NCBI RefSeq assembly: GCF_014250475.1
Contig: NZ_CP060204.1
Span: 2,121,001 to 2,185,000, forward strand
Reading direction: 5' to 3'
DNA: 64,000 nt
DNA from: Selenomonas timonae
Lineage (GTDB): Bacteria > Bacillota > Negativicutes > Selenomonadales > Selenomonadaceae
The position numbers were made by a program, and so were the translations under genes. This document shows, in pieces, positions 1 to 64,000 of the stretch; within the stretch, counting starts at the first letter, position 1; every line of letters starts with the position of its first letter. Under the pieces are notes generated by a model. That model saw only the letters and a list, made by a program, of their open reading frames with translations, was not told where the DNA came from and made no database searches.

Positions 1-2147
1 TCATCGAGTGCACGCCAGTAGTTCCGATTGAAGAGGTTATACACATCCGCACGAACGGTCACAGGCGTATCGCTGACGTTGAAACGGTAGCGTGCGCCGA
101 GATCCCAACGTGTCCACGGCGATACGCGGATCGTATTCTCCTGGTTGACGAATGCCGAGGAGTTGTAGGTCATGCGTGCGGTCAGCGTCAGTCCATCGAC
201 TCCGTGGATATCCTGCTCCACGCCGAGGACAGCGGCAAAGTTCGGAATGCCTTCCTTACGATTGCCGTCATACCGTCCGTTCAGTGTCTTCTCATGACGT
301 GCATCCATCCACATCATACCGCCCGTGAGGCGCGTTCCCTTCTTCGGCTCGCCGAAGAAGTTCCACTCAAGACCGCGGTTGCGCACCTCTCCGCCCGGCG
401 AGTATATATGATTCCTTGTATCCTGTATTTTTCCTGGGTTTGTAATGCTGAACGCGCTGATCGTCGTTGCAACCTTGCCGAGATCGAACTTCGCGCCGAA
501 CTCATACTGCTTTGCGACATAGGGAGGGAACTGCTCACCATAATTGGCAGCCTGATCATCCGTAACCTCGTCCCCCTGATTCAAGCCCTGAATATAGTTT
601 GCATAGAGGGAGACCTTGTCGTTCATCTTGTGAATGAGCGCATAGGCGGGCGAGAACTTCGCCTTCTCATACGTCGTGTTCTTTTTGATGTCGTTCACGA
701 CAATCTGCTGATAGCGTCCACCGAGCACAAACGTCCAGCGTCCGTCGTTTGTCGTCATGATATCAGAGACCGCAATACTGCGCAGTGTCTTCGTATCGTT
801 CAGCGGGGTTCGCTTGACGAGCGGTCCCAGATATGAACTGACATCCTTCCACTCGGGAGTATATATGGAGGTTGTATACGGTTTCCCATTGACAGTCTTA
901 CCGGCAATCTTCTTCGGGAACTGATTCTGGTTCATATAGCGCTTGTAGTGCATATAGTTCGCCGAGACATTCAGCTCGTGGTCGACGCCCTTTGTATCGA
1001 CCTTGCCCTTGAAACCGATCTCGCCTGAATACGCCTTGTTGATCTGGTTGTTGTAACGATAGGTGACTTTCGATGTTCCATCCGGCTTCTGCATTTCAAA
1101 GAAGTTATTCAGGGTGTCCTGATGCGTAATACGCATACCGAGTGCACCGTAAACCATCAGATTCTTATCAAGATCGTATTCACTGCGCAGCACACCGAAC
1201 TTTTCCGTAATCTGACGGAAGGTTCCGGGCGCACCGAATTTTGAGTTGATGTCAACGTGCGGCGGACTGGTGAGCTTTTTGATTGCATCGTCAGTAAACC
1301 GAAGACGATACTGTGCATTGTCCACACGATTGCTAATGATACCGGCGTCGAACGTCGTGCGGCTGCGATCGGTGGTATAATCAAGACCAATGTAACCGGC
1401 GTGCGTGTTGACACGCTCCTGCTGATATGCCGTGCCGCCCTTGTTGTTATAGAGGTTGACGCGTACGCCGAGCTTGCCGTCATCCGAACGGCGGCCAATA
1501 TCGATGTGCTGGGTAAACTGGCTCTTCGCTCCATAGGACATGGTGACGCTCGTCTTCGGCTCCTTCTCCGCGCGCTTCGTAATAAAGTTGATCGTGCCGC
1601 CGACCGAGCCGTTCGGTGCCATGCCCCCGAGGAGTGCTCCCGGTCCCTTTAGGACCTCAACGTGATCCACATACTCGATGCCGCCGTAGAAGCGCGGTGC
1701 AACGCCGTAGAGTCCGTTGATCTGCGTATCCTGCTGCTGTGCCTTGAAGCCGCGGATCATCCATGCCTGCGACACGGACGAGAGTGTCAGATTCGACACG
1801 GACGGATCGTTGACAATGACATCGACCACGGAGCTTGCCTGCTGATTCTCGATCAGCTGATTGCTGAACGATGTGACGTTGAACGGCACGTCCATAAAGT
1901 CGCGCTTGCCAAGCACCCCAAGGGAGCTCTCGCGCGCAATCTGCCCACCCGCATAGACGGCGGGATTCTCTACCGGTTCCTCGACCGGCTGCGAGACGGG
2001 ACGCTGCCCTACGATCTCGACGGTGTCGAGATCATAGGAGTCCATCGCCGTATCCTCCGCCGCAAATGCCGTCATCGGCAGTGCTGTGACAGCCGCCGCA
2101 AGGGCGACACGAATGCTGCTCTTTAGCTTCTTCGACTCGTACTTCAC
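1..2147 (-). CDS. TonB-dependent siderophore receptor, C-terminus cut by window edge
   Basis: This is an outer-membrane beta-barrel receptor that would take up a ferric siderophore or similar ligand using TonB energy. About 715 codons are visible and the C-terminus lies outside the window. The N-terminus reads as a signal peptide (KKLKSSIRVALAAAV, ending near AFAAED). It is followed by a TonB-box-like VEIVGQR and a plug domain with LKGPGALLGGMAPNGSVGG. Late barrel strands include the RADVYNLFNRNYW type of ending. I chose the GTG start at 2147 because GGAGG lies 7 bases upstream. An in-frame ATG at 2177 has no good ribosome site. The gene follows tonB on the same strand and is probably co-transcribed. 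It is a paralogue of the receptor at 34.2-36.4 kb. The ligand cannot be told from sequence. Confidence 0.93.
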   Translation of the reverse strand, partial: MKYESKKLKSSIRVALAAAVTALPMTAFAAEDTAMDSYDLDTVEIVGQRPVSQPVEEPVENPAVYAGGQIARESSLGVLGKRDFMDVPFNVTSFSNQLIENQQASSVVDVIVNDPSVSNLTLSSVSQAWMIRGFKAQQQDTQINGLYGVAPRFYGGIEYVDHVEVLKGPGALLGGMAPNGSVGGTINFITKRAEKEPKTSVTMSYGAKSQFTQHIDIGRRSDDGKLGVRVNLYNNKGGTAYQQERVNTHAGYIGLDYTTDRSRTTFDAGIISNRVDNAQYRLRFTDDAIKKLTSPPHVDINSKFGAPGTFRQITEKFGVLRSEYDLDKNLMVYGALGMRITHQDTLNNFFEMQKPDGTSKVTYRYNNQINKAYSGEIGFKGKVDTKGVDHELNVSANYMHYKRYMNQNQFPKKIAGKTVNGKPYTTSIYTPEWKDVSSYLGPLVKRTPLNDTKTLRSIAVSDIMTTNDGRWTFVLGGRYQQIVVNDIKKNTTYEKAKFSPAYALIHKMNDKVSLYANYIQGLNQGDEVTDDQAANYGEQFPPYVAKQYEFGAKFDLGKVATTISAFSITNPGKIQDTRNHIYSPGGEVRNRGLEWNFFGEPKKGTRLTGGMMWMDARHEKTLNGRYDGNRKEGIPNFAAVLGVEQDIHGVDGLTLTARMTYNSSAFVNQENTIRVSPWTRWDLGARYRFNVSDTPVTVRADVYNLFNRNYWRALD

Positions 2148-2194
2148 TGAATAACCTCCATGTAGTTTCACTTCCATAAATTCTTTGTGTTCTC

Positions 2195-2890
2195 TTATGA
2201 GAATGAGAACGAACGGTTTACGCGGCACGCGACCGGCTCATCGTAGATATTGCGTGCCGGCTCAAAGCTGTAGGTGTACGCCGCCGTAATCGCCGCCTGA
2301 TCGAGCTCTGCGTGCCCCGATGAGCTCGTAACATCGACGCTCTGCACGCCGCCGTTTGCCCCAACCACGATGGCAAGCCCGACCGTCCCCGTGATCCCCT
2401 TACGCTCGAGCTCCTTCGGATAGGCGGGCGCAGAGCCCGAGAGGAGCTTCGGAGGGACGCTCGGACGCTGCGCCGCTGCGGCATCGCGTCCTGTGCTCTC
2501 ACCGCCGCCCGTACGTTCCGAGGGTGCAGCACTCGGTTTCTCACTCTTTCCCTCGGAGGTGCTCGGTGCAGTGTTCGAATTTGTCGTCTTCGGGGTCTCC
2601 TTCGGCTGCTCCTGCTGCTCTGTCTGCTCTTTCTTCGGCGGCTCGAGCGGGATATCGTCGATGCTCGGCATGGGTGGCGCCGCCTCTGCCGCAGGTGCCG
2701 GCGCACTCTCCGGCGCAGACGCATCGTAGATCACAACGTCGATTGGTCGCTTCTCACTCTCCGTTGCGATAGAGAAAAGTCCCATCGCTGCCGCCGCCGC
2801 GAGAATGCAGAAATGAATCCCGAACGACGCCCCCCAAGACAGGTACTTTTCCTTCACCGTAACATCCAAATTTTCACCCCCCAAATACAT
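2195..2890 (-). CDS. tonB: TonB energy transducer
   Basis: This protein links the inner-membrane proton motive force to outer-membrane receptors. It has one N-terminal membrane segment (about residues 18-42) and a long Pro/Glu/Ser-rich periplasmic spacer (about 60-145). The C-terminal TonB domain contains YPKELERKGITGTV and ends RSFSFS. At 231 aa it is a normal size. The ATG at 2890 has almost no ribosome site. A TTG at 2869 is preceded by GGGGGGTG at a good distance and is probably the real start, giving 224 aa. It lies just upstream of a receptor gene on the same strand. exbB and exbD are not in the window, so the motor must be encoded elsewhere. A palindromic operator candidate lies immediately upstream. 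Confidence 0.9.
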   Translation of the reverse strand: MYLGGENLDVTVKEKYLSWGASFGIHFCILAAAAAMGLFSIATESEKRPIDVVIYDASAPESAPAPAAEAAPPMPSIDDIPLEPPKKEQTEQQEQPKETPKTTNSNTAPSTSEGKSEKPSAAPSERTGGGESTGRDAAAAQRPSVPPKLLSGSAPAYPKELERKGITGTVGLAIVVGANGGVQSVDVTSSSGHAELDQAAITAAYTYSFEPARNIYDEPVACRVNRSFSFS

Positions 2891-2896
2891 GCTCTA

Positions 2897-2919
2897 AAAA
2901 TGATAACCCCTATCATTTT
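2897..2919 (-). promoter_or_regulatory. Palindromic operator candidate upstream of tonB (Fur-like)
   Basis: Two perfect 9-base inverted arms, AAAATGATA (2897-2905) and TATCATTTT (2911-2919), are separated by ACCCC. The TGATAA...TATCA core resembles the Fur box TGATAATNATTATCA. It lies directly upstream of tonB, which fits iron repression of the tonB-receptor unit. Assignment to Fur is inference. Confidence 0.6.
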
Positions 2920-2964
2920 ATAACTTGCACATAATACCATAAAGAAAGAGCTTTGACTAGAGGC

Positions 2965-3028
2965 AAAACGAAAAATGGTGGGCTGCTGCACGAGATTCAA
3001 AATTGAAATCGTGCAGCAACTCCACCAT
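2965..3028 (-). terminator. Rho-independent terminator of glyQS
   Basis: Downstream of glyS, arms at 2977-2994 and 3011-3028 form a long stem containing TGCTGCACGA/TCGTGCAGCA with one small mismatch. The minus strand continues with TTTTTCGTTTTG. The other strand also has a T-rich run, so it may work both ways. Confidence 0.8.
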
Positions 3029-3053
3029 TGCTTTTTGTTTCAGCGTATAATTG

Positions 3054-5105
3054 TCAGTTCAATACGATTTTGCTGTAGTCTGCCGTCTCAAGCAGGTAGT
3101 TGTCAATCGCCTTGAGGAGGCTCAGACGGTTCGTCTTGATGCGCTCGTCCTTATCCATGACCATGACCGCATCGAAGAACGCATCGATCGCCTTTGCAAG
3201 CGACTGCTCCGCCGCAAAGGCGTCAGTGCCCTCGGCACGCGCAGCGACCGCATTCTCGTATGCGGAGTGAAGTGCTCCCTCCTCCTGCGCTACAAAGAGT
3301 GCCGGATCGACACCCCCGGTCTCTGTCATGCGCGCGATATTGCCGACGCGGACAAAGGACTGCACGAGCGCGTCCGCACCGTCCGATGCAAGCAGACGCT
3401 CCACATAGGCTGCGCGCACGGGCACGTCCGCGACAAAGTCCACGTCTGCAAGCACCGCCTCCTGCACATCGTAGCGTACGCCGCGCTCTGTGAGCACATT
3501 CTTGAGGCGGAGACGGATAAAGTCTGCGACATAGACCTGCATTTTCTGACACAGAGATGCATCGAGATCGTAGAGATCAGATGCCTCATCGACGAGATCG
3601 GAGAGCAAGAGGCTGCTCTCGTGCTCAATGAGCATGAGCACAAGCCCAAGCGCCTGACGGCGCAGGGCAAAGGGATCCTGCGAGCCCGTCGGAATCTTGC
3701 CGCGGCTGAACGTACCGACAATGTTGTCGATCTTGTCGGCTACACTGAGCGCAAAGCCGAGTGCCGACTGCGGGAGTTCGTCGCCCGCAAAGCGCGGCAT
3801 ATACTGCTCGTCGATGGCACGCGCAACCTCCGGCTTCTCGCCGTCAAGCAGTGCGTACTCACGCCCCATAATGCCCTGCAGCTCCGTGAACTCCGTCACC
3901 ATGCCCGTCACGAGATCTGCCTTCGACAGCTCTGCCGCACGGCGTGCGTCTTCCGCCATCGTCTCGTATGCCGCATCATCCGGTGCAAGATCCTCGACAA
4001 TCGCCGTGACCAGTCCCATCAGACGCTCCGTCTTTTCGTACATCGAGCCGAGCCCCTGCTGGAACACCACGGTTTTGAGCTTCTCATGGTGCTCTGCAAG
4101 CGGCTTCTTGCGATCCTCGTCAAAGAAGAACTGTGCATCAGCAAGGCGTGCCCGCAGGACGCGCTCGTTACCATGCGCGACCACATCGAGATGCTCCCTG
4201 CCGCCATTCCGCACCGTGATAAATACAGGCAGGAGGCTGCCGTCCGCCGCCTTGACAGGGAAATAGCGCTGATGGTCACGCATGGGCGTGATGACGGTCT
4301 CTGCAGGCAGTGCGAGGTATTTCTCCTCGAACGCGCCGCTGAGCGCTGTCGGGTACTCGACGAGGTAGAGTACCTCCTCGAGGAGATCGGGTGTGATCTC
4401 TGCCGTACCACCGCACGCCTTTGCCGTCTCCGCAATCTGCTCCGTGATCATGGCACGCCGACGCTCTTGGTCAACGATGATGTACGCCTTCTCACATGCC
4501 GCCTCATAGTCGGCGGGCGAAGCGATCACGAACTCCGCAGGGGCAAGCGTACGATGTCCGCGCGACGTGTTCCCGCTCGTCACATTTGCGAGTGTAAAGG
4601 GCACGACCTCCGTCCCGTAGAGCGCGACGATCCAGCGAATCGGACGGATGAAGCGGAAGTCCAGATCGCCCCAGCGCATACTGTTCGGCAGAGGAATCGC
4701 ACGAATCAGCTCCGGCAGTAACTCCGTGAGAAGTGCAGCCGTCTCCGCGCCCTTTTCATGCACGGACGCATAGACGTAACCGTCGCGCTGAATGAGATCG
4801 GCAGGGTCGATGCCCTGCCCGCGCGCAAAGCCCGCGCCCGCCTTCGTCGGATTCCCCTCCGCATCAAAGGCAATGGCGACCGAGGGGCCGCGCATCTCCG
4901 TACTGACATCCTCCTGACGCTCTGCAAGCCCCGTCACGAGGAGCGCGCTGCGACGTGGCGTGCCGATCGTCCGCAGGCTCTCATAGGCAAGACGATGCTC
5001 TGCGAGAAGGTCGCCCGCGAGCCGTTTCAGATCGGTGAGAAGATGGGGCATGACATGTGCCGGGACTTCCTCCGTCCCGATCTCGAGCAGCAGATCCTTA
5101 CTCAT
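3054..5105 (-). CDS. glyS: Glycine--tRNA ligase, beta subunit
   Basis: This is the beta subunit of the alpha2beta2 bacterial glycyl-tRNA synthetase. It binds tRNA-Gly and is needed for charging. At 683 aa it has the normal family length. It starts [20 protein letters not shown], the usual GlyS opening. It contains the central HD-like helical region ([22 protein letters not shown]) and a C-terminal anticodon-binding, DALR-type helical domain ([22 protein letters not shown]). Its ATG overlaps the glyQ stop by 4 bases (ATGA), which indicates translational coupling and one-to-one synthesis. A strong terminator follows. The identification is secure. Confidence 0.98.
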
Positions 5106-5983
5106 ACCGTCCCCTCCTTCTTCAGCATCGGATAGCCGAGCGCCTCACGCTGGGCGAGATACGCCTCCGCACAGAGGCGCGCGAGCTTGCGGACGCGCCC
5201 GATGAACGCCGTCCGCTGCGAGACGCTGATCGCTCCGCGCGCATCGAGCAGATTGAACGTATGCGAGCATTTCAGCACATAGTCGTGCGCGGGATGCACG
5301 TGCCCCGCACCGATGACGCGCACCGCCTCCGCCTCGTATTTGTCAAAGAGTTCAAAGAGCAGCGCCTCATCCGAGAGGTCAAACGCATAGGTGGACTGCT
5401 CAAACTCATTCTGATGGAAGACATCGCCATAGGTCACATCGTCCGTCCACGCGATGTCATAGACGTTCTCCACGCCCTGAATATACATGGCAAGACGCTC
5501 GAGACCATAGGTGATCTCAACGGAGACGGGCTTCACGTCGTGACTGCCGACCTGCTGGAAGTACGTGAACTGCGTGATCTCCATGCCGTCGAGCCAAACC
5601 TCCCAGCCGAGTCCCCACGCACCGAGCGTCGGCGACTCCCAGTTGTCCTCGACGAAGCGGATATCGTGCTCCTCCGCGCGGATGCCGAGGCGCGCAAGGC
5701 TCTCAAGATAGAGCTCCTGAATGTTGTCCGGCGAGGGCTTCATGATGACCTGAAACTGATGGTGCTGATAGAGACGGTTCGGATTGTCGCCATAGCGACC
5801 GTCTGCAGGTCTGCGCGACGGCTCCACATAGGCGACGTTCCACGGCTCGGGACCGAGGACGCGCAGGAACGTCCACGGGCTCATCGTACCCGCGCCCTTC
5901 TCCACGTCGTAAGGCTGTGCGAGGATGCAGCCCTGCCCCGACCAGAACTCCTGCAATGCGAGGATGACCTCCTGGAATTTCAT
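5102..5983 (-). CDS. glyQ: Glycine--tRNA ligase, alpha subunit
   Basis: This is the catalytic alpha subunit of glycyl-tRNA synthetase, which activates glycine with ATP. At 293 aa it is full length. Diagnostic segments are [34 protein letters not shown] near the N-terminus and [18 protein letters not shown]. The start is supported by GGAGGAG upstream. glyS follows with a 4-base overlap. The 70 bases upstream hold a hairpin and leave no room for a T-box leader, which many Firmicutes use to control this operon. A weak promoter (TTGCTA, 16 bases, TATTCT) could overlap that hairpin. Confidence 0.98.
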
Positions 5984-6002
5984 GCAAACAACTCCTCCAA
6001 TA

Positions 6003-6038
6003 AAAAACCGCGTTCCTACTATAGAATACGCGGTTTTT
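6003..6038 (-). terminator. Bidirectional hairpin terminator upstream of glyQ
   Basis: Arms AAAAACCGCGT (6003-6013) and ACGCGGTTTTT (6028-6038) are perfectly complementary over 11 bases, with T-runs on both strands. It ends the transcript of the exonuclease/small membrane protein pair and sits in the glyQ leader. Confidence 0.75.
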
Positions 6039-6054
6039 AGAAAATAGCAAGCAC

Positions 6055-6336
6055 CTACTTAAAATTATCCTGCAAACTCTGCATAATGCGCAACTGGCGC
6101 GAGTTCACATCCTTGTTCCACTTACCGTCATAGTTTGCCGCATCATCACTGGGCATAAGCGCACACAGAATGATGAGAATGATGAAGAAAACAAGCGCTG
6201 TCCCGATGATCTTACGCTGATAGGAGGCGCGCTTTTTCCGCACGCGTTCAAGCCCCCGTTCCATCTCCCTTTTTTTACGTTCCCGTATCGATTCTGCCGG
6301 ACTCGGGTTCGTATTTCCATAGGAACTCTTTGGCAT
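6055..6336 (-). CDS. Small single-span membrane protein, function unknown
   Basis: I do not recognise this 93-residue protein. Residues 1-42 are strongly charged ([19 protein letters not shown]) and should be cytoplasmic by the positive-inside rule. Residues about 43-65 ([19 protein letters not shown]) form one transmembrane helix. A short polar tail of about 28 residues ([19 protein letters not shown]) would lie outside the membrane. It starts 30 bases after the DnaQ-like exonuclease on the same strand and ends at a terminator, so the two genes probably share a transcript. No catalytic motif is visible. Confidence 0.7.
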
Positions 6337-6366
6337 AATAGCGTCTCCTCCTCTCCTTGTTCTGTG

Positions 6367-6906
6367 TTAAAACAAACTCTGTTCCTCATATACCGGCTCT
6401 TTCATCTTCCGGTAGCAATAGAGTGTCGCAAGCGTATCGGCAAGCGCACCATGCGCCTCTGTTGTCCCCCAGTCATAGCGGTAGTAGTCCGCACACTCCG
6501 TCAGCTTCCACCAGCGGTAACCGCCGCGCCGTGCATCCGGCACATTGCGAAACTCCGAAAACGCAAGCATGACATCGTGTCTGTTCGGATTTATAATGCG
6601 AATCCCTGACTGCGCCAAAAGTCGGATGTCGAACTCGATGTTGTATCCGACAAGCAGCGTCTCAGGATCGTTGAACATCTGCTCAAGCACTGCCTGCTGC
6701 GAAAGGATTGGCGGGCAGTCCGCCACCATTGCGGGTGAGATCCGATTGATCTTCTCTGCGTCCGGCCATGCACTCTTGCGTGCGGGTGCATACATCCCGT
6801 CCACCACAGTCATCCCATTGCCGTTTACCACAGCAAGCGTCAATACTTCATCGTCACTGCGAAAACCTGTCGTCTCGGTGTCAAAGACCAGAATTTTTTC
6901 TAGCAT
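6367..6906 (-). CDS. DnaQ-like 3'-5' exonuclease
   Basis: This is a DEDD-superfamily exonuclease of the DNA polymerase III epsilon type. Exo I is DTETTG at residues 9-14. Exo II is GYNIEFDIRLL around residue 88. Exo III is HGALADT near residue 152, so it belongs to the DEDDh group, with its metal-binding acidic residues and the catalytic His in place. At 179 aa it is a stand-alone domain with no polymerase. It might act in DNA repair or RNA trimming, and the sequence does not say which. A consensus promoter (TTGACA, 17 bases, TATAAT) lies upstream, divergent from fprA. Confidence 0.88.
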   Translation of the reverse strand: MLEKILVFDTETTGFRSDDEVLTLAVVNGNGMTVVDGMYAPARKSAWPDAEKINRISPAMVADCPPILSQQAVLEQMFNDPETLLVGYNIEFDIRLLAQSGIRIINPNRHDVMLAFSEFRNVPDARRGGYRWWKLTECADYYRYDWGTTEAHGALADTLATLYCYRKMKEPVYEEQSLF

Positions 6907-6965
6907 GAAGGTCCTTCCTTTTCTAGTCGTTTTCTCCCAGTTTTTGTGCGGCTTTCGTCATAAAT

Positions 6966-6994
6966 ATTATACCGTATGCAAAATCATCTGTCAA
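6966..6994 (-). promoter_or_regulatory. Sigma-A promoter of the DnaQ-like gene
   Basis: Read on the minus strand, TTGACA (6994-6989) and TATAAT (6971-6966) are separated by exactly 17 bases. Both hexamers match the consensus fully. It is divergent from the fprA promoter. Confidence 0.85.
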
Positions 6995-7047
6995 GAAAGC
7001 CCCCATATTCCGCCCGCTTTGCGCGGAAAAATACGCTGAAATTCCTG

Positions 7048-7076
7048 TTGCAAAAGATTTGGAATTAGGCTAGAAT
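7048..7076 (+). promoter_or_regulatory. Sigma-A promoter of fprA
   Basis: TTGCAA (7048-7053) and TAGAAT (7071-7076) are 17 bases apart, about 80 bases before the fprA start. Confidence 0.7.
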
Positions 7077-7092
7077 ACTTCTATAAATATAA

Positions 7093-7108
7093 TTCTTATT
7101 TATAAGAA
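7093..7108 (+). promoter_or_regulatory. Operator candidate in the fprA leader
   Basis: Perfect 7-base arms TTCTTAT and ATAAGAA flank a TT spacer, just downstream of the predicted transcription start. The position suits a repressor that responds to oxygen, NO or peroxide. The regulator is not identified. Confidence 0.45.
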
Positions 7109-7154
7109 GAAACTATAAGTTGTATAAATGATTTATCACCGAAAGGAGCCATTC

Positions 7155-8315
7155 ATGAACGCCATCAAAATCCGGGATGACATCTACTGGGTCGGAGCGA
7201 TCGACTGGTCGATGCGCAGCTTTCACGGCTACGACACGCAGCGCGGCTCGACCTACAACGCCTATCTCATCATTGACGATAAGATCACGCTGATCGACAC
7301 CGTCAAGCATGGCTTCGAGGAAGAGATGCTCTCACGCATTTCCTCCGTCATCGATCCCTCGCAGATCGACTACATCATCTCGAACCACGTCGAGCCGGAT
7401 CACTCGTACGGCGTGCCGCTCGTCTCACGCCTCGCACCGAATGCAAAGGTCGTCACGAGTGCACCGAACGGACTGAAGGGGCTGCGCGCCTACTACGGGG
7501 AGATGCCCTATGAGACCGTGAAGGCGGGCGACACGCTCTCGATCGGCAAGCGTACACTCGCATTCGTCCCGACACCGATGCTCCACTGGCCGGACAGCAT
7601 GGTGACGTACTGCCCCGAGGAGAAGATCCTCTTCTCGAATGATGCGTTCGGTCAGCATCTCGCCTCCGGCAAACGCTATGACGATGACAACGATCTCTCG
7701 ATTGTCATCGAAGAGGCAAAGAAGTACTACGCAAACATTCTCTTCCTGTATGCGAAGCAGGCACAGACAGCGCTCAAGGCGGTTCACGGTCTCGACATCG
7801 AGATGATTGCGACGGGTCACGGCGTCATATGGCGTTCCCACATCCCCGAGATCATCGACCTCTATAACAAGTGGTCGCTTGGCGAGACCGAGGATCGCGC
7901 CGTCATCGTCTATGACACGATGTGGCACTCCACCGAAATGATGGCGCATACCATTGCTGAGGCATTCATTGACAAGGGCTTCTCTGTCGGCTACTACGAC
8001 ATCCAAAAGAACACACATGCCGACATCATGACGGATGTGCTCACGAGCAAGTATCTCGCCGTCGGCTCGCCGACGCTCAACAACGAGATGCTCCCCACCA
8101 TCGCGGGCTTCCTCTGCTACATGAAAGGTCTTGCTCCAAAGGGACGCAAAGCGTTTGCATTTGGCTCATACGGCTGGGGCGGGCAGAGCATCCAGCAGAT
8201 CGAGGACGAGCTCAAGGCAGGCGGCTGCGAGATCGTCATGGACAAGGTGCGTATGCTCTACGTTCCCTCTGCCGAACAGCTGGCAGGACTGCGCGACCAG
8301 ATTTTGGCACTCTAA
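7155..8315 (+). CDS. fprA: Flavodiiron protein (A-type flavoprotein), O2/NO reductase
   Basis: This is a soluble enzyme of anaerobes that reduces O2 to water or NO to N2O using a diiron site and FMN. The N-terminal beta-lactamase-like domain carries the diiron motif HVEPDH at residues 78-83. The C-terminal flavodoxin domain begins near residue 250 (AVIVYDTMWHSTEMMA) and contains GSPTLNNEMLP and FGSYGWGG. At 386 aa it has the normal length. The ATG at 7155 is preceded by AAAGGAG at 6 bases. A longer reading from 7128 has no ribosome site. It is a single-gene unit with its own promoter and an operator candidate. It fits oxygen protection in an anaerobe. The electron donor is not nearby. Confidence 0.95.
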   Translation: MNAIKIRDDIYWVGAIDWSMRSFHGYDTQRGSTYNAYLIIDDKITLIDTVKHGFEEEMLSRISSVIDPSQIDYIISNHVEPDHSYGVPLVSRLAPNAKVVTSAPNGLKGLRAYYGEMPYETVKAGDTLSIGKRTLAFVPTPMLHWPDSMVTYCPEEKILFSNDAFGQHLASGKRYDDDNDLSIVIEEAKKYYANILFLYAKQAQTALKAVHGLDIEMIATGHGVIWRSHIPEIIDLYNKWSLGETEDRAVIVYDTMWHSTEMMAHTIAEAFIDKGFSVGYYDIQKNTHADIMTDVLTSKYLAVGSPTLNNEMLPTIAGFLCYMKGLAPKGRKAFAFGSYGWGGQSIQQIEDELKAGGCEIVMDKVRMLYVPSAEQLAGLRDQILAL

Positions 8316-8345
8316 ACAGCATAGAAAACCCGAAGGATTCAAAAG

Positions 8346-8371
8346 TGTAGTGACCCCGAAAAGTTAGACCT
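8346..8371 (+). repeat. IS left terminal inverted repeat
   Basis: This reads TGTAG, then TGACCCCGAAAAGTTAGAC, then CT. It matches the right end except at three bases near the tip and one or two inside. Confidence 0.8.
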
Positions 8372-8405
8372 GAAAGCGTGGGAAAGCGATTTCCTGCGCT
8401 TTTTT

Positions 8406-9251
8406 CTATGCGGCGAGATGTTTGCGACGGAACTGAACAGGACTGAGCCAGCCGAGAGACTCCTTGATGCGACACTCATTGTAGTAGATGATATACTCTT
8501 CGATCGCCGTCTTGAGTTCCTCGTAGCTATGGTAGACGCGCCCATAGTAAATCTCTTGCTTTAAGAGTCCAAAGAAGTTCTCCATCACACTGTTGTCCAG
8601 ACAGTTCCCCTTGCGTGACATGCTCTGAAAGATTCTCTCCTCCTTGAGCCGCTTCGTGTACGACTTCATCTGATATGCCCACCCCTGATCGGAGTGGAAG
8701 GTGCGCCGATAAGGACAATCTGCTGTCACACGAATTGCTTCCTCAAGTGCGGACTGAATCCCCATCGCAGACGGTGTCTTTCCAATGTGGAAGCTGACAA
8801 TTTCGTTGTTAAACAGATCCATATACGGATCAAAATACAGCATAGGTACGACGGACTTTCCATCCTCGCCCTGCAGCCAGTACTTGAACTCACTCGTGTC
8901 CGTTGTAATCTTGTGATGCGGTATGGAAGTTTTGAATCTGCGGTTCAGGAGATTGTCTGCTACCGTTCCGACAGACCCCCTGTAGGAGCTGTACTTGCGT
9001 GTTCTGTGCGTAAAGGAATGCACTTGAAGTCTGAGCTTTTGTACAATCCGCTGCACTGCCTTACGATTGATCTTGTGCCCAAGATTGCGCATCTGTGCCC
9101 ATAGGCGGCGATAGCCATAATCTTTGTGCTCCTCACGAATGGCAAGGATGATCTGCTCCCGCTCGTCCGGCACTTCCGGTTGCGTAAATTTCTTCTGCCA
9201 GTACATATAGGTCGCTTTCGGAAAACCTGTGACGGCAAGGATGTCTTTCAA
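8406..9251 (-). CDS. IS3-family transposase OrfB (DDE integrase domain)
   Basis: This is the catalytic part of the transposase. It begins with a helix region (EEHKDYGYRRLWAQM) followed by an rve integrase core. The DDE residues are visible as TTDTSEF, then HSDQGWAY, then the Glu of NSVMENFFGLLK, and the C-terminus is ESLGWLSPVQFRRK. At 281 aa it is normal. The listed start is a TTG overlapping the orfA stop (TTGA). The frame remains open upstream and encodes KARIVRSLRGEFQ, typical of an OrfAB fusion. A -1 frameshift within orfA, at AGC-AAA-AGG, is therefore a likely route to the active transposase. Confidence 0.93.
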   Translation of the reverse strand: MKDILAVTGFPKATYMYWQKKFTQPEVPDEREQIILAIREEHKDYGYRRLWAQMRNLGHKINRKAVQRIVQKLRLQVHSFTHRTRKYSSYRGSVGTVADNLLNRRFKTSIPHHKITTDTSEFKYWLQGEDGKSVVPMLYFDPYMDLFNNEIVSFHIGKTPSAMGIQSALEEAIRVTADCPYRRTFHSDQGWAYQMKSYTKRLKEERIFQSMSRKGNCLDNSVMENFFGLLKQEIYYGRVYHSYEELKTAIEEYIIYYNECRIKESLGWLSPVQFRRKHLAA

Positions 9252-9808
9252 CTGAAACTCTCCTCGGAGGCTGCGGACGATCCTTGCCTTTTGCTCTGCA
9301 TCTTTTCCTGCAGACGCAGCCTCCTGAGTTCTTTTAAATAGGCGACCTCGATGCGCAGTTTCAGATTCTCATCCTGCAGGGCTTTGAGTTGCTGCGCGGT
9401 CTCGTCTTGTGGGAGGTCTTTTGTTTGCTCTTTTTTCTTTCTTGGCATAGCGGGGGCTCTTCCTTTCGGTTTTGGTCTTAGGGCATCTACGCCGCCGTTG
9501 CGATATTCCTTTGTCCAACGCGCAAGGAGGGACGGATTGTTCAGACCAAACGCGATAGCTACCTCTTGATAGGATGCCTCTGTTGACAGATAACATTCTA
9601 CCGCAGAACACTTAAATTCGAAAGTGTATGTTTGCTGTGCACGGGAGCGTCGGAGTCCATCGTCACCGAATGCCTGATAAGCCTTTACCCATTCCTCAAT
9701 GGATTTGCGCGAAACATGATAGAGCTTCGATAGTGTTTCATAGCCTCCGTGTCCTGCAAGATATTCCTGCACAACCTTCAGCTTACACTCTGTACTGTAT
9801 TTTGCCAT
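9248..9808 (-). CDS. IS3-family transposase OrfA (HTH, DNA binding)
   Basis: This is the DNA-binding part of the transposase, at 186 aa. The N-terminus MAKYSTECKLKVVQEYLAGHGGYETLSKLYHVSRKSIEEW is a helix-turn-helix. A second HTH-like segment follows (YQEVAIAFGLNNPSLLARW). The C-terminus is a Lys/Leu-rich coiled coil (LKALQDENLKLRIEVAYLKEL), as in IS150-group OrfA proteins. The start ATG has GGGGG 7 bases upstream, inside the stem of a hairpin at the element's right end. Its stop overlaps the orfB TTG. A slippery AAAAG lies about 40 bases before the stop. Confidence 0.92.
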   Translation of the reverse strand: MAKYSTECKLKVVQEYLAGHGGYETLSKLYHVSRKSIEEWVKAYQAFGDDGLRRSRAQQTYTFEFKCSAVECYLSTEASYQEVAIAFGLNNPSLLARWTKEYRNGGVDALRPKPKGRAPAMPRKKKEQTKDLPQDETAQQLKALQDENLKLRIEVAYLKELRRLRLQEKMQSKRQGSSAASEESFS

Positions 9809-9815
9809 TACAATA

Positions 9816-9854
9816 CCCCCAAAAGTTAGATTCTCTAAGTCTAACTTTTGGGGG
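9816..9854 (-). promoter_or_regulatory. Hairpin at IS right end covering the orfA ribosome site
   Basis: CCCCCAAAAGTTAGA (9816-9830) and TCTAACTTTTGGGGG (9840-9854) are perfect 15-base inverted arms with a 9-base loop. The minus-strand 3' arm carries the GGGGG ribosome site of orfA. RNA read through from outside would fold and hide it. Confidence 0.75.
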
Positions 9855-9862
9855 TCAGGTCA
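9837..9862 (-). repeat. IS right terminal inverted repeat
   Basis: Read inward on the minus strand: TGACC, then TGACCCCCAAAAGTTAGAC, then TT. It is the partner of the left repeat at 8346-8371 and also supplies one arm of the orfA hairpin. Confidence 0.8.
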
Positions 9863-9893
9863 GAGCGCTGCGGGTTTTTCATGTAAAAAGCTC

Positions 9894-10382
9894 TTATTCC
9901 TCTATAAAGTACTTCATCGATGTTTTCTTCCACTCTTTCTTGGTGTAGAGCATACGGCGGTCGTCGATGCCCGTGGCGTCGGCAAGCTCTGCGGCGATCG
10001 CCTCACATTCCTCACGGCTGTAGCCGTGGATCATCGTGTAGAGGTTATACTGCCAGTCTGCTTCGCGGTTGCGGTCATAGCAATGCGAGACACGCGGATG
10101 CTCCGCCATGCGCCGCGCAACCTCATCCACGCGTTCATCGGGCACATTCCAGACGCAGAGGCAGTTCGCGGTAAAGCCCACCTCGCGATGGCGCAGGACA
10201 GCCCCTATCTTGCGGATCTTCTTCTCCTCGCGCATGGCGGCAATGCGGGCAAGAAGCTGTTCCTCGGTAATGCCGATCTCTGCAGCGAGCACCTTGTACG
10301 GCTCTGCAACAAGCGGGAACTCCCCTTGCAGGAGACGGACGATCTTGCGATCGAGTTCGCTGAGCTCTATTTCTTCTATCAT
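9894..10382 (-). CDS. ahbB: Siroheme decarboxylase subunit AhbB (Lrp/AsnC family)
   Basis: Together with AhbA this removes two acetate carboxyls from siroheme to give didecarboxysiroheme. That is an intermediate of the alternative heme route and of heme d1. The 162-aa protein has an AsnC-type HTH (LSELDRKIVRLLQGEFPLVAEPYKVLA, residues 8-34) and the family segment EKKIRKIGAVLRHREVGF around residue 60. Its later region, WNVPDERVDEVARRMAEHPRVSHCYDR, is an RAM-like ligand domain. It lies 21 bases after ahbA's end. The IS has inserted beyond its 3' end. The family call rests on the paired arrangement and these segments. A transcriptional Lrp regulator is less likely but not excluded. Confidence 0.82.
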   Translation of the reverse strand: MIEEIELSELDRKIVRLLQGEFPLVAEPYKVLAAEIGITEEQLLARIAAMREEKKIRKIGAVLRHREVGFTANCLCVWNVPDERVDEVARRMAEHPRVSHCYDRNREADWQYNLYTMIHGYSREECEAIAAELADATGIDDRRMLYTKKEWKKTSMKYFIEE

Positions 10383-10403
10383 AGATTGACCTTCCCTATC
10401 CGC

Positions 10404-10862
10404 TCAGTTCAGCTTGAACTGTACGTTGATCTTATAGCGTTTATTCGACTTGAGACTCATCAGACGCTCCACACCCGGCAGGGCGGTGACATCGGCGAGT
10501 ATCTTCTCCTCCGCATGACGCGACGGCGTCAGGAGGGTAAACCAGAGGTTGTATTTCCCCTCACGCTCATAGTTGTGCGTCGCCCCCGCATAGCGATTGA
10601 TCGCTGCCGCGACATCGGCGATGTGCTCCTCCGCAACGCGCAGGGCAATCAGCGTGCCGTGATAGCCAAGCTGCTCGGAGTTGAAAAACGTGCCAATGCG
10701 GCGCAGATACCCCTCGCGTTTCAGATCATCCAGACGGCTGAGCACATGCTCCTCCGTCGTCTCAAGCATTTCACCCAAACGCGCAAACGGCCGCGAACAC
10801 ACGGGCAGGTTTCCCTGCACGAGGTTCAGCAGCCGTTTGTCAAAATCCGTAAGCGCAGTCAT
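10404..10862 (-). CDS. ahbA: Siroheme decarboxylase subunit AhbA (Lrp/AsnC family)
   Basis: This is the partner subunit of AhbB. It opens MTALTDFDKRLLNLVQGNLPVCSRPFARLGEMLE, an AsnC-type HTH. It continues with REGYLRRIGTFFNSEQLGYHGTL and a C-terminal ligand domain (THNYEREGKYNLWFTLL), the second half of the AhbA/B signature. I chose the ATG at 10862 (152 aa). GGGGG lies 9 bases upstream, and a GTG directly before it is equally possible. An upstream in-frame extension to 10943 is Arg/Cys-rich and looks non-coding. No ahbC, ahbD or other heme d1 genes are in the window. Confidence 0.82.
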   Translation of the reverse strand: MTALTDFDKRLLNLVQGNLPVCSRPFARLGEMLETTEEHVLSRLDDLKREGYLRRIGTFFNSEQLGYHGTLIALRVAEEHIADVAAAINRYAGATHNYEREGKYNLWFTLLTPSRHAEEKILADVTALPGVERLMSLKSNKRYKINVQFKLN

Positions 10863-10888
10863 CACAAACAACCCCCATAATACACAGC

Positions 10889-10960
10889 GCGGAACACTTC
10901 TGCACCCGCAGATTTCCGCCTTGCTCAGGGGCTTGGCACGCACGCAGCAAGCGTCCGTGC
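10889..10960 (-). other. Possible structured leader upstream of ahbA
   Basis: The 139 bases between engB and ahbA contain two stems: GCGGAA/TTCCGC (10889-10919, with an inner TGC/GCA pairing) and GCACG/CGTGC (10936-10960). No U-run follows. The region could be a regulatory leader or simple spacer. I do not recognise a known riboswitch. Confidence 0.3.
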
Positions 10961-11001
10961 TTGGGGCACAAAATATGAACCGAATTCATTTCTTTCTGTG
11001 C

Positions 11002-11625
11002 CTATTCTACCAGATATTCAGCCATCACGTCAAGTAAATCTGAACGCCCTTCATTTTTTGGCGAGGCATAGGGGAGAATGGTCAGCTCGGGCACGCCGAG
11101 TTTTTTTTGAATCGCTGCAATCTGTGCATTGCGTGCATTCTTCCCAATCTTGTCCGCCTTTGTTGCAATGACGAGCACGGGGATGTCATGTTCCACAAGC
11201 CACGAAAACATACGGCAGTCGGACTCCATCGGTGTGTGCCGGATGTCGAGCAGGAGGCAGACAAAGCGCAGCTCCTCGGCATGAAGGAAATACTCCTCGA
11301 TGAACTTCGCCCATGTCTTGCGGCTCTCGCGCCCAACCTTTGCATAGCCATAGCCCGGTAGATCGACGAGGTGAACGGGGTGCCGCTCCTCTCCCCCATC
11401 GATCCGCAAAAGCAGCTCATAGAAGTTGATGGTCTGCGTCTTACCCGGTTTCGAGGAAACGCGCGCGAGCTGACGGATGCGTGTCAGCGAGTTGATGAGG
11501 GAGGATTTCCCGACGTTAGAGCGTCCAATAAAAGCAACGGCGGGACGGCGCTCCTCAGGGTACTGATCGCACCGCACGGCGGAGGCGAGGTAGGTCGCCT
11601 TCGTAATCACAACATGTTCGGTCAA
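11002..11625 (-). CDS. engB: Ribosome biogenesis GTPase EngB (YsxC/YihA)
   Basis: This is a small GTPase needed for assembly of the large ribosomal subunit. The G1 motif is GRSNVGKS at residues 34-41, G3 is DLPGYGYA and G4 is TKAD. The LARVSSKPGKTQTINFY segment is the switch I region typical of the family. At 207 aa it has the usual length. It follows lon at 14 bases, the same neighbour order seen in many Firmicutes (clpX-lon-engB), so it is probably co-transcribed with lon. The identification is secure. Confidence 0.97.
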   Translation of the reverse strand: MTEHVVITKATYLASAVRCDQYPEERRPAVAFIGRSNVGKSSLINSLTRIRQLARVSSKPGKTQTINFYELLLRIDGGEERHPVHLVDLPGYGYAKVGRESRKTWAKFIEEYFLHAEELRFVCLLLDIRHTPMESDCRMFSWLVEHDIPVLVIATKADKIGKNARNAQIAAIQKKLGVPELTILPYASPKNEGRSDLLDVMAEYLVE

Positions 11626-11639
11626 AACACACCTCCACG

Positions 11640-13955
11640 TTAATTATAGAGGGCGACCCGCAGCACCTCGTCCATATGCGCCACGGGAACGAACTCGAGG
11701 GAGGAGCGTACGGCATCGGGGATGTCCTCGATGTCGCACTCGTTCTCCTGCGGCAGGACGATGGTCTTGACTCCCTCGCGATACGCAGCGAGGGTCTTTT
11801 CCTTCAGTCCGCCGATGGGCAGGACGTTCCCGCGCAGGGTGATCTCCCCCGTCATGGCGACATCAGAGCGCACCTTGCGCCCCGTGAGCGCGGAGATCAT
11901 CGCCGTTGCCATCGTGATGCCGGCGGACGGACCGTCCTTCGGGATCGCGCCCTCGGGCAGGTGGATGTGGATGTCGTCCTTCTCATAGAAGTCCTCGGCG
12001 AGATGGAGCGCATCCGCACGGCTGCGCACATAGGAGAGTGCTGCCTGCGCCGATTCCTGCATGACATCGCCGAGCTGTCCCGTGAGGATGAGCTTGCCCT
12101 TGCCGCGCAGGATGTTGACCTCCGTGCGCAGGACATCGCCGCCAACCTCTGTCCACGCGAGTCCCGTCACAACGCCGACCAGCGGCTTCTTCTCCTGCTT
12201 TGCGGCATGGTACTTCGGACGCTCGAGGAAGTCCGTGAGATTCGCCTTCGTCACGGCGATCGGCGGCTTCTCATCGGCGACAATCCTGCGCGCCGCCTTG
12301 CGGCAGATCTGCCCGATGACGCGCTCGAGCTCACGTACACCCGCCTCGCGTGTATAGGAGCGGATGATCTCCGCCCAGATACCCGCGCTGATGCGGATAT
12401 CCTTCGCCTTGAGTCCGTTCTGTGTACGCTGACGCGGCAGGAGGTGACGCCGCGCAATCTCGATCTTTTCGAGTTCAGTATAGCTCGAGAGATTCAGAAT
12501 CTCCATGCGGTCGCGCAGGGGCGCGGGAATCTTGGAGGGATTGTTCGCCGTCACAATCCAGAAGACGCGCGAGAGGTCAAACGGCAGCTCGACGAAGTGG
12601 TCGCTAAATGTACAGTTCTGTGCGGGATCGAGCACCTCGAGGAGCGCCGCCGAGGGATCACCGTGGAAGTCCATCGCAATCTTGTCAACCTCATCCAGAA
12701 GAAAGACGGGGTTGCGCGTACCCGCGCGGCGAATGCCCTCAAGGATGCGCCCCGGCATTGCACCGACGTAGGTGCGCCTGTGTCCGCGAATCTCCGCCTC
12801 GTCGCGAATGCCGCCGAGCGAGATGCGGATGAATTTACGCCCCATCGCGCGCGCAATCGACGCACCAAGTGAGGTCTTGCCGACGCCGGGCGCACCGACG
12901 AGGCAGAGGATCGGTGCATTCTGCTCGGGCGCAAGCCGCCGAACGGCGAGGTAGTCGAGGATGCGCTCCTTGATCTTTTCGAGTCCGTAGTGATCGTGCT
13001 CCAAGATCTCCGCAGCCTCCGTCATGTCGACGTGCTCCTCGGTCATCTCCGACCACGGCAACTCTACAAGCACATCCAGATAGTTGCGGATAACGCCCAC
13101 CTCGGCGCTCATCGACGGGCTCATGTCGAGGCGGTGAATCTCGCGCTCGATTGCCTCACGCACAGCATCGGGAAACTCCTTCGACGCAAGTGCCTCGCGA
13201 TAGCGATCCACCTCAGCCGCTTTGTCCTCATCGTCGCCAAGCTCCTTGCGGATCGCCTTGATCTGCTCGCGCAGGTAGAAGTCGCGCTGCACCTTGTCCA
13301 TCTGCTTGCGCACGCGGCGGTTGATCTCGCTCTCGATACCCATGATGTCGAGCTCGTGCATGAGTGCCTGATAGAGGCGTTCAAGGCGCGCACGTACGTC
13401 AATCGCGGCAAGGATTTCCTGTCGCACATCGTGCTTCAGGCTCAGATGACTTGCAATGATGTCCGCAAGCCGCCCCATATCCTCCATGATGGAAATTGAG
13501 ACGAGTGCCTCGGGCGGAATCTTGTGTGAGAGCTTCACCCACTCCTCGAACTTGCTCGTGACACCGTGGACAAGAGCCTCCATATCCTTCGTCTGCTCCC
13601 CATCCTCCGGCTCGTCGATCACGCGCACGTCTGCCTCTGCATAGGTCTCGCCCTCGCGGATGGCAAGAATCTCGGCGCGCTTCTGCCCATCGACGAGGAT
13701 GCGCAGGACGCCCTCGGGCATGCGCAGGAACTGTCGGATCTCGGCAACAGCCCCGACCTCATAGAGGTCAGATGCGGTCGGATCATCGCACTCCGGATCG
13801 CGCTGCGAGACGACAAGGATGCGGCTGTCGCCTGCAATCGCCGACTCAATCGCTGCAACCGAGCGATCGCGCCCGACATCGAGGTTGACCATCATATGCG
13901 GATAGAGGACAAGACCGCGCAGCGGGAGCAGAGGAAGTGTTTCTTTCTCGGACAT
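11640..13955 (-). CDS. lon: ATP-dependent protease La (Lon)
   Basis: This is a cytosolic AAA+ serine protease that degrades misfolded and short-lived proteins. The domain order is an N-terminal LON substrate domain ([15 protein letters not shown] onward), a coiled coil, an AAA+ module (Walker [11 protein letters not shown], then FLLDEVDKI), and a C-terminal protease domain. The catalytic Ser is in [13 protein letters not shown], followed by the Lys-bearing [12 protein letters not shown] chose the ATG at 13955 (771 aa) because GGAAGGAAA lies just upstream. A start 5 codons earlier is poorer. A terminator separates it from clpX upstream, so lon-engB may have some independent transcription. Confidence 0.98.
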
Positions 13956-13980
13956 CGTATTTCCTTCCATCTATATAATG

Positions 13981-14011
13981 AAAAAAGGAGCGCCGCAGTG
14001 CAGGCTCCTTT
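13981..14011 (-). terminator. Terminator after clpX
   Basis: Arms AAAGGAGC (13984-13991) and GCTCCTTT (14004-14011) form a stem followed on the minus strand by a run of T residues. It lies between clpX and lon and probably ends or attenuates the tig-clpP-clpX transcript. Confidence 0.75.
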
Positions 14012-14025
14012 CGTGTAAAGTCGTG

Positions 14026-15291
<1,266 letters not shown>

Positions 15292-15305
15292 CGCGTCACA
15301 CCCCC

Positions 15306-15917
15306 TCAGCCTTTATTCTCTGCGGGTGCCGCCTTCGGACGTGTAACTACCTCGTCAATCAGGCCGTATGCCTTGGCTTCCTCCGCCGACATGAAGTTGT
15401 CACGCTCCGTATCGACATTGATCTTCTCCGGATCCTGCCCCGTGTGCCGTGCAAGGATGTTGTTGCCAACCTCACGCAGGCGCAGAATCTCCTTTGCCTG
15501 AATCTGAATATCGGTCGACTGTCCCTGCGCTCCGCCGAGCGGCTGATGGATCATGATGCGCGCGTGCGGCAGCGCATAGCGTTTCCCCGCAGCGCCCGCC
15601 GTCAGCAGGATGGAGCCCATGCTCGCCGCCTGTCCAATGCAGATTGTAGAGACATCGGGCTTGATGTACTGCATCGTGTCGTAGATGGCAAGACCTGCCG
15701 TCACAACGCCGCCCGGGCTGTTGATGTAGAGGTGGATGTCCTTGTCGGGATCCTCGGACTCGAGGAAGAGCAGCTGCGCCACAACGACGTTTGCCACACT
15801 GTCGTCAATCGGTCCACCAAGAAAGATGATGCGTTCCTTGAGTAGCCGGGAGTAAATATCATAGGCTCGCTCCCCACGGCTCGAGTTCTCCACCACCATT
15901 GGTACATAATAACTCAT
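15306..15917 (-). CDS. clpP: ATP-dependent Clp protease proteolytic subunit ClpP
   Basis: This is the tetradecameric serine peptidase core that works with ClpX and ClpC, both encoded in this window. The catalytic Ser is residue 99 in GQAASMGS and the catalytic His is residue 124 in ARIMIHQP. The NSPGG oxyanion segment is at 66-70. At 203 aa it is full length. It lies 24 bases after tig and 14 before clpX, so one transcript is likely. I see no CtsR-type direct repeat in the short gap before it. Confidence 0.98.
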
Positions 15918-15941
15918 ACGTTCCTCCCCACGGGGGATCCC

Positions 15942-17231
15942 TTATGCCGTGATATTGTCCACGATGAACTGCGCCGTCTTCTTGCGCAGCACGGTCGCAG
16001 CAAGGTCACTGACACGCCCCTGCTCCTTGATGATCTTCTGAACCTGCTTGGGCGTTGCACCATAGGACAGCGCCATCGCATAGACCTCCTGATCGAGATC
16101 CCTTCCCTCGACCTTGATCCCCTCAGCCTTTGCGACCTCCTCCAGCATGAGGTCCGTGCGGACGTTCTTCTCCGCCGTCTCGCGATACTCGTCGCGGATG
16201 CGCGCCATATCGAGACCCGCGTACTGGAGATACTGCTCGAGGCTCATTCCCTGCTGCTCGAGACGCATCGCCATCTCCTGAATCATCGCTGTGATGCGGT
16301 TCTCGACCATGACGGGTGGGATCTCCATCGTGCAGTTGTCCGTCGCCATGTCGATTGCCTTTGTGCGGCGCTCTGTCTCTGCCTGACGCTCTGCGCCCGC
16401 CTGGAGGTTCTTGCGGATGTCCTCACGCAGTTCTGCAAGCGTCTCAAACTTGCTCGCCTTCTTCGCGAACTCATCGTTCAGCTCCGGCAGCTCACGCGAC
16501 TTGATGCTGCGGATTGTGCACTTGAACATCGCAGGCTTGCCCTTGAGGTTCTCTGCGTGATACTCCTCGGGGAATGTGACGTTCACCTCACGCTCCTCGC
16601 CAATCTTCGCGCCGATGAGCTGATCCTCAAAGCCCGGGATGAAGCTGCCCGAGCCGATCTGCAACGGGTAATCCTCGCCCTTGCCGCCCTCGAACGCCTC
16701 GCCGTCAACGAAGCCCTCGAAGTCGAGCGTCACAAAGTCATCCTTCTTGACCTCGGCGTCTGCCGGTGCATCCACGAGTGTGCCCTGATGCTGGCGCATG
16801 CCCTCGATCTGACGGTCGATGTCCTCGTCGGACACGGTGACTTCCGGCTTCTCCACCGTCAGCCCCTTGTAGTCACCGAGCGTGACCTCGGGACGCTGCG
16901 TGAACTTCGCCGTAAAGACGACATCCTTGCCCTCCTCGAGGGTCACGATGTCGATCTCGGGACGCGTCACAGGCTCCATGTCCTGCTCCGTCAGTGCATC
17001 CTCAAACGCCTGCTGTGCAACGCCCTCGAATGCCTCCTGCAGGATTGCATCCTTGCCGACAAAATTCTCGACGATCTTGCGCGGTGCCTTGCCCTTGCGG
17101 AATCCGGGGATGTTAATGCGCCCCGAGATGCGCTTTGCCGCGCCGTCCGTCGCCTTCTCCAGCTTCGCCTGCTCAACTTCAATCGTCAGAGTGACCTCGC
17201 GGTTCTCACCATGCTCTGCCGTAACCTTCAT
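15942..17231 (-). CDS. tig: Trigger factor, ribosome-associated chaperone
   Basis: This chaperone binds nascent chains at the ribosome exit tunnel. The N-terminal ribosome-binding domain contains the signature GFRKGKAPRKIVE. The middle FKBP-type prolyl isomerase domain is about residues 150-245 (DFVTLDFEGFVDGEAFEGGKGEDYPLQIGSG). A long helical C-terminal domain ends ATVLRKKTAQFIVDNITA. I chose the ATG at 17231 (429 aa), the usual MKVT opening. A TTG four codons earlier directly abuts GGAGG and is too close to it. It is the first gene of the tig-clpP-clpX run and has a clear promoter. Confidence 0.97.
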   Translation of the reverse strand: MKVTAEHGENREVTLTIEVEQAKLEKATDGAAKRISGRINIPGFRKGKAPRKIVENFVGKDAILQEAFEGVAQQAFEDALTEQDMEPVTRPEIDIVTLEEGKDVVFTAKFTQRPEVTLGDYKGLTVEKPEVTVSDEDIDRQIEGMRQHQGTLVDAPADAEVKKDDFVTLDFEGFVDGEAFEGGKGEDYPLQIGSGSFIPGFEDQLIGAKIGEEREVNVTFPEEYHAENLKGKPAMFKCTIRSIKSRELPELNDEFAKKASKFETLAELREDIRKNLQAGAERQAETERRTKAIDMATDNCTMEIPPVMVENRITAMIQEMAMRLEQQGMSLEQYLQYAGLDMARIRDEYRETAEKNVRTDLMLEEVAKAEGIKVEGRDLDQEVYAMALSYGATPKQVQKIIKEQGRVSDLAATVLRKKTAQFIVDNITA

Positions 17232-17254
17232 TGTATGAAACAACCTCCTGCTTT

Positions 17255-17330
17255 TTTCCTATGGAAACGCCGCATTTCTCGGTGCTTCCCGATATGCGGA
17301 CACGCAAAGAGCGCAACGTCCGCGATTCTA
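17255..17330 (-). other. Structured 5' leader of tig
   Basis: The leader can form two stems on either strand. One pairs GCGGAC with GTCCGC (about 17297-17324, extended by CGC/GCG). An alternative pairs CCGCAT with ATGCGG (about 17268-17299), and the two partly compete. A regulatory role is only a guess. Confidence 0.3.
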
Positions 17331-17335
17331 TCTGT

Positions 17336-17364
17336 ATGGTATCACAAAAACGCCAAAATGACAA
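17336..17364 (-). promoter_or_regulatory. Sigma-A promoter of tig
   Basis: On the minus strand, TTGTCA (17364-17359) and TACCAT (17341-17336) are spaced 17 bases apart, about 105 bases before the tig start. Confidence 0.6.
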
Positions 17365-17370
17365 GATAAC

Positions 17371-17952
17371 TTATTTCAATAGCTCCGTCATGCGCGGGAG
17401 AGGCTCAGAGAGATCCATATGCCCCGAGAGCGTCTCCACGGGTGCCCCGTCGATGAGGATCTGAACCTTCTGCACCTCGGGGAAATCCGTGAGCGTGTTC
17501 ACAATCGAGCCGATGAGCATCTCTTCTCCTGTCGAGCCACCGCTGAAGTTCGCCTGCATCTCCTTGGAGAAGTCCACCGCAGCAACGCCGTCCTTCACCG
17601 TGACGCTGCGCAGCTTTGCCTTCTTCGGGATGACGTTGGTCTGCCCCTTCTCCTTTGTACCCGTGAGGAGTGACTTCAGCGCCGCTGTGTACTTGTCATC
17701 CTTCTCCGTGTTCACCGTACGGCTGACAGCAACCAGACCCGTCCCGTCACTGCGCGCATAGTAGACGTTCACCTTGACTTCCTTTGGCACCGCTGCCGCA
17801 GGTGTCTCCTTATCTTTCGTCTGCTCCGTCTGCGCAGGGCTGTCGTTCTGCGCCTTCTGCTCATCCGCGCATCCCGCCCCGAGGGCGATCAAGGCTGCAC
17901 AGGCAAGCGAAGCGAGTGTGTATGTCATCGTTTTGCATCGCATCAACATCAC
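17371..17952 (-). CDS. GerMN-domain lipoprotein
   Basis: This is a predicted lipoprotein with a GerMN domain, a fold first known from spore germination protein GerM but also found in non-sporulating bacteria. The N-terminus MTYTLASLACAALIALGAGC ends in a lipobox with Cys about residue 28. A Gln/Lys/Thr-rich linker precedes the domain (VNVYYARSDGTGLVAVSRTV ... ALKSLLTGTKE ... VAAVDFSKEMQANFSGGSTGEEMLIGSIVNTL). It begins at a GTG overlapping the amidase stop (GTGA), so the two are translationally coupled. That coupling suggests a wall-related role. It does not by itself imply sporulation. Confidence 0.85.
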   Translation of the reverse strand: MMLMRCKTMTYTLASLACAALIALGAGCADEQKAQNDSPAQTEQTKDKETPAAAVPKEVKVNVYYARSDGTGLVAVSRTVNTEKDDKYTAALKSLLTGTKEKGQTNVIPKKAKLRSVTVKDGVAAVDFSKEMQANFSGGSTGEEMLIGSIVNTLTDFPEVQKVQILIDGAPVETLSGHMDLSEPLPRMTELLK

Positions 17953-19049
17953 TTTTCTTCTCCTCTCTCATTAAAATATCGTGCAATGGCATGAAAGAGC
18001 GCCTGCGCCATCTTCTCCTGATAGTTCCCATCCGCGAGCTGTTCCTCCTCATCCGGGTTGGAGAGAAAGCCGAGCTCTACGAGAGATGCTGGAATCTCGG
18101 TATGCCACAGCACGTAGAATTTCGCGTATTTAACGCCGCGGTTGTAGAGTCCGCCCGCCGCCGCAAGCTCCTCGTTGAGCAGCCCCGCGAGACGTTCATC
18201 TGCATCCGTCTTCGGATAGTAGTAGGTCTCCATGCCGTGTGCATCGGGATTTGTAAACGAGTTGCAATGCACGGAGAGAAAGAGTTCTGCGGACGGATGC
18301 GCGAGACTCACATCTACGCGTGCCTGCAGTTCCCGTGATGCCGAGCTGCCTGCATGGGCAACGTCCACATCCTCCGTGCGCGTCATGATGACCTCGGCTC
18401 CTGCACCGCGCAGAAGCTGCTCCGTGCGCAGTGAAACGGCAAGTGTCACATCCTTTTCACGCAGCCCCGAGTAACCGATCGCCCCCGAGTCACTGCCTCC
18501 GTGTCCCGGGTCGAGGACGAGGGTATGCCCGTGCAGATCAATTTGCTCCTGCACAATCCCGCCATCGGAAAAGATGTCGATGACGAGATATTCCTTCGTC
18601 TTTCCGTGCGCGTCGCCCGGCAGGGTATAGATGCGGTAGGCATCCTCATGGAGGAGGGATACGCCCGCCTTGATGCGAAGGGCGGCATGGCGCTTGCCCT
18701 CCGGCGTGACCGAAATCTGCTCCGCAATCGCGCCTGTAGGCGCGTATTCCTGCGGGAATTTCTTATCGAGCTTCACATCCTCAAGCTCGAGGACGAGTTC
18801 GTGATCATTATGAGGGCTCGACGAGAGTGCATAGGAGAGATCTGTGCGGTTCACGCCGATCTGAACGCGCATAGCTGCGCGCCCGTCGATCTCCATCTCC
18901 TGCGTCTCCATGCTCATGAGACGGTGCATCTTGCCCTTTGCCTCGCCCGTCCCCGTGAAAATGCTGCAAAAACAGACAAAAAGCGCTGCCACTATGAGCA
19001 GCGTCCTTGCAGGTACATTCCACCGTATCAATGCCAATAACACCTCCAA
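17949..19049 (-). CDS. N-acetylmuramoyl-L-alanine amidase with AMIN-like domain
   Basis: This is a secreted peptidoglycan hydrolase that cuts the bond between MurNAc and the peptide stem. Residues about 14-36 are a signal peptide or anchor. An AMIN-like beta domain follows (about 45-160). A zinc amidase_3 domain then runs from about 172 to the end, with the zinc His in LDPGHGGSDSG, the second in LSVHCNSF and the catalytic Glu in VELGFLSN. At 366 aa it resembles AmiC-type enzymes. It is coupled to the GerMN lipoprotein downstream and starts 1 base after the DUF3006 gene. Confidence 0.93.
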   Translation of the reverse strand: MEVLLALIRWNVPARTLLIVAALFVCFCSIFTGTGEAKGKMHRLMSMETQEMEIDGRAAMRVQIGVNRTDLSYALSSSPHNDHELVLELEDVKLDKKFPQEYAPTGAIAEQISVTPEGKRHAALRIKAGVSLLHEDAYRIYTLPGDAHGKTKEYLVIDIFSDGGIVQEQIDLHGHTLVLDPGHGGSDSGAIGYSGLREKDVTLAVSLRTEQLLRGAGAEVIMTRTEDVDVAHAGSSASRELQARVDVSLAHPSAELFLSVHCNSFTNPDAHGMETYYYPKTDADERLAGLLNEELAAAGGLYNRGVKYAKFYVLWHTEIPASLVELGFLSNPDEEEQLADGNYQEKMAQALFHAIARYFNERGEEK

Positions 19050-19050
19050 T

Positions 19051-19251
19051 TCACTCTTTCATCAGTTCCAGCGCCTCAGCCTCAGCCGCCTCCGTGGCGG
19101 CCGCATCGCGCTCCATCGCAATCGTCAGATAATCTCCCTCGGAGATGTCCGCAGGAAGAAAATTTTTGGGAAAATTCACTTTTTCCATCGCATCGCCGAG
19201 CAGCAGCACGGCGTACTTCCCCTCAAAGCGATCAAGATAGGCGGAAATCAT
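19051..19251 (-). CDS. Small DUF3006-like protein
   Basis: This 66-residue acidic protein has the pattern of the DUF3006 family. It has a short beta barrel (ISAYLDRFEGKYAVLLLGD ... VNFPKNFLPADISEGDYLTIAME) and an Ala/Glu-rich helical tail. Members often sit next to ComEC-like metallo-hydrolases, as here: its ATG overlaps the hydrolase stop (19248-19251) by 4 bases. The function is unknown. A role assisting or regulating the hydrolase is inference from the constant pairing. Confidence 0.75.
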   Translation of the reverse strand: MISAYLDRFEGKYAVLLLGDAMEKVNFPKNFLPADISEGDYLTIAMERDAAATEAAEAEALELMKE

Positions 19252-20165
19252 TGTTTCTCCCCCTTTTCCACGGAAATATCATAGGTCTTTCCGTCGCTGC
19301 GCACCGTGATCGTCCCATTCTCAGCTGTCACATAGATGGGAATGTCCAGCGCGTGATATTTTTTCATCGTCTCCTTGTGCGGATGCCCGTAGTCGTTGTT
19401 CACGCCGCAGGAGATGAGCGCGGCCTCGGGCTTGACGGCGCGCAGAAAGTCCGCCGAGGAGGAGGTCTTGCTGCCGTGATGCCCCGATTTCAGGATCGTG
19501 CTCTGCACGGGGCTGCCTGCGGAAAGGATCGCCTGCTCCTCCTTCTTCTCCGCATCGCCCGTCAGCATCATGGAAAAATTGGCGTAGACGAGCCGTCCGA
19601 CCACGGACTCATTGTTCGGATCGTGCTTGTAGCCCTTGACACTCCCTTCCTTCACGAGCTCCGCTGAGGGTCCTAGCACCTCGAATACGGCACCGCCCCC
19701 GAGATCGATGCGGTCACCCGCGACCAGCCCCTTGCGCTCAATATTCTTTTCCTTGAGCTTTTTGACATAGCCGAGGAAGAGCTTCGATGTCGAAGGCATA
19801 CCGTTGTCATAGACCATGCCGACTGGGTACTCATCAAGCAGGACATCCATGCCGCCGATATGGTCGGCGTGCGGATGCGTCAGGATGATCGTGTCGATCT
19901 TCTTCACATTCGCCTTTTTCAGCTCGGCGCGCAGCTTGTCGCGCTCGTCCACATCGCTCGTATCCACGAGGACAGTCTTTTCAGATGTCTGTATGAGGAT
20001 GGAGTCCCCCTGACCGATGTTCAGCACCTTGACCGTGATCGTGCCATCGGAGGCGTGATGCGCAGCCGTGTCGGAGTCGAACGATACCGTGCAGCCGCCA
20101 AGAAGCGGCGCACAGAAGAATACGAGTACGGCAAGGGCGGATGTCGCCCACTGTCTGATATTCAC
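19248..20165 (-). CDS. Extracytoplasmic ComEC-like metallo-beta-lactamase-fold hydrolase (lipoprotein)
   Basis: This is a stand-alone version of the ComEC/Rec2 C-terminal hydrolase domain. The N-terminus (NIRQWATSALAVLVFFCAPLLGGC) is a lipoprotein signal with a lipobox LGGC near residue 25. The metal motif HPHADHIGG lies near residue 98, followed by MLTGDAEKKEE and KSGHHGSKTSSS. At 305 aa it lacks ComEC's membrane channel domain, so it is not a DNA channel itself. Such proteins are thought to be secreted nucleases or phosphodiesterases. The substrate here is unknown. It heads a four-gene coupled cluster. Confidence 0.88.
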   Translation of the reverse strand: MNIRQWATSALAVLVFFCAPLLGGCTVSFDSDTAAHHASDGTITVKVLNIGQGDSILIQTSEKTVLVDTSDVDERDKLRAELKKANVKKIDTIILTHPHADHIGGMDVLLDEYPVGMVYDNGMPSTSKLFLGYVKKLKEKNIERKGLVAGDRIDLGGGAVFEVLGPSAELVKEGSVKGYKHDPNNESVVGRLVYANFSMMLTGDAEKKEEQAILSAGSPVQSTILKSGHHGSKTSSSADFLRAVKPEAALISCGVNNDYGHPHKETMKKYHALDIPIYVTAENGTITVRSDGKTYDISVEKGEKQ

Positions 20166-20186
20166 GGCAGCTTCTTCCTCCCGAAA

Positions 20187-21521
20187 TTACGAGCGCAGCG
20201 CAAGATTGATGAGGAACGCGATGGAGACCAGATACATGATCCAGCTGACCTTCTTATACTGCCCTGCGAAGAGCTTCATGATTGTGTAGCTGATGAAACC
20301 GAATGCAAAGCCGTTTGCAATACTCGAGGTGAGTGGCATCATGATGATTGTGAGGAATGCCGGCAGGGCATTCGTAAAGTCGCTGAAATCGATCTTGCCA
20401 ACCTCGGACATGAGCAGCGCACCGACAAGGATGAGCGCGGGTGCCGTTGCAAAGGCGGGCACGAGTCCGATCAGTGGCGTGAAAAGCAGCGCCGCGAGGA
20501 AGAGCACGCCCGCAGCGAGCGCCGTGAGTCCCGTGCGTCCGCCGGCGGCAATACCCGCCGCACTCTCGATGTAGGACGTGACCGTCGAGGTACCAAAGAC
20601 CGCAGATACCATCGTGCCGACCGCATCCGTCGTCAGCGCCTTGTCGATGTTCTCGATATGACCGTCAGATTTGACCATCTTCGCCTTCGTCGTGAGTCCG
20701 ATGAGTGTCCCCATATTATCGAAGAGTTCCACAACCGTAAATGTGAAGATAATGGAGACAAGACCGTAGTTCCACGCGCCCGCAAGATCGAGCTGACCGA
20801 AGGTCTCCCCCATGTGCGGGAGCGAGGTGCTGATGATATCGCCGATCCCCTGTGGCGCGGGCGTCATGCCGAGCACCATCGCGAGGATCGTGGTGACGAA
20901 AATGCCGATCAGGATCGAGCCGTGTACGTCCCGCGCCATCAACGCCGCCGTAAAGAGCAGCCCGAAGAGTGAGAGCAAGGTCGTCGGGGATGTCACATGA
21001 CCGAGCGAAACGTAGGTCGCCGAGTTCTCGACGATGAGCCCCGTGCCCTTAAGTCCGATGAATGCAATAAATAGTCCGATGCCCACGCTGATTGCAAGTT
21101 TCAGATCACGCGGTACGGCGTTGATGATCGCCTGTCGGATACCGCCGACCGTCAGGATGAGGAAGAGCACGCCCGAAAAGAAGACCGCGCCGAGCGCGAC
21201 CGTCCAGTGCAGTCCGAGAACGCCACAGACATAATAGGCAAAGAACGCGTTGAGTCCCATGCCGGGGGCGAGCGCGACGGGATAGTTTGCGAATACGCCC
21301 ATCGCCATCGAGGCGAGCGCCGCAATCCAGATCGTCGAAGCGATCGCCGCATCCTTTGGAATCCCCGCATCCGCAAGGATGTTAGGATTGACGAAGAGGA
21401 TGTACGCCATCGCAATAAAGGTCGTCATGCCCGCGAGCAGCTCCGTGCGTACGGTCGAGCCCTTTTCACGTATCTTAAAGTACCGCTCGATAAAGCACGG
21501 CGGCGTCCCTTGCATCTCCAT
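20187..21521 (-). CDS. NCS2-family purine (adenine/guanine/hypoxanthine) permease
   Basis: This is an inner-membrane nucleobase:proton symporter of the AzgA/PbuG group. It has about 12-14 hydrophobic segments over 444 aa. Diagnostic regions are RTELLAGMTTFIAMAYILFVNPNIL near the N-terminus, LAPGMGLNAFFAYYV around residue 85 and FGTSTVTSYIESAAGIAAGGRTGLTAL around residue 310. The start has AAGGAG at 8 bases. It lies immediately downstream of the tRNA-Ser terminator, with only about 20 bases between, so there is no room for a purine riboswitch. Its transcript may come from the tRNA promoter. Confidence 0.93.
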   Translation of the reverse strand: MEMQGTPPCFIERYFKIREKGSTVRTELLAGMTTFIAMAYILFVNPNILADAGIPKDAAIASTIWIAALASMAMGVFANYPVALAPGMGLNAFFAYYVCGVLGLHWTVALGAVFFSGVLFLILTVGGIRQAIINAVPRDLKLAISVGIGLFIAFIGLKGTGLIVENSATYVSLGHVTSPTTLLSLFGLLFTAALMARDVHGSILIGIFVTTILAMVLGMTPAPQGIGDIISTSLPHMGETFGQLDLAGAWNYGLVSIIFTFTVVELFDNMGTLIGLTTKAKMVKSDGHIENIDKALTTDAVGTMVSAVFGTSTVTSYIESAAGIAAGGRTGLTALAAGVLFLAALLFTPLIGLVPAFATAPALILVGALLMSEVGKIDFSDFTNALPAFLTIIMMPLTSSIANGFAFGFISYTIMKLFAGQYKKVSWIMYLVSIAFLINLALRS

Positions 21522-21540
21522 TTGAACATCTCCTTAAAAC

Positions 21541-21562
21541 AAAAAAAGCCCGATAAAGGCTT
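21541..21562 (-). terminator. Terminator of tRNA-Ser
   Basis: On the minus strand AAGCC, a TTTATC-type loop and GGGCTT are followed by a run of seven T residues. It lies 10 bases after the tRNA and 20 before the purine permease. Confidence 0.7.
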
Positions 21563-21572
21563 AGAATAAAAA

Positions 21573-21663
21573 TGGCGGAGTGGGAGAGATTCGAACTCTC
21601 GCAGCGGTTACCCACTCTAACGATTTAGCAAACCGTCCTCTTCAGCCTCTTGAGTACCACTCC
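21573..21663 (-). tRNA. tRNA-Ser (anticodon GCU)
   Basis: The minus strand gives a 91-base class II tRNA. The acceptor GGAGTGG pairs with CCACTCC, then the discriminator G and an encoded CCA. The anticodon loop TTTGCTAAA reads GCU (serine AGC/AGU codons). The T loop is GTTCGAATC. A long variable arm (GTGGGTAACCGCTGC type) marks a serine tRNA. Confidence 0.97.
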
Positions 21664-21697
21664 ATATTCACTTCTCGCTTCATCTGCGACATGAGAT

Positions 21698-21726
21698 ATA
21701 TTAACAGAACATATAATTCTTGTCAA
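21698..21726 (-). promoter_or_regulatory. Sigma-A promoter of tRNA-Ser
   Basis: On the minus strand, TTGACA (21726-21721) and TAATAT (21703-21698) are spaced 17 bases apart, about 35 bases before the mature tRNA 5' end. Confidence 0.8.
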
Positions 21727-21829
21727 GATAAAAATTGTATATCAAAACCTATCAGAGCCTTTGGCTTGAGATATGTATAAAAGTAATAGAAAATATGAAA
21801 AATCTATATGATTTTTTCCTTTTTCTTCA

Positions 21830-21858
21830 TTGAATACGCGCATCTCCAAAGATATAAT
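21830..21858 (+). promoter_or_regulatory. Sigma-A promoter of the LysR gene
   Basis: TTGAAT (21830-21835) and TATAAT (21853-21858) are 17 bases apart. The LysR ATG follows at 21884, with AAAGGA before it. Confidence 0.75.
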
Positions 21859-21883
21859 AGATATACAAGAAAGGAATAACTGA

Positions 21884-22786
21884 ATGGAACTAGCACAATT
21901 AAAATATTTTCAGGTGATGGCAAACATCCGCCACTTTACACGCGCCGCGCGCATGCTCGATGTGACGCAGCCCGCGCTCAGCAGATCGATGGCAAAGCTC
22001 GAAAAGGATCTCGAGGTTCCCCTGTTCAAGCGCAATGAGGGCGAGATCGAACTGACGGCAGAGGGAGAGCGTCTCCTGCGCCGCGTCGATCGTATCCTGC
22101 GCGAGGTGGACAGTGCACGCGAGGAAGCTGGCAGTGCAAATGCTGAGGTCTCAAAGGAGTTCCGCCTCTCGTTCATCCACTCGCTCGGCAGCTATGTCCT
22201 GCCGCATATCCTGCAGGACTTTCGCGCGCTCTATCCCGACATCCGCATCCAGCTGAACCAGCAGGACTCGGCAACGCTCGCTCAGCAGGTCGCCGCCGGA
22301 GAGACGGATCTCTGCCTCTGCTCCACCATCCCGACGACAGAGTACAGCGCATGGGTCTACCTCTGGTCGGAGGAGCTTTTTGTCACCGTTCCGCTCGGAC
22401 ACCCGTTTGCCGAGCGAAAGAAAATCAATCTGAATGAACTGGTGGACGAGCCTCTGATCGCAATGAAGAGCAGCTACAGCCTACGCATCCTCGTCGACCA
22501 ATTCTTTGACCTGGCGGGCATTCACCCCGAAATCACGTTCGAGGGGGACGATGTGTCAACGATGTCAGGACTGGTCGCAGCGGGACTTGGCGTAAGCCTC
22601 CTGCCAAAACTCGCGGGTGTCGAGCATCCGGAGCTGCGCTACATCCCCGTATCGTTCCCGATCTGCAAGCGTGCCGTCGGTGTCGCATGGAACACGCAGC
22701 GACAACTGCCCCCTGCGGCGATCTGCTTCCAACAATTCCTGATCCGTCGGTTTAACGACGAATCAAAGGGCATTTCGGACGAGTAA
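21884..22786 (+). CDS. LysR-family transcriptional regulator
   Basis: This 300-aa regulator has a winged HTH at residues 1-60 (LAQLKYFQVMANIRHFTRAARMLDVTQPALSRSMAKLEKDLEVPLFKR). A substrate-binding domain runs from about 90 onward (FRLSFIHSLGSYVLPHILQDF ... GVSLLPKLAG). It resembles the CynR/GltC-like branch. It stands alone: the upstream neighbour is a divergent tRNA and a strong terminator follows. No divergent target operon is next to it, so its regulon cannot be guessed from context. Confidence 0.93.
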   Translation: MELAQLKYFQVMANIRHFTRAARMLDVTQPALSRSMAKLEKDLEVPLFKRNEGEIELTAEGERLLRRVDRILREVDSAREEAGSANAEVSKEFRLSFIHSLGSYVLPHILQDFRALYPDIRIQLNQQDSATLAQQVAAGETDLCLCSTIPTTEYSAWVYLWSEELFVTVPLGHPFAERKKINLNELVDEPLIAMKSSYSLRILVDQFFDLAGIHPEITFEGDDVSTMSGLVAAGLGVSLLPKLAGVEHPELRYIPVSFPICKRAVGVAWNTQRQLPPAAICFQQFLIRRFNDESKGISDE

Positions 22787-22797
22787 AGCACATAAAG

Positions 22798-22844
22798 ATA
22801 GGGCATCGAATCGCTCCGTTAGAGAATTCGATGCCCTATTTTTA
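22798..22844 (+). terminator. Bidirectional terminator between LysR gene and repeat protein
   Basis: Fourteen-base arms ATAGGGCATCGAAT (22798-22811) and ATTCGATGCCCTAT (22826-22839) pair perfectly and are followed by a T-run. It serves the LysR gene on the plus strand and possibly the converging small gene. Confidence 0.88.
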
Positions 22845-22848
22845 TGCA

Positions 22849-23262
22849 TTACGCTGCGATGTCTACGTTCTTTCCGAGATTCTGCACCGGATGGCTGGTT
22901 GCATAGGCCTGCTTGACCTGCTGCATAAGCTCGTGCGTCACCTGCCCACCGATCTGCTGTGCCTCGCGGTTCGTCCGCTGGAACTTGCTCGACCCAAGAC
23001 GCCTCGGATCCATATTCTCCATGGACTGCTGTGCGGCACGGGATGCGCTCTGCGTTCCGTTCTGAACAACTCGATCCTGCGTCTGATGGAACTCTCCCTT
23101 GCCCAGCTTCGTGCCCGAGCCGAAGTTGGAGCCACCGATAACGGATGCGACCTCCTGCATCTTCGCATGTGTCACCTGTCCGCCGATGCGTTGCGCCTCA
23201 CGGTTTGCCCGCTGGAAAAGGCTTGATCCAAAACCACCGCTTCTAATTGCCGGTATTGCCAT
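22849..23262 (-). CDS. Unknown protein with two copies of a 30-residue repeat
   Basis: I do not recognise this 137-residue protein. Two near-identical segments share FQR-NREAQ-IGGQVTH--MQ-V: about residues 12-40 (SSLFQRANREAQRIGGQVTH) and about 90-118 (SSKFQRTNREAQQIGGQVTH). They are joined by a Gly/Gln/Ser-rich middle. It has no signal peptide or membrane span. The ATG at 23262 has GGAGGG at 7 bases. A GTG at 23289 with AAAGGAG is also possible. It has its own sigma-A promoter and lies after flgD. A flagellar or secretion-linked role is possible from position only. Confidence 0.7.
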   Translation of the reverse strand: MAIPAIRSGGFGSSLFQRANREAQRIGGQVTHAKMQEVASVIGGSNFGSGTKLGKGEFHQTQDRVVQNGTQSASRAAQQSMENMDPRRLGSSKFQRTNREAQQIGGQVTHELMQQVKQAYATSHPVQNLGKNVDIAA

Positions 23263-23318
23263 AATGGGTCCCTCCATTTCATTCCCCACCCCATTCTCCT
23301 TTGGGATGTTATGCCTAC

Positions 23319-23347
23319 ATTATAATAGATAGAAATACTTTATGCAA
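23319..23347 (-). promoter_or_regulatory. Sigma-A promoter of the repeat-protein gene
   Basis: On the minus strand, TTGCAT (23347-23342) and TATAAT (23324-23319) are 17 bases apart. It does not look like a flagellar sigma-28 promoter. Confidence 0.75.
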
Positions 23348-23354
23348 GTGTAAA

Positions 23355-23381
23355 TACCGCCGAAGAAATCCTTCAGCGGTA
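23355..23381 (-). terminator. Weak terminator hairpin after flgD
   Basis: TACCGC/GCGGTA with an inner GAAG/CTTC pair forms a stem downstream of flgD. Only three T residues follow, so termination may be partial. Confidence 0.4.
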
Positions 23382-23401
23382 TCTCATTATGATTTGTTTC
23401 C

Positions 23402-23947
23402 TTAGGATCCTGCCTTGAGACGACCGACGCGCACAATCTCGGATACCTGGACCTGATGTGTCTTGCCGTTCACATCGGCAATGACGCTCGGCTGACCGTC
23501 GGTGATGCTGACACCGATGATCTTGCCCTCGTAGCTCTGCGTCTTCACCGTTCCATCGCTGTTCTTGAGCGGTTTTTTATCATCACCCATGACCACGCTG
23601 TTCCACTGAACAGGCTGTCCGATCATGGAACTGAGCTGTCCGATGAGAACGGAGGAGTTGATGTTGTCGACGATCTTCGACACATTCTCAAGCCCCTTGG
23701 AGACATTCGTCATCTGCTCGAGTGCGGAGAACTGCGCCAGCTGTGAGAGATACTCACTGTTGTCCTGCGGGTCAAGCGGATCCTGATATTTCATCTGTGT
23801 GACGAGCAGCTGGAGAAAGGCATCCTTGCCGAGCGCGTCATTCTTCTTGTCCTTCGCTTTCGCCTGGTTCTGCGCTGCCTCGTAGTCAGACAGCTTCTGC
23901 ACAACACCGCCGACGTTGATTGTATTCAGTGGATTTGAACTTGCCAC
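23402..23947 (-). CDS. flgD: Flagellar hook capping protein FlgD
   Basis: This is the scaffold cap needed to polymerise the flagellar hook. The conserved N-terminal region (ALGKDAFLQLLVTQMKYQDPLDPQDNSEYLSQLAQFSALEQMTNVS, about residues 38-85) is diagnostic. The C-terminal part (GKIIGVSITDGQPSVIADVNGKTHQVQVSEIVRV) is the usual Fn3/Tudor-like region, short as in many Firmicutes. At 181 aa it has the normal length for that group. It starts at a GTG with GGAGGAAA upstream. It directly follows fliK (20-base gap). The hook gene flgE, usually next, is absent here. Confidence 0.95.
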   Translation of the reverse strand: MASSNPLNTINVGGVVQKLSDYEAAQNQAKAKDKKNDALGKDAFLQLLVTQMKYQDPLDPQDNSEYLSQLAQFSALEQMTNVSKGLENVSKIVDNINSSVLIGQLSSMIGQPVQWNSVVMGDDKKPLKNSDGTVKTQSYEGKIIGVSITDGQPSVIADVNGKTHQVQVSEIVRVGRLKAGS

Positions 23948-23967
23948 GATATTTCCTCCTCGATCCG

Positions 23968-25692
23968 TTATACGCGATAGTCGACGCCATCCGTAGCAGT
24001 ATTTCCGTTATTTTCCTCTGCCGTAATGGGAGCAACCCCCTCGACCTCATCCAGATAGTCGTCGGCATCGCCGCGCGTGTAAATCTGCGTCTCACCGCGA
24101 TGACTGCTGCTCTGCTGCCATGCCTCCTGCCCCTGCCCCTGCGGCATCTGCCCGTCCGCGAGACCGGTATAAACACCGACGCGGTCGACCTTGAGTCCCT
24201 GGTTGTTCAGTTCCTGTCGGAGCTGAACGAGGGAGTTCTCGATCACATTGCGCACATGTGCGTTGTCGCTGTGGAACGATGCCTGTACGGCACCATCCGC
24301 ACCAACCGCCACACGAAGCGTAAGCTCGCCGAGATGTTCGGGGCGCAGACGGATGACCATCTGCGTATCCGTGAGTGTGCGCATAAGTCGCGCCTGCTCC
24401 ACAATCTGACGTGGAATCTCATAGTCTGGCTGCGGACGCTGTGCCTCTTGTACAGGTGCAGGAGAAACAACCTCCTGTATCGGCGTTGTGCCTGCATTCG
24501 GCTGCACTGCAATGGGCTGTGCGGGCTGCGGTGCCGTCTCCGTGGTGCGCGTCTGAACCTCAAAGGGCATCGTGGTCGTCATGCGCGCAGGCTGTTGCTC
24601 GCCCTGTGCTGACTGCTGCTGTGTGCCCTGTTCCGATGCATCACCCTGCGAAGTATCATGACGCATCGTACGCTGAGCAAGCACTGTAAGAGGGTTCGCA
24701 GTGCCATCGTCCGTTGTCAGATTCTCCCCAACGAGCGCTGTCGCCGTACGTACCGCAGGCTGTGTCTGCTCGGACTGCGCTCTGAGCATCGGAGCAACAA
24801 CCGTCTCCGTCGCCGCCTGCAAATTCTCTGACTGCCCCTCAACAAGGGTGGCGATATTTGCAGCATTGCGCGAAGCATTCGCCTCTGCTGGAAGCGCCTC
24901 TGCTGTTGGGACGGTCTCAGCCGTAAGTACAGGTGCATTCTCGACTGTCAATGCGGGCTCTGTATTGAGCACGGCGCGCAACTGCGCGGGCAGTACGGTC
25001 TCAAGTGCCGCCAGACGCAGAACCCGCTCCGCGTTGGGGTTCTTCCCCGCCTCGGTACCCTGAACAGCTGCGCCGAGTTCTGCCGCTGCATTCTCCTGCA
25101 CGAGCGGCTGTCCCTCGAGTGCGCGGAGGAGGTTGCGGCTCTTTGCCGCATTCTCCGGCAGGACCTGCAGGAGATTCTGCACGGCATTTTTCAGCTTTGT
25201 ATCGCCGAGCTGATCTGCCGTCAGTCCGTATCGCTCCAAGATCTCTGTGAGCGCAGCATCAAGCCCCTCGTTCACATCGCTGTCCGCAAGTGGCACATCC
25301 GTGTTCACGAGAGCCGCAAGTGCTGCTACGGCAGCGGTTGGGATTGCTGCCTCATCTACCGACGCTGTTTTTTCTGTGCCGGGCTCCACCTGTTTCTGAC
25401 CGGCGGCTTTCGGCATTTGTGCCGTCACATCCTGTGTGTCCTGCGACGGCGCAACACTTTCCGTCTGCAGCGTTTTCGTCTGTGCCGCATCGGCGGAAGT
25501 CACACGCGTCTCTGATTTTGCCGCCTCTGCATCCATTCCCTTTTGCAGTGCGCCAAACGTATCGCTGAACGAATTCTTCCCTGAGGTTGCCTGCGCACGA
25601 TTCCCCGCAGATCCGCTGCGCCCCTTTGGCGCACCTGCCCCCGCGGAGATCCCATCAGCCGGTGTTACAGCCATGAGATTGCTTGCATTCAT
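23968..25692 (-). CDS. fliK: Flagellar hook-length control protein FliK
   Basis: This is the secreted molecular ruler that sets hook length and switches export specificity. Most of the 574 residues are Ala/Gln/Thr/Pro-rich, low-complexity ruler sequence. The conserved C-terminal Flg_hook domain is at about residues 430-515 (MVIRLRPEHLGELTLRVAVGADGAVQASFHSDNAHVRNVIENSLVQLRQELNNQGLKV). The start has AGGTGAT upstream. It follows radA by 48 bases and precedes flgD. Assignment rests on the C-terminal domain and the flgD neighbour. Confidence 0.92.
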   Translation of the reverse strand: MNASNLMAVTPADGISAGAGAPKGRSGSAGNRAQATSGKNSFSDTFGALQKGMDAEAAKSETRVTSADAAQTKTLQTESVAPSQDTQDVTAQMPKAAGQKQVEPGTEKTASVDEAAIPTAAVAALAALVNTDVPLADSDVNEGLDAALTEILERYGLTADQLGDTKLKNAVQNLLQVLPENAAKSRNLLRALEGQPLVQENAAAELGAAVQGTEAGKNPNAERVLRLAALETVLPAQLRAVLNTEPALTVENAPVLTAETVPTAEALPAEANASRNAANIATLVEGQSENLQAATETVVAPMLRAQSEQTQPAVRTATALVGENLTTDDGTANPLTVLAQRTMRHDTSQGDASEQGTQQQSAQGEQQPARMTTTMPFEVQTRTTETAPQPAQPIAVQPNAGTTPIQEVVSPAPVQEAQRPQPDYEIPRQIVEQARLMRTLTDTQMVIRLRPEHLGELTLRVAVGADGAVQASFHSDNAHVRNVIENSLVQLRQELNNQGLKVDRVGVYTGLADGQMPQGQGQEAWQQSSSHRGETQIYTRGDADDYLDEVEGVAPITAEENNGNTATDGVDYRV

Positions 25693-25740
25693 CTACACAT
25701 CACCTCTTCTATTTTTTTATCGGAAGAAATTCATATTCCC

Positions 25741-27117
25741 TTAAATATTTTTTGGCATGGCACATTTCAGCGCGTCGCCAATATTCTCCGCACCAAAGAT
25801 CTGCATATCCTCGAACTTCCCCTGCAGCTGCCGATAGTTCTTCATCGGCAGGAGTGCCGCGTGAAACCCCAGCCGCCGCGCCTCAGCAACGCGGAGCTCC
25901 GCCTGTGAGACGGCGCGCACCTCACCCGAGAGCCCGACCTCACCGCAGACGACCATATGCGGACGCGGCAGACGGTTCGCAAAGCTCGATGCCATTGCAA
26001 CGCAGAGTGCGAGATCGGCAGCGGGCTCGTCGAGGCGGATGCCGCCCGCGACCTTGACGTAGACATCCGCCGCGCCGATGGGGAGTTTGACGCGCTTTTC
26101 GAGGACGGCAAGGAGCAGCTGTATGCGCTTCACGTCGACAGAGTCCGCCGTTCTGCGCGGCGGCTGGTACGGCGTCGGCGCAACAAGTGCCTGCACCTCG
26201 ACGAGCAAGGGGCGCGTCCCCTCCACCGTTGGCACGATGATCGAGCCGCTCTCCATTGCGCGCTCGGAGAGAAAGAGCTTCGATGCGTCCGGCACATCGA
26301 CAAGCCCGACGTCGCGCATCTCGAACAGACCAAGCTCGTTCGTGCTGCCGAAGCGATTTTTCACGGCGCGCAGCACGCGATACTCGGCGTTGCGCTCCCC
26401 CTCGAAGTAGAGCACGGTGTCCACGATGTGCTCGAGGACGCGCGGCCCTGCGAGGCTGCCCTCCTTCGTCACATGACCAATGACGAAGACCGCAATGCCA
26501 GCCGTCTTTGCAACGCGCATGAGCTCCATCGCGCACTCGCGCACCTGAGAGACGCTGCCGGGCGCGCTCTCAATGTCGGGACGGTACATGGTCTGGATGG
26601 AATCGATGATAAAGAGTGCGGGCTGCTCGCGCTCCACATGTGCGCAGATCGCATCGAGATTCGTCTCGCTGACGACGAGGAGATCGTCAGCAATCGCCTG
26701 CAGACGATCCGCACGCATGCGAATCTGCCGCGCGCTCTCCTCCCCCGTCACATAAAGGACGCGCTGTCCTGCGCGTGCAATGTCTGCCGAAACGCGCAGC
26801 GTGAGACTCGACTTGCCGACGCCGGGATCGCCGACGATGAGCACCATCGAGCCGGGGATGACACCCCCGCCGAGCACACGGTCAAGTTCCCCCGATCCGG
26901 TCGAGAAGCGCGGCAGATCCTCAACGGCAATCTCGCCGATTGCCTGCGGACGCTCCGCATTCCCCGTACCGACGCCCCTGCGCTCCTCTGCGGGCGGCGT
27001 GACAATCTCCTCCACAAGAGAGTTCCACGCACCGCAGCCGGGGCATTTCCCCATCCACTTGAGCGTATCATAGCCGCAGTTCTGACAGACATATGCAGTC
27101 TTTTTCTTCTTTGCCAT
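25741..27117 (-). CDS. radA: DNA repair protein RadA (Sms)
   Basis: This is a RecA-related helicase that promotes branch migration in recombination. An N-terminal zinc finger (CQNCGYDTLKWMGKCPGCGAWN, residues 10-31) is followed by a RecA-like core with Walker A GDPGVGKS near residue 98. The RadA-specific KNRFGSTNE motif lies near residue 255, and a Lon-like C-terminal domain ends the protein. At 458 aa it is typical. In many Firmicutes radA follows the ctsR-clpC operon, as here. A terminator hairpin lies between clpC and radA. Confidence 0.97.
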   Translation of the reverse strand: MAKKKKTAYVCQNCGYDTLKWMGKCPGCGAWNSLVEEIVTPPAEERRGVGTGNAERPQAIGEIAVEDLPRFSTGSGELDRVLGGGVIPGSMVLIVGDPGVGKSSLTLRVSADIARAGQRVLYVTGEESARQIRMRADRLQAIADDLLVVSETNLDAICAHVEREQPALFIIDSIQTMYRPDIESAPGSVSQVRECAMELMRVAKTAGIAVFVIGHVTKEGSLAGPRVLEHIVDTVLYFEGERNAEYRVLRAVKNRFGSTNELGLFEMRDVGLVDVPDASKLFLSERAMESGSIIVPTVEGTRPLLVEVQALVAPTPYQPPRRTADSVDVKRIQLLLAVLEKRVKLPIGAADVYVKVAGGIRLDEPAADLALCVAMASSFANRLPRPHMVVCGEVGLSGEVRAVSQAELRVAEARRLGFHAALLPMKNYRQLQGKFEDMQIFGAENIGDALKCAMPKNI

Positions 27118-27140
27118 AAAACCCGATTCTTTCCAAAGAA

Positions 27141-27166
27141 AAGGGACTGTTTCATTACAGTCCCTT
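27141..27166 (-). terminator. Terminator after clpC operon
   Basis: Arms AAGGGACTGT (27141-27150) and ACAGTCCCTT (27157-27166) pair perfectly, then TTTTCTTT follows on the minus strand. The stop codon of the 48-codon ORF lies at the loop. Confidence 0.85.
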
Positions 27167-27301
27167 CCATTTACTTATCAGAGCCCGCAGCACCGCACGG
27201 GCGAGCCAGTACAGCGACCAGCCCAGATTGAGGAGGAAGTCCCCCGCGCGCCCCGCGCGTGTCGGCGATGCCAAAAAATTGACAGACCGCTCATACTTCA
27301 T
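27155..27301 (-). CDS. Putative 48-residue protein overlapping the end of clpC
   Basis: An ATG within the last codons of clpC opens a frame beginning [20 protein letters not shown] and continuing with DFLLNLGWSLYWLARAVLRAL, ending ISKWKGL. The overlap with clpC is 11 bases, so translation could be coupled. The C-terminal half is hydrophobic with spaced Arg residues and could be an amphipathic or membrane helix. The ribosome site is weak (CAGG). The frame fills the space between clpC and the terminator exactly. It could be chance in GC-rich DNA. No known family is recognised. Confidence 0.45.
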   Translation of the reverse strand: MKYERSVNFLASPTRAGRAGDFLLNLGWSLYWLARAVLRALISKWKGL

Positions 27302-29795
27302 GATAGGATGCCTGCTTATCGCCCTTGACGCGCTTGTTGCGGCTTGTATCCTTCTTTACGAAGTCAAGCCCGTCACCAGACTTGCGCACGGAGATGATAT
27401 CCCCCGCCGTGAAGTCGCGTGCGAGAATACGCTCGGCAAGCTCGTCCTCGATGTTCTTCTGAATCGCACGGCGCAGCGGACGCGCACCGAATTTGACATC
27501 CGTCCCCTTCGAGATGAGCACACGCTTTGCCGACGCGCTGACCTCGATGTTGATCTCCTGCTCGGCAAGGCGTGCCTTGACATCGCGCAGGAGGATGTCC
27601 ACAATCTTCGTCAGCTCGGGCTCTCCCAGTGCATTGAAGACAATCATATCGTCTATGCGGTTGAGGAATTCCGGACGGAAGATCTTCTTGACCTCCTCCA
27701 TGACGCGCTTCTTCGCGCGCTCCTCGTCCGTGTCCTTCGCCTTTGCTCCGATGGAGAAGCCAATTGTGCCCGTCGTCGAACGCAGGTGGTTTGCACCTGC
27801 ATTTGAGGTCATAATGATGATTGTATTGCGAAAATCCGTGACCGTGCCCTGCCCATCCGTGAGACGTCCGTCCTCAAGCACCTGCAGGAGCATGTGGAAG
27901 ACATCGGGGTGCGCCTTCTCCACCTCGTCAAAGAGGATGATGGAAAACGGCTTCTTGCGCACGGCCTCCGTGAGCTGCCCCCCCTCCTCGTAGCCGACGT
28001 AGCCCGGAGGCGCACCGACGAGACGCGCCGTCGTATGCTTCTCCATGTACTCGGACATATCGAAGCGGATAATCGCATCCTCAGAGCCGAATACAGACTC
28101 CGCAAGTGCCCGTGCAAGCTCCGTCTTTCCTACGCCCGTCGAGCCGAGGAAAAGGAAGGAGCCGATCGGGCGGCGCGGATCCTTGACACCCGCACGAGCG
28201 CGCCGCACCGCCTTCGAGACGGCGCGTACCGCCTCGTCCTGACCGATGACGCGACGCCCGATGTGCTTCTCGAGCGCGAGGAGACGATCGGACTCCTTCG
28301 CCGCGATTCGCTGGACGGGAATGCCCGTCCACTGCGCCACAACAGCAGCAATATCGTCCTCTGTCACCACGATCTCCGCCCGCTGATCCTCGCCGCGACG
28401 CGACGCCTCAAGCTGGGCGCGCAGTTCCTGCTCGCGGTCGCGCAGTTCGGCTGCCGCCTCATAGTCCTGCCCGCTGATCGCAGCATCCTTCTGCCGGACG
28501 ATCTCCGTGATCTCCGCGCGCAGACCCACAAGCTGATCCGTTCCGCCCGTGTTCTTCATGCGCACGCGCGATGCCGCCTCGTCGACGAGGTCGATTGCCT
28601 TGTCCGGCAGCCAGCGATCCGTGATGTATCGCTTCGAGAGGCGCACAGCCGCGCGCACGGCGTTATCCTCGATGCGCGCACGGTGGAACTCCTCGTATTT
28701 GCTGCGCAGACCAAAGAGAATCTGCTCCGCATCCTCCTCGCCCGGCTCCTCCACCATAACGGTCTGGAAGCGGCGTGCGAGAGCGGAGTCCTTCGCAAAA
28801 TGCTTCTTGTACTCGCTGAGCGTCGTTGCGCCGATGATCTGCATCTCGCCGCGCGCAAGAGCGGGCTTCAGAATATTTGCCGCATCAAGAGAGCCCTCCG
28901 CGCCGCCGGCGCGGATGAGCGTGTGAATCTCGTCGATGAAGAGGATGATGTTCTTCGCCTTAATGACATCATCCACGACATTCTTGAGCCGCTCCTCGAA
29001 CTCGCCACGATACTTCGTCCCCGCCACGAGCGCCGTCATCGACAGTGTGACGACACGCTTGTCCTCGAGGAGGAATGGCACCTCGCCGTCTGCAATGCGC
29101 TGGGCAAGCCCCTCTGCAATCGCGGTCTTTCCGACCCCCGCCTCCCCGAGGAGGATGGGGTTGTTCTTCGTACGGCGTGCGAGGATCTGGATCACGCGGT
29201 CGATCTCCGCCGCGCGCCCAATGACGGGATCAATCCCGCCCGTCCGCGCAACGCCGATCAGATCACGCCCGAATTTCTTGAGCGATGCGGGCAGACCTTT
29301 CGCGCCTCCTTTGTTCGGTTTTCTGCGCGAGGACTTCTCCTTCGACTCCTCCGCCTCGCTCATGCGTTCAAGCACCTCGCTCTGCAGCTCCTCGATGTCG
29401 ACGTCCAGCTCCTCGAGCGTATGGACGGCAGTGCCCTCCGCCTCCGTGAGCAAGCTGAGCAGAATGTGCTCCGTCGTCACAAAGGAACGCTCCTCGCGGG
29501 CGGTGTCGATTGCGCCCTGCATGACGCGCTGGGCACGGCGCGTGTAGTACGGTACATCCTCGGCCGGGTGCAGGACATCCTGAAACCCGTCCGAATTGCG
29601 AATCACCTGCTCCGCACTGTCATAATCCGCGCCGAACTTATCCAGCACCTCCGCTGCAATGGTGTCACGCATGTGCATGATCCCCAGCAGAAGCTGGCCT
29701 GTTCCGATGTATCCCTTGCCGCGCCGCTGCGCAATATACTGTGAAAACTCTACGGCTTTAATCGCCGCCTGTGTAAAAAATTGACGGTAGTTCAA
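27291..29795 (-). CDS. clpC: ATP-dependent Clp protease ATP-binding subunit ClpC
   Basis: This class I Hsp100 unfoldase works with ClpP and with the McsB arginine-tagging system. The order is a Clp_N double repeat (residues about 1-140), a first AAA+ with GEAGVGKT, a middle UVR/coiled-coil linker ([16 protein letters not shown]), a second AAA+ with GSTGVGKT, and a C-terminal D2 small domain. I chose the TTG at 29795 (834 aa). It is preceded by GAGGAGGGGG and gives the standard [18 protein letters not shown] opening. A longer reading to 29948 runs into mcsB. It ends the ctsR-mcsA-mcsB-clpC operon. Confidence 0.97.
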
Positions 29796-29808
29796 GCTGT
29801 CCCCCTCC

Positions 29809-30879
29809 TCATCCCTGCGTTCGATATTTTTGTAAGATCGCGCGCACACGCGAAGCGCGTATGGCGCTGATTTCCCCCGTTGATAGATTTTCGTTTTCTG
29901 CCGCATACTTGAGATAACCGTCGCGTGCCGCAACGATGATCTCCGCATAGCAGTCCGGTGTCACCTCTTTGATGATCCCCCGGTCAATGCCGTAGCGCAC
30001 GCGCGAAACGAGAGCGAAGAGCTCCTGCTCCGTCAGCGAGCGCGCATAGGACAGGATGCCAAAGGCACGCCATATGCCGTCCTCGATCCCATCCTTACCA
30101 AAGTAGGAAAGTGCCTTGCGTGCACGCCGCTCATGTGCGGCGATCTCTCCCGCAGCCGTCTGCAAATTCTCGATCATCTCCGCCTCTGAGTAACCGAGGG
30201 TGAGCTGATTGGAAATCTTGTAGAAATGTGCCCCCTCGCCAATCCCCTCGAGCGGGTGCACAGCAAGTCCAAGCTGCGGCGATGTATTGACAATATTCTC
30301 GATGTTGCGCGTGTATACCAGCCCCGGCAGATGAAGGATGACCGAGGCGCGCAGCCCCGTCCCAAGGTTCGTCGGATATGCCGTCAGGTAACCCATCGTC
30401 TCATCAAAGGCGAGGTCGAGATGCGCCTCGATATAGTCATCTACGCGCGACGCCATCTCGAATGCCTGCGTAAGCGAAAGCCCCGGCGACATCGACTGAA
30501 TCCTGAGATGATCGTCCTCATTGACGAGAATGCTGATGCGCGTATTGGCGCTGATATATGCGAGCCGATGCGGCTGCACCTCGGCAAATTTCTCACTAAT
30601 AAGGCGCTTCTCGATTAGAACCTCACGCTGCAGAGCCGTCAGCTCATCGAGTGCAATGCGGTCAAACGGCTGCCCAAGCTCTGCCCCGAGTCCCGCAAGG
30701 ACAGGGTCAAGTGTCTCTTGAATCTGCGCCAGCTGCGCGAGATTGGCACGCCCCGGGAACGGGAGCGATACGAGATTGCGTGCCAGCCGCACGCGGCTCG
30801 AGATCACGACATCGCTGTCCGCGCCCTCCGTGCCGAACCACGAGAGCCGACTGCTCCGAAGGAGCTCATCAACTGCCAT
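29809..30879 (-). CDS. mcsB: Protein arginine kinase McsB
   Basis: This kinase phosphorylates arginines on misfolded proteins and on CtsR, marking them for ClpCP. It resembles phosphagen kinases, with the ATP-binding SSRVRLARNLVSLPFPG near residue 28. Further motifs are NTRISILVNEDDHLRIQS around residue 115 and HLPGLVYTRN around 185. At 356 aa it has the normal length. It overlaps mcsA by 11 bases upstream and is followed by clpC after 13 bases, indicating tight coupling within the operon. Confidence 0.97.
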   Translation of the reverse strand: MAVDELLRSSRLSWFGTEGADSDVVISSRVRLARNLVSLPFPGRANLAQLAQIQETLDPVLAGLGAELGQPFDRIALDELTALQREVLIEKRLISEKFAEVQPHRLAYISANTRISILVNEDDHLRIQSMSPGLSLTQAFEMASRVDDYIEAHLDLAFDETMGYLTAYPTNLGTGLRASVILHLPGLVYTRNIENIVNTSPQLGLAVHPLEGIGEGAHFYKISNQLTLGYSEAEMIENLQTAAGEIAAHERRARKALSYFGKDGIEDGIWRAFGILSYARSLTEQELFALVSRVRYGIDRGIIKEVTPDCYAEIIVAARDGYLKYAAENENLSTGEISAIRASRVRAILQKYRTQG

Positions 30880-31399
30880 AGGGCTGCTCCTCCATGCGGC
30901 TCTCGAGGCTGCGAATCCGATCGCGGTACTCCGCAGCCTTCTCGTACTCCTCGCGCGCCACCGCCTCCTTCAAGCGGGCGCGCAGCTGCTCCGCCTCCTG
31001 ACGAAGCATGATCGAACTCCCCGAGCGGCGCGGAATCTTGCCGCGGTGGACACTCGCACCGTGAATCCGCCGCAGGAGCGGCGTGAGCTCGTGATGAAAC
31101 GTCTCGTAACAGACCGAGCAGCCAATCTGCCCCGTCTGCGGAAAATCCTGAAACTGCACGCCGCAGTTCGGACATGTGATATGCGGTGCGTCCTCTTCTG
31201 CCGCTGTATCCTGCTGGTTGCTGCCGAAGATTCCCTTAAGGAAATCCTCTGCCGAGACATTTTCCTGCTGTGCGCGGAAGATCGATGCTCCATAGCGTGC
31301 CGCGCAGCTCATACATATATTTTTTTCACTCCGACCGCCCGGCCCGATCTGCACAATGTGCACAATCGCGTCATTGCGGCCGCATTCCTCACAGATCAT
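30869..31399 (-). CDS. mcsA: McsA, zinc-binding activator of McsB
   Basis: This is a small adaptor that stimulates McsB and modulates CtsR. It has paired CxxC motifs: Cys3/Cys6 (ICEEC), a second pair near residue 31 (CMSC), a third near 76 (CPNC) and a fourth near 95 (CSVC). A C-terminal UVR domain follows (RQEAEQLRARLKEAVAREEYEKAAEYRDRI). At 176 aa it is normal. It lies between ctsR and mcsB in the classic order. Confidence 0.95.
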   Translation of the reverse strand: MICEECGRNDAIVHIVQIGPGGRSEKNICMSCAARYGASIFRAQQENVSAEDFLKGIFGSNQQDTAAEEDAPHITCPNCGVQFQDFPQTGQIGCSVCYETFHHELTPLLRRIHGASVHRGKIPRRSGSSIMLRQEAEQLRARLKEAVAREEYEKAAEYRDRIRSLESRMEEQPYGS

Positions 31400-31459
31400 A
31401 ACGATTGCCTTTCCGTCCGGCGCCTCTGATGCAGCGTCCTTTTTATCTATATCGAACAG

Positions 31460-31915
31460 CTATCGGAAATTCTCCAGTGTCAATATCATTGTTTTCAGCA
31501 TTTGGACACGCTCCTTAGCGGCGAGGGTCTCCGAGTGGAACAGCCCCGTCACCACCTGCATGAGAAGCGCAGCCTCGCGCGTCTCCACCATCCCGTGTTG
31601 GGCGAGGTAACGCACCATCGACTGCACCGTCTCCATGTCGGTCTCTTCGTTGATCTTCGACAGCATGTCCTGATAGACGAGATCACGCAGCGGCACTTGA
31701 ACAATGCGGATGAACCCGCCCAGCCCGCGCCGCGACTCTACTACGAATCCTTTATCCTGCGTAAAACGCGTGGAGAGCACATAGCTGATCTGCGACGGCG
31801 CGCATGAAATCTCATCTGCAATCTCCGTCCGCCGCAGCTCCACCTGCCCATCCTGCCGTGTGGCGAGCTGACGGAGAATGTAGGACTCAATCATATCGGC
31901 AATGTTGCTCATCAT
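31460..31915 (-). CDS. ctsR: CtsR, repressor of class III heat-shock genes
   Basis: This winged-HTH repressor controls clp genes. The N-terminal segment (NIADMIESYILRQLATRQDGQVELRRTEIADEISCAPSQISYVLSTRFT) is the DNA-binding domain. The Gly-rich wing GFVVESRRGLGGFIRIVQV, around residue 60, is the McsB-sensitive thermosensor loop. At 151 aa it has the normal length. It is the first gene of its operon, with AAGGTGAT before the ATG. It should repress its own promoter, whose spacer contains one good CtsR half-site. Confidence 0.97.
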   Translation of the reverse strand: MMSNIADMIESYILRQLATRQDGQVELRRTEIADEISCAPSQISYVLSTRFTQDKGFVVESRRGLGGFIRIVQVPLRDLVYQDMLSKINEETDMETVQSMVRYLAQHGMVETREAALLMQVVTGLFHSETLAAKERVQMLKTMILTLENFR

Positions 31916-31951
31916 ATCACCTTCTCTGTTTCCTTAATTGTGCTTTTCTAT

Positions 31952-31980
31952 ATTATATTTGTTTTTTTGACTTTTTGCAA
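31952..31980 (-). promoter_or_regulatory. ctsR operon promoter with partial CtsR box
   Basis: On the minus strand, TTGCAA (31980-31975) and TATAAT (31957-31952) are 17 bases apart. The spacer has AGTCAAA followed 3 bases later by a degenerate ACAAA. The CtsR consensus is two RGTCAAA heptamers with a 3-base gap. Confidence 0.7.
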
Positions 31981-32054
31981 GTAGCAATTATATTTTGGTA
32001 GATATTTTTATACGAGCATATCCCAATAGGTGTTGATTGAAAATCAAATCATAC

Positions 32055-32083
32055 TTGCAAAGTAATAACTTTTAGGGCATAAT
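32055..32083 (+). promoter_or_regulatory. Sigma-A promoter of the small secreted protein
   Basis: TTGCAA (32055-32060) and CATAAT (32078-32083) are 17 bases apart, 33 bases before the ATG. Confidence 0.65.
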
Positions 32084-32115
32084 CACGCATATCATGTCCC
32101 GAAAGGAGTATCCAT

Positions 32116-32337
32116 ATGCTCAAAAAGATTGCGCTCGCTACCATCGCTGCCGTTGCACTCTCCGCTGCAGCGCCTGCGCTCGCGACGGACTATCTGGCGA
32201 ATACGAAGTCCGGCAAGTTCCACTATGCCACCTGTCGAACGATCAAACATCCCGACGCGCCGCATTTCGTTCCCTACAGTTCGCGCGAAGCAGCGATTTC
32301 CGACGGCTATGAGCCCTGCGGCGTATGTCGTCCGTAA
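32116..32337 (+). CDS. Small secreted protein with Ada-like Cys motif
   Basis: This is a 73-residue protein with a clear signal peptide (KKIALATIAAVALSAAAPALA, cleavage near residue 23). The mature part reads YLANTKSGKFHYATCRTIK ... YSSREAAISDGYEPCGVC. Cys40, Cys68 and Cys71, with His36, could bind one metal ion. The pattern resembles the Ada metal-binding domain and the small tail domain found on some secreted nucleases, here on its own. The ribosome site AAAGGAG and promoter are clear. A perfect terminator follows. Function is unknown; periplasmic metal or nucleic-acid binding is conjecture. Confidence 0.82.
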   Translation: MLKKIALATIAAVALSAAAPALATDYLANTKSGKFHYATCRTIKHPDAPHFVPYSSREAAISDGYEPCGVCRP

Positions 32338-32338
32338 C

Positions 32339-32375
32339 AGCAAAGAGGCACCGGTATAACCGGTGCCTCTTTGCT
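32339..32375 (+). terminator. Bidirectional terminator
   Basis: Seventeen-base arms AGCAAAGAGGCACCGGT (32339-32355) and ACCGGTGCCTCTTTGCT (32359-32375) pair perfectly around ATA. It lies between converging genes and overlaps the last codon of the ABC transporter. Confidence 0.88.
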
Positions 32376-34122
32376 ATGTTGCGTGCCATGCGCCTCCTGC
32401 CGTGAGCAGAAGTTTGCGCTCGTGGTAGGCACCCACACGACGCCTGTGTGCGATGCTGACAACAGCAGCGTCCGCACAATCCGTCCAGAGGAGCCGATAC
32501 ATGCGATCCTCGTTCTCCTCGTCAAGCGCCGAGGTCGCCTCATCGAGAAAGATCCATTTTGGCTTCAGCAACAGCGCCTTTGCAAATGCAAGTCTCTGCT
32601 GCTCGCCGAGCGAGAGTACCTGCGCCCAGTTCTCCTCCTGATCGAGACGCGGGATAAATGACGCCAAATTCGCCTTTTCGAGAGCAGTCTCAATCTCTGC
32701 CGTATGCGCCGCATCCTCCGCTGCGGGATAGAGAAGTGCCGCACGCAGCGTCCCCATTGGCAGATAGGATTTCTGCGGCAAGAAGAGCATCTCCGCTCCC
32801 TGCGGCATGGTAATGCTGCCAGATCCATACGGCCAGATTCCCGCAATCGCGCGCAGGAGAGTACTCTTGCCAATGCCCGAGGGTCCCTCGATGAAGAGGT
32901 GCTCCCCGCGCGTGAGATCAAAGGAAAGATCCTTTGTCAGCACGCGCCCATCCGGCTGACAGACGGTAAGCTCCTTGACCGAAAGGCTCTCTCCTGCCTC
33001 TGTGCGGCGCACATTGGAGGCAGACATCGTGCGCTCGACCTGCTCCATGTGATTGCGGAAGTCCGTAAGACGGTGCACGACCGTCTGAAACTGTGCAATC
33101 GACGCCTCCGTTGGCGAGTAGTAGCGCAGGACGAGGAAGGACAGAGAGTTGACGACCTGCTGAAATGCAACCGCCGTCTGCATCAGTCCGCCGAACTGCA
33201 TCTCCCCAGCGAAGATGCGCGGCACAGCAACCATATACGGAAAGAGGAAACCGATGCGCCAGTGCAGCTCCGTGACCCACGTGAGTTGTACGCGCCGCAG
33301 CATGAGGCTGAAAAAATTCCGCCGCACGTCATTGAATCGCCCAAGCGCCCCTGCGCTCTCGCGCTCCTCTCCGCCGTAGAACGCTATGCTCTCGAAATGC
33401 TCACGCAGACGTGCAAGCCCAAAGCGCAGATCTGCCTCATACTCCTGCTGGCGGTTACTCAGGCGCACGATTGGACGCCCCGCCCAGAGCGTTGCCCCTG
33501 TGCCAAGCAGCGCATAAAGAATCGCAAGCCACACCATATAGCCGGGCAGGGCAAAATTCTCGCCGAAAAGAGGAATATCCAGAATACCCGACAGTCCCCA
33601 AAGAACTGCCCCGAAGGACGAGATGCGCATTGCGGCATTGAAGATCCCGAGCGTCAAATTGAGAAAGTACGAGACGAAGAGACGCACGTCATCTGTAATG
33701 CGCTGGTCGGGGTTATCGACAGCGCTCTTTCCATCCACGCTGAGTTCCTCATCAATCTGCATGAGGTAGTATGTCCGCCCCGAAAGCCAGCGGCGGACGA
33801 AGTCATCAACGAGCCACGTGCGCCATTTGATCTCAAGGTATTGCATGAGATAGTTGCGCCCGACCTCCATCGCGATGAAGGCAACCATATACATCGGCCA
33901 GTATTTCAGATAGAAAAAGAAGCTGTCCGAATCCATCTCCTGAATGGTATCGTAGAACATCTTCTGCCATGCATTGTAGTCCACCATGACGGAAACATAG
34001 TACGCCTGCAGACCGAGAATCACGGCGGCGAGCAAGAACATCGTCCATCGCGTACGCATACGCCAAAAGCCGCGCATGAGACTCCATACATCGCGGAAAA
34101 AGGCGCGGTTATATCGTGTCAA
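32374..34122 (-). CDS. ABC transporter, fused permease/ATPase of the SbmA/BacA-YddA type
   Basis: This half-transporter probably acts as a homodimer. The N-terminal permease domain (residues about 1-330, ABC_membrane_2 type) opens FRDVWSLMRGFWRMRTRW and includes EIKWRTWLVDDFVRRWLSGRTYYLMQ. The C-terminal ATPase has Walker A GPSGIGKST near residue 415, signature LSLGEQQRLAFA and Walker B WIFLDEATSALD. At 582 aa it matches the YddA/Rv1819c architecture. Relatives import peptides, bleomycin or cobalamin. It follows a TonB-dependent receptor on the same strand, so it could carry that receptor's ligand, which is inference. A hairpin separates the two. Confidence 0.93.
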   Translation of the reverse strand: MTRYNRAFFRDVWSLMRGFWRMRTRWTMFLLAAVILGLQAYYVSVMVDYNAWQKMFYDTIQEMDSDSFFFYLKYWPMYMVAFIAMEVGRNYLMQYLEIKWRTWLVDDFVRRWLSGRTYYLMQIDEELSVDGKSAVDNPDQRITDDVRLFVSYFLNLTLGIFNAAMRISSFGAVLWGLSGILDIPLFGENFALPGYMVWLAILYALLGTGATLWAGRPIVRLSNRQQEYEADLRFGLARLREHFESIAFYGGEERESAGALGRFNDVRRNFFSLMLRRVQLTWVTELHWRIGFLFPYMVAVPRIFAGEMQFGGLMQTAVAFQQVVNSLSFLVLRYYSPTEASIAQFQTVVHRLTDFRNHMEQVERTMSASNVRRTEAGESLSVKELTVCQPDGRVLTKDLSFDLTRGEHLFIEGPSGIGKSTLLRAIAGIWPYGSGSITMPQGAEMLFLPQKSYLPMGTLRAALLYPAAEDAAHTAEIETALEKANLASFIPRLDQEENWAQVLSLGEQQRLAFAKALLLKPKWIFLDEATSALDEENEDRMYRLLWTDCADAAVVSIAHRRRVGAYHERKLLLTAGGAWHAT

Positions 34123-34149
34123 TCCATCACTCCCCCATCAAGGCACGAA

Positions 34150-34177
34150 AAGAACCACGCAGCTGCGTGGTTCTTTC
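34150..34177 (-). terminator. Hairpin after the second TonB-dependent receptor
   Basis: A perfect palindrome (arms AAAGAACCACGCAG and CTGCGTGGTTCTTT) is followed on the minus strand by TTTTCG. The T-run is short, so some read-through into the ABC transporter is plausible. Confidence 0.65.
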
Positions 34178-34203
34178 GAGCCATATGCTCACTATGTGAA
34201 TGC

Positions 34204-36390
34204 TTAGAAATCTGCCGTAACGGAGAGCATGAAGTTCCGGTGCTCGCCAAGATTGACGCGATAGCCGCCGCCCGTTGCCTGCCAATAACGACGATCGAGT
34301 ACGTTATTCACATCGAGCCGAACTGTAACAGGCATCGTTCCCATATGGAAGGAATAGCGCGTCCCCAGATCCATGCGGAACCACGGTGCTACGCGCAGCA
34401 CATTGTTCGGATCGTAATATGCCGATCCTGTGTAGAGGAATCGAGTGGAAACCGAAAGCCCGGGAACACCGTGCACATCCTGTTCCACACTCATAACAAA
34501 TTTCTTGTTTGCAACGCCTTCCAATGTATTACCGTTATAATTTTCCTGACCATAACGAGCGTCGATCCATGTCAGACCGCCAAGTACGCGCGTACCCGTG
34601 CGCGGCTCACCAAAGAACGAAATCTCAAGTCCACGGCTCGTATAGTCCACCTGACGCTGATAATATGTGCTCGAGGTAACATAGTCATCAATCGTAGTTG
34701 GCTTCTGCAGCTCATAGATGCTGAGAGCGGTTGCAAATTTTCCGAGGTCAAATTTGACGCCCGCCTCCGTGGACTTCGTCTTGATCGGCGCAAACACCTC
34801 ACCGGCATTGAGAGACCATCTGTCCGCCGTACCGCCCTCCTGCAGTCCCTGCATATAGGTCGCGTAGAGGGAGATCTTCGGCGTTGCCTTAAAGAGGATG
34901 GCATAGGCAGGACTCCAAGCCGCCTCATTGTAACTTGCTGACCGCAGCCCCGTGGTACGGCTGAAGCTCTCCGTCTTGATCTTCTGATAGCGCGCCCCGA
35001 GGATGAACTGCCACCGCTCATTTGGTACGGTGATGACATCGGTAATCGCAAGCCCCGAAAGGGTGGATTCTCCCGTCTTGGGCAGAGACAGCCCCGTATA
35101 GCCCTGTACGCCCTGCCATACAATATTATATAGATTTGTATTGTATGCATTGAGCGTCTTCGTATTCGTATACGCTGTCCAGTGCGTACGGTTATATGCA
35201 ACGGTCATCTCGTGTGCGAGATCGCCAGTTTGGAACTTTCCCTTCGTACCGATTTCCTGCGTATTCGCCCTGCTTTCTCTAGGGAACGCATAGTTAATGA
35301 CACGCGCCGTGCCATCGGTTCCCGTCAGGCGAAATACGTTGTAGGTATAATCCTGCTCACTGTGGCGCAGTCCTGCCGCCGCATATGCAGACCAGTTCTC
35401 ATCAAAATCATAGTCCGCACGCAGAAGGGCATAGCGCTCCTTGGCATCGAGGAAGGTGCCATCCTCTCCGAGATTCAATTTAGAAGAAGGTGACTTTGGA
35501 ATCGACCCGTACGCTGCGACCATAGCATTCGACATACGCAGAGAAGTTGTCTCGTTCTTGAACTCGCGATGCAGATACCCCGCATCGAGCGAGGCACGCC
35601 ACTTGTTCCTGCGCATATCGAGAGCGATCGCAGCGCCCGTTGTCTCCTGCTTCTCACGGTCGAATGTGGTCGATCCGTTGCGATGCGTAAGGTTGATGCG
35701 TACACCGTATTCCTTGTTCTTGCCGAAGCGCTCACCGACATCCACGCTCTGACCGAACTGGCTGCCGTTCCCATAGGAGAGCGTAAAGCGGCGGATCGGC
35801 TCATCCTTAGCGCGCTTCGGCACGAGATTGATCGATCCTCCAACACCACCGTTTGGCGCCATGCCGTAGAGGAGTGCACCTGGTCCCTTGAGGATATCGA
35901 CACGCTCCACTGCATTGAGGCTGTTCGTATAGTTTGGCGCGATATTGTATAGCCCGTTAAATGCAATGTCGCCACCCTGCAGCTCCATCCCACGCACTGT
36001 CCACATGTTACTTGCAGATGAACCCGAGGATTCCTGTACCGCAGGATCGTCAGCGATAAGATCCTGTATGGTCTGCGCCTGCCGATTCTGAATGTGCTCC
36101 TCCGTGAAGCTCAGCACATTGAACGGCGTCTCCATAAAGTCGCGCTCGCCGAGGACACCGAGCTGCGATTTGCGCGCAACCTGTCCGCCCGCATACGATT
36201 CCGTAACCGGCTCCGTGACCGGCTGCGTCTGCGGCTCCTCCGCGCGCTGACCGACGACCTCGACCTCGCCGAGATCATAGGTCTGAAAATCATCCGCATG
36301 CACCGCATCCGCTGCATATGCTGCTGTTGGCAGTATGACCGCGCTAGCAAGTGCAAGTGTCCCCCCCCCGAGGACAGACTTAAAGTTCAT
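34204..36390 (-). CDS. TonB-dependent siderophore receptor with G9 tract in signal-peptide codons
   Basis: This outer-membrane receptor is 728 aa. It has a signal peptide (MNFKSVLGGGTLALASAVIL, ending AAYAAD), a TonB-box-like VEVVGQR near residue 45, and a plug with LKGPGALLYGMAPNGGVGG. The 22-strand barrel ends HRNFMLSVTADF with the expected C-terminal Phe. I chose the ATG at 36390. A TTG two codons earlier has a better-spaced GAGG and may be used instead. Codons 8-10 are GGG GGG GGG, so slippage would shift the frame and switch the gene off. A consensus promoter inside a palindrome lies upstream. It is a paralogue of the receptor at the window start. Confidence 0.95.
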   Translation of the reverse strand: MNFKSVLGGGTLALASAVILPTAAYAADAVHADDFQTYDLGEVEVVGQRAEEPQTQPVTEPVTESYAGGQVARKSQLGVLGERDFMETPFNVLSFTEEHIQNRQAQTIQDLIADDPAVQESSGSSASNMWTVRGMELQGGDIAFNGLYNIAPNYTNSLNAVERVDILKGPGALLYGMAPNGGVGGSINLVPKRAKDEPIRRFTLSYGNGSQFGQSVDVGERFGKNKEYGVRINLTHRNGSTTFDREKQETTGAAIALDMRRNKWRASLDAGYLHREFKNETTSLRMSNAMVAAYGSIPKSPSSKLNLGEDGTFLDAKERYALLRADYDFDENWSAYAAAGLRHSEQDYTYNVFRLTGTDGTARVINYAFPRESRANTQEIGTKGKFQTGDLAHEMTVAYNRTHWTAYTNTKTLNAYNTNLYNIVWQGVQGYTGLSLPKTGESTLSGLAITDVITVPNERWQFILGARYQKIKTESFSRTTGLRSASYNEAAWSPAYAILFKATPKISLYATYMQGLQEGGTADRWSLNAGEVFAPIKTKSTEAGVKFDLGKFATALSIYELQKPTTIDDYVTSSTYYQRQVDYTSRGLEISFFGEPRTGTRVLGGLTWIDARYGQENYNGNTLEGVANKKFVMSVEQDVHGVPGLSVSTRFLYTGSAYYDPNNVLRVAPWFRMDLGTRYSFHMGTMPVTVRLDVNNVLDRRYWQATGGGYRVNLGEHRNFMLSVTADF
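36361..36369 (-). repeat. G9 homopolymer tract, possible phase-variation site
   Basis: Nine C residues on the plus strand give GGGGGGGGG at codons 8-10 of the receptor. Such tracts in receptor genes of Neisseria (for example hmbR) vary in length and switch expression. In this sequence the frame is open (on). Confidence 0.7.
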
Positions 36391-36454
36391 TCCCAATTGT
36401 TTCCTCGCTTTCCATAGCATACAATTATAACATCCCCCAATAGATGTGCCCAGA

Positions 36455-36483
36455 ATTATACAAAGAATGATATTCTTTGTCAA
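36455..36483 (-). promoter_or_regulatory. Consensus promoter of the second receptor gene, embedded in a palindrome
   Basis: On the minus strand TTGACA (36483-36478) and TATAAT (36460-36455) are 17 bases apart, and both match the consensus fully. Nine-base arms ACAAAGAAT and ATTCTTTGT (36460-36480, 3-base centre) fill the spacer and touch both hexamers. A bound repressor would block RNA polymerase. Fur is the natural candidate. Confidence 0.85.
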
Positions 36484-36484
36484 C

Positions 36485-36507
36485 AAAAAGCGCCGAAATT
36501 ACGGCGC
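36485..36507 (-). terminator. Terminator of the long cell-wall/queuosine operon
   Basis: GCGCCG (36490-36495) and CGGCGC (36502-36507) pair and the minus strand continues TTTTTG. It ends the transcript of the flippase-like gene. Confidence 0.8.
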
Positions 36508-36534
36508 AGAAGAAAATTTAATCTAATGGAATCA

Positions 36535-37515
36535 CTAATACCGTCGCAAAAATTCGCGTCCGAACACGGTAACGGTGTAGTAGAATCCAATGAGGAACGG
36601 GAGGTATTCGGCGATGAGGCGCCAGCAGACGGCAACAATCCCGACAGTGCCTGCGGGGACGGTCGCGGCAAAGAGGAGGACGAAGCCGCCCTCGGCAATG
36701 CCGGAGCCGCCCGGCGTTGGGCTGAAGTAGAGGAGCATATTGAGGAAGATAATGCGCCCCATAACAGTGTACCAGTCGGCATCCGTAACGCCGAGTCCGA
36801 GCAGGAGGCACGGCACGACGGCGTAGATACAGAGGAGGTTCAGCCCCGACTCGGCGAAGACGACGAGCATCTGACGAGGCGCGCCGAGGAGGAGCGAGAT
36901 TGCGCTCTTTGTATCGCGGTAGAGTCCGAAGAGCTGATGCCGCTTCTTGTCGCGCAGGCGACGCGCGATCCAGACGACGAGATAGTCGAGGTAGCCACGC
37001 CGCGCACCGACGACGATAAGGACGATGCCGACGAATGCGGCAAGCGTGACCGCCATGAGGACATCATTCGATATCCCCGGCACAATCCCCTCATCGTGCA
37101 GGAAGATGAACGGCATACAGAGCGCGAGAAAGAAGATCGAGAGCAGCGTCCGCACAATGACGAGAACAGCAGCCTTACCCGTGGGGACGCCCGCATGGCG
37201 CAGGAACATGACCTGTGCGACAGCGCCGCCCGTCGCCCCTGGAGTGAGGAGCGCGAGGAAATAATTGCCGAAGATCACCTGTACCGCTTGGTACAGTGTG
37301 ATTTTTTCGTTGGAAATCTTCACGAGATGCATGAGTCGGCTGCCGTCGAAGAACATCCCAAGCCCGACGGCGAAGAGCGCCAGCAGCAGCGACCACGGAT
37401 GAAAACGCGTCAGATTGTGGAGAGTATTGATGTCCACAGTCGTGTAGATGACCGCAGCAGATATACCAACAACAAGCACAAAAAGAAAGAGGAAGCGCCG
37501 CGCAAATTTGCTCAT
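36535..37515 (-). CDS. Lysylphosphatidylglycerol synthase TM-domain-like membrane protein (UPF0104)
   Basis: This is a polytopic inner-membrane protein of 326 aa with about 8 hydrophobic spans. It matches the LPG_synthase_TM/UPF0104 family through NYFLALLTPGATGGAVAQVMFLRHAGVPTGKAA (around residue 85) and YFSPTPGGSGIAEGGF (around residue 265). It has only the flippase-like membrane half. The soluble aminoacyl-transferase half of MprF is missing. It may move a lipid across the membrane, but the substrate is unknown. It is the last gene of the run ending at the terminator at 36.5 kb, 22 bases after folE2. Confidence 0.85.
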   Translation of the reverse strand: MSKFARRFLFLFVLVVGISAAVIYTTVDINTLHNLTRFHPWSLLLALFAVGLGMFFDGSRLMHLVKISNEKITLYQAVQVIFGNYFLALLTPGATGGAVAQVMFLRHAGVPTGKAAVLVIVRTLLSIFFLALCMPFIFLHDEGIVPGISNDVLMAVTLAAFVGIVLIVVGARRGYLDYLVVWIARRLRDKKRHQLFGLYRDTKSAISLLLGAPRQMLVVFAESGLNLLCIYAVVPCLLLGLGVTDADWYTVMGRIIFLNMLLYFSPTPGGSGIAEGGFVLLFAATVPAGTVGIVAVCWRLIAEYLPFLIGFYYTVTVFGREFLRRY

Positions 37516-37537
37516 GCTCTACGCTCTCCCCTTTCTC

Positions 37538-38332
37538 CTACTCGTTCAAATACTCTTCATGCGCCGCAAAGGCATTGTGGCTGTGGATGGACTCCTCATT
37601 CTCGCATTCCAGTGAGAAATATGCAAGCCCGGGCAGCTTGCGCAGTGCGAGCACTGTATCGCGCAGGATGTCCTCAACGAATTTCGGATTCTCATATGCC
37701 GCTTCGGTGACATACTTCTCATCCGCACGCTTGAGCAGCGGATAGATCGGCGCAGATCCCTGTCGTTCGAGAAGTTCTGCCAGATCCTCGATGTAGATAC
37801 ACGGCACCCCCTCGCGATACCTGAGCCGCACGCGCGCCGTGGATCGCTGATTGTGCGCCCCGTAGGCGGAGATCTCCTTGCTGCACGGGCAGAGCGAGGT
37901 GAACGGCATTGCTAGTCCGAGTTCAAACTGCATCGGCTCGCCGCACCGTTTGCGCCCCGTAAAGGAAGCGTCCACATCGAGCAGCGACGTGCGCCCACTG
38001 ACGGGCGCCTTTTTTTCAAGAAAATAGGTAAAGGCAAGCGATACCTCAGCCGCCTCTGCATGAAGACGATCCAATGCCTCCGTGAGCATGGCGTCCATCT
38101 CCTCCTCGGCGAGCGGTTTCTCGCTCCACGGCAGGAGGATCTCGAGGAAGCGGCTCATATGCGTCCCCTTGAATTCCATCGGCAGGGAGACGGTGAACGC
38201 GATGCGCGCAAGTACCTGCTGATAGCCGCCCGCCTGCTTCTTGATGAGGAAGGGCAGACGCACTTCCTTGACGCCGACGCGTTGAATCGCAATGCCACGT
38301 TCATCCTCGCGGTTCTGTACATCCAGCATCAT
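37538..38332 (-). CDS. folE2: GTP cyclohydrolase IB
   Basis: This enzyme converts GTP to dihydroneopterin triphosphate, the first step toward queuosine and folate. It is the type IB enzyme, which can use metals other than zinc. Diagnostic is TSLCPCSKEISAYGAHNQRS around residues 146-164, with Cys148, Cys150 and His160. At 264 aa the length is normal. Its start overlaps the queC stop by 4 bases. This supports a role in supplying the queuosine pathway rather than folate. The queD and queE genes are 14 kb away. Confidence 0.95.
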   Translation of the reverse strand: MMLDVQNREDERGIAIQRVGVKEVRLPFLIKKQAGGYQQVLARIAFTVSLPMEFKGTHMSRFLEILLPWSEKPLAEEEMDAMLTEALDRLHAEAAEVSLAFTYFLEKKAPVSGRTSLLDVDASFTGRKRCGEPMQFELGLAMPFTSLCPCSKEISAYGAHNQRSTARVRLRYREGVPCIYIEDLAELLERQGSAPIYPLLKRADEKYVTEAAYENPKFVEDILRDTVLALRKLPGLAYFSLECENEESIHSHNAFAAHEEYLNE

Positions 38333-39015
38333 CGTACTCCTGCCGCATACGGGATCGGGTCGCGCCGTCCCGCCTCGGCAAAGCCGCGCAGACGCAGGAC
38401 ACAGCTGTCACAGACGCCGCACGCCTCCGCACCGCCGCGATAGCAGCTTGTCGTCAGTTCGTACGGTGCGCCGAGCTCAGTACCGAGACGCACGATCTCT
38501 CCCTTCGAGAGATGCTGCAGCGGCGTCTCGACAACAATGCGCCGTCCACGCTCGGTGGCAGCTGCCGTCGCCGCATCCGCCGCCGCCTGAAATGCGGCGA
38601 TGAATTCGGGGCGACAGTCGGGATAGCCTGAGTAGTCCACAGAGTTTACGCCGATGTAGAGATGAGTCGCCCCTACGCGCTCCGCAAAAGCAAGTGCATA
38701 GCTCAGAAAGATGAGATTGCGCGCAGGAACATAGGTGACGGGAATCTCCGTGCGGTCTGCATCCCCCGCGGGCACTGCGATGCTGTCGTCCGTCAGCGCA
38801 GAGCCGCCGATTGCATTCATATTTGTCTCAATGATGAGATGTTCCGCGACATGATAGTGTGCAGCAATCCGCTTTGCACAGTCCAGTTCGCGGTCATGCC
38901 GCTGATGATAGTCGAAGCTGATCGGATAGAGTTCATAGCCCGCTGCGCGCGCAACCGCCATGCAGGTACAGCTGTCGAGCCCGCCCGAGAGCAGGATTAC
39001 TGCTTTTTCCCCCAT
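38329..39015 (-). CDS. queC: 7-cyano-7-deazaguanine synthase QueC
   Basis: This ATP-dependent enzyme makes preQ0 from 7-carboxy-7-deazaguanine and ammonia. The PP-loop SGGLDS is at residues 10-15. The zinc site is the C-terminal Cys cluster (CYRGGAEACGVCDSCVLR). Family segments FDYHQRHDRELDCAKRIA and PARNLIFLSYALAFAE are present. I chose the ATG at 39015 (228 aa), with AGAGGG at 6 bases. A start five codons earlier overlaps rpe. It is coupled to folE2 by ATGA overlap. Confidence 0.97.
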   Translation of the reverse strand: MGEKAVILLSGGLDSCTCMAVARAAGYELYPISFDYHQRHDRELDCAKRIAAHYHVAEHLIIETNMNAIGGSALTDDSIAVPAGDADRTEIPVTYVPARNLIFLSYALAFAERVGATHLYIGVNSVDYSGYPDCRPEFIAAFQAAADAATAAATERGRRIVVETPLQHLSKGEIVRLGTELGAPYELTTSCYRGGAEACGVCDSCVLRLRGFAEAGRRDPIPYAAGVR

Positions 39016-39026
39016 ATCGTGCCCTC

Positions 39027-39734
39027 TCATCCGCGCAGCGAGCGAACTGCTGCGGCAATGTCCTTTGCACCATAGATATAGGAACCTGCGACGAGCACAT
39101 TTGCCCCCGCTGAGCGCACAGACTCTGCCGTCTCTGCATTGATGCCGCCGTCCACCTCGATGTCGACATCCAGCTCGTTATCCATGACCGTATGATAGAG
39201 CGCGTGAATCTTGCCGAGCGTATTTTCGATGAATTTCTGCCCGCCAAAGCCGGGGTTGACCGTCATGAGGAGCACCATGTCCACATCGTCGATCAGCTCC
39301 TCAAGGGTGTAGATCGACGTGCCGGGGTTAAGGGCTATGCCCGCCTTGCAGCCCGCCGCCTTGATCTGCTGAATCACGCGGTGTGCGTGGCGCGTCGCCT
39401 CGACGTGGAATGTGATGATGTCCGCGCCCGCCTTTGCGAACGGCTCGATATGGGTCTCGGGATGCTCGACCATGAGGTGCACGTCAAAGACCGCCTTGGA
39501 TACCTTGCGCAGGCTCTCCACGACGCAGGGACCGAGGGTGATGTTCGGCACGAACGTCCCGTCCATCACGTCAATGTGGATGTACTCCGCACCTGCCTCC
39601 TCCACGCGGCGGACATCCGCCCCGAGATTTGCAAAGTCCGCCGAAAGGATGGACGGTGCGACGATCGTGGGACGCTCGATGTGGATGTGCTCCTCTTCGA
39701 GCATTTCTTCTTCGTGATCATGTTCGTGTGCCAT
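39027..39734 (-). CDS. rpe: Ribulose-phosphate 3-epimerase with His/Glu-rich N-terminal extension
   Basis: This enzyme interconverts ribulose-5-phosphate and xylulose-5-phosphate in the pentose phosphate pathway. The TIM barrel is clear: APSILSADFANLG, HIDVMDGTFVPNIT, HLMVEHPETHI, MTVNPGFGGQKFI and VDGGINAETA. At 235 aa it is about 20 residues longer than usual because of an extra N-terminus, MAHEHDHEEEMLEEEHIHIE. The ATG at 39734 has GGAG at 7 bases, so the extension is probably real. It has five His and about nine Glu residues and may bind metal. It follows rsgA in the conserved prkC-rsgA-rpe order. Confidence 0.95.
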   Translation of the reverse strand: MAHEHDHEEEMLEEEHIHIERPTIVAPSILSADFANLGADVRRVEEAGAEYIHIDVMDGTFVPNITLGPCVVESLRKVSKAVFDVHLMVEHPETHIEPFAKAGADIITFHVEATRHAHRVIQQIKAAGCKAGIALNPGTSIYTLEELIDDVDMVLLMTVNPGFGGQKFIENTLGKIHALYHTVMDNELDVDIEVDGGINAETAESVRSAGANVLVAGSYIYGAKDIAAAVRSLRG

Positions 39735-39743
39735 TGGATTCTC

Positions 39744-40619
39744 CTATTTTCTTTTCAATTTTAGTTCATCGAGCAGTGCGATGTAGGCATCATACCGCTC
39801 GCGTGAAAGTTCTCCTGTCTCTGCAGCCGCCTTGACGGCGCAGGACGGCTCGTGGCTGTGACTGCACGGTGCGAAGCGGCAGCTCGCATGGCGGGCAAAC
39901 TCCGGAAAGCACGCCGCGAGCTCCTCGGGCGCGATCTCCGTCAGCTCCTGCTGTGTAAAGCCCGGCGTATCGACCACATAGCCCCCTGCAAACGGGAGCA
40001 GTTCAGCGCGGCGCGTCGTGTGGCGCCCGCGCCCGATCTTCTCGCTGACCACTCCCGTCAGAAGGGCAAGCGATGGGTCGAGCGCATTCAGCAGGGAGGA
40101 CTTCCCCGCCCCCGAGGGTCCCGCAAACACGGTGATCTCGCCCGCAAGGCGCTCGTGCAGCTCACGCAGTCCCGTCCCCTGCTCCGCCGAGACGCGCAGA
40201 ACGGGATAGCCCGCTGCCTCGTATGCCGCAAGAACGTCCTCCGGTGTTCCCTGACAGAGATCCATCTTGTTCACACAAAGAGCGATTTTCTTGATGCCCG
40301 AGCGTTCTGCGAGCACGAGGAAGCGGCTCACAACGAGTGGGTGCGGATCCGGCAATGCCGCCGCGACGGTGACAACGATCTGCGTAAGGTTCGCCACGCG
40401 TGGTCTCTGCAAGAGGTTCGTGCGCGCCTCAATGCGCTCGATCACGCCCTCATCGGATGATATGCGTTCAAGTGAAACGATGTCACCGGGGACAGGCGTC
40501 AGCTCGCTGCGCCCCTTCTTCACCCTGCCGCGCAGCTTGCAGAGGATCATATGATCCTCTGTCGCGACATGGAGTACATTGTTATAGACCTTTAGGATAC
40601 GTCCCTGCTCCGCCACCAT
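39744..40619 (-). CDS. rsgA: Ribosome small subunit-dependent GTPase RsgA
   Basis: This circularly permuted GTPase acts in late 30S maturation. An N-terminal OB-fold (about residues 1-70) is followed by the permuted motifs: NKMD (G4) comes before GPSGAGKSSLLNAL (G1), with DTPGFT (G3) later. The C-terminal zinc site includes CRFAPCSHSHEPSC. I chose the ATG at 40619 (291 aa), with GGAGTGC just upstream. A much longer in-frame reading is Arg-rich and covers the prkC end. It lies between prkC and rpe. Confidence 0.95.
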   Translation of the reverse strand: MVAEQGRILKVYNNVLHVATEDHMILCKLRGRVKKGRSELTPVPGDIVSLERISSDEGVIERIEARTNLLQRPRVANLTQIVVTVAAALPDPHPLVVSRFLVLAERSGIKKIALCVNKMDLCQGTPEDVLAAYEAAGYPVLRVSAEQGTGLRELHERLAGEITVFAGPSGAGKSSLLNALDPSLALLTGVVSEKIGRGRHTTRRAELLPFAGGYVVDTPGFTQQELTEIAPEELAACFPEFARHASCRFAPCSHSHEPSCAVKAAAETGELSRERYDAYIALLDELKLKRK

Positions 40620-40626
40620 GCACTCC

Positions 40627-42384
40627 CTACTCCGTTTTTTCCGTCTGGATGCGGCGTCCGGCGGGATCCTTGTCGTTTTTCTTGCTGTCGCCGCCCTTCG
40701 CATCTTCCTTGGAACCGGAGGTTTTCTTGCCGCTCGAGACCACGAGACGTACGGTACTGCCGCTGTCCGCCTCACTGCCTGCAGAGGGCGACTGGCTGAC
40801 GACAGTGCCCGCCGCCTGTGTGCTCGCCTCCTCCGAGATACTACCAACCTTCAGACCGCTGCCCTCAATCATCGTGCGCGCACGATCCGAGGGAACGCCC
40901 TTCACATCGGGAACGCTGATCTTCTTGACCTTCTGCCCCTTACTGACGGTGATGTCCACGGATTGCCCCTTGCTGATCCGCGTCCCGCTGCGTGGATCCT
41001 GCGAGATGACCGTGCCGCTGTCCTCATCGGAGAACGTCTCGTAGGCAGAACCGAGGCGCAGCCCCATCTGCTGGAGTTTGTCGATCGCATCCGACTGTTT
41101 CAGTCCGCGCAGGTTTGGCATCTCGAGTTCCTCGCCGCCCTTACTGACATAGATGGTGATCGTACGCTCCTCCTTGACCGTTGCACCTGCCTCGGGGCTC
41201 TGCGACACGACGACGCCCACGGGTACGGAGGCATCATAGGTCTCGGCGACCGTGACGCGCAGATGCTGATCCTCGAGAATCTGCCGTGCGAGCGTAAGCT
41301 GCTTGCCCGTCACATCGGGCACTGTGATTTCCACAGAGCTCCAGAACTTTCCAAAGCTCAGGAAAAATCCTGTGAAGAAGCCGAGCAGTAGGATGAGGAC
41401 AAGACCAAATTTGAATTTCTTCGTGCGGAAGAAGGACTTCTCCTCTGTCTCCTCCATTGCCGTCTCTTCCTCCGCCTCCACAACGGCGCTGATCTCCTGT
41501 GCCTCCACAGGCGTGAGGACGCGCGTCGCATCGGGATCGAATGCCGGCATTGCCGCCGTGTCGCCGCGCATCATCTGCTCCGTGCGCATGATGTCCTGCA
41601 CGAGCATACGGCTGTCCGGGCGCAGAGCCGGGTCCTTTGCCATCATACGCGTGACGAGAGCCTCAACCACGGGCGGAATGTTCGGCACGAGGGAGCGCAC
41701 GGGCTGCGGCTCCTCCTCGAGATGTTTGCGGGCAATGCTTACTGCCGTATTTCCATCGAAAGGAATTCGTCCCGTCAGCATCTCGTAGAGGACGACGCCG
41801 AGGGAATAGACATCCGACTTCGGTGTGATGATCGTTCCGCGCGCCTGCTCGGGTGAGAAGTAATGCACCGAGCCCATGATGTTGTCATTGTAGGTCATCG
41901 TGGACTCTGTAACCGCGCGCGCGATGCCGAAATCCGCGACCTTGACGTTGCCGTCAGGCATGACAAGGATGTTGTGCGGCTTGATGTCACAGTGCACGAG
42001 GTTGTTTGCATGCGCCTGTGCGAGCGCCCCTGCGATCTGACGCGTGATATGCAGCGCCTCGGCGGCGGGCACGGGTCCCTCCTCCTTGATGCGCTCCTTC
42101 AGCGTACGCCCCGGAACGTATTCCATGACGATGTAGTGCCGCCCCTCGGCGACACCGACATCGAATACGTTGACGATGTTTGGATGCGTAATGCGCGCTG
42201 CCGCCTTTGCCTCGCGCTGAAAACGCGCGATGAACTCCGTGTCATTCTCGTACTGCTGGTGGAGAATCTTGACGGCGACGGTGCGCTCCAAGAGCTGATC
42301 CTTTGCCCGATAGACATCTGCCATTCCGCCGCTGCCTACCAGCATTTCCAGCGCGTAGCGTCCATCCAAGACACGCTCGACCAT
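40627..42384 (-). CDS. prkC: PASTA-domain serine/threonine kinase (PrkC/StkP type)
   Basis: This membrane kinase senses muropeptides or lipid II and controls wall growth. The cytoplasmic kinase domain (about residues 8-270) has the Gly loop VGSGGMADVY, catalytic HCDIKPHNIL and DFGIA. One transmembrane helix is near 330-350 (GLVLILLLGFFTGFFLSFG). Three extracellular PASTA repeats follow, beginning ITVPDVTGK, LEMPNLRGL and ISVPDVKGV. The ATG at 42384 has AGGAGG at 7 bases and gives 585 aa. It sits next to its phosphatase, FHA proteins, RodA and a PBP. Confidence 0.97.
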   Translation of the reverse strand: MVERVLDGRYALEMLVGSGGMADVYRAKDQLLERTVAVKILHQQYENDTEFIARFQREAKAAARITHPNIVNVFDVGVAEGRHYIVMEYVPGRTLKERIKEEGPVPAAEALHITRQIAGALAQAHANNLVHCDIKPHNILVMPDGNVKVADFGIARAVTESTMTYNDNIMGSVHYFSPEQARGTIITPKSDVYSLGVVLYEMLTGRIPFDGNTAVSIARKHLEEEPQPVRSLVPNIPPVVEALVTRMMAKDPALRPDSRMLVQDIMRTEQMMRGDTAAMPAFDPDATRVLTPVEAQEISAVVEAEEETAMEETEEKSFFRTKKFKFGLVLILLLGFFTGFFLSFGKFWSSVEITVPDVTGKQLTLARQILEDQHLRVTVAETYDASVPVGVVVSQSPEAGATVKEERTITIYVSKGGEELEMPNLRGLKQSDAIDKLQQMGLRLGSAYETFSDEDSGTVISQDPRSGTRISKGQSVDITVSKGQKVKKISVPDVKGVPSDRARTMIEGSGLKVGSISEEASTQAAGTVVSQSPSAGSEADSGSTVRLVVSSGKKTSGSKEDAKGGDSKKNDKDPAGRRIQTEKTE

Positions 42385-42442
42385 GTTCGTTCCTCCTAAC
42401 GCCTCTGCCATCACTATCTCAGAAAGGGTGCGTTGAGCGTAT

Positions 42443-43852
42443 TCATCGCTGCCCTTCAAAATACGTTCGTATCACCTGATGTGCAATCCCTGCCGCTGCG
42501 CGCCCGCCGAAGCCGCCCTCCTCCACGAGGACGGCAACGACGATCTTTTGACCGCCGCGCTCTGCCGAGCCGATGAACCATGCGTGATCTGTTCCGCTCG
42601 CATTCTCTGCCGTGCCGGTCTTGCCCGTGACGCGCACACCGGCGACATCCGCCGCCGTGCCTGTACCTGCGGCAACGACATCCGCCATATAGCCGTCGAT
42701 GACAGCCGCTCGTTCCGCCGTCGTCGCTGTCCGCCATACCTGTGGACGCGCCTCATAGAGAGGTGTCCCGTCCGCCGTCAGAACCTGCCCGACCAGATAC
42801 GGCTGCATCATGCGCCCGCCATTTGCAAAGGCATCCGCAACGAGCGCCATCTGCAAGGGCGTGACGAGCAGCGCCCCCTGCCCGATGCCGAGCTGCGCGA
42901 TCTCCCCGTCACCGAGTGATTTTAGATCAGGGACATGCGCCTTTGCCATCGGAATCTCGGTATCCGTCAGCTCTGCACCGATTCCGAAGCGATCAAACGC
43001 CGATGAAAGACCGCTGCCACCAAGGCGCAGGGCGAGCGTCGCAAAGGTGACGTTGCAGGATTCGCGCAGCGCATCTGCAAGTCGGAGCTTTCCGTGCACC
43101 TCGCCATGCGGCTCATGAAGTACGTAATCCGAACCGATCGCAAGTTCCCCCGTACAGGTGAACACCTCGTCGGAATTCGTCACACCCGCGGTGAGCGCAG
43201 CGTCGGCAATGAGCGTCTTGAATGTCGAGCCGGGGGGGTAGAGTCCCTGCGCCGCGCGGTTCAGCAGAGGGCTGTCCGCGCGTGCCGTGAGTTCATCCCA
43301 GTTCGCCGCCGCAGAGGCGGGATCGTAGGAAGGAGAGCTCACCATGGCACGGATTGCCCCCGTCTCTGCATCCATGACGACGACCGCACCGCGTCGCCCG
43401 TCAAGAGCGTTCCATGCGGTCTCCGAGAGCTGCGCATCGACGGTCAGGCGGACATCATAGCCCGCATCTGCACGCAGAAGCGTACGCAAAGGTCCCATAT
43501 GCGCGACATCCAAGGTCACGCCGCTGAGTTCCTGCCCCGCCGTCTGCTCCACGCCCGTTGCGCCGTAGCGCTCCGTCTGATAGCCTGTCACAGGCGCGAG
43601 GATTCTGCCGTAGGGATAGGAGCGCATACCGTCCGCCGCACTCTCCGCGAGCACGTTCCCCGCACGATCCACAATGCGCCCGCGCCGAATGCCCTGCTCC
43701 ATCAGCGCAGAGCGCGTATTGAGCGGATGGGCGGCGAGCATAGCCCCATCCCAAACACTCAGCTTTGCGAGATAGAGAATTTGAACACCGAGCAGGGCGA
43801 GCAGGAATGCCGCCGCGACTGCCATATGCTTTCGGAGTTTCCGATCAGCCAT
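42443..43852 (-). CDS. pbpA: Class B penicillin-binding protein (PbpA/FtsI-like transpeptidase)
   Basis: This membrane-anchored transpeptidase cross-links peptidoglycan with its RodA-like partner. One N-terminal anchor (residues about 9-30) is followed by a dimerisation region and the transpeptidase domain. The catalytic motifs are STFK (in YPPGSTFKTL), SCN (ESCNVTFA) and KTG (VTGKTGTAEN). At 469 aa it is the short PbpA type seen next to rodA and prkC in actinobacteria and many clostridia. It overlaps the rodA stop by 8 bases. Confidence 0.95.
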   Translation of the reverse strand: MADRKLRKHMAVAAAFLLALLGVQILYLAKLSVWDGAMLAAHPLNTRSALMEQGIRRGRIVDRAGNVLAESAADGMRSYPYGRILAPVTGYQTERYGATGVEQTAGQELSGVTLDVAHMGPLRTLLRADAGYDVRLTVDAQLSETAWNALDGRRGAVVVMDAETGAIRAMVSSPSYDPASAAANWDELTARADSPLLNRAAQGLYPPGSTFKTLIADAALTAGVTNSDEVFTCTGELAIGSDYVLHEPHGEVHGKLRLADALRESCNVTFATLALRLGGSGLSSAFDRFGIGAELTDTEIPMAKAHVPDLKSLGDGEIAQLGIGQGALLVTPLQMALVADAFANGGRMMQPYLVGQVLTADGTPLYEARPQVWRTATTAERAAVIDGYMADVVAAGTGTAADVAGVRVTGKTGTAENASGTDHAWFIGSAERGGQKIVVAVLVEEGGFGGRAAAGIAHQVIRTYFEGQR

Positions 43853-45119
43853 CCGCTGCCCCCCTCCTCTCGCCCGAGAGTGCCGTCAATATGCCGACAA
43901 GAATGAAGCTCGCCGACATTGAGCTGCCGCCGTAGCTGACAAACGGCAGCGTGATGCCCGTGAGCGGCAGGAGTTTCGTCACACCTGCCGTGATGATGAA
44001 CGCCTGTAGCAGGAGACTTGCGGCACAACCCGCCGCGAGCAGCGACTCCTCCGCACGCGGCACACCCATCGCGATGCGGCTGCCCCGCCAGAAGAGAAGA
44101 GCGTAGCACATGAGAACGAAGACGGCTCCGATCAGCCCGAACTCCTCGGCAATCGCCGCAAAGATAAAGTCCGTGTGCACCTCGGGGATGAGCAGCGGAT
44201 GCCCCTCTGCAAAGCCCGTCCCCCAGATGCCGCCCGTACCGATGGCAAAGAGCGACTGCACGACCTGATAGGACATACCGTTCGGATCCGCCCACGGATG
44301 CAGCCAGATGTCGAAGCGCACGCGGACGTGCCCGAAGAGCGCGTAGCTGAGTGCCGCCGCCACGAGGATGAACAGCCCCGCGAGGAACACGTAGGATTTA
44401 CGCCCTGTCCCCATATAGGTCATAAGCACCGCCATCCCGAAGAAGAGCAGTGCCGCGCCGAGATCGCGCGCGATGACGAACATGAGGACGGCAAGCCCCC
44501 AGAGTACGACGAGCGGCGCGATGAACCGCACGGGCGGTAGATGGAGAAAAAGGAAGCGCCGCGCGGGCAGGGTCAGCACTGCACGATGGTCGGCGAGATA
44601 CGCCGCAAGAAAGAAGATGAGCAGGATCTTGCCGAACTCCGAGGGCTGCACGGAAAAGCCGCCAAACGCGAGCCAATTCGTATTGCCGCCGATGCTCACG
44701 CCGAACAGCAGCGGGAGGAGCAGGATGATCGTCGTCGCAATCCCCAATACATAGGGATAGGCAAGGAAATTCCTCAGATGCTCCCACAGAACAACCGTCA
44801 GCGCCCAGAAGGCGATGCCGACGCACGCCCATCGAAGCTGTGCCGTGAACAGTTCGGGCTTCAGCCGTGCAATCTCCGCAAGGCCGACGGCGAGAAGCAG
44901 ATAGGCGAGCGAAAGAGGAACGCTGTCCAATCTGCGCTGCGCCGCAAGTACATAGCTTGCGGCGCCCGCGCAGATGAGGAGTGCGAGCCACGGCAGATAT
45001 GCGAGCTGCGTGTGCCAGTCAAATACCCATCCCGCCTGCCCTGCCCCCTGTTTCAGAAACAGAACGCCGAGCGCGCAGAGGAGCAGCCCCACAGGCGCGA
45101 ATTTCAGACCCGCTGTCAT
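43845..45119 (-). CDS. rodA: SEDS-family peptidoglycan polymerase (RodA/FtsW)
   Basis: This polytopic glycosyltransferase polymerises lipid II and pairs with the adjacent class B PBP. It has about 10 hydrophobic spans in 424 aa. SEDS signatures are GGNTNWLAFGGFSVQPSEFGKILLIFFLAAYL, ARDLGAALLFFGM, HPWADPNGMSYQVVQSLFAIGTGGIWGTGF, and LPLTGITLPFVSYGGSS near the end. The Asp in the extracellular loop preceding the WADP segment fits the family. It overlaps the phosphatase stop upstream by 4 bases and pbpA downstream by 8. Confidence 0.96.
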   Translation of the reverse strand: MTAGLKFAPVGLLLCALGVLFLKQGAGQAGWVFDWHTQLAYLPWLALLICAGAASYVLAAQRRLDSVPLSLAYLLLAVGLAEIARLKPELFTAQLRWACVGIAFWALTVVLWEHLRNFLAYPYVLGIATTIILLLPLLFGVSIGGNTNWLAFGGFSVQPSEFGKILLIFFLAAYLADHRAVLTLPARRFLFLHLPPVRFIAPLVVLWGLAVLMFVIARDLGAALLFFGMAVLMTYMGTGRKSYVFLAGLFILVAAALSYALFGHVRVRFDIWLHPWADPNGMSYQVVQSLFAIGTGGIWGTGFAEGHPLLIPEVHTDFIFAAIAEEFGLIGAVFVLMCYALLFWRGSRIAMGVPRAEESLLAAGCAASLLLQAFIITAGVTKLLPLTGITLPFVSYGGSSMSASFILVGILTALSGERRGAADG

Positions 45120-45829
45120 GGCATTTCGTAGGCAAGGGCAATCGCCGTGATATTGTCGCTGCCGCCCCCTGCGAGCGCCTGCTCCACCATGCGCTCCGCT
45201 ACATTTGCAAAATCTCCGCCGAGCAGGGCGGCAAGCACGGCATCGTCCACCATATTTGTCAGACCGTCCGTCGCGAGGAGCAGACGGTCGCCCGCCTCAA
45301 GCGGGAAGGAATCCCCGTCCACGTGCAGCCGCTCCTCGATGCCGACGGCACGCAGGAGAACATTCTTGCGCGGATGGTGCTGCGCCTCCGCCTCGCTGAG
45401 TTCACCACGCGCGACGAGTTCCTCCACATAGGAGTGGTCGCGCGAGACCTGACGGAATACGCCGCGCCGCAGGAGATAGAGACGGCTGTCCCCGACGTGC
45501 GCGTAGTACGCCATCCCTGCAGCTTCATCCACATGGAGGACGGTCGCCGTCGACCCCATCCCCTCGTAGGAGGCGTTCCCCGCCGAGGCATCCAGCACCT
45601 GCTGATTGGCGCGCAGGACGGCGCTTTTCAACGTCGCCGTATCCATCGCCGCCCCCTCGTTTGCCATATCGTGGACGGCGGCGACCACCATGCGGCTCGC
45701 GACCTCGCCCGCCGCATGACCACCCAGCCCGTCGGCAACGACATAGACCGCAGGAGCAAATACGCCGTAGCTGTCCTCATTCGATGTCCGCACGCGTCCG
45801 ATGTCCGACGCACTCGAAACCTCTATCAT
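45116..45829 (-). CDS. stp: PP2C-family protein phosphatase (Stp/PrpC)
   Basis: This metal-dependent Ser/Thr phosphatase reverses PrkC signalling. Motifs are SDIGRVRTSNEDSYG near the N-terminus, VADGLGGHAAGE, the LTxDHS-type SRDHSYVEELV, and LLLATDGLTNMV. The metal Asp residues are in place, including the final GGSDNITAIAL. I chose the ATG at 45829 (237 aa), with GAGAGG at 7 bases. A start 16 codons upstream overlaps the FHA gene. It is coupled to rodA by a 4-base overlap. Confidence 0.96.
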   Translation of the reverse strand: MIEVSSASDIGRVRTSNEDSYGVFAPAVYVVADGLGGHAAGEVASRMVVAAVHDMANEGAAMDTATLKSAVLRANQQVLDASAGNASYEGMGSTATVLHVDEAAGMAYYAHVGDSRLYLLRRGVFRQVSRDHSYVEELVARGELSEAEAQHHPRKNVLLRAVGIEERLHVDGDSFPLEAGDRLLLATDGLTNMVDDAVLAALLGGDFANVAERMVEQALAGGGSDNITAIALAYEMP

Positions 45830-45833
45830 GTGC

Positions 45834-46280
45834 TTACCTCTCAAAACGCAGGGCAACGGCGCCGATGCGAAGGACATCGCCCGCGCGCAGATACGCCCGC
45901 CCCGTCAGCAGCCCATCGTTCAGATAGGTGTGATTGCGGCTGCCCAAATCCTCTGCGATATACGCATTCTCTCTCTGATAGACACATACATGATGATGGG
46001 ATACAAAATTATCCGCAAGTACAATATCGTTGTCGGGGCTGCGCCCGATTGTGAGCTCATGTCCCACGGGAAAGCGCCGCCCCGCGAGCCCCTCGCCCGC
46101 GATGACGAGGAAGGACGCTGCGCCCTGCTGCGCCTCGGGCAGACGCGCCGTCTCTTTGATATCTCTGTGCAGCGTACGGAACATACTGCGCCCGAGGCGC
46201 AGGACGGCGTACGCAAGCCAGAGGAGCGCGCCGTATTCGAGCAGAACGCGCAGCGCCTTCAATGCGAGCGCCGGCATCAC
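45834..46280 (-). CDS. FHA-domain membrane-anchored protein (FhaB-like)
   Basis: This 148-aa protein has an N-terminal hydrophobic segment (ALRVLLEYGALLWLAYAVLRLG). A C-terminal forkhead-associated domain, about residues 73-146 (LTIGRSPDNDIVLADNFVSHHHVCVY ... GSRNHTYLN), binds phosphothreonine. It corresponds to FhaB/FipA in the actinobacterial stp-rodA-pbpA-pknB cluster. It likely reads PrkC phosphorylation and recruits wall enzymes. Its start overlaps the fhaA stop by 4 bases. Confidence 0.9.
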   Translation of the reverse strand: MMPALALKALRVLLEYGALLWLAYAVLRLGRSMFRTLHRDIKETARLPEAQQGAASFLVIAGEGLAGRRFPVGHELTIGRSPDNDIVLADNFVSHHHVCVYQRENAYIAEDLGSRNHTYLNDGLLTGRAYLRAGDVLRIGAVALRFER

Positions 46281-47023
46281 AGTACACCGTAGCGCAGTGC
46301 CGTCGTGCCGAGGCGGATCTCATCGCCGTCGCGCAGCCGCTGCGCCGTGATGCGCGTGCCGTTGACGAAAGTGCCGTTGCGGCTCTCGGCATCATACAGC
46401 ACATGACGGTGCTGCTCATACGCAATCCACGCGTGTACGCGCGAGACATTCGAATCCGTCAGGATGAACTCATTGCGCGCCATACGCCCCATATAGATCT
46501 TGCGCTCTCCCAGACGCACGGATATGCCCTCGTCCGCGCCGCCAAGCACCGTAAGGGTCGCAATCTCATGTTCGGGCGGAAGGTTCAGACAACGCGCCTC
46601 TATGATGGAGGGGCGCTCGAGCACGATGGTCTGTGCCATCGTATCGTGAGAAACTGTACCCTCCTCTACGGGCACACAGTCGTGCTGCACACGCGCCGCG
46701 AGATGATAGGAGCCTGCGCGCAGCTCCTCATCGAGCGCAAAGCAGATGCCGAGTTTCCCATCCATCACAAGATCCGCGCGAATGATATATTTCTTGAGTG
46801 CCACAGCAAGTTCATCCGCCACGCGGTGTGAGCAGAGGCGCTGATAGTCCTCCGTGCCGAGCGAAATGACGTAAGCGTTGGCGAGACGTCCGCCCGCGCC
46901 CTGCTTCTTCGCTTCCTTTTCGAGCCCCTTGATAAGCTCGACAGGCTCGAGGTGACTGCTGAACTTGCGATTGAAAAAGCCCTCGATATGCTCTCCCAGA
47001 AAAGATTCCACGCGATCAATCAT
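46277..47023 (-). CDS. DUF3662 and FHA domain protein (FhaA-like)
   Basis: This 248-aa protein has an N-terminal DUF3662 domain (RVESFLGEHIEGFFNRKFSSHLEPVELIKGLEKEAKK ... RAYVISLGTEDY type, about residues 1-120). A variable linker and a C-terminal FHA domain follow (YMGRMARNEFILTDSNVSRVHAWIAYEQHRHVLYDAESRNGTFVNG). The architecture equals mycobacterial FhaA, which regulates lipid II flippase and wall synthesis. It is the first gene of the kinase module. The ribosome site AAGGAG is 11 bases away. Confidence 0.92.
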   Translation of the reverse strand: MIDRVESFLGEHIEGFFNRKFSSHLEPVELIKGLEKEAKKQGAGGRLANAYVISLGTEDYQRLCSHRVADELAVALKKYIIRADLVMDGKLGICFALDEELRAGSYHLAARVQHDCVPVEEGTVSHDTMAQTIVLERPSIIEARCLNLPPEHEIATLTVLGGADEGISVRLGERKIYMGRMARNEFILTDSNVSRVHAWIAYEQHRHVLYDAESRNGTFVNGTRITAQRLRDGDEIRLGTTALRYGVL

Positions 47024-47105
47024 CGTGCAATACTCTCCTTTGGTAACGAAATAAATACAGAATAAACTGCTTAACTGTTATATCATACCACAAAAATATG
47101 GAAAT

Positions 47106-48149
47106 TTATAGTCCAGCTTCCATCAGGCGGTTGCGCAGCTGTCCGCACGCCGCCTGAATATCAGTTCCCATCTCACGCCGCAGGGTCACGGCAATGCGCC
47201 GATCCTCGAGCGTCTTTTGAAAACGGTGGATGGCAGCCTTGTCCGGGCGGAAGAGATTCCGCTCGGCGACGGGGTTGATGGGGATGAGGTTCACACTCGC
47301 AAGCTGTCCGCGCAGGAGCTTTGCGAGCTGCTCTGCTTCGCGTGCAGAGTCGTTCAGATCGCGGATGAGAATATACTCGTAGGTGACGCGCCGCTTCGTC
47401 CGCTCCGCATAGGCACGCGCCGCGCGCAGCACATCCGAGAGCGGGTAAATGCAGTTGACGGGCATGATCTTCGAACGCAGTTCCTCTGTCGGCGCGTGCA
47501 GCGAGATCGAGAGTGAGATTGGAATCCCCTCCTTCGCCAACCGCTCAATGCCGGGTACAATGCCCGAAGTCGAGAGCGTCACGCCGCGATAGCCGAGGCC
47601 GATTGTGTACTCCTCGTGCAGCAGGCGCAGCGCCGCAATCACATTGTCATAGTTCTCGAGCGGCTCGCCCGAGCCCATGACGACGATCGTATCGACGCGA
47701 GCCCCCTCCTGTCGCAGGAAATCCGCCATGCCGATCACCTGCGCCGCAATCTCCCCCGCTGTCAGATTGCGCTGCAGGCCATGCAGTGTCGAGGCGCAGA
47801 ACGCACAGCCCATGCGGCAGCCCGCCTGTGTCGAGACACAGACGCTGTTGCCGTACGGATGACACATCAGCACCGTCTCTGCCGTCTGCCCGTCCGTGAA
47901 TTCATAAAGCAGCTTGATCGTCGCCCCGTCCGCAGAATGCAGACGCGAGACGACCTTCGGACGCTCGATAGAGAAATGCGCGGCAAGCTGCGTACGCAGC
48001 GCTTTCGACAGATTGTCCATCGCATCAAAAGAAGCCGCACCGCGCTGATACATCCATCGGACGATCTGATCCGCGCGGAAGCGGGGAATATCATATTCTT
48101 TGAGCGCATCGGCAAGCGCCTCTTTTGTCAGACCGAAGATGTTTTTCAT
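47106..48149 (-). CDS. rlmN: 23S rRNA (A2503-C2) / tRNA (A37-C2) methyltransferase RlmN
   Basis: This radical SAM enzyme methylates C2 of A2503 in 23S rRNA and A37 in some tRNAs. The cluster motif CRMGCAFC is at residues 111-118 (Cys111, 115, 118). The methyl-carrier and C-terminal Cys is in DIQAACGQL near residue 338. The N-terminal accessory domain is present (FRADQIVRWMYQRGA). At 347 aa the length is normal. Its start overlaps rsmB by 4 bases. Confidence 0.97.
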   Translation of the reverse strand: MKNIFGLTKEALADALKEYDIPRFRADQIVRWMYQRGAASFDAMDNLSKALRTQLAAHFSIERPKVVSRLHSADGATIKLLYEFTDGQTAETVLMCHPYGNSVCVSTQAGCRMGCAFCASTLHGLQRNLTAGEIAAQVIGMADFLRQEGARVDTIVVMGSGEPLENYDNVIAALRLLHEEYTIGLGYRGVTLSTSGIVPGIERLAKEGIPISLSISLHAPTEELRSKIMPVNCIYPLSDVLRAARAYAERTKRRVTYEYILIRDLNDSAREAEQLAKLLRGQLASVNLIPINPVAERNLFRPDKAAIHRFQKTLEDRRIAVTLRREMGTDIQAACGQLRNRLMEAGL

Positions 48150-49492
48150 GTCCGCCTCATGCGCGCGATAAAGAAGCCGTCCGGTTCATCCGTCTCCGGC
48201 ATGATCTGAACCATCGGCTCCGCAGTCTTTTGCTCAGGCAGGAATGCGCCCGTCTGCTCGAGAGTAAAATGGGGATGCGCGCGCAGGAAGTCCTGCACAA
48301 CGGCGGCATTCTCGCATTCCTCCATTGTGCACGTGCTGTAGACCAGCACGCCGCCCGACTTCACCGCCCGTGCCGCACTCCAGAGAATGGCACGCTGGAT
48401 GGGCGGCAGGGTCTTTCTGTCCGACACGCTCTTCTTCCAGCGTGCATCGGGCTTTCGCCTGAGCACGCCGAGCCCCGAGCATGGTGCGTCGACGAGCACG
48501 CGATCCGCCATGGCCTCGTATGCTGCGCCAATTTCCCGCGCATCGCGCATCTCTGCCTCGATGATGGAGATGCCGAGCCGCCGTGCGTTCTGCTCAATGC
48601 GTCGAATCTTCTCCTCGTAGATGTCAAACGCCAGAATGCACCCGCGATTCTCCATGCGCTGAGCGATATGCGTCGTCTTCCCGCCCGGCGCGGCACAGGC
48701 ATCGATCACCGTCATGCCCGGCTCTGCCCCGAGTACATGTGCGACAAGCATCGAGCTCTCATCCTGCACCTGTGCGAGTCCCGCGCGCAGCGGCGGCAGA
48801 TCATCGAGCGCCCCATGCGCATGCAGGACAATGCCGTCCGGCACCCACCGAGAGGCGCGTGCCTCTGCCCCAGCAACTGCAAATTGCTCCATCAGCGCGG
48901 AGCGGTTCGTACGCAGTGTATTCACGCGCACGGAGAGCGGCGCGCTCGTATTATTGCAGAGGCAGAGCGCCTCCGTACGTTCGTAGCCGTAGGCGCGCAT
49001 CCAACGCTCGACCATCCACGCAGGATGCCAAGACCTGAGCGCAAGTGCGCGCGCATCCCGTCCCGTAGGCAGAACCGCACGCTCTGGCGCGCGCAGTGCC
49101 GCGCGCAGAACACCGTTGACGAACGAATCCGCACCCCTGCGCCCATGTTTTTTCGCCAATTCCACCGCAGTATTGCACGCGGCAGACGGCGGCACGCGAT
49201 CCATGACGAAGATCTGATAGAAGCCAAGCCGCAGGAGTTCGCGGATGGCGGGCTGAACCTTGCGGATGTCGGCGACGTACTGCCCGATCATATAGTCGAG
49301 CGATTCCCCCGCCTTTGTGACGCCGTAGACAAGCTCCGTCAGAAAACGGCGGTCGCGCTCCGCGAGCACTGTATCGCGCAACGTCTGTGCGAGCGCGACA
49401 TTCGCATACACGCTCTCGACGTGAATTTTTTGCAATACCTGCATTGCCAGCTCACGCACGCGGTCGATTTTGTCCTCACGATACCTCTGCAT
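48146..49492 (-). CDS. rsmB: 16S rRNA (cytosine-967) methyltransferase RsmB
   Basis: This enzyme makes m5C967 in 16S rRNA. An N-terminal NusB-like RNA-binding domain (about residues 10-140) precedes a Rossmann methyltransferase. The SAM motif is VIDACAAPGGKTTHIA. The two catalytic Cys are in VDAPCSGLGVLRRKPD and VYSTCTMEECENA. I chose the ATG at 49492 (448 aa), with AAAGGG at 4 bases. A longer reading overlaps the DUF116 gene far more. The fmt-rsmB-rlmN order is conserved in Firmicutes. Confidence 0.96.
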   Translation of the reverse strand: MQRYREDKIDRVRELAMQVLQKIHVESVYANVALAQTLRDTVLAERDRRFLTELVYGVTKAGESLDYMIGQYVADIRKVQPAIRELLRLGFYQIFVMDRVPPSAACNTAVELAKKHGRRGADSFVNGVLRAALRAPERAVLPTGRDARALALRSWHPAWMVERWMRAYGYERTEALCLCNNTSAPLSVRVNTLRTNRSALMEQFAVAGAEARASRWVPDGIVLHAHGALDDLPPLRAGLAQVQDESSMLVAHVLGAEPGMTVIDACAAPGGKTTHIAQRMENRGCILAFDIYEEKIRRIEQNARRLGISIIEAEMRDAREIGAAYEAMADRVLVDAPCSGLGVLRRKPDARWKKSVSDRKTLPPIQRAILWSAARAVKSGGVLVYSTCTMEECENAAVVQDFLRAHPHFTLEQTGAFLPEQKTAEPMVQIMPETDEPDGFFIARMRRT

Positions 49493-50333
49493 TATGCCCT
49501 TTCTCCGTAACCTGCTCCACGGGTTCGATGATCTCCTCAAGCTGGCGGCGCACCTCAGCCATGTCCACACTCGTGTTGTAGCATGGACCGTTCGGACGGA
49601 TGTTCAGCACGCCGACAGCCGGCAGGGGAAATACATCCTGAATGCCGCTCATCAAATCGCGCTCACACGCGATTGCAAGCACCGCCTTCGGGCGCATATT
49701 GTAGATGATCTGACGCGCGAGTGTTCCGCCCGTCGCCACGAAGAAGTGAAAGCCCATCTCGTCCGCGAGTGCCACGAGGTCGCCGATGTTGCAGCCACCG
49801 CATCGCTTGCAGTTGTTCGGGTCACGCGTCACCTTATGCGGGCAGCTCGCAAGCTGCAAGCAGTGCGGCGTTACGACGAGCAGACGGTTTGCGGGCACGC
49901 GGATGTGCATGCGGTGAAAGAGCAGATTGCTGACCGCGATGAACGAGCCCTCGAGTCTGCGCCGCTTGACGCCAAATACTGCGCCGAGGCGCACCGCCGC
50001 AGGAAAGAGCAAATTGATGAGCTCATATGTCTGCCGCTTCATCCATGGAAGGTACGGAAGTCCTGCAATCGCCAGCACCATATTGAAAATCCCGAAGAAG
50101 GACAGCAGGACGGCAAGCGTCAGCGCCCCCCCGATAATCCACGGCAGTGCCGGCTGAATGCGCTCAAGCCCCGGTACACCGATGTACCATATACCAAAAA
50201 GAAGCGCCGCTGCGAGCACGGTCACGAGAAGCAGCATCCCGATAAAGAGGCGTTTTTTCGGGCGCGACGGGAGAGCGATGGTCTTTTTCTCACCAGCCTT
50301 CTTGCCATTCACCGTCAGCGTCTCGCCGCTCAT
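49476..50333 (-). CDS. DUF116 membrane protein, function unknown
   Basis: This 285-aa protein has two N-terminal membrane segments (about residues 30-55 and 65-95). They are followed by a DUF116 domain with several Cys: CPHKVTRDPNNCKRCGGCNIGDL near residue 180, then ACERDLMSGIQ and NIRPNGPCYNTSVD. The NCKRCGGC run suggests metal or Fe-S binding. DUF116 genes commonly sit between fmt and rsmB in clostridia and Negativicutes. Function is not known. Its start overlaps the fmt stop by 4 bases and its end overlaps rsmB by 17. Confidence 0.88.
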   Translation of the reverse strand: MSGETLTVNGKKAGEKKTIALPSRPKKRLFIGMLLLVTVLAAALLFGIWYIGVPGLERIQPALPWIIGGALTLAVLLSFFGIFNMVLAIAGLPYLPWMKRQTYELINLLFPAAVRLGAVFGVKRRRLEGSFIAVSNLLFHRMHIRVPANRLLVVTPHCLQLASCPHKVTRDPNNCKRCGGCNIGDLVALADEMGFHFFVATGGTLARQIIYNMRPKAVLAIACERDLMSGIQDVFPLPAVGVLNIRPNGPCYNTSVDMAEVRRQLEEIIEPVEQVTEKGHNAEVS

Positions 50334-51268
50334 GGCGAAAACCTCGCGCCGACGGTCAGCGCACAGCCATTCAAAAAGGCGTTTGCCGCCATCATCTTCT
50401 TCCCGGGCGCTTGAATCTCCGTGATTTCCACGTCCTCATCCCCCGCCGCAACGACGAGTCCCGCCTTGGCATCGGCAGCGATGATCGTGCCTACCTCTGC
50501 GCTTGCCACGCGCCCTGTGGAGCGCAATGCCCCAACCTTGTAGGTATCTCCTGCAAGCGCAGTCTGCGCGTAGGGTGTCGGATTCAGCCCGCGCACGAGG
50601 GCGTCCAGAGCCCGCGCAGATTTCGACCAGTCGATGACGGCTGTCTCGCGCGTGATGCGCGCCGCATACGAGGATTCCCCCGTCTGCGGCGTGCGCACAA
50701 GCGTCCCTGCCGCGAGCTGCTCCAACGTCTCGACGAGGAGACTTGCCCCCGTCTCCATCAGCGCATCATGAAGCGAGCCATACGTCGTATCCGCATTGAT
50801 GGGCACCTCACGGCAGAGGAGCATATCGCCCGTATCGAGACCCGCGTCCATCTGCATCGTCGTGATGCCCGTCACGCGCTCACCTGCCATGATAGCGTGC
50901 TGAATCGGCGCCGCCCCGCGTAGCTTCGGCAGGAGGGAAGCATGCACGTTGATACAGCCGTGTACGGGCACATCGAGCACCTCCTGAGAGAGGATCTGAC
51001 CGAACGCCACGACGACCGCCACATCGGGCTTCAAATCTCGAAATGCGGTGACAAACGCCGCATCGCGCGCACGCACGGGCTGCATGACGGGAATATCATG
51101 CGCGAGCGCCCACGCCTTGACGGGCGACGGGCTGAGCTTCTTTCCACGCCCGCGCGGACGGTCAGGCTGCGTCACAACAGCGACGACCTCGGCGAGATCG
51201 CTGCGCGCGGCGATCGCCGCAAGTGTCGGCACGGCGAAGTCCGGCGTCCCCATAAAGACGACACGCAT
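50330..51268 (-). CDS. fmt: Methionyl-tRNA formyltransferase
   Basis: This enzyme formylates initiator Met-tRNA for translation start. The N-terminal catalytic domain opens MRVVFMGTPDFAVPTL and has the formyl-THF site CINVHASLLPKLRGAAPIQHAIMAG, with Asn, His and Asp in place (MDAGLDTGDML). The C-terminal OB-like domain starts near residue 205. I chose the ATG at 51268 (312 aa), with GGAG at 8 bases. It lies 5 bases after def, its functional partner. Confidence 0.97.
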   Translation of the reverse strand: MRVVFMGTPDFAVPTLAAIAARSDLAEVVAVVTQPDRPRGRGKKLSPSPVKAWALAHDIPVMQPVRARDAAFVTAFRDLKPDVAVVVAFGQILSQEVLDVPVHGCINVHASLLPKLRGAAPIQHAIMAGERVTGITTMQMDAGLDTGDMLLCREVPINADTTYGSLHDALMETGASLLVETLEQLAAGTLVRTPQTGESSYAARITRETAVIDWSKSARALDALVRGLNPTPYAQTALAGDTYKVGALRSTGRVASAEVGTIIAADAKAGLVVAAGDEDVEITEIQAPGKKMMAANAFLNGCALTVGARFSP

Positions 51269-51273
51269 TCTCG

Positions 51274-51744
51274 TCACTCCTTTTTCTCCTCCTTGCGCAG
51301 ACTCACGGCAATGTCGATGAAGAGTCTGCCGTCAAGATGGTCGCACTCGTGCTGAATGCAGCGCGCGAGCAGCCCCTCCGCCGTCAGGCTGCGCCTGCGG
51401 CTACGCCGATCCGTATACTCCACCGTCACGCGCGCCGCGCGCTCCACATCGCCGTAGACCTCGGGCACGGAGAGGCAACCCTCGGAATCTGTCACAGAAC
51501 CTTCGCGCATTGTGATGACAGGATTGATGAGTTCGAGCAGCCCGTTCTCATCCTGCACGTCAATCACAACGATCCGCAGCGACTTCCCAATCTGCGGCGC
51601 AGCAAGCCCCACGCCGTCCGCAGAGTACATCGTCTCCGCCATATCGTCGAGCAGCTTCCGATGCCACTTCGTGAGGCGGTCGACCGGTGCCGCCACCTGT
51701 TTCAAGACGGGATCCCCCGCCTTCTTGATATCCAGTATCGCCAT
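51274..51744 (-). CDS. def: Peptide deformylase
   Basis: This metal enzyme removes the formyl group from nascent peptides. The three motifs are all present: GVGLAAPQIG (about residue 45), EGCLSVPEV with the metal Cys, and QHECDHLDG with two metal His and the catalytic Glu. At 156 aa it is the type-1 length with a short C-terminus. It precedes fmt by 5 bases. The pair def-fmt makes functional sense. Confidence 0.97.
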   Translation of the reverse strand: MAILDIKKAGDPVLKQVAAPVDRLTKWHRKLLDDMAETMYSADGVGLAAPQIGKSLRIVVIDVQDENGLLELINPVITMREGSVTDSEGCLSVPEVYGDVERAARVTVEYTDRRSRRRSLTAEGLLARCIQHECDHLDGRLFIDIAVSLRKEEKKE

Positions 51745-51765
51745 GGTTTTTTCCCTTACTTTACA

Positions 51766-52587
51766 TTATATGTGCAGATTGTAGATCCGCACGGCATTAT
51801 CATAGAACACCGCATCCCAATGCTCCTCGGGTATGAGCAGCTTCGTGAACGCAATGTAGTCGTCCAGATTTGCAAGCGGCCAATCCGTCCCGAACATCAG
51901 GCGGTCATAGGCATTCAAATATGCAAGCCAGCCATGCAGCTGCTCGATGTAGAACTTCTTGCGCTCACAGAATAGCGCAAAATCCTGAATTTTTCCCGCA
52001 AGCATCCCCGAGAGGTCGGCGCTCACATTCGGATTCTTCTCCATCACGGCAACTGCGTCCGTGAAATATGGCTCGCCGAAGTGGCACATGACAAAATTCA
52101 CATTGCGGAACTTCGTCGCCGCCTCGTCCATCACATTCGGATGCGCGTATTTGAGGAGCGCCTTCTCCGTCGCCGTCAGCCCCGTGTGCACCGCAACAGG
52201 CTTTTGATACCGCGCGGCAAGTTCATAGACGGGCGCAAGCATATCGTCGTAGATATAGAAATAATGATAGCCAGGATAGAGCTTGATGCCGACGCATCGC
52301 TCATTTTTTAGATGCTGTTCGAGCGCGGGCAGAAGCGTTTCGATGCGCCCCTCCACGATCTCCGTTACACCGTCGCCCCCGATTCCAACACAGTAATGAA
52401 AGATATCGGGATAGTTCGGACTCGTCTCCTCCGCAGGCAGATTGCCCATCACGATGCCGTGGACAATGTTCGACGCACGAAAGTCGCGGCGCAAAGCCTC
52501 CTCCGTATTCTCGTGCCCCGCCGCCCGCGCAACGGTATCAAAATACTCCCCTCTGCCAAAGTGCAGATGAGCATCAATGATCTTCAT
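51766..52587 (-). CDS. Amidohydrolase_2-family metal-dependent hydrolase
   Basis: This 273-aa TIM-barrel hydrolase has an N-terminal metal HxH (IDAHLHFG). Later come HTGLTATEKAL, a CHFGEPY segment around residue 170 and the conserved Asp in FGTDWPLAN. It belongs to the PF04909-like amidohydrolases, whose members include decarboxylases and hydrolases of many substrates. The substrate is unknown. It lies 21 bases before def and is the first gene of the long minus-strand run. A weak promoter (TTGACG, 18 bases, GATAGT) may lie upstream. Confidence 0.85.
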   Translation of the reverse strand: MKIIDAHLHFGRGEYFDTVARAAGHENTEEALRRDFRASNIVHGIVMGNLPAEETSPNYPDIFHYCVGIGGDGVTEIVEGRIETLLPALEQHLKNERCVGIKLYPGYHYFYIYDDMLAPVYELAARYQKPVAVHTGLTATEKALLKYAHPNVMDEAATKFRNVNFVMCHFGEPYFTDAVAVMEKNPNVSADLSGMLAGKIQDFALFCERKKFYIEQLHGWLAYLNAYDRLMFGTDWPLANLDDYIAFTKLLIPEEHWDAVFYDNAVRIYNLHI

Positions 52588-52676
52588 ATATATTCTCTTT
52601 CTAAAAATAACTAAGTATCACTATCCGTTTAGTTTACCATATCCGTCAATAGTTTCTCGTGATAAATGACACATTT

Positions 52677-53408
52677 TCACAGCAGATCCATCATGCGGTG
52701 GGTCTGCGGGATGATGCGGACATCGGGGAGATGGCAGAGTGCGATGCGCTGGAGTTCGAGGAGGCGTGCGGGCGTTGGCGGAGTGCAGCCGCCGTATGGC
52801 GTGACGGGCTGGAGAACAAAGAGGGTCGCAGGTGCAATCTCCGCGACCATGCGTGCCGCGCGCTCAACATACTCCGCCCGCGTCTCTGCCGCAACAACGA
52901 TCTTCACATAGACATCGACGGCGCGCGCGACAGATAGGAAGCGCGCGTGTGCATCCCAGACGGGCCGAGAGAGCACATCGGGCAGCTTGATGTCCATGCT
53001 GATGTATGAAATGCAGTCGATACAGTCCGCGAGAGCCCTGTCCAATGTGCCGTTCGTTTCGAGAAAGATCGGCAGCGCAGTATGTGCGGCGAGTTCTTTG
53101 ATAAACGGCACATGGAGCAGCGGTTCGCCGCCCGTAATGCTGAGTGAGTGGTGCGGCACGCCGTCCGCGAGACGTGTGATGATCTCCGCAACCTCCTCGG
53201 GTGAGAGAGGGTTTTCATAAGGCACAAGTTCATGCGAGCCGACAGGAATCTCCACCATGCAGCGTGGATGCCGTCCAATCTCATTCTCCGTGTCGCAATA
53301 TGTACAGTCGAGATTGCAGCCCTCTAGGCGCACGAATACCTGCCGGCAGCCGACGTACTTCCCCTCCCCCTGTATGGAGGAAAAAATTTCGATGATATTT
53401 TCGCGCAT
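52677..53408 (-). CDS. queE: 7-carboxy-7-deazaguanine synthase QueE
   Basis: This radical SAM enzyme converts carboxytetrahydropterin to 7-carboxy-7-deazaguanine. The cluster motif CNLDCTYC is at residues 31-38 (Cys31, 35, 38). The N-terminal IEIFSSIQGEGKYVGCRQVFVRLEGC and the SAM-binding SITGGEPLLH are typical. At 243 aa it has the usual length. It lies 1 base after queD, so the two steps are co-expressed. Its product is used by QueC at 38.3-39.0 kb. Confidence 0.96.
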   Translation of the reverse strand: MRENIIEIFSSIQGEGKYVGCRQVFVRLEGCNLDCTYCDTENEIGRHPRCMVEIPVGSHELVPYENPLSPEEVAEIITRLADGVPHHSLSITGGEPLLHVPFIKELAAHTALPIFLETNGTLDRALADCIDCISYISMDIKLPDVLSRPVWDAHARFLSVARAVDVYVKIVVAAETRAEYVERAARMVAEIAPATLFVLQPVTPYGGCTPPTPARLLELQRIALCHLPDVRIIPQTHRMMDLL

Positions 53409-53409
53409 A

Positions 53410-53790
53410 TCAGTCCTTCGTGTAGGTGACAGAGGACTTTGGCGATTCCCAAACGGTGAGCGCAGTCAGCTCTGCGGGAGATGCCGCAATTTCCTCACGC
53501 ACCGCAAGCCGCTCGAAGATAATGCGTGCAAGATTCTCCGCCGTTGGGTTCAGCCCCTCGCTAAACGGCGGGAAATCGTTCAGATAGTAGTGGTCGAAAT
53601 CGTCCAGAATTGCGGCAAGCGCCCTCTTTGCAATCTTAAAGTCGATCAGCATACCGAGCTCATCGAGCTCTCTGCCCTGAAACGTCGCCTCGACCACCCA
53701 GTTGTGCCCGTGCAGACGATCGCATTTGCCCGGATAGTTCACCACGCGGTGCGCCGCCTCGAATGCGCCCTCAACGCGCAATGTATACAT
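53410..53790 (-). CDS. queD: 6-carboxytetrahydropterin synthase QueD
   Basis: This zinc enzyme turns dihydroneopterin triphosphate into 6-carboxytetrahydropterin, the second step of queuosine synthesis. The zinc His residues are His14 (FEAAHRV), His27 and His29 (RLHGHNW), with the catalytic Cys23. At 126 aa it is normal. The start has AAGGAG at 6 bases. The hairpin after the glycosyltransferase gene lies just upstream. I see no preQ1 riboswitch in the 63-base gap. Confidence 0.96.
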   Translation of the reverse strand: MYTLRVEGAFEAAHRVVNYPGKCDRLHGHNWVVEATFQGRELDELGMLIDFKIAKRALAAILDDFDHYYLNDFPPFSEGLNPTAENLARIIFERLAVREEIAASPAELTALTVWESPKSSVTYTKD

Positions 53791-53812
53791 ATTATTCTCC
53801 TTCTCGTTTATG

Positions 53813-53843
53813 AAAAGGCTGCTGCAGTCATGCAGCAGCCTTT
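53813..53843 (-). terminator. Terminator after the glycosyltransferase gene
   Basis: Thirteen-base arms AAAGGCTGCTGCA (53814-53826) and TGCAGCAGCCTTT (53831-53843) pair perfectly around GTCA. The minus strand then has TTTTCAT. It lies only about 23 bases before queD. Confidence 0.75.
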
Positions 53844-53853
53844 ATTTTACTTC

Positions 53854-55128
53854 TTACTTCACGTCGCTCATGACCTCATCCATGCTCATGGCGCGCGTAT
53901 GCTTCGTATGGCTCCACTCGTGTTCGTTGCGGTGGATGAATCCGAGGAAGATAATCGGAATCCACGAATAGATGAACACGGGATAGAGCAAGAGATAGAA
54001 CCACGCCTTCAGCTTCGCGCGAACCTTGATGAGGATAATCATAGGCAGAACGTACTGCCCGATCATGATTGCGGTCATGAGCTGAGACGGCAGGAACTTG
54101 TAAATGCTCGTGTAAAACGGCGGGAATGCGAGCTGCACGTAGCTGATAATGATGAAGAACGTCGAGATCATCAAGAAATGCGGCTGCAGCAGGTAGATGC
54201 AGCCGTCCCAGATGCGGATGTCACGCCGCTTCCACCCCTCGCGGATCATCGTCGGGATAAAGCGGTGTGCTACATCGAATTGCCCCTGCGCCCAGCGGCG
54301 GCGCTGATTCCATGCCTGCTTGAACGTGAGCGGCTTCTCATCGTAGACCACGGCGTCATGCGCCCACGTCGTCTTGATGCCCTCGGCAAGCAGCTTCATC
54401 GTGAACTCCATGTCCTCCGTGAGGCAAGTCGCGCGCCAGCCGTGCCGCTTCAGCACGTCCGTCGTGATGCACATGCCCGTGCCGCCGAGACAGGCAGAGA
54501 GTCCGATGTTCGTCTTTGCAAGATGTGAGATGTGGTCGATGACCCAGAATGCAATGGCGAACGTGCCCGCAACCCATGTATCATAGGGGTTCTTCGCGTC
54601 GAGATAGCCCTGGATGACCTTGTCCCCCTTCAGGAGGCGATGATTCATCTCCTTCAGAAAATTCGGGTGCACAAGGTTGTCCGCATCGAAGATGGCAATC
54701 GCATCGTATTCCTTGTCCATCTCGAAGAGGCGATCGAACATCCACTCGAGCGCAAAGCCCTTGCTCTTCTTCGTCGGATGTGTGCGCACGCAGACAATTG
54801 CGCCGGCCTGCTCCGCGATCTCCGCTGTATCGTCCGTGCAGTTGTCCGCGATCACATAGATATCGTAAAGCTCTGCGGGATAGTCGAGACGTTTCAGATT
54901 CTCGATCAGCTGCCCGATGACCGCCGCCTCATTGTGCGCGGCAACCACAACGGCAAACGTCTTTTCGGGAGTCAGGATCTTCTGCTCCCTCCGCCGCCAG
55001 AGGCAGCAGAAGCCGATACAAAAAAAATAGAGGGTAAAAAGTAGAAGAATAATCTGCATCGGCACCATAATGATGTCGAAGATATGTGCCGGAAGATAGG
55101 GCGAGACAGTTTGAATGAACTCAGTCAT
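53854..55128 (-). CDS. Membrane glycosyltransferase, family 2
   Basis: This 424-aa processive-type GT2 has an N-terminal membrane helix (IILLLFTLYFFCIGFCCLW) and a cytoplasmic catalytic domain. Its motifs are VVVAAHNEAAVIG, VIADNCTDD, IFDADNLVHPNFL, LTEDMEFT and QRRRWAQGQ (the QxxRW motif). Three to four C-terminal membrane spans follow. It resembles poly-sugar or glycolipid synthases. The product cannot be named. It lies 6 bases after pssA, so it may act on membrane lipid or envelope glycan. Confidence 0.9.
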   Translation of the reverse strand: MTEFIQTVSPYLPAHIFDIIMVPMQIILLLFTLYFFCIGFCCLWRRREQKILTPEKTFAVVVAAHNEAAVIGQLIENLKRLDYPAELYDIYVIADNCTDDTAEIAEQAGAIVCVRTHPTKKSKGFALEWMFDRLFEMDKEYDAIAIFDADNLVHPNFLKEMNHRLLKGDKVIQGYLDAKNPYDTWVAGTFAIAFWVIDHISHLAKTNIGLSACLGGTGMCITTDVLKRHGWRATCLTEDMEFTMKLLAEGIKTTWAHDAVVYDEKPLTFKQAWNQRRRWAQGQFDVAHRFIPTMIREGWKRRDIRIWDGCIYLLQPHFLMISTFFIIISYVQLAFPPFYTSIYKFLPSQLMTAIMIGQYVLPMIILIKVRAKLKAWFYLLLYPVFIYSWIPIIFLGFIHRNEHEWSHTKHTRAMSMDEVMSDVK

Positions 55129-55134
55129 GCGGGC

Positions 55135-55848
55135 TCAGCCTTCCTTTGCACGCGCCATGACGGCAATCGTATAATTGACAATCCCGAAGAGCGCGTAGGT
55201 CGCAAAGATCCCCGTAAAGACAGCGGGCAGGATTGCCGCGCTGCCGACGTACAGAATCCCCACGAAAACAACGAGCGCAAAGAGCTTGGACACCATATAG
55301 ATTTTCTCCCCGCCCCCCTTGAAGTCGGGATAGTGGACGTGACTCACCATCAGATACGCCGTCACGGCGACGGCTGCGGGATAGACAAGACCGAACGAGG
55401 TTGGGTCGCCCCCAAGCTCGAGGAAGAGCCACGTGGACATGGCGACGAGGTTGCCGCCCGCAGGGATTGCAAGCCCCATGAAGTAGCCGTGCACAACGCT
55501 CGCATTCACGTTGAAACGCGTGAGCCGCCACATTCCACAGACGGCAAAGAAGATCGTCACTGCGATGCCCACGAATCCGTAGTTGTGCAGAGCAAGCGTC
55601 CATGCGAGGACTGCGGGTGCGACACCGAATGAGCCAAGGTCACAGAGGGAGTCCATCTCCTTGCCGAACTCACTGGACACGCCGAACGCGCGCGCAATGC
55701 GCCCGTCCAGACCGTCCGCGATGAGCGCGCAGAAGATGAAGAGTGCGCCCCAGTCGAGATGCCCCTCGATGGTCGAGAGGATGGAGCACATACCGAAGAC
55801 AAGATTCATCGCCGTGCACAGATTCGGCAGAAACCGTCTGTAATTCAT
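55135..55848 (-). CDS. pssA: CDP-diacylglycerol--serine O-phosphatidyltransferase
   Basis: This membrane enzyme makes phosphatidylserine from CDP-diacylglycerol and serine. The CDP-alcohol phosphotransferase motif is DGLDGRIARAFGVSSEFGKEMDSLCD, residues about 47-72, with the Asp residues that bind metal. About seven hydrophobic spans follow. At 237 aa it is the Bacillus-type enzyme. Its ATG overlaps the psd stop by 4 bases, so synthesis and decarboxylation of phosphatidylserine are coupled. Confidence 0.96.
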   Translation of the reverse strand: MNYRRFLPNLCTAMNLVFGMCSILSTIEGHLDWGALFIFCALIADGLDGRIARAFGVSSEFGKEMDSLCDLGSFGVAPAVLAWTLALHNYGFVGIAVTIFFAVCGMWRLTRFNVNASVVHGYFMGLAIPAGGNLVAMSTWLFLELGGDPTSFGLVYPAAVAVTAYLMVSHVHYPDFKGGGEKIYMVSKLFALVVFVGILYVGSAAILPAVFTGIFATYALFGIVNYTIAVMARAKEG

Positions 55849-56477
55849 TCGCTTTCGAGCCTCCCCAGAACGGTCTTGCCGCCCTGAACCTTTTCGCCCT
55901 TTGTCACAAGAATCTCCGCGCGCTCGGGCATGACGATCTCAAGGCACGAGCCGAAGCGGATCATGCCGTAGATGTCCCCCTGCCGCAGCTGATCATCGAG
56001 CGTCACCCACGAGACGATACGGCGCGCGAGGATGCCCGCAATCTGCTTCACCGTAATGCGCAGATCGCCCCGATCAATGCCGATCAGATGGTGCTCGTTC
56101 TCAAAGCCCACCTCGTCCTTGTAGGCGGGGCGGAAGCGGCCGCAGTAGTATCTTTGCAGCTTGATCTCACCATGGATGGGACTGCGGTTGACGTGCACGT
56201 TGAACACCGACATAAAGATGACGATCTTGTTGCACGGCTCGCCCACGAAGTCATCCATGCCTACGGGCGTAATCTCCGTGACCGTGCCGTCCGCCGGCGA
56301 GAGAATGTGATTCACATCCTGCACGATTTCGCGCGCGGGACTGCGGAAGAAATATGCAAAGTAGCACGCGAGCACGACAAACGGAACTGCCGCGTACGGA
56401 TGTGCAAAAATGCCAAGAATCAGAGCCAGTATAAGCGCCGCGCCGATAAATTTATAGCCCTCGCTTACAATGACCAT
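55845..56477 (-). CDS. psd: Phosphatidylserine decarboxylase, short (archaeal-type) form
   Basis: This enzyme decarboxylates phosphatidylserine to phosphatidylethanolamine. It is the short form of about 211 aa with an N-terminal membrane segment (FIGAALILALILGIFAHPYAAVPFVVL). The self-cleavage site that forms the pyruvoyl group is in RFGSCLEI near residue 170. Family segments SPADGTVTEI and VFNVHVNRSP are present. I chose the ATG at 56477, with AAGGAGG at 9 bases. Another ATG two codons earlier is only 3 bases from it. It is followed by pssA. Confidence 0.95.
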   Translation of the reverse strand: MVIVSEGYKFIGAALILALILGIFAHPYAAVPFVVLACYFAYFFRSPAREIVQDVNHILSPADGTVTEITPVGMDDFVGEPCNKIVIFMSVFNVHVNRSPIHGEIKLQRYYCGRFRPAYKDEVGFENEHHLIGIDRGDLRITVKQIAGILARRIVSWVTLDDQLRQGDIYGMIRFGSCLEIVMPERAEILVTKGEKVQGGKTVLGRLESE

Positions 56478-56516
56478 GCGCATCCGCCTCCTTATCAAAT
56501 GATTACACTTGCATCA

Positions 56517-56545
56517 ATTATAATGGAAAGCCTATTCTTTGTCCA
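56517..56545 (-). promoter_or_regulatory. Sigma-A promoter of psd-pssA-glycosyltransferase
   Basis: On the minus strand, TGGACA (56545-56540) and TATAAT (56522-56517) are 17 bases apart, about 40 bases before psd. Confidence 0.75.
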
Positions 56546-56557
56546 CAGATACGGCTT

Positions 56558-57283
56558 TTATTTTCGCGAGGCGTGCACCTTCAGCACGAATTTCGGCAGA
56601 GCAAGCAATCGTCCTGCACGTTTCGGCTGAAGCATCCCGCGAAAGAGCCATTCGAGCTTTGCCTTCTGCATCCAGCGCGGCGCACGTTTCATCACGCCCG
56701 CCATCACGTCGAGCGTCCCGCCGACGCCAATCACGACAGGCACGCGAAGCTCCGCCAGATGTGCGGCAATCCACTTCTCCTGCTTCGGCACACCGAGTGC
56801 GACGAGCAGGAGGTCAGGCTTCGCCTCCTTAATCTCCTCAATGATCGCCGCATTGTCCTCCGGCTTGAAGTAGCCATCGCGCACGCCGACAATCTCGATG
56901 CCGGGGTACAGCTGCTCCGCCTTTGCCTTTGCCTTCTCTGCAACACCGGGCGCAGAGCCGAAGAAGTAGATGCGCCGCCCCTCTGAGGGAGCCGCACGCA
57001 GCAGTTCCTGTGCGAGATCGTAGCCCGCCACGCGCTCGGGCATCGCGTGCCCGAGATGACGCGCCGCCCAGACCGTCCCCGCGCCGTCCGGCACGACAAG
57101 TGCCGCTGCATTGAGAACATCGCACAGCTCCCTGTCCTGCGTTGCACGCATAATCATCTCGGCATTTGCCGTTGCAATCATCACGCCCGCGCGCTCATCC
57201 ATATAGGAGCGGACAGCAGCAACCGCCTCCGACATCGTGACGGCATCCACCTCCACGCCAAGAATATTGACCCGTTCGCTCAA
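56558..57283 (-). CDS. WecG/TagA/CpsF-family glycosyltransferase
   Basis: This enzyme adds a sugar (typically N-acetylmannosamine or its uronic acid) to an undecaprenyl-linked GlcNAc in envelope polymers. Motifs are NILGVEVDAVTMSEAV, TANAEMIMRATQD, PDGAGTVWAARHLG, YFFGSAPGVAEKA and LLVALGVPKQEKWIAAH. I chose the TTG at 57283 (241 aa). GGAGG lies 9 bases upstream and this gives the standard family length. A longer reading to 57382 runs into aspS. It lies downstream of aspS, across a hairpin. Confidence 0.92.
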   Translation of the reverse strand: MSERVNILGVEVDAVTMSEAVAAVRSYMDERAGVMIATANAEMIMRATQDRELCDVLNAAALVVPDGAGTVWAARHLGHAMPERVAGYDLAQELLRAAPSEGRRIYFFGSAPGVAEKAKAKAEQLYPGIEIVGVRDGYFKPEDNAAIIEEIKEAKPDLLLVALGVPKQEKWIAAHLAELRVPVVIGVGGTLDVMAGVMKRAPRWMQKAKLEWLFRGMLQPKRAGRLLALPKFVLKVHASRK

Positions 57284-57324
57284 GGGCACACCCCTCCTGT
57301 ATCGCGATGCATATCGCGAAAAGA

Positions 57325-57350
57325 GAGCGCCTGACAAGACGCCCTCCCTA
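57325..57350 (-). terminator. Possible terminator after aspS
   Basis: On the minus strand GAGGGCG pairs with CGCTCTC (one G-U) across a 10-base loop and is followed by TTTTCGCG. It is modest in strength. Confidence 0.45.
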
Positions 57351-57365
57351 TTTTCAGAATCACTG

Positions 57366-59174
57366 TTACTGCGCCGCGCCATCCGTCTTTTTCTTCGGCA
57401 CAGCCGTGCGGATATAGAGCTCGTGCAGCTGCTTCTCGTCTACGGGCGACGGTGCTTCGCACATGACATCCGACGCGCTTTGCGTCTTCGGGAATGGGAT
57501 GACATCGCGAATCGAGCGGCGCTTCGCCATAATCATGACGAGGCGATCCAGACCAAACGCGAGCCCGCCGTGCGGCGGCGTGCCGTACTCGAATGCGTTC
57601 ATCATGAAGCCGAAGCGCTCGCGCGCCTCCTCCGGCGCAAAGCCGAGGGTCTCAAAGACCTGCTCCTGCAGGTCGCTGCGGTAGATACGCAGACTGCCGC
57701 CGCCGATCTCGACGCCGTTCAGCACCATGTCGTAGGCGTTCGCCTTGACGCGTCCGGGGTCGCTCGTGAGAAGCGGGATATCCTCATCGCGCGGCGCGGT
57801 AAACGGATGGTGCATCGCCTTGTAGCGCTTCTCCTCCGCACTGTACTCGAACATCGGGAAGTCCACAACCCAGAGGAAGGAGAGCGCATCGGGGTCGATG
57901 AGGTTACGACGGCGACCCATCTCCAGACGCAGTTCGCCGAGTGCCTGTGCCACGACAGCGGGCTGATCGGCGACAACGAGCAGGAGGTCGCCCGTCTTTG
58001 CCCCGACGGCGTTCTTGATCGTCTCGAATGTCTCATCGGAATAGAACTTCTTGAAGGGCGACTTCACGCCCTCCTCACTGTACTGAATCCACGCAAGTCC
58101 CTTTGCCCCGTAGTTCTGCACATAGGAGACCAGCCCGTCCAGTTCGCGGCGCGGAATATTCGCGTAGCCCTCGACGTTGATGACCTTGACGCGTCCACCC
58201 GCCTCCATGACGGCGTTGAAGACCTTGAACTCCGATCCGCCGACATAGTCCGTGATGTCCTGCAGTTCCATGCCGAAGCGCAGATCGGGCTTGTCCGAGC
58301 CGAAGCGCTCCATCGCCTCATCCCAGCCCATGCGGCGGAACGGCGTCTCGATCTTCGCGCCGATGCTCTTCTCGAAGAGCTCCTTGACCATCTCCTCCAT
58401 GAGTGTCAGGATGGAATCCTGATCCATGAAGGACATCTCGATATCGAGCTGCGTGAACTCGGGCTGACGATCTGCGCGCAGATCCTCGTCGCGGAAGCAG
58501 CGTACGATCTGGAAGTATTTCTCAAAGCCCGAGACCATAAGCAGCTGCTTGAAGATCTGCGGCGACTGCGGCAGCGCGTAGAACTCGCCCGCATTGAGGC
58601 GGCTCGGCACGAGGAAGTCACGCGCGCCCTCGGGCGTGCTCTTGCAGAGCATCGGCGTCTCGATCTCGAGGAAGCCGTTACGGTCGAAGAAATCACGCAT
58701 GATCTTCGTCACACGATGGCGCAGGATCATATTTGCCTGCATCTCCGGACGGCGCAGGTCGAGATAGCGGTAGCGCAGACGGATCATCTCGTCCACGTCG
58801 ATGCCGTCCTGAATGTAGAACGGTGGCGTCTTTGCCTTGTTCAAAATGCGCAGTTCGTTCACGACGACTTCGACCTCGCCCGTCGCCATGTTCGGGTTCA
58901 CCGTGTCTTCGCTGCGTGCGCGTACAGCACCGCGCACAGAGATAACGAACTCCGAGCGCAGCGACTCCGCCTCGTGGAACGTGCCCACCGCCATCGCCGC
59001 CTCGTCAAAGACGATCTGCACGAGTCCCGAGCGGTCGCGCATATCGACAAAGATCAGCCCGCCATGGTCACGGCGGCGCGACACCCAGCCGCACAGCGTT
59101 ACCTCTCCGCCGACCTGCTCCTTGCGGAGCGTGCCGCAGTCATGTGTCCGTTTAAGTCCCTGCATCGTTTCCAT
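57366..59174 (-). CDS. aspS: Aspartate--tRNA ligase
   Basis: This class II synthetase charges tRNA-Asp (and perhaps tRNA-Asn). The N-terminal OB-fold anticodon domain (about residues 1-110) contains RRDHGGLIFVDMRDRSG. The catalytic core has motif 2 FRDEDLRADRQPEFTQLD and motif 3 GLDRLVMI. A bacterial GAD insertion lies between. At 602 aa it is the bacterial type. It follows hisS by 1 base, as in many Firmicutes. The identification is secure. Confidence 0.98.
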   Translation of the reverse strand: METMQGLKRTHDCGTLRKEQVGGEVTLCGWVSRRRDHGGLIFVDMRDRSGLVQIVFDEAAMAVGTFHEAESLRSEFVISVRGAVRARSEDTVNPNMATGEVEVVVNELRILNKAKTPPFYIQDGIDVDEMIRLRYRYLDLRRPEMQANMILRHRVTKIMRDFFDRNGFLEIETPMLCKSTPEGARDFLVPSRLNAGEFYALPQSPQIFKQLLMVSGFEKYFQIVRCFRDEDLRADRQPEFTQLDIEMSFMDQDSILTLMEEMVKELFEKSIGAKIETPFRRMGWDEAMERFGSDKPDLRFGMELQDITDYVGGSEFKVFNAVMEAGGRVKVINVEGYANIPRRELDGLVSYVQNYGAKGLAWIQYSEEGVKSPFKKFYSDETFETIKNAVGAKTGDLLLVVADQPAVVAQALGELRLEMGRRRNLIDPDALSFLWVVDFPMFEYSAEEKRYKAMHHPFTAPRDEDIPLLTSDPGRVKANAYDMVLNGVEIGGGSLRIYRSDLQEQVFETLGFAPEEARERFGFMMNAFEYGTPPHGGLAFGLDRLVMIMAKRRSIRDVIPFPKTQSASDVMCEAPSPVDEKQLHELYIRTAVPKKKTDGAAQ

Positions 59175-59175
59175 C

Positions 59176-60441
59176 TCAGCCCTTCACCTCAGAAATCAAT
59201 CGTTTTACCATATCGTCAAGAGAGCAACTCTCCTGCGTGCTCTGTTCCATATCCCGCACAACTGCCACATGCTGCGTCAGTTCATCATCCCCGAGGATGA
59301 CGGCATAGCGCGCGCCGGATTTATTCGCCTGCTTCATCTGTGCCTTCATGCTGCGCCCCGCATAGTCCATGAGGGCACGCACACCGCCCTGCCGCAGTGC
59401 ATGCAGCAGGGGAAATGCCGCGTGCGCCGCAGCATCGCCGAGCGCAATAATGAATACATCCGCATCGGACGGACGCGCGGGCAGAAGACTCTGCTGCTCG
59501 AGTGCGAGGAGAACGCGTTCCAGCCCCGCTGCAAATCCGACCGCAGGGGTCGGATTGCCGCCCAGTTCCTCCACGAGTCCGTCATAGCGCCCGCCGCCCG
59601 CAACGGCACTCTGCGCGCCGAGCGGCGGATAGGCAATCTCGAACGCCGTCCGCGTGTAGTAGTCCAGCCCGCGCACAAGACGCGGATCGAGCTCATAGGC
59701 AACGCCCGCATCTGTCAGATGCGACTGTACTTCCTCAAAGTGTTCCGCACACTCTGCACAGAGGCAGTCCGTAATCGCAGGTGCGCCCGCCATAAATGGC
59801 TTGTCGGCGTCCGCCTTGCAGTCAAGAATACGCAGAGGACTCCGCGTGTAGCGATCCTGACAGTCGCCGCAGAGTTCGTGCAGATGCTCCTTGAAGTACG
59901 CCTGCAGACGATCCCGATAGACGGGGCGGCAGTTCGGGCAGCCGACCGAGTTCAGCTTGAGCGTCAGCCCCTTTAGACCAAGTGCCGTGAGGAAGTCATA
60001 GGCGAGGAGAATTGCCTCGGCATCCACGGCAGGGCTCTCCCCGCCGATTGCCTCCACACCGAACTGGTGAAACTCGCGCATACGTCCTGCCTGCGGGCGG
60101 TCATAGCGGAACATCGAGCCGATGTAGAAGAGCTTTTGCAGCCCTCCGTCCGCATAGAGCTTGTTCTGCAGGTAGGCACGCACGGCGGATGCCGTATTCT
60201 CCGGGCGCAGCGTCAGGCTGCGCTCCCCACGGTCAGTAAAGGTATACATCTCCTTGTCCACGACATCCGTGCCGTCGCCGATACCGCGCTGGAAGAGCTC
60301 CGTGTGCTCGAAGACAGGCGTGCGGATCTCATGATAGCCATAGCGGGCGCAGAGCTCGCGGATGACATTCTCCACGTATGTCCACGCTCCCACTGCATCG
60401 GGCAGTATATCCTTTGTCCCCCGTGGCGCATTCGTCAGCAT
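59176..60441 (-). CDS. hisS: Histidine--tRNA ligase
   Basis: This class II synthetase charges tRNA-His. Motifs are GTKDILPD near the N-terminus, motif 2 MFRYDRPQAGRMREFHQFGVE around residue 110, the His-A loop LVRGLDYYTRTAFEI around 258, and GGGRYDGL. The C-terminal anticodon domain begins near residue 325. At 421 aa it is normal. Its ATG overlaps the hemZ stop by 1 base. It precedes aspS directly. Confidence 0.98.
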   Translation of the reverse strand: MLTNAPRGTKDILPDAVGAWTYVENVIRELCARYGYHEIRTPVFEHTELFQRGIGDGTDVVDKEMYTFTDRGERSLTLRPENTASAVRAYLQNKLYADGGLQKLFYIGSMFRYDRPQAGRMREFHQFGVEAIGGESPAVDAEAILLAYDFLTALGLKGLTLKLNSVGCPNCRPVYRDRLQAYFKEHLHELCGDCQDRYTRSPLRILDCKADADKPFMAGAPAITDCLCAECAEHFEEVQSHLTDAGVAYELDPRLVRGLDYYTRTAFEIAYPPLGAQSAVAGGGRYDGLVEELGGNPTPAVGFAAGLERVLLALEQQSLLPARPSDADVFIIALGDAAAHAAFPLLHALRQGGVRALMDYAGRSMKAQMKQANKSGARYAVILGDDELTQHVAVVRDMEQSTQESCSLDDMVKRLISEVKG

Positions 60442-61946
60442 CAGGGTGTTTCCTCCTCGTATTCCGTGCGCAGGAGCGCACGGCGTTTTTCAATGTAGAT
60501 ATCAATATCGCGCAGATAGGTCACAAGATCCTTTGCGTTAAACACGGAGCGCATACGTCCGCTGCGAATCCCGAGTACCTTCGTCGTGGCGGCACCGCCG
60601 ATGCCGATGATCGTCTGGTGCTCCTCCATAATCTGAATGTTATAGATGCTCTCGGCACCTGCGCGGGCATAGCCGACGTTCTCGAGATCGCCACTCATAT
60701 AGCCCTGCCGATAGAGATAGTACGGACGATAGCCCGCCTCCTCCACCGCGCGTACAGCAGCTTCACTCATGCGCCTGGTCTCCGCATCAGACGGCAGTTC
60801 GACGTGCTCCGTCTCCATCTTGAGCCTGAGATTCGAGCCGCGCTTCAAGGCTAGCGCGTGCAGCGTGATATCGTCGGGCGCAAGTGCCGTCACTGCCGCC
60901 ATCGTCCGCTCCACGTCCGCGGCCGTTTCTCCCGGCAGCCCGAGGATCACATCCATATTGATGTGCACGTTCATTGCCGCGCGAATCTCATGCACCATAC
61001 GCACGATGTCCTCGGGGCTGTGGTGACGGCCGATGCGTTCCAGCGTCGCCTCCTGCATCGACTGCGGATTGACGCTCACACGCGTTACCGCGTGCTCTTT
61101 CATCGCAGCAATCTTCTCTGCACTCATGCTGTCGGGACGCCCTGCCTCCACCGTGAACTCCGCGATATGCGCTCCATAAAACGCATTATATACCATTTTG
61201 AGCATTTCGGCAAAAAAATCATTTGGAAGACTGGTCGGCGTTCCTCCGCCGATGTAAATGCTCTGCACCGTAAGCCCCAAAGCACGCACATCCTCTGCCG
61301 CCGCATCGAGGTCGCGTGCGAGCACATCCATAAAGGCGCGGAGCTTCTTCTCCGAGGGAAGCAAATTCGACGGAAAGGAGCAGTAGAGGCAGCGCGAGAG
61401 ACAGAATGGAATGCCGACGTAGATGCTCACGGTTCGCGCATCCCCCTGCGCGAGAAACGGCAGCTGACGCACGGCAACATCCGTGATAAGACGCGCTTTG
61501 TCCGCACTGCAATTGTAGTCCTCGCCGAGACGCGCAATGATTTCCTCGGGGCTCATGCCGCTGCGCAGCCAACGATGCACGATCTTCGTCGGACGTACCC
61601 CGTGGAGGATGCCCCACGGCGCGGGCGGCACGGCGAAGTGTGTGCGGAAGAATGCGTAGACATTCCGCTTGATGGCGCGATGAACGGCGGCACGCGGCAC
61701 TTCATCCGCCTTGCCATCCGAAACAAAATAAAATTTTTCGCACGCGCCATCATGCGCAAAAAGAAAAACCTCGGTCATGACAGAAGGCGGCTCACAGCCC
61801 GTCTGCCGGTTCACCACCGACAGCTGGGCGTAATCCGCCTCCCCTGCCCGCCCGACGATCTCCACCTTGAAGAGAGTCAATACCTCGCGGACGATTTTAA
61901 CAATGACCTCGGCTCTGCTGTTGATCGTAAGAGACCGAATCTTCAC
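60441..61946 (-). CDS. hemZ: Radical SAM coproporphyrinogen dehydrogenase-like protein HemZ
   Basis: This belongs to the HemN-like radical SAM family, HemZ subgroup, proposed to act on coproporphyrinogen III in anaerobic heme synthesis. The cluster motif is CLSRCLYC (CX3CX2C), preceded by YVGIPF. SAM-binding segments are YIGGGTPTSLP and NMDVILGLPGET. An extra N-terminal domain of about 165 residues is typical of HemZ. I chose the GTG at 61946 (501 aa). It overlaps the Fur-family stop as GTGA, indicating coupling. Biochemical activity of this subgroup is uncertain. Confidence 0.9.
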   Translation of the reverse strand: MKIRSLTINSRAEVIVKIVREVLTLFKVEIVGRAGEADYAQLSVVNRQTGCEPPSVMTEVFLFAHDGACEKFYFVSDGKADEVPRAAVHRAIKRNVYAFFRTHFAVPPAPWGILHGVRPTKIVHRWLRSGMSPEEIIARLGEDYNCSADKARLITDVAVRQLPFLAQGDARTVSIYVGIPFCLSRCLYCSFPSNLLPSEKKLRAFMDVLARDLDAAAEDVRALGLTVQSIYIGGGTPTSLPNDFFAEMLKMVYNAFYGAHIAEFTVEAGRPDSMSAEKIAAMKEHAVTRVSVNPQSMQEATLERIGRHHSPEDIVRMVHEIRAAMNVHINMDVILGLPGETAADVERTMAAVTALAPDDITLHALALKRGSNLRLKMETEHVELPSDAETRRMSEAAVRAVEEAGYRPYYLYRQGYMSGDLENVGYARAGAESIYNIQIMEEHQTIIGIGGAATTKVLGIRSGRMRSVFNAKDLVTYLRDIDIYIEKRRALLRTEYEEETP

Positions 61947-62425
61947 AACTTTTTCTGCTGCTCCTGACATTTCTTACAGATGCCGAAAAACTTCGCCTGA
62001 TGGTTCTCGACCTTGAAGCCCGTCTTCTTGAAGATATCCTCTTCCAGATGATCAAGCATATCCTCCTCGAACTCCGAGATCTCCTTGCACTCCGTACAGA
62101 TCAGATGGTGGTGGAAGTGCTGGTTCGGATCAATCGGGTTCAACTCGTAGGAGTACGAGCCCTTATTGCGCTTGTCGAATTCCTTGCCGAATTCGATCTT
62201 CTGCAGGATCCCGAGCGACACCAGAATCTCAAGGCTGCGGTAGACCGTCGCAAGACCGATCTCCGACTCCGTGCCGCGCAGGATGTCGTAGATCTTCTCC
62301 GCGCTCAGATGCTCGCTCGGATGATCGAGAATCACCTGCAACACGATCTGGCGCTGCGGTGTCATCTTGCGCTGCGTTGCCTGCAGACGTTTTTTCAGAT
62401 CTTCCATCGTATAGGTCTCTGCCAT
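61943..62425 (-). CDS. fur: Fur-family metal-responsive regulator
   Basis: This 160-aa regulator has an N-terminal winged HTH (LQATQRKMTPQRQIVLQVILD ... IGLATVYRSLEILVSLGIL, residues 14-74). A C-terminal metal domain has a His cluster at 103-107 and two CxxC zinc sites, Cys110/113 and Cys150/153. These features fit Fur, and PerR and Zur cannot be ruled out by sequence alone. The ATG has GGAGGG at 8 bases. It is coupled to hemZ downstream. A 16-base palindrome upstream suggests self-control. Confidence 0.93.
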   Translation of the reverse strand: MAETYTMEDLKKRLQATQRKMTPQRQIVLQVILDHPSEHLSAEKIYDILRGTESEIGLATVYRSLEILVSLGILQKIEFGKEFDKRNKGSYSYELNPIDPNQHFHHHLICTECKEISEFEEDMLDHLEEDIFKKTGFKVENHQAKFFGICKKCQEQQKKL

Positions 62426-62442
62426 ACTTTTTCCCTCCGCAT

Positions 62443-62458
62443 GTTATTATATAATAAC
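62443..62458 (-). promoter_or_regulatory. Perfect 16-base palindrome upstream of the fur-like gene
   Basis: GTTATTATATAATAAC is fully self-complementary. It resembles Fur/PerR-type AT-rich boxes and contains a possible -10 TATAAT. It lies 17 bases before the ATG and is a candidate for autoregulation. Confidence 0.6.
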
Positions 62459-62549
62459 TCTCCAATATATAATCACAATCAATGAGAATAGTATAGCACA
62501 GTCCACATTTTTTTTCTATAGAGATGAAAAACTAATTGAGAATATCCGT

Positions 62550-64000
62550 TTATTCCTTCTCCTGTGCAATACGGCGCAGGGTTCCCATCAGCAGTTTCGC
62601 TTCCGGAACAATCGTCGTAACATCGACACGCTCGGCAGGTGTGTGGATGCCCGTCGTCGTCACGCCGATGGACACCATGTCCAACTCCGGATTCTTCGCT
62701 GCGTGCCAGCTGGTCTCAAGGCCTGCATGGATGCTCTCGATCTTCATCTCTGCTCCGTCATTCTGCGCAGCATAGACCTCGCCCATGATCTTCGCGAGGA
62801 CGCTGTTCTCGCGCTCACGCCATGCGGGCGACTGCGATCCCACTGTGAGGTTGAAATTCGTACGCTCTGCCATCGTCCGCGCCATCACGATGATTTCGTC
62901 CAGACGCTCATTCACCGAAGAGCGCGGGAAGAACTGGACGCACACCTCATTTTCGTCCATACGGAGAACGCCGAGGTTCGCCGAGGTCTCCACCTTATCT
63001 GCATGGAGACGCGACATATCATGCACGCCCGTACGCAGGAGCGTGAGCAGGTCGATGAGGTCACGCTCCTCTGCTTCGCCGATGACGCGCCCTGCATTCT
63101 CCACCGTAGTAAATGCAAACTTCATGGCGGGATCGACCGTGCCATAGAGCGCATGGAAACGCTTCTCCTCCGCGACCAGTGCATTGACAATCTCACGCTC
63201 GTTAATACCTGTCCGAATGACCGCCTCTGCCGTCGGAGGGATGGCGTTGCGTGCCGTACCGCCCGTGAATGTGACAATCTCAATTTTACCATGTGCCTCA
63301 AGTGCCTGCAGTGCAAGCGCGAGCGTGCGAATCGCATTGCCGCGCCCGTCGCCGATGCGCTCCCCCGAATGCCCGCCAAGCAAGCCCTCCACCGCGATGC
63401 GATAGGCGGGCAGCTCCGACTCCCTGCGCGAAAGTGTACGCGAGAAGTCAAGGTTGACACTGCCCGCACTGCCGACTGTCATGATATGATAGTCCTCGGA
63501 GTCGCAATTAATGAGGAAACGCGCATCCTTCAGATGATCCGCAGCGAGATGCCGCGCCCCTGACATCCCCTGCTCCTCATCAACCGTGACGATGGCGCGC
63601 AGCGCACCGTGTTCCTCCGTATGCTGCATCGCAGTCAAAATCTCCGAAACGCCGATGCCGTCGTCGCCGCCGAGGCTCGTGCCGTCCGCCGTCAGAGACT
63701 CCTCTGTACGCACCATCTTGATCGGATCGTTCAGAGGATCGTAAATCACGCCCGGCTTCGCGACACAGACCATATCCATGTGTCCCTGCAGGATCGTGCG
63801 CGGCGCAGCCTCGCAGCCCTTCGTCGCGGGGAGTTCCGCGATGATGTTCAGCACCTCGTCCTGCGTCACCGTGCAGCCGATCTCCTCAAACCGCTTCTTG
63901 AGGTAGTCGCTGACGGCTTTCTCATGTCCCGAAGGACGCGGAATGTGCGTCAGTGCCTCAAATTCTGAAATGACCGTCTCCAATAGTTTTGCATCGTCTA
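62550..64000 (-). CDS. pepD: Aminoacyl-histidine dipeptidase PepD (M20), start beyond window
   Basis: This is a zinc dipeptidase of the PepD (Xaa-His) type. Metal ligands are visible as ILQGHMDMVC, GGDDGIGV and VDEEQGMSGARHL, with a later NCDSEDY. The lid/dimer domain follows. The only early start in view is a TTG at 63983 with no ribosome site. The frame stays open to the window edge, encoding DDAKLLETVISEFEALTHIPRPSGHE, so the true start is probably just outside. About 480 residues are visible, near the usual 485. The fur-like gene follows, after a 124-base gap. Confidence 0.93.
   Translation of the reverse strand, partial: DDAKLLETVISEFEALTHIPRPSGHEKAVSDYLKKRFEEIGCTVTQDEVLNIIAELPATKGCEAAPRTILQGHMDMVCVAKPGVIYDPLNDPIKMVRTEESLTADGTSLGGDDGIGVSEILTAMQHTEEHGALRAIVTVDEEQGMSGARHLAADHLKDARFLINCDSEDYHIMTVGSAGSVNLDFSRTLSRRESELPAYRIAVEGLLGGHSGERIGDGRGNAIRTLALALQALEAHGKIEIVTFTGGTARNAIPPTAEAVIRTGINEREIVNALVAEEKRFHALYGTVDPAMKFAFTTVENAGRVIGEAEERDLIDLLTLLRTGVHDMSRLHADKVETSANLGVLRMDENEVCVQFFPRSSVNERLDEIIVMARTMAERTNFNLTVGSQSPAWRERENSVLAKIMGEVYAAQNDGAEMKIESIHAGLETSWHAAKNPELDMVSIGVTTTGIHTPAERVDVTTIVPEAKLLMGTLRRIAQEKE

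Follow-up and report, generated by a model that had tools for sequence, protein, structure and literature searches.

The receptor gene and its G tract

When the gene for a surface receptor carries an uninterrupted run of nine G residues a few codons after its start, the question arises of whether the run is a chance meeting of glycine codons or a switch able to turn the gene on and off. Such a gene lies in the window (the whole stretch of DNA analysed, 64,000 nt of the Selenomonas timonae genome, contig NZ_CP060204.1, positions 2,121,001 to 2,185,000). The initial annotation had placed a G9 tract at codons 8-10 of a TonB-dependent receptor, and this was confirmed: a C9 run on the plus strand at 36361-36369, which is G9 on the coding (minus) strand, corresponds to codons 8-10 of MNFKSVLGGGTLALASAVILPTAAYAA, counted from the ATG at 36390. 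Read on the minus strand, the gene starts TTG-GGA-ATG-AAC-TTT-AAG-TCT-GTC-CTC-GGG-GGG-GGG-ACA. With its 9 residues close to the 5′ end of a reading frame, the tract has the length (9 or more) and the place expected of the poly-G/C run in a phase-variable gene. The features of the locus are as follows:

34204..36390, minus strand: TonB-dependent siderophore receptor, 728 aa from the ATG at 36390 (TIGR01783, Plug, beta-barrel)
36313..36390, minus strand: signal-peptide codons (MNFKSVLGGGTLALASAVILPTAAYA), judged by eye from the translation
36361..36369, minus strand: G9 tract at receptor codons 8-10, proposed slippage site; the S. infelix orthologue has G8 here
36394..36396, minus strand: TTG, alternative start, aligned by eye with the ATG of the S. 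infelix orthologue
36403..36406, minus strand: Shine-Dalgarno-like GAGG, identified by eye
36455..36483, minus strand: promoter TTGACA-17-TATAAT, 12/12 consensus matches, from a promoter pattern scan
36462..36478, minus strand: perfect 7-3-7 inverted repeat AAAGAAT-ATC-ATTCTTT in the promoter spacer, from an inverted-repeat scan
32374..34122, minus strand: SbmA/BacA-like ABC transporter, next gene downstream (PF06472, PF05992, PF00005)

The receptor matched the TonB-dependent siderophore receptor profile TIGR01783 over its full length (profile positions 1-649 of 649) with 324.1 bits, the curated cut-off being 223.5. The Plug domain spans aa 86-183 and the beta-barrel aa 307-697. The solved structures scoring best against it were FemA, a ferric-mycobactin receptor (E 2.5e-133), and BauA (E 4.7e-106), to which it is related from about residue 60 to its end. 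The family profile thus classes the receptor as siderophore-type, and its predicted function is ferric siderophore transport. Gene order and strand suggest that it is possibly co-transcribed with the SbmA/BacA-like transporter gene.

The GAGG motif lies 12 nt from the ATG at 36390 and 6 nt from the TTG at 36396. This shorter spacing, together with the alignment of the TTG with the S. infelix ATG, indicates that the TTG may be the true start. The two codons share a frame and both lie upstream of the tract, so the logic of a switch would be the same for either. A start located beyond the tract, an objection that the initial annotation had foreseen, was considered and found unlikely: in both species, by eye, the tract is followed in frame by no ATG, GTG or TTG until a GTG situated at the end of the signal peptide or further downstream. 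Upstream of the gene, the scan detected four promoter-like sites where shuffled sequences gave 2.0, the single full consensus match being that at 36455..36483. The inverted-repeat scan gave five matches with up to three mismatches (0.91 expected), and the only mismatch-free one was that at 36462..36478. This repeat is probably a repressor operator, which we infer to be Fur-like; it is a candidate for the operator motif by which genes of the genus respond to iron.

The length of the tract was not remarkable in itself. The window contains a single run of at least 8 G or C (two overlapping 8-mers, both inside the G9 tract), so that the coding regions elsewhere in the window hold no comparable run, as had been noted previously. 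Dinucleotide shuffles of the window nevertheless contained two or more such 8-mers in 43 of 100 cases. The whole genome has 18 G8 words, making up 10 distinct tracts, while about 59 words would be expected by scaling from the window shuffles, and GGG accounts for 28% of the Gly codons in 11 window genes. Shuffles, genome count and codon use therefore rule out length alone as the distinguishing property; the informative feature of the tract is its position. The same absence of excess, in window and genome, and the frequent use of GGG also speak for a chance origin, under which GGG codons fell side by side, Gly-Gly-Gly is tolerated in the signal peptide, the run is stable, and the shorter tract of S. 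infelix described below arose by sequencing error or by ordinary mutational inactivation. Four tracts of at least 9 exist in the S. timonae genome, and that of the window is the only one at a receptor start. The longest G tract of this genome is a G12 at G000:C1:1650362-1650373 (L204, L294), just 5′ of a start codon and near small secreted-protein-like genes and a transposase-like gene, as judged by eye.

The S. infelix orthologue

A search of 189 genomes of the family, considering the best five or fewer candidates per genome, identified a close orthologue (E <= 1e-180) of the receptor gene in S. infelix only, that is, in two genomes including that of S. timonae. The S. infelix gene comes from strain ATCC 43532 (genome G005); it is a single assembly and hence a single observation. 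Its tract, located between the same flanks (GTCCTC and ACACT), is G8, so that the start codon and the remainder of the gene, which is intact, are in different frames: the reading from the ATG stops after 92 codons, while the downstream frame remains intact over about 715 codons. Alignment of 714 codons downstream of the tract showed 88% identity to the window gene, with a dN of 0.070 and a dS of 1.34 (dN/dS near 0.05). To judge by these values, the S. infelix gene, out of frame in the assembly, is not a long-dead pseudogene. Two expectations of the initial annotation, that tract length should vary and that off-frame alleles should keep an intact gene, thus hold at this locus for G9 versus G8 between two species (n=2) and for one off-frame allele from a draft assembly.

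Since one close orthologue was found, the direct case consists of two alleles from two species. This small number, and the draft status of the S. infelix assembly (about 30 contigs), favour a chance run; as with other single off-frame cases, the G8 could be explained by homopolymer sequencing error. A G8-G9 tract is also short, so that switching would be slow.

The tract is not a property of the receptor family at large, a possibility ruled out by a survey of homologues. The S. infelix gene apart, none of 60 homologues (L021-L080) had a run of 8 or more between 400 nt upstream and 200 nt downstream of the point where the match begins; the longest runs there were of 7 and occurred in two of them. 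In this respect the receptor differs from its other relatives.

Homopolymers can be slippery for the ribosome and for RNA polymerase. An off-frame allele might accordingly yield some in-frame product and be leaky rather than OFF, and its low dN/dS fits continued expression as well as it fits recent switching. Slippage of this kind can operate together with DNA slippage, and is very unlikely to be the explanation in its own right.

Early G tracts in receptor and adhesin-type genes of the genus

Fourteen genomes of the genus were searched for G tracts of 9 or more, and the 76 distinct tracts that they contain were all tabulated together with flanking sequence of up to about 2 kb. Seventeen of these are no more than 107 nt from the putative start codon of a TonB receptor gene; in all 17 the G residues are on the coding strand and the receptor contains a Plug domain. 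The expected number of tracts in the first 210 nt of the 211 Plug genes of the 14 genomes is 0.05, assuming tracts to be spread evenly over both strands and with genome sizes rounded. On this expectation the Poisson P is about 2e-37, a value that treats as independent the orthologous tracts within families, which they are not; counting each of six families once (our own grouping, by sequence similarity), it is about 2e-11. Adhesin-type genes carry a further seven tracts in their 5′ portion, bringing the set to 24, and the remaining 52 of the 76 are within other genes, intergenic, or at places that were not assigned. Start codons were chosen from a Shine-Dalgarno-like motif plus a signal peptide, with TTG taken for L194. 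The threshold of 9 leaves out G8 cases (the S. infelix orthologue and, in S. timonae, L003 and L099). The autotransporter gene L142 was also omitted, its tract being upstream of the likely start. The set comprises:

Receptor family A: L136, L158, L180, L185, L194, L196; early G tract
Receptor family B: L143, L156, L159, L184; early G tract
Receptor family C: L155, L170; early G tract
Receptor family D: L134, L186; early G tract
Receptor family E: L164, L200; early G tract
Sixth receptor family: the window gene alone; G9
L141, L145: autotransporter domain; poly-C tract
L163, L165: very long frame with signal peptide and, over its full length, no Pfam match; size and signal peptide are the sole grounds for the name adhesin-type
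L167, L168: very long frame with signal peptide, no Pfam match in the parts scanned, the L167 frame exceeding the stretch examined; called adhesin-type on the same two grounds
L140: TPS-domain adhesin followed by a ShlB/FhaC-type partner, together forming the two-partner secretion locus L297:3481-10623 (G002:C1, from 654000); G11 near codon 151

The early tracts of the other receptor genes range from G9 to G13, some leaving the gene in frame and some not, which extends the length variation seen between S. timonae and S. infelix. The frame of the chosen start was compared with that of the downstream gene, the bases being left unaltered; this was computed for 23 of the 24 genes and established for L140 by inspection of the locus, where G11 splits the gene into frames of 167 and 1649 aa. 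Seven of the 24 were out of frame, namely the receptors L156, L184 and L196 and the adhesin-type genes L140, L145, L165 and L168; the off-frame S. infelix allele of the window gene is not included in this count. Each of the three receptors has at least 669 open codons downstream. In the single-contig genomes (G000, G002, G010 and G012), four of 11 genes were out of frame (L140, L145, L184 and L196).

Family B offers a second comparison between the same two species. The S. timonae receptor has G8 and is in frame; its S. infelix orthologue has G10 and is out of frame, the two being 96% identical over 1130 codons (dN 0.025, dS 0.25). Orthologues lacking the tract, or with an interrupted one, are common in families A, B and C. 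The N-terminus was in view in nine of ten family C alleles; all were in frame, with G13, G12, G8, G7 or no run of 6 or more. The S. timonae family A receptor L244 (G000:C1:2309403-2311412) has, by eye, no recognisable signal peptide at the start of its frame, its N-terminus having apparently been lost or rearranged.

These results count against a chance run in three ways: 17 of 76 tracts fall at receptor starts where 0.05 would be expected; off-frame alleles recur in families A and B and in adhesin-type genes, single-contig genomes included; and two off-frame S. infelix receptors, that of the window locus and that of family B, have kept a low dN/dS. A chance origin with a stable tract is therefore considered unlikely. 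Another possibility is that selection acts on the protein, a Gly-Gly-Gly motif being needed and the DNA run a by-product; Gly3 encoded without a G run of 6 or more in L242, L243, L260, L263 and L264 would agree with this. The context of the motif varies, however: by eye, it is placed early in the signal peptide of the window receptor, late in that of families A and E, and at the mature N-terminus in families B-D. In several family C members it is shortened or missing, the poly-C tracts of the two adhesin-type genes L141 and L145 encode proline, and out-of-frame alleles are not something that this explanation predicts. A need for the glycines is thus highly improbable as the cause of the run.

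Other tracts of the genus occur in different settings. G9-G11 tracts were found in or near surface- or sugar-modification genes (methyltransferases, a glycosyltransferase, an ATP-grasp gene and an MBOAT acyltransferase; L139, L144, L195, L188 and L157), being internal in the methyltransferase gene L139 and the glycosyltransferase gene L195. At L177 (G008:C1:724177-724188), a G12 tract fills the spacer of a promoter-like TTGCCA-17-TATAAT site upstream of an AAA-type ATPase-like gene, both identified by eye; this pattern makes it a candidate for transcriptional phase variation.

A search for a Shine-Dalgarno motif followed by ATG and G9, with the reversed pattern as control, was run over the 189 family genomes, the genus included. 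It produced matches in 53 of them, 99 in total (overlaps counted separately) versus 35 for the control. No enrichment was found in the 14 genomes of the genus (three matches versus five), a count that says little because the gap allowed by the pattern is too short for most of the 24 genes. Among 20 pattern sites inspected, five (L310, L311, L313, L314 and L320) precede long frames with signal-peptide-like starts: in other genera of the family, G9-G11 tracts lie just before long, secreted, adhesin-like frames, that of L310 being TPS-like by eye. Reading from the ATG in the pattern does not continue into the long frame at any of these five sites, so that either the gene is OFF or it starts later. 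The other 15 sites were short, incomplete or of other types, with L312 flagellin-like by eye. The tracts before these five frames raise the possibility of comparable switches elsewhere in the family.

The proposed switch and its counterparts

The position of the tract, its different length in S. infelix and the recurrence of such tracts in the genus make it likely that the G9 run is a contingency switch, producing slipped-strand translational phase variation of the receptor. Slipped-strand mispairing in the run during replication would add or remove a G. At a frame-breaking length, translation from the upstream start would end early and no receptor would be made, and a later slip would restore the frame and the receptor with it. 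The gene would be ON (in frame) in the S. timonae genome and OFF (out of frame) in the S. infelix assembly. The consensus promoter and operator-like repeat suggest that ordinary regulation, probably by iron, would be layered over the random switch. Switching may be of benefit by letting cells evade phage, bacteriocins or antibodies that act through the receptor. The comparative evidence therefore supports the phase-variable iron receptor put forward in the initial annotation; since the comparison is between species, variation within a population is what we infer from it.

Poly-G tracts are also found in the signal-peptide codons of Neisseria pilC. The window gene resembles pilC in the location of its tract, within signal-peptide codons of a gene for a surface protein, and differs in encoding another protein in another phylum. 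For Neisseria meningitidis HmbR and HpuA, one study (PMC3786947) describes poly-G in the reading frame and a tract length that predicts the ON or OFF state. The window gene is likewise part of an iron receptor system with poly-G inside the reading frame; unlike HmbR/HpuA, it belongs to the Negativicutes, has its tract in signal-peptide codons and encodes a siderophore-type rather than a haemoglobin receptor, and is a candidate for switching. A study of the Neisseria phasome applied a tract cut-off of 9 (PMC5953494), which the G9 tract reaches. As there, a set of surface genes with poly-G/C tracts emerges here; it differs in consisting of candidate switches, derived from 14 genome sequences of a genus with the same cut-off and another procedure.

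Phase variation is among the topics of a survey that covered frame transitions in 1106 complete prokaryotic genomes (PMC3711429); Selenomonas, Veillonella, Negativicutes and TonB are not named in its main text as far as this was available. The terms ‘phase vari’, ‘frameshift’, ‘poly-G’, ‘homopolymer’ and ‘slippage’ were not found in the accessible part of a Veillonella outer-membrane proteome study (PMC5491611). Among the matches listed in a search of open-licence papers, slippage phase variation in Selenomonas or other Negativicutes was not found, which is weak evidence because the search was confined to such papers. The mechanism is classical, being that of Neisseria hmbR/hpuA, and the lineage would be a new one for it.

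The locus would belong to a group of switches that the genus carries as poly-G (or poly-C) runs early in its TonB receptor and adhesin-type genes. It seems reasonably probable that the oral diderm Firmicutes of the Selenomonas group have a Neisseria-like poly-G contingency set of their own. This would comprise at least six TonB receptor families, autotransporter and two-partner adhesins with 5′ slippage tracts, and methyltransferase and glycosyltransferase genes with internal tracts; which receptors and adhesins are displayed would vary at random from cell to cell, and other genera of the family would have tracts of a similar kind. The annotation of draft genomes may label such receptors as pseudogenes, and tract lengths in existing sequencing reads provide material for a direct test of switching. 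If the proposal is correct, slippage switching of iron receptors takes place in an oral diderm Firmicute lineage far from Neisseria, Haemophilus and Campylobacter, and would account for differences between Selenomonas strains or cells in iron uptake, adhesion, and sensitivity to phage or bacteriocins.
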